Source: an uncultured Ruminococcus sp.
GTDB lineage: Bacteria > Bacillota_A > Clostridia > Oscillospirales > Ruminococcaceae
Assembly: GCA_902782875.1 (NCBI GenBank)
Contig: CACZPE010000057.1
Location: 1 to 6,336, forward strand
Reading direction: 5' to 3'
Length of the DNA stretch: 6,336 nt
This document shows positions 1 to 6,336 of the stretch, piece by piece; the stretch's first letter is position 1, and every line of letters starts with the position of its first letter. The notes under the pieces were generated by a model. The model was not told where the DNA came from and did no database searches. It saw only the letters and a list, made by a program, of their open reading frames with translations. The position numbers were made by a program, and so were the translations under genes.

Positions 1-20
1 GTATGAGACATATCAGACGT

Positions 21-140
21 ATTTGACATATTGTACTGTATGTCCCAAATCAGTAGGACATTCAAAAAGGGGCATACACAAAAGCCGTGATATAGCTTAT
101 CCCCGCTGTTTGTACAGACTGTACAGACAACGGGGACTTA
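21..140 (+). ncRNA. 3'-end element, copy 1: hairpin, conserved 20-mer, terminator
   Basis: This looks like the 3' end of a transcript entering from the left. Visible parts in order are a weak hairpin (ATTTGACAT 21-29 with ATGTCCCAAAT 40-50, two-base bulge), a competing hairpin ATGTCC 40-45 / GGACAT 56-61, the word ACATTC at 58-63, the 20-base motif CACAAAAGCCGTGATATAGC at 77-96, and then the hairpin at 101-135. The same order is found again after the operon at 5431-5550, with the 20-mer identical and the hairpin sequences different. Conserved linker with unconserved stems suggests a structured RNA tail or processing element. It is not a family I can name. Confidence 0.5.
77..96 (+). repeat. 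20-bp direct repeat, copy 1 (terminator-associated motif)
   Basis: CACAAAAGCCGTGATATAGC is identical to positions 5487-5506. In both places it sits 4 bases before the first base of a long hairpin, and an ACATTC word lies a short way upstream. A 20-base exact match in 6.3 kb is far beyond chance, so this is a genuine repeat. Its function is unknown. Confidence 0.9.
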
Positions 141-146
141 TTTGAC
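101..146 (+). terminator. Probable intrinsic terminator of the upstream unit
   Basis: CCCCGCTGTTTGTAC (101-115) pairs with GTACAGACAACGGGG (121-135) around a five-base loop. The stem is 15 positions with one C/A mismatch and one T-G wobble. The tail ACTTATTTGAC is only moderately T-rich, so termination could be partial. No + strand gene is needed between here and 661, so it most likely closes a gene lying left of the window. Confidence 0.65.
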
Positions 147-204
147 AAATATAACGCAATAGGAGAATTCATAAAAAACGAAACGCAAGGGGCTTCCCGA
201 CTTC

Positions 205-330
205 ATGTACTCATGAGGACATAAAAATCATCAATAGGAATTATCTATCATGTCCTCATTATGTACTCAAGGCAGTTTTCATAGGACACATATCTTGCCA
301 CAATGTACTCATGTCCTCAAAATGTCCTCA
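205..330. repeat. Cluster of seven 9-bp repeats ATGT(A/C)CTCA
   Basis: Direct copies of ATGTACTCA lie at 205-213, 261-269 and 303-311. Direct copies of ATGTCCTCA lie at 250-258, 311-319 and 322-330. One inverted copy, TGAGGACAT, lies at 214-222 and forms a head-to-head pair with the first copy. Two neighbouring pairs are 11 bp apart (250/261 and 311/322), about one helical turn. A degenerate inverted relative lies near 281-291 (ATAGGACACAT). No gene covers the stretch. It could be a set of protein-binding sites upstream of the 462-490 promoter, or the remnant of a mobile element end. The words are short and lack uniform spacers, so it is not a CRISPR array. Confidence 0.7.
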
Positions 331-461
331 TAGGGGTAAATTTTGATGATTAGGATTGTCAATTAAATACTTACCAATTAAAGCCAACATAAACACCGTA
401 AACTATCAACAATTGTCCCGATAATAATACAATAGGCTTCTTAAAGTTTTTAGAGGTACCC
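331..461. other. AT-rich intergenic spacer without recognised features
   Basis: No coding frame with a ribosome site and no strong hairpin is visible between the 9-bp repeat cluster and the promoter. The only structure seen is TGATGATT near 344-351, which is complementary to AATCATCA near 226-233 and so brackets most of the repeat cluster, and a doubled CAATTAAA word. It reads as ordinary upstream regulatory DNA. Confidence 0.5.
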
Positions 462-490
462 TTGATTATTTTATTATTATATGTTATAAT
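462..490 (+). promoter_or_regulatory. Vegetative (sigma-A) promoter of the ABC operon
   Basis: TTGATT at 462-467 is followed by a 17-bp spacer and a perfect TATAAT at 485-490. TG at 482-483 makes it an extended -10 (TGTTATAAT). The expected transcription start is about 497, giving a leader of roughly 164 bases before the ATG at 661. The elements are close to consensus, so strong basal activity is expected unless repressed. Confidence 0.85.
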
Positions 491-510
491 ATATAAACAT
501 AGCCTTATGT
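480..510 (+). promoter_or_regulatory. Candidate operator: inverted repeats over the -10 and start site
   Basis: TATGTT (480-485) and AACATA (496-501) form a 6-bp inverted repeat with a 10-bp gap that covers the -10 box. ACATA (497-501) forms a second inverted repeat with TATGT (506-510) across a 4-bp gap at the start site. Three alternating half-sites over the core promoter are a typical repressor placement. The AT-rich context makes chance matches easier, and no regulator gene is present in the window. Confidence 0.4.
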
Positions 511-660
511 CAAATATAATGCAGTAACAGTATTATACAGATCAGTTTCAGCCGACCGGGACAGGTCATGCTGCTGTATAACTGCCGTCAGACCGTACAC
601 AAACAGACATATTCTCTTTGTGCGGTACAGCCTTAGTATTCTGAGGATAAGGAGTATCAG
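497..660 (+). ncRNA. Structured 5' leader of the operon, possible RNA switch
   Basis: The leader folds into successive hairpins. The first is an extended arm: CAG 528-530/CTG 582-584, TTATACAG 533-540/CTGTATAA 574-581, CAGC 549-552/GCTG 570-573 and GACC 554-557/GGTC 564-567. The second pairs CCG-CACAAA (593-603, TA bulge) with TTTGTGCGG (617-625). The third pairs CCTTAG 631-636 with CTGAGG 641-646 around a TATT loop. CCTTA 631-635 can instead pair with TAAGG 648-652, which overlaps the ribosome site AAGGAG (649-654). I do not recognise a known riboswitch class. The pairings were read by eye, without an energy calculation. Confidence 0.5.
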
Positions 661-1866
661 ATGAAACTGAACAAATTATACACAAGAGCAATATGGAATC
701 TGACTAATGAGCTTCAGAATTTAAATCAGCCCGAGAGTGCACTTTTTGCTTTATCACAGATATTAAAGGATACCATTGGCTGTGATGCCGTTTTTGTATG
801 GCTCCTGAGAGAAGGGAGCGATGAGCTTTCCGTTATTTCAGGTGCCTATAACAGAGATCTGACCGGAACCACCACCGGTCATTATGAGGGAATGATCGGA
901 CACGTTATGGAAACATCGGAGACGATGATCTATAATGTCCTGCCGGAAGATGAAGAAAACCAGATCCCCATTTCTGATATAAAGTCCCAGATCGTTTCGG
1001 CATTCGGAATGCCCAACAGACCGCCATACGGAGCAGTACAGGTAATCAATAAAAATAACGGCAGTTTTAATGCCGAAGACAGTCAGCTTGTGGATTACCT
1101 TTCTGCTTTAGCCGCACTTGATTTTGATGACAAGGGATTTTTTACCGAGGCATATCCTAAAAAAGAACCGATCCTTGAGCTTAAAGGTATAGAAAAAGAA
1201 TTTGTGAACGGTACCGAAACGACAAAGGTGCTGCGTGGAGTTGATCTTGATATCTATCCCGGAGAATTTCTTGTTGTTCTGGGAGAGAGCGGCTGCGGCA
1301 AAACAACGCTCATGAATATTATAGGCGGAATGTCAAAGATGTCCCGCGGTAAGATTACATTGGAAGGAAAGGATTTTTCAAATCCTTCCGATAAGGAGAT
1401 AATGCTGTACCGGAGGAATTACATAGGTTTCATATTCCAGTCATATAACCTCATGCCTAATCTTACTGCGCTGGAGAATCTTGAATTCATCGCGGAAATA
1501 TGCCAGTCGCCTAATCCGCCCGAAAAGATGCTCGATCAGGTGGGTCTGTCAGCCAAGGCAAACAATTTTCCTTCTCAGATGAGCGGCGGTCAGCAGCAGA
1601 GGATCTCAATTGCAAGAGCTCTTACAAAGAATCCGCTGCTGATACTTGCCGATGAGCCGACCGCAGCACTTGATTATGAGACAAGCATTGAAGTCCTGAA
1701 GATCCTTGAAGATATAGTGAGACTTCAGAATAAAACGGTCGTGATGATAACACATAACCCCGAAATCGCTAAAATGGCAGATCGTGTGGTAAAGGTAAGA
1801 AACGGTTCTATATCCGGCACCCGCATAAACTGTCATCCTCTTCATGCAGAAGAACTGGTGTGGTGA
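661..1866 (+). CDS. GAF domain fused to MacB/LolD-type ABC ATPase
   Basis: Cytoplasmic ATPase subunit of an ABC system of the MacB/FtsE/LolD family, carrying an extra N-terminal sensor-like domain. Residues about 10-155 look like a GAF domain: a predicted mixed alpha/beta fold ending in the typical AVQVINKNNGSFNAEDSQLV strand-loop-helix. Residues about 172-388 are the ABC domain with Walker A GESGCGKTT (208-216), Q-loop Q260, signature MSGGQQQR (307-314), Walker B LLILADEPT (326-334), D-loop AALD and switch histidine H365, so it should be active. Family members are usually about 220-250 residues; here the extra 170 are the GAF part. The start ATG has AAGGAG at 649-654, spaced 6 bases. The stop lies 6 bases before the permease start, so the two are translated together. 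The substrate and GAF ligand are unknown. Confidence 0.92.
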   Translation: MKLNKLYTRAIWNLTNELQNLNQPESALFALSQILKDTIGCDAVFVWLLREGSDELSVISGAYNRDLTGTTTGHYEGMIGHVMETSETMIYNVLPEDEENQIPISDIKSQIVSAFGMPNRPPYGAVQVINKNNGSFNAEDSQLVDYLSALAALDFDDKGFFTEAYPKKEPILELKGIEKEFVNGTETTKVLRGVDLDIYPGEFLVVLGESGCGKTTLMNIIGGMSKMSRGKITLEGKDFSNPSDKEIMLYRRNYIGFIFQSYNLMPNLTALENLEFIAEICQSPNPPEKMLDQVGLSAKANNFPSQMSGGQQQRISIARALTKNPLLILADEPTAALDYETSIEVLKILEDIVRLQNKTVVMITHNPEIAKMADRVVKVRNGSISGTRINCHPLHAEELVW

Positions 1867-1872
1867 TTGAAG
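1862..1872 (+). promoter_or_regulatory. Ribosome binding site that sets the permease start
   Basis: GGTGAT at 1862-1867 matches the part of the 16S complement downstream of AGGAGG and stands 5 bases before the ATG at 1873. It overlaps the stop codon of the ATPase gene. This favours ATG 1873 over an in-frame TTG at 1867, which would lie on top of the site, and suggests translational coupling. Confidence 0.6.
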
Positions 1873-4548
1873 ATGAAAATATCTCAGTGGAAAAATTCCG
1901 TAAGAAATATAAGAAAAACGCTCGTCTCATGGATAGCGATCGTGACGGTCACTATGATAGGAGCCGGAGTTTACAGCGGAGTTTCATTCTATGCAGATTC
2001 TCTGGCGGAAAAGGGAGAGAAATTCCTTTCGCAGACAGAATTTGAGGATCTGTCTGTCGTTGCGCCGAACGGGCTTGATGATGAAGACATCTCCGCGCTT
2101 AAGGAAATGAATATCGTGACAGATGCCGAGGGGGGATATTATATTCCCGATGCAAGGCTGCATTACAGCGGCGGGACGGAGACTGTGACTTTATACACTC
2201 TGTCGGAGAAGATATCAAAGCCTGTCCTTGTCAGCGGAACACTTCCGTCAGCCGGAAATGAATGTGCCCTTACAGCATCGGCTATGGAAAAATACGGGCT
2301 GAACCCCGGTGATACCGTTAAGATAAATATACCGGACGAAAATATCCCCGAGGGCTTTCTGAGATATGAAGACCTCACTGTTACCGGAGCTATAGAACAC
2401 GCTGAAGGTATCTGCACAGAGTACAGCAGAATGGTTTTTGTTCCTGTCACCGCGTTTGACGGAGAGAAGATCAATGACAATTATACTTATGTGCGGATCA
2501 TTGCCGATACCCCGATCTCGCAGAAAAGGCTGTCTGATGAGTATGGAAATACTGTAGATCTCAGAAAAAAAGATGTTGATGATAAGCTTTCGGAGATCGG
2601 TAAGAATCATGACTCAAAAATCAGAGAAGATGCTGCAGATAAGATATCCGATGCCGAGAAGAAGGCGGCGGATTCGGAAGATAAACTGAACAGCGCGAGA
2701 AAAGAGCTTGAGGAAAAAGAAAAAGAGCTTACTGAGAAAGAAGCGCTGATCGGGCAGTATGGTGAGTCTGCCGTTTCTGCTGAAGAACTGACCGCGATAC
2801 AGAATGCCCGCAAAGAGATCAATGAGAAAAAGGCTGAACTTTCTGATAATGAAAAGAAGCTCGAAGAATCAAAAGAACAGATAGCCGAAAAGAAAAAAGA
2901 ACTTGAAGGGTTAAAGGATTCGCATTACGGAACAATGACTCAGAATTCAAAGGAGGGTTTTCTTACATATAAAACAGATGTGAAGATAATCCATGACCTT
3001 TCGATGATATTTGTCATATTGTTTTTGATAATCGGAGCGATCGTAATTGCATCTACTGTTACAATACTTATAAATCAGAAGAAAAAGCAGCTCGGTATGA
3101 TGAAGGCTAACGGCTTCGATAAAAAGGAACTGGCTTTTGAGTTTATCATATATACAAATACCGCCGTTATGATCGGACTTATCCTTGCAGTCGGACTTGC
3201 GTGGCTGCTGCAGTTTATAATCAGCTCAGTCATCGGGGGATTATTCTGTGTAAGGACAGACAGCTTTTCATTCTTTATCGGAAATTATATAGTTCTGGCT
3301 CTTTGTATGCTGCTGGTGGGAAATATCTCTGCTGTAATAGTGCTTGCGAGGAAGGTATTTGCCACAGAAGCTGTTGATCTGATGAGCGGGAACACGGATA
3401 GCAGCCGCCATTCGGGTACGCGGAAGAAGAGACACGTTTTTCCGCTTTATTCAAGACTGATCGCGCGCAATATGGTAAGTGAGCTTCCGAGGATCGTCAC
3501 ATCGGTCGCCGTTATCGGAGGCTGCTGTCTTATCATGGGGCTTGGCGTGACACTTAAAGACTCCCTTGATAATGTAATGAAATATATGGCACGGGATATC
3601 ATGCATTATGATCTGGAAGTATCTGTATATTCACGCTCGGATGATCCGGAAAAGGTCAGGGCGTTTTTATCTGATAAAGGGGCAGAATACAAAGAGATAC
3701 GCAAGACAAACACTATCTATAAGTACGGAGATACAGAAGAACACGTTACGGTGATAAGCTGCGGAAGTGAGCTTTATGGAGACTACATAATGCTTGGCAG
3801 CAGGAGCGGGAATGAGACTTACTCTCCCGCAGGCTCTGATCTGATCGCCGATTTTAAGACAGCTGAAAAGCTTGGGTTATCCAAAGGCAATGAGCTGATA
3901 TTGCGAAATGCCGGTTTTGAGGAGCATACATTTGTTATTTCGGGAATATGCATGAATTATTATCCGAGAGTGATGTATCTGGGAGAAGAAGCTTATGACG
4001 AGCTGTTCGGCAGCAGCACTTATGATACCATGGTCGTCAGGGCAGGCGGCATTGATGCTGAGACGCTCGGAAACGAGCTTTCTGAGAAATTTCCGGATAT
4101 TGATATAACATATACGGACAGACTTCCGCAGGCATTTACTCCGATGTCTGATATGTTCCATGTTGTTGTATATATCCTGATTGTGCTTTCTGTGATAATG
4201 TCTGTTTTTGTTCTGCTGAATCTGGTAAACATTTTTGTCAGACGAAAAAAGAATGAGATTATCATTATGGCAGTAAACGGATTCGATCACAAAGAACAGA
4301 TCGGGTATCTGCTCAGGGAGACGATCATTACTACGGTATGCGGACTCATTGCAGGCGTACTTGCCGGCTGGGCGATGACTGAGCCGGTCGTGCGTACTGT
4401 AGAAGTGGGAGAAATGCTGTTTGTGCGGGATTTTAATGTCATTGCATGGATCATTGCGGCAGGTATGGAAGCCGTTTTTGCGATAGCGATCAACTTTTTT
4501 GCATTCAGGTATGTGCGAAGCTTTGATATAACCGAACTGACACGGTAA
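1873..4548 (+). CDS. FtsX/MacB-type ABC permease with long coiled coil
   Basis: Membrane subunit of the ABC system, 891 residues from ATG 1873. It is a duplicated FtsX-type permease. The first module has one helix (about 17-40), a large outer domain, and three helices (about 376-400, 426-454, 471-493). The second has a helix (about 539-560), an outer domain (about 561-761) and three helices (762-788, 815-836, 854-878). Each outer domain carries a LGL/YGL-x-x-G-(D/N) turn typical of these proteins (near residues 141-147 and 667-673). Each module has the cytoplasmic coupling pattern K-x-x-x-(L/I)-x-x-M-x-x-N-G-F-D (KKQLGMMKANGFD and KKNEIIIMAVNGFD). Residues about 234-349 are a Glu/Lys-rich coiled coil inserted before the second helix. 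The ATPase partner is directly upstream. Likely job: mechanical work on an outer-face substrate or partner (efflux, lipid or peptide extraction, or hydrolase control); the substrate is not evident. Confidence 0.92.
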   Translation: MKISQWKNSVRNIRKTLVSWIAIVTVTMIGAGVYSGVSFYADSLAEKGEKFLSQTEFEDLSVVAPNGLDDEDISALKEMNIVTDAEGGYYIPDARLHYSGGTETVTLYTLSEKISKPVLVSGTLPSAGNECALTASAMEKYGLNPGDTVKINIPDENIPEGFLRYEDLTVTGAIEHAEGICTEYSRMVFVPVTAFDGEKINDNYTYVRIIADTPISQKRLSDEYGNTVDLRKKDVDDKLSEIGKNHDSKIREDAADKISDAEKKAADSEDKLNSARKELEEKEKELTEKEALIGQYGESAVSAEELTAIQNARKEINEKKAELSDNEKKLEESKEQIAEKKKELEGLKDSHYGTMTQNSKEGFLTYKTDVKIIHDLSMIFVILFLIIGAIVIASTVTILINQKKKQLGMMKANGFDKKELAFEFIIYTNTAVMIGLILAVGLAWLLQFIISSVIGGLFCVRTDSFSFFIGNYIVLALCMLLVGNISAVIVLARKVFATEAVDLMSGNTDSSRHSGTRKKRHVFPLYSRLIARNMVSELPRIVTSVAVIGGCCLIMGLGVTLKDSLDNVMKYMARDIMHYDLEVSVYSRSDDPEKVRAFLSDKGAEYKEIRKTNTIYKYGDTEEHVTVISCGSELYGDYIMLGSRSGNETYSPAGSDLIADFKTAEKLGLSKGNELILRNAGFEEHTFVISGICMNYYPRVMYLGEEAYDELFGSSTYDTMVVRAGGIDAETLGNELSEKFPDIDITYTDRLPQAFTPMSDMFHVVVYILIVLSVIMSVFVLLNLVNIFVRRKKNEIIIMAVNGFDHKEQIGYLLRETIITTVCGLIAGVLAGWAMTEPVVRTVEVGEMLFVRDFNVIAWIIAAGMEAVFAIAINFFAFRYVRSFDITELTR

Positions 4549-4574
4549 GGCTTCGTCCGGGAACAGTAAGCAGG

Positions 4575-4588
4575 TTTATGGTCATAAA
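4575..4588 (+). repeat. Short perfect inverted repeat in the intergenic gap
   Basis: TTTATG-GT-CATAAA lies between the permease and the third gene. Its core TTATGGTCATAA recurs exactly at the tip of the terminator hairpin at 5523-5534. As RNA it is a small hairpin without a T-run, so it is not a terminator. It may be a processing or binding site, or a coincidence. Confidence 0.4.
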
Positions 4589-4629
4589 GTATGCGATGCA
4601 TTATTTATGAAAAAAATACAGGTATCTTT

Positions 4630-5418
4630 ATGAAAAACAATAACAAAAAAATTTCAGCGGTAAGTACGCTTCATTTTATCAGACTGGCATATCGCTCAGT
4701 GCTTTTCGTCTCTCTGATAGTGGGGTACATCATGTACTGTATAGACGGCAAAGTCAGATTTCCGTCAGAACCATATACCAATATTCCGATAGTTATGGTA
4801 GTGTGGGTCATTTTTATGTTTGAGATGCTGATAAGATTTTTTCCGTCAAGACTTGAAAGTCACGGCTCGCAGAAACAGTTCAAACGTAATTATATCAAGA
4901 CTGGGAATACAGATATAAATATACATGACAATAATTCAACGGTGCTTGTTCTGCTTATCTGGATAGTGTTCAATATGATATTCGGGACGCTCAGAATGGC
5001 AGGGATATTTGACGACTGGATAATGATACTTTTATGTGTCTTCTATTCTTTGTGCGACATGATATGTATTCTGTTCTTCTGTCCGTTTCAAACTTTGTTC
5101 ATGAAAAACAAGTGCTGCAGCGCTTGCAGAATATATAACTGGGACTATGCAATGATGTTTACGCCGCTCTTTTTTGTGGACAGCCTGTTTCTTAAATGCC
5201 TGCTGCTTGTCTCTCTGGCACTTTTCCTCAGATGGGAGATCACATTTTACAGACACCCCGAATATTTTTCGGAGAATACAAACGGGTATCTCAAATGCGT
5301 AAATTGCAAAGAAAAACTGTGTGTTCATAAAAAACAGCTCCGCAGCTTCTGGAAAGCAAGGGACAGATATATAAAGGAAACACTGCGCAGGCTGAGTTCA
5401 AATGACAGCCATGAATAG
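4630..5418 (+). CDS. Multi-pass membrane protein with paired cysteine motifs, unknown function
   Basis: Predicted 262-residue integral membrane protein; I do not recognise a named family. About five hydrophobic segments are visible (near 20-37, 52-71, 104-124, 130-153, 175-203). Between the fourth and fifth lies KCCSACRIYNWD (161-172), with C162, C163 and C166. After the last lies CVNCKEKLCVH (223-233), with C223, C226, C231 and H233. The two clusters could jointly bind zinc or an iron-sulfur centre if they lie on the same face; this is inference. The tail is basic and hydrophilic. ATG 4630 is preferred because AGGT stands 7 bases upstream; an in-frame ATG at 4591 has no clear ribosome site and would add 13 residues. 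It lies 81 bases after the permease with no terminator between, so it is probably the third gene of the operon and may be an accessory subunit. Confidence 0.8.
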   Translation: MKNNNKKISAVSTLHFIRLAYRSVLFVSLIVGYIMYCIDGKVRFPSEPYTNIPIVMVVWVIFMFEMLIRFFPSRLESHGSQKQFKRNYIKTGNTDINIHDNNSTVLVLLIWIVFNMIFGTLRMAGIFDDWIMILLCVFYSLCDMICILFFCPFQTLFMKNKCCSACRIYNWDYAMMFTPLFFVDSLFLKCLLLVSLALFLRWEITFYRHPEYFSENTNGYLKCVNCKEKLCVHKKQLRSFWKARDRYIKETLRRLSSNDSHE

Positions 5419-5486
5419 CGATCAGGCGTGTTCGGCGGACTATCTGCGGCAGCACACATGTGTGTGTCCACCGAAATGGAACATTC

Positions 5487-5506
5487 CACAAAAGCCGTGA
5501 TATAGC
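5487..5506 (+). repeat. 20-bp direct repeat, copy 2 (terminator-associated motif)
   Basis: CACAAAAGCCGTGATATAGC, identical to 77-96. It lies 4 bases before the first base of the hairpin at 5511. The two copies bracket the whole promoter-leader-operon unit in the same orientation, 5.4 kb apart. Confidence 0.9.
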
Positions 5507-5510
5507 AAAC

Positions 5511-5550
5511 CGCCGCCGTTCTTATGGTCATAAGAACGGCGGTGTTTATT
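5511..5550 (+). terminator. Strong intrinsic terminator of the ABC operon
   Basis: CGCCGCCGTTCTTATG (5511-5526) pairs with CATAAGAACGGCGGTG (5529-5544), 16 positions with a single G-T wobble, followed by TTTATTATA. The two central bases cannot form a loop alone, so the top few pairs will open. It closes the three-gene operon about 95 bases after its last stop codon. Confidence 0.85.
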
Positions 5551-5634
5551 ATACCGAGCGGCTTATTATATATAATTGTACTCGACTACTCACGACATAT
5601 TAAATCCTACAAATGCCGATTTTACTCTACCTAT

Positions 5635-5676
5635 GAAAAAATCCCATAAGCAAATTCTATGATTTACTTACGGGAT
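5635..5676 (-). terminator. Intrinsic terminator of the minus-strand gene
   Basis: Read on the minus strand, positions 5676-5662 pair with 5655-5641 over 15 positions including two G-T wobbles, with a six-base loop, followed at once by a T-run (AAAAAA on the + strand, 5636-5641). It starts 12 bases after the stop codon at 5688. The wobbles pair only on the minus strand, which fixes the direction. Confidence 0.85.
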
Positions 5677-5687
5677 AATAATATAAT

Positions 5688-6267
5688 TCATTCTATTGTT
5701 TCGGTAGTCTTTCTTCCGATATAGATATATTCCATTAAGGCATTAAACTCTTTAACATCATCAGAATCACCCTCAATATGATTATCAACGAGATAAAATC
5801 TTTTGGCTTCTTCAAAATCTCTATATTTTATGCCTATACTTTCAAATGTATTTCCAACTGATTCAATAAGATTATATAGATAATCATATATACTACCGCT
5901 CATTTCTTTAAGGTATTGAGCATCCTGTGTGCGAGGGACATCATTTAGATCATAGTTTATTGGATTTCCCTTATACCAAGCAAATGTCTGAATACGTTCT
6001 GCTGAAAATGCAGAATCATTTTCTCCAGAAAGGATATGGTCAAGTGCTTTCTGGCAGGACTCAACTTTTATAAACGGAGATGTTGTATGAGCCAAGACAT
6101 ATACATCTGCATCTACCGTATTTATAAACGCTCTGTATATATCGAATCCCTTTACTAAATCTCCATCCAACCACACAGGTCTTTGTAAAAACCTTGTCTC
6201 TTTGGGAATGTATTGTTTCACAGTTGGATCGGAACAGTATACATATACCTCATGGTCGCCAGTATCT
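5688..6267 (-). pseudogene. Broken cytidylyltransferase (CMP-sialic-acid-synthetase-like) remnant with foreign C-terminus
   Basis: The frame is open from 6320 down to the TGA at 5688-5690. From about 6266 it reads like the middle of an acylneuraminate-cytidylyltransferase-type enzyme, which makes CMP-activated sugars for surface glycans: EVYVYCSDPTV, FLQRPVWLD, ADVYVLAHTTSPFIK, DSAFSAERIQTF, then PRTQD. Intact enzymes are about 220-240 residues and begin with a nucleotide-binding loop of the type ARGGSKxxxxKN, which is absent; a stop (TAA, 6321-6323) lies just upstream. After PRTQD (to about 5922) the usual VETSGxYIF continuation is missing and about 77 unrelated residues follow. GTG 6219-6221 is the first possible start, but it falls inside the conserved part, so a functional start there is unlikely. 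Base use is clearly AT-richer than the operon. Probably inactive; a short expressed fragment cannot be excluded. Confidence 0.7.
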
Positions 6268-6336
6268 GTGCGACCTCCATAGGGTGAAGGATAAAAGGTC
6301 TGTCGGTGAATTTTCTCCGCTTACCCTGATGCATTA
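6268..6336 (+). mobile_element. Probable 5' end of a group II intron (cut by window edge)
   Basis: GTGCGACC at 6268-6275 matches the GUGYG start of bacterial group II introns, and ATAGGGTG follows at 6279-6286, much as in the well-known GTGCGCCC...ATAGGGTG start of Clostridium-type introns. AGGGTGAAG (6281-6289) can pair with CTTACCCT (6320-6327) with one bulged base, extended by CAT (6278-6280) with ATG (6329-6331), as expected for an early domain I helix. The nucleotidyltransferase-like minus-strand reading stops resembling its family at this point. The reverse-transcriptase gene and 3' end, if present, lie to the right of the window. Confidence 0.5.

Follow-up and report, generated by a model that had tools for sequence, protein, structure and literature searches.

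What kind of element is a 20-nt sequence that stands, letter for letter the same, on both sides of an exporter operon in a contig from an uncultured Ruminococcus? The window, by which we mean the whole 6,336-nt stretch of DNA analysed, carries this exact 20-mer at 77-96 (copy 1) and at 5487-5506 (copy 2), both on the forward strand. The recurrence, noted in a preliminary description of the sequence, was confirmed and lies above chance: none of 200 shuffles gave any match, even with up to three mismatches allowed. A repeat finder reported the 20-mer as part of a 34-nt pair with 85% identity. Between the two copies lies a three-gene ABC exporter operon (661-5418, forward strand), which is context and outside the element. 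It encodes a GAF-ABC ATPase (661-1866), an FtsX/MacB permease (1867-4548) and a 275-aa membrane protein (4591-5418) with 3738 relatives in the database searched (E up to 0.001). Copy 2 starts 68 nt past the stop of the membrane protein gene, and a separate terminator-like hairpin at 5641-5676 belongs to the minus-strand frame at 5688-6221.

Both 20-mers are followed by a hairpin, as first described, which starts 3 nt past the 20-mer in copy 1 and 1 nt past it in copy 2. Copy 1 comprises a left part (2-76) with GACATAT-type 9-nt direct repeats seen by eye, TGTCC..GGACA words and a AAAAAGGGGCATA linker, then the 20-mer core, and a hairpin at 100-136 that forms 16 pairs with a mismatch allowed and ends in the tail CTTATTTG. 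The hairpin of copy 2 (5508-5547) forms 17 pairs with a mismatch allowed and has a T-rich tail, resembling an intrinsic terminator; all of these parts are on the forward strand. Upstream of the core, the words TGTCC, AAAT, GGA and ACATTC do occur in the same order in both copies, as had been reported, but out of register. In copy 1 the ACATTC word stops 13 nt short of the 20-mer, and in copy 2 it runs directly up to it; an alignment pairs GGGGCAT-AC with GGAACATTCC instead of matching the shared words. The further upstream hairpin proposed for each copy found no support, with upstream folding z of -1.4 in copy 1, -0.5 in copy 2 and +0.3 to -2.1 over the 11 family copies that have an upstream region. 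Separately, seven TGTMCTCA words lie within 125 bases at 206-330, between copy 1 and the operon, where 0.39 are expected in the whole window and none of 200 shuffles reach seven. Among 190 other loci, some of them overlapping, none had even three such words within 150 bases; the words could be protein-binding sites or a transposon end.

Searches in relatives, which the preliminary description had proposed, revealed 12 copies, spread over six genomes if the window is taken as a genome, rather than two copies with none in relatives. Two are in the window, four in the Ruminococcus MAG G001, three in G314 (a to c) and one each in G012, G009 and G007. Two further partial copies lie in contig C122 of G001, where a decayed copy (1797-1846) keeps its left part and has lost the core. 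The exact 20-mer occurs at two loci in an 84,980-species collection, of which G001 was the one informative match; the other, from a Planctomycetota genome, was dropped as a member because only the 20-mer was in common by eye. We then used R1, a sequence-only model from seven copies, including G012 and both window copies, whose scores of 51.9 bits (copy 1) and 45.7 bits (copy 2) are thus scores of its own training sequences. R1 gave the G009 member in 20 genomes of G001's genus and the three G314 members in 396 family genomes, under strict filters that may miss members. The G012 member was found through a DNA search with window 1-160, and the G007 member by a DNA search (E 6e-9), R1 giving it only E 0.056. 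The lowest R1 scores are those of G007, G009, G314c and the G001 copy C65, which is cut by a contig end, and membership of weak matches was decided by eye.

Many other matches were discarded. R1 at E up to 1 gave 50 places in the 20 genus genomes; six were accepted by model score and G007 by its DNA match, and some of the weaker places were read. At E up to 0.003 in the 396 family genomes it gave 18 places in 13 genomes, eight of them members; the other ten, each in a different genome and with E 2.4e-4 to 0.003, were dropped, none having by eye a long hairpin directly after the core. The order-level search of 394 genomes found members in one genome, G314, whose copies made up three of seven places, and by eye the other four likewise had no long hairpin directly after the core. 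Among four genomes of G314's genus, the one weak match besides G314 (G212, E 0.0075) was dropped by eye. Window 1-160 matched 22 of 297 family genomes at E up to 0.05; of the 20 beyond G001 and G012, nine were read and dropped by eye and 11 lay outside the reading. With up to two mismatches, six of the 20 genus genomes matched, with members in G001 and G009 and five other places dropped by eye. A 14-mer occurred at 36 places in 30 of the 396 family genomes (reversed control, 9), seven of them members; 27 of the 29 non-member places were read and by eye looked coding or promoter-like, the second places in G125:C22 and G357:C189 falling outside this reading. As an observation in its own right, AAAGCCGTGATATA outnumbers its reversed control even outside the family (29 versus 9 places in the family genomes), and many of its places appear promoter-like by eye, ending in TATAAT.

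Databases of known elements gave no counterpart. Rfam covariance models found no family at gathering score in the window, bearing out the earlier statement that no named family was known for the motif; at E up to 10 they gave four matches, all to eukaryotic snoRNA or miRNA families and far under their gathering scores. Plasmids and phages had no match to window 1-160, and the element at the G001 copy C92 gave only chance-like matches of 27-31 bases to one plasmid and three phage records. In IMG/VR, an 18-mer hit two contigs carrying one identical sequence, with only the 18-mer common to the family by eye, two further patterns gave no matches, and another hit a single contig within long open frames. 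A literature search found no such repeat in Ruminococcus. Two G001 contigs end within an element and a third ends 169 bases from one, as is usual for repeats in assemblies.

Aligned without gaps, the 12 copies share a core with the consensus AAAAGCCGTGATATA-n-C, in which 16 of 17 columns are identical in 11-12 of the 12 copies, compared with mostly 4-9 in flanking columns; this contrast is overstated, because most copies were found through the core. We consider it extremely improbable that the conservation reflects chance or coding. Short reading frames do cross the core on both strands, but the frame shifts between copies where the length of an A-run differs, the residues around the core vary, and both the shuffles and the existence of a 12-copy family contradict this idea. 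It is also very improbable that the core acts as an extended -10 promoter (TG-A-TATAAC) from which transcription would run into the hairpin. In relatives, many of the 14-mer matches outside the family do resemble promoters by eye (TGATATAAT), but the extended -10 hexamer consensus requires T at its last base, where 11 of the 12 copies have C and one has A. Moreover, no -35 element was seen by eye in copy 1, and transcription would have to start in an arm of the hairpin.

We next describe the hairpin. Nine of the 12 copies have a stem of 14-21 pairs that begins 0-3 nt past the core, with G-T pairs and up to two mismatches allowed and distances counted from the 19-nt stretch ACAAAAGCCGTGATATARC. 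These nine long stems have z of -4.3 to -9.3, each outscoring all 100 of its own shuffles. The remaining hairpins are weak or displaced: 9 pairs in G314c (z -1.6), 8 pairs 11 nt away in G007 (z -1.0) and 12 pairs 21 nt away in G009 (z -3.2). Five copies (copy 1, the G001 copies C65 and C180, G314a and G007) form a type-A hairpin group with a GTACAGACTGTAC-like tip, and three, C92 among them, form a type-B group; the hairpins of copy 2, G012, G009 and G314c could not be related to others. The two hairpins in the window had been called unrelated, and they do differ from each other, but that of copy 1 has homologues in four other copies, and there the hairpin is therefore part of the repeat.

Within both groups the stem sequence drifts while pairing is kept, supporting the preliminary description's view of a conserved linker with variable stems. 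In type A, both sides have changed in 4 of 18 pairs, with 88.8% of cells paired; in type B the figures are 4 of 19 and 96.5%. The count of such pairs was reached by 43 of 500 shuffles for type A and 11 of 500 for type B, and the covariation score by 1 and 11 of 500, respectively; these shuffle counts, which rest on five and three related sequences, are not probabilities. Controls with slid partners gave 0-2 both-side pairs for type A and 0-1 for type B.

Do these hairpins look like terminators? Both window hairpins had been described as such. Under a simple rule applied strictly, this holds for copy 2, but copy 1 passes only with one stem mismatch. Across the family, 5 of 12 copies (G314b, C122, C180, G012 and copy 2) pass strictly on the forward strand with their full stem and a T-rich tail, and 7 do so with one mismatch, adding copy 1 and C92. 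G314a passes via a sub-stem and G009 via its weaker hairpin, and C65 has a full stem without a T-rich tail and passes only via another hairpin further downstream; neither G314c nor G007 passes at all. On the opposite strand, C92, G314a and C122 pass strictly and G314b, G012 and copy 2 with one mismatch, so that termination could run in either direction. As judged from these patterns, the hairpin may even act on transcription from both sides, as would suit copies that lie between convergent genes, C122 for example.

The copies adjoin different genes and are mostly intergenic. C92 and G314b have about 205 nt in common and lie beside different genes. For the oxidoreductase end next to C92, orthologues with other 3' flanks are present in G012 and G009, and the same holds for the permease next to C122 (in G011, G005, G004 and G012) and the convergent gene beside it (in G007 and G011), the last two having by eye no core. 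In all, core and hairpin were absent by eye from the orthologous gene ends read for the genes flanking C92 and C122. One G314 copy abuts, at its left end, a truncated SNF2-type helicase frame without its N-terminal part. These results do not sustain the earlier suggestion of a 3'-UTR element in the sense of one conserved at particular genes: the orthologous ends read lack it, members were found in only 4 of the 20 genomes of G001's genus, and one copy sits at the truncated helicase. In the cases that can be read, the element thus appears sporadic and not tied to particular genes.

A related reading, in line with the preliminary description, is that the element is a 3'-UTR regulatory or processing signal in which a protein or small RNA binds the core RNA just before the terminator. 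We regard this as possible but doubtful. The core is retained where both flanks diverge, in copy 2, G012 and G009, and a same-strand gene end is close in 5 of 12 copies, lying just upstream in copy 2, C122, C92 and G012, while C180 overlaps the last ogt codons. However, in the other seven a close same-strand gene end was unconfirmed, copy 1 and C65 not being judgeable where the sequence ends. The G009 gene ends about 370 nt off, the G007 frame is short and putative, and the gene ends next to G314a and G314b face the element from the opposite side. Furthermore, the neighbouring genes scanned share no common function, and the orthologous gene ends read are without the element.

Several features of the surrounding loci were recorded independently. 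In locus L106 the SNF2-type helicase frame, with a DUF6908 end (2647-3921), is missing its N-terminal part at its junction with the element. The right part of the long copies in L106 (514-720) and L072 (1641-1845), read backwards, gives a similar peptide end, xVNGxFGFGxxx-stop, with many third-position changes between copies by eye. An Rce1-like (CAAX-protease-like) gene adjoins the element in G012 (L076 6629-7459) and G009 (L077 5908-6693) in opposite orientations. The end of an AraC-type regulator is 98% identical between G001 and G314 (L106 1-509, L072 4279-4787), genomes in different genus sets, which reflects either recent exchange or cross-contamination of the MAGs.

The left part of copy 1 raises another question, that of recombination. 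Window 2-94 is 91% identical to G314:C437 and matches G001:C92 at 90 of 93 positions, followed by 15 of 56, the break coinciding with the end of the core. Past the core, copy 1 continues as type A (80-89% identity to C180, G314a and C65), while C92 is type B. In this single case, as the alignments read, copy 1 is a mosaic whose similarity switches at the core end. The core might accordingly be a recombination or attachment-type site: exchange there would replace the downstream part, and two copies together would delimit a movable gene module. Two gene modules do have copies in direct orientation on either side, one in the window (5.4 kb) and one in G314:C437 (2.0 kb, with PadR and DUF1048). 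In G001:C122 a full copy, the decayed copy and a left half, all in the same orientation, share a stretch of about 3 kb. Nevertheless, we consider this unlikely. No transposase or recombinase was found among the subset of neighbours scanned (21 proteins outside the window and four inside), an empty site was not found, and one mosaic could be explained by ordinary recombination or hairpin replacement. The more specific idea, that the core joins movable cassettes made of a terminator hairpin and the genes behind it, as an attC-like but unrelated system in Ruminococcus-like gut bacteria, is a long shot.

Together, the simplest account is a new low-copy, terminator-bearing interspersed repeat, and we think it probable that the copies form a new lineage-restricted family of low-copy terminator-like interspersed repeats, so far from a few related Ruminococcus-like lineages. 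On this account, the element would spread as a unit between intergenic sites, a landed element would act as an intrinsic transcription terminator, and selection for termination would keep the stem paired. In its weakest step, something would recognise the core and so keep it fixed, acting on the RNA immediately ahead of the terminator or on the DNA while the element spreads; an RNA-binding factor or recombination at the core may be what preserves it. We infer the spread from position only, because no terminal inverted repeat above shuffles, no transposase or recombinase among the neighbours scanned and no clean empty site at the orthologous gene ends read was found. If the interspersed-repeat account is right, this is a family whose terminator stems can vary freely but whose roughly 17 nt ahead of them cannot, which points to a reader of the core. 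It would also describe one route by which new terminators reach gene ends, and such repeats can break MAG assemblies.

How does the family compare with known systems? It resembles ordinary intrinsic (Rho-independent) terminators in the stem and T-rich tail of 7 of 12 copies with one mismatch, and differs in its conserved upstream core and in its stems, which in nine of the 12 copies have 14-21 pairs; we know of no conserved upstream core of this kind in ordinary terminators. In integron attC sites, complementary R boxes flank the hairpin on both sides; to the right of the hairpin in the 12 copies, judged by eye only, no shared motif was seen. Bacterial MITEs, as characterized in PMC10969869, are likewise short, non-coding, structured and dispersed, but no terminal inverted repeats were detected in the family, and no parental transposase was found among the proteins scanned. 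The ends of C92 score 12 compared with a shuffled mean of 12.2, and those of G314b 14 compared with a mean of 12.0 and a largest value of 20. This test, on the one defining feature tested, rules against MITE identity; as for target site duplication, the boundaries of the element are only loosely defined and the orthologous gene ends read offered no empty site. Closest in kind is the pneumococcal SPRITE, which PMC3049150 describes as a dispersed small repeat, enriched near gene 3' ends, with an 18-bp stem and a long U-rich tract, longer than typical terminators. The present family is also a dispersed small repeat; nine of its 12 copies have stems of 14-21 pairs, and its tails are only moderately T-rich (7 of 12 with one mismatch). 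Compared with SPRITE as described there, it is set apart by its fixed core before the hairpin and by the variable sequence of its stem.
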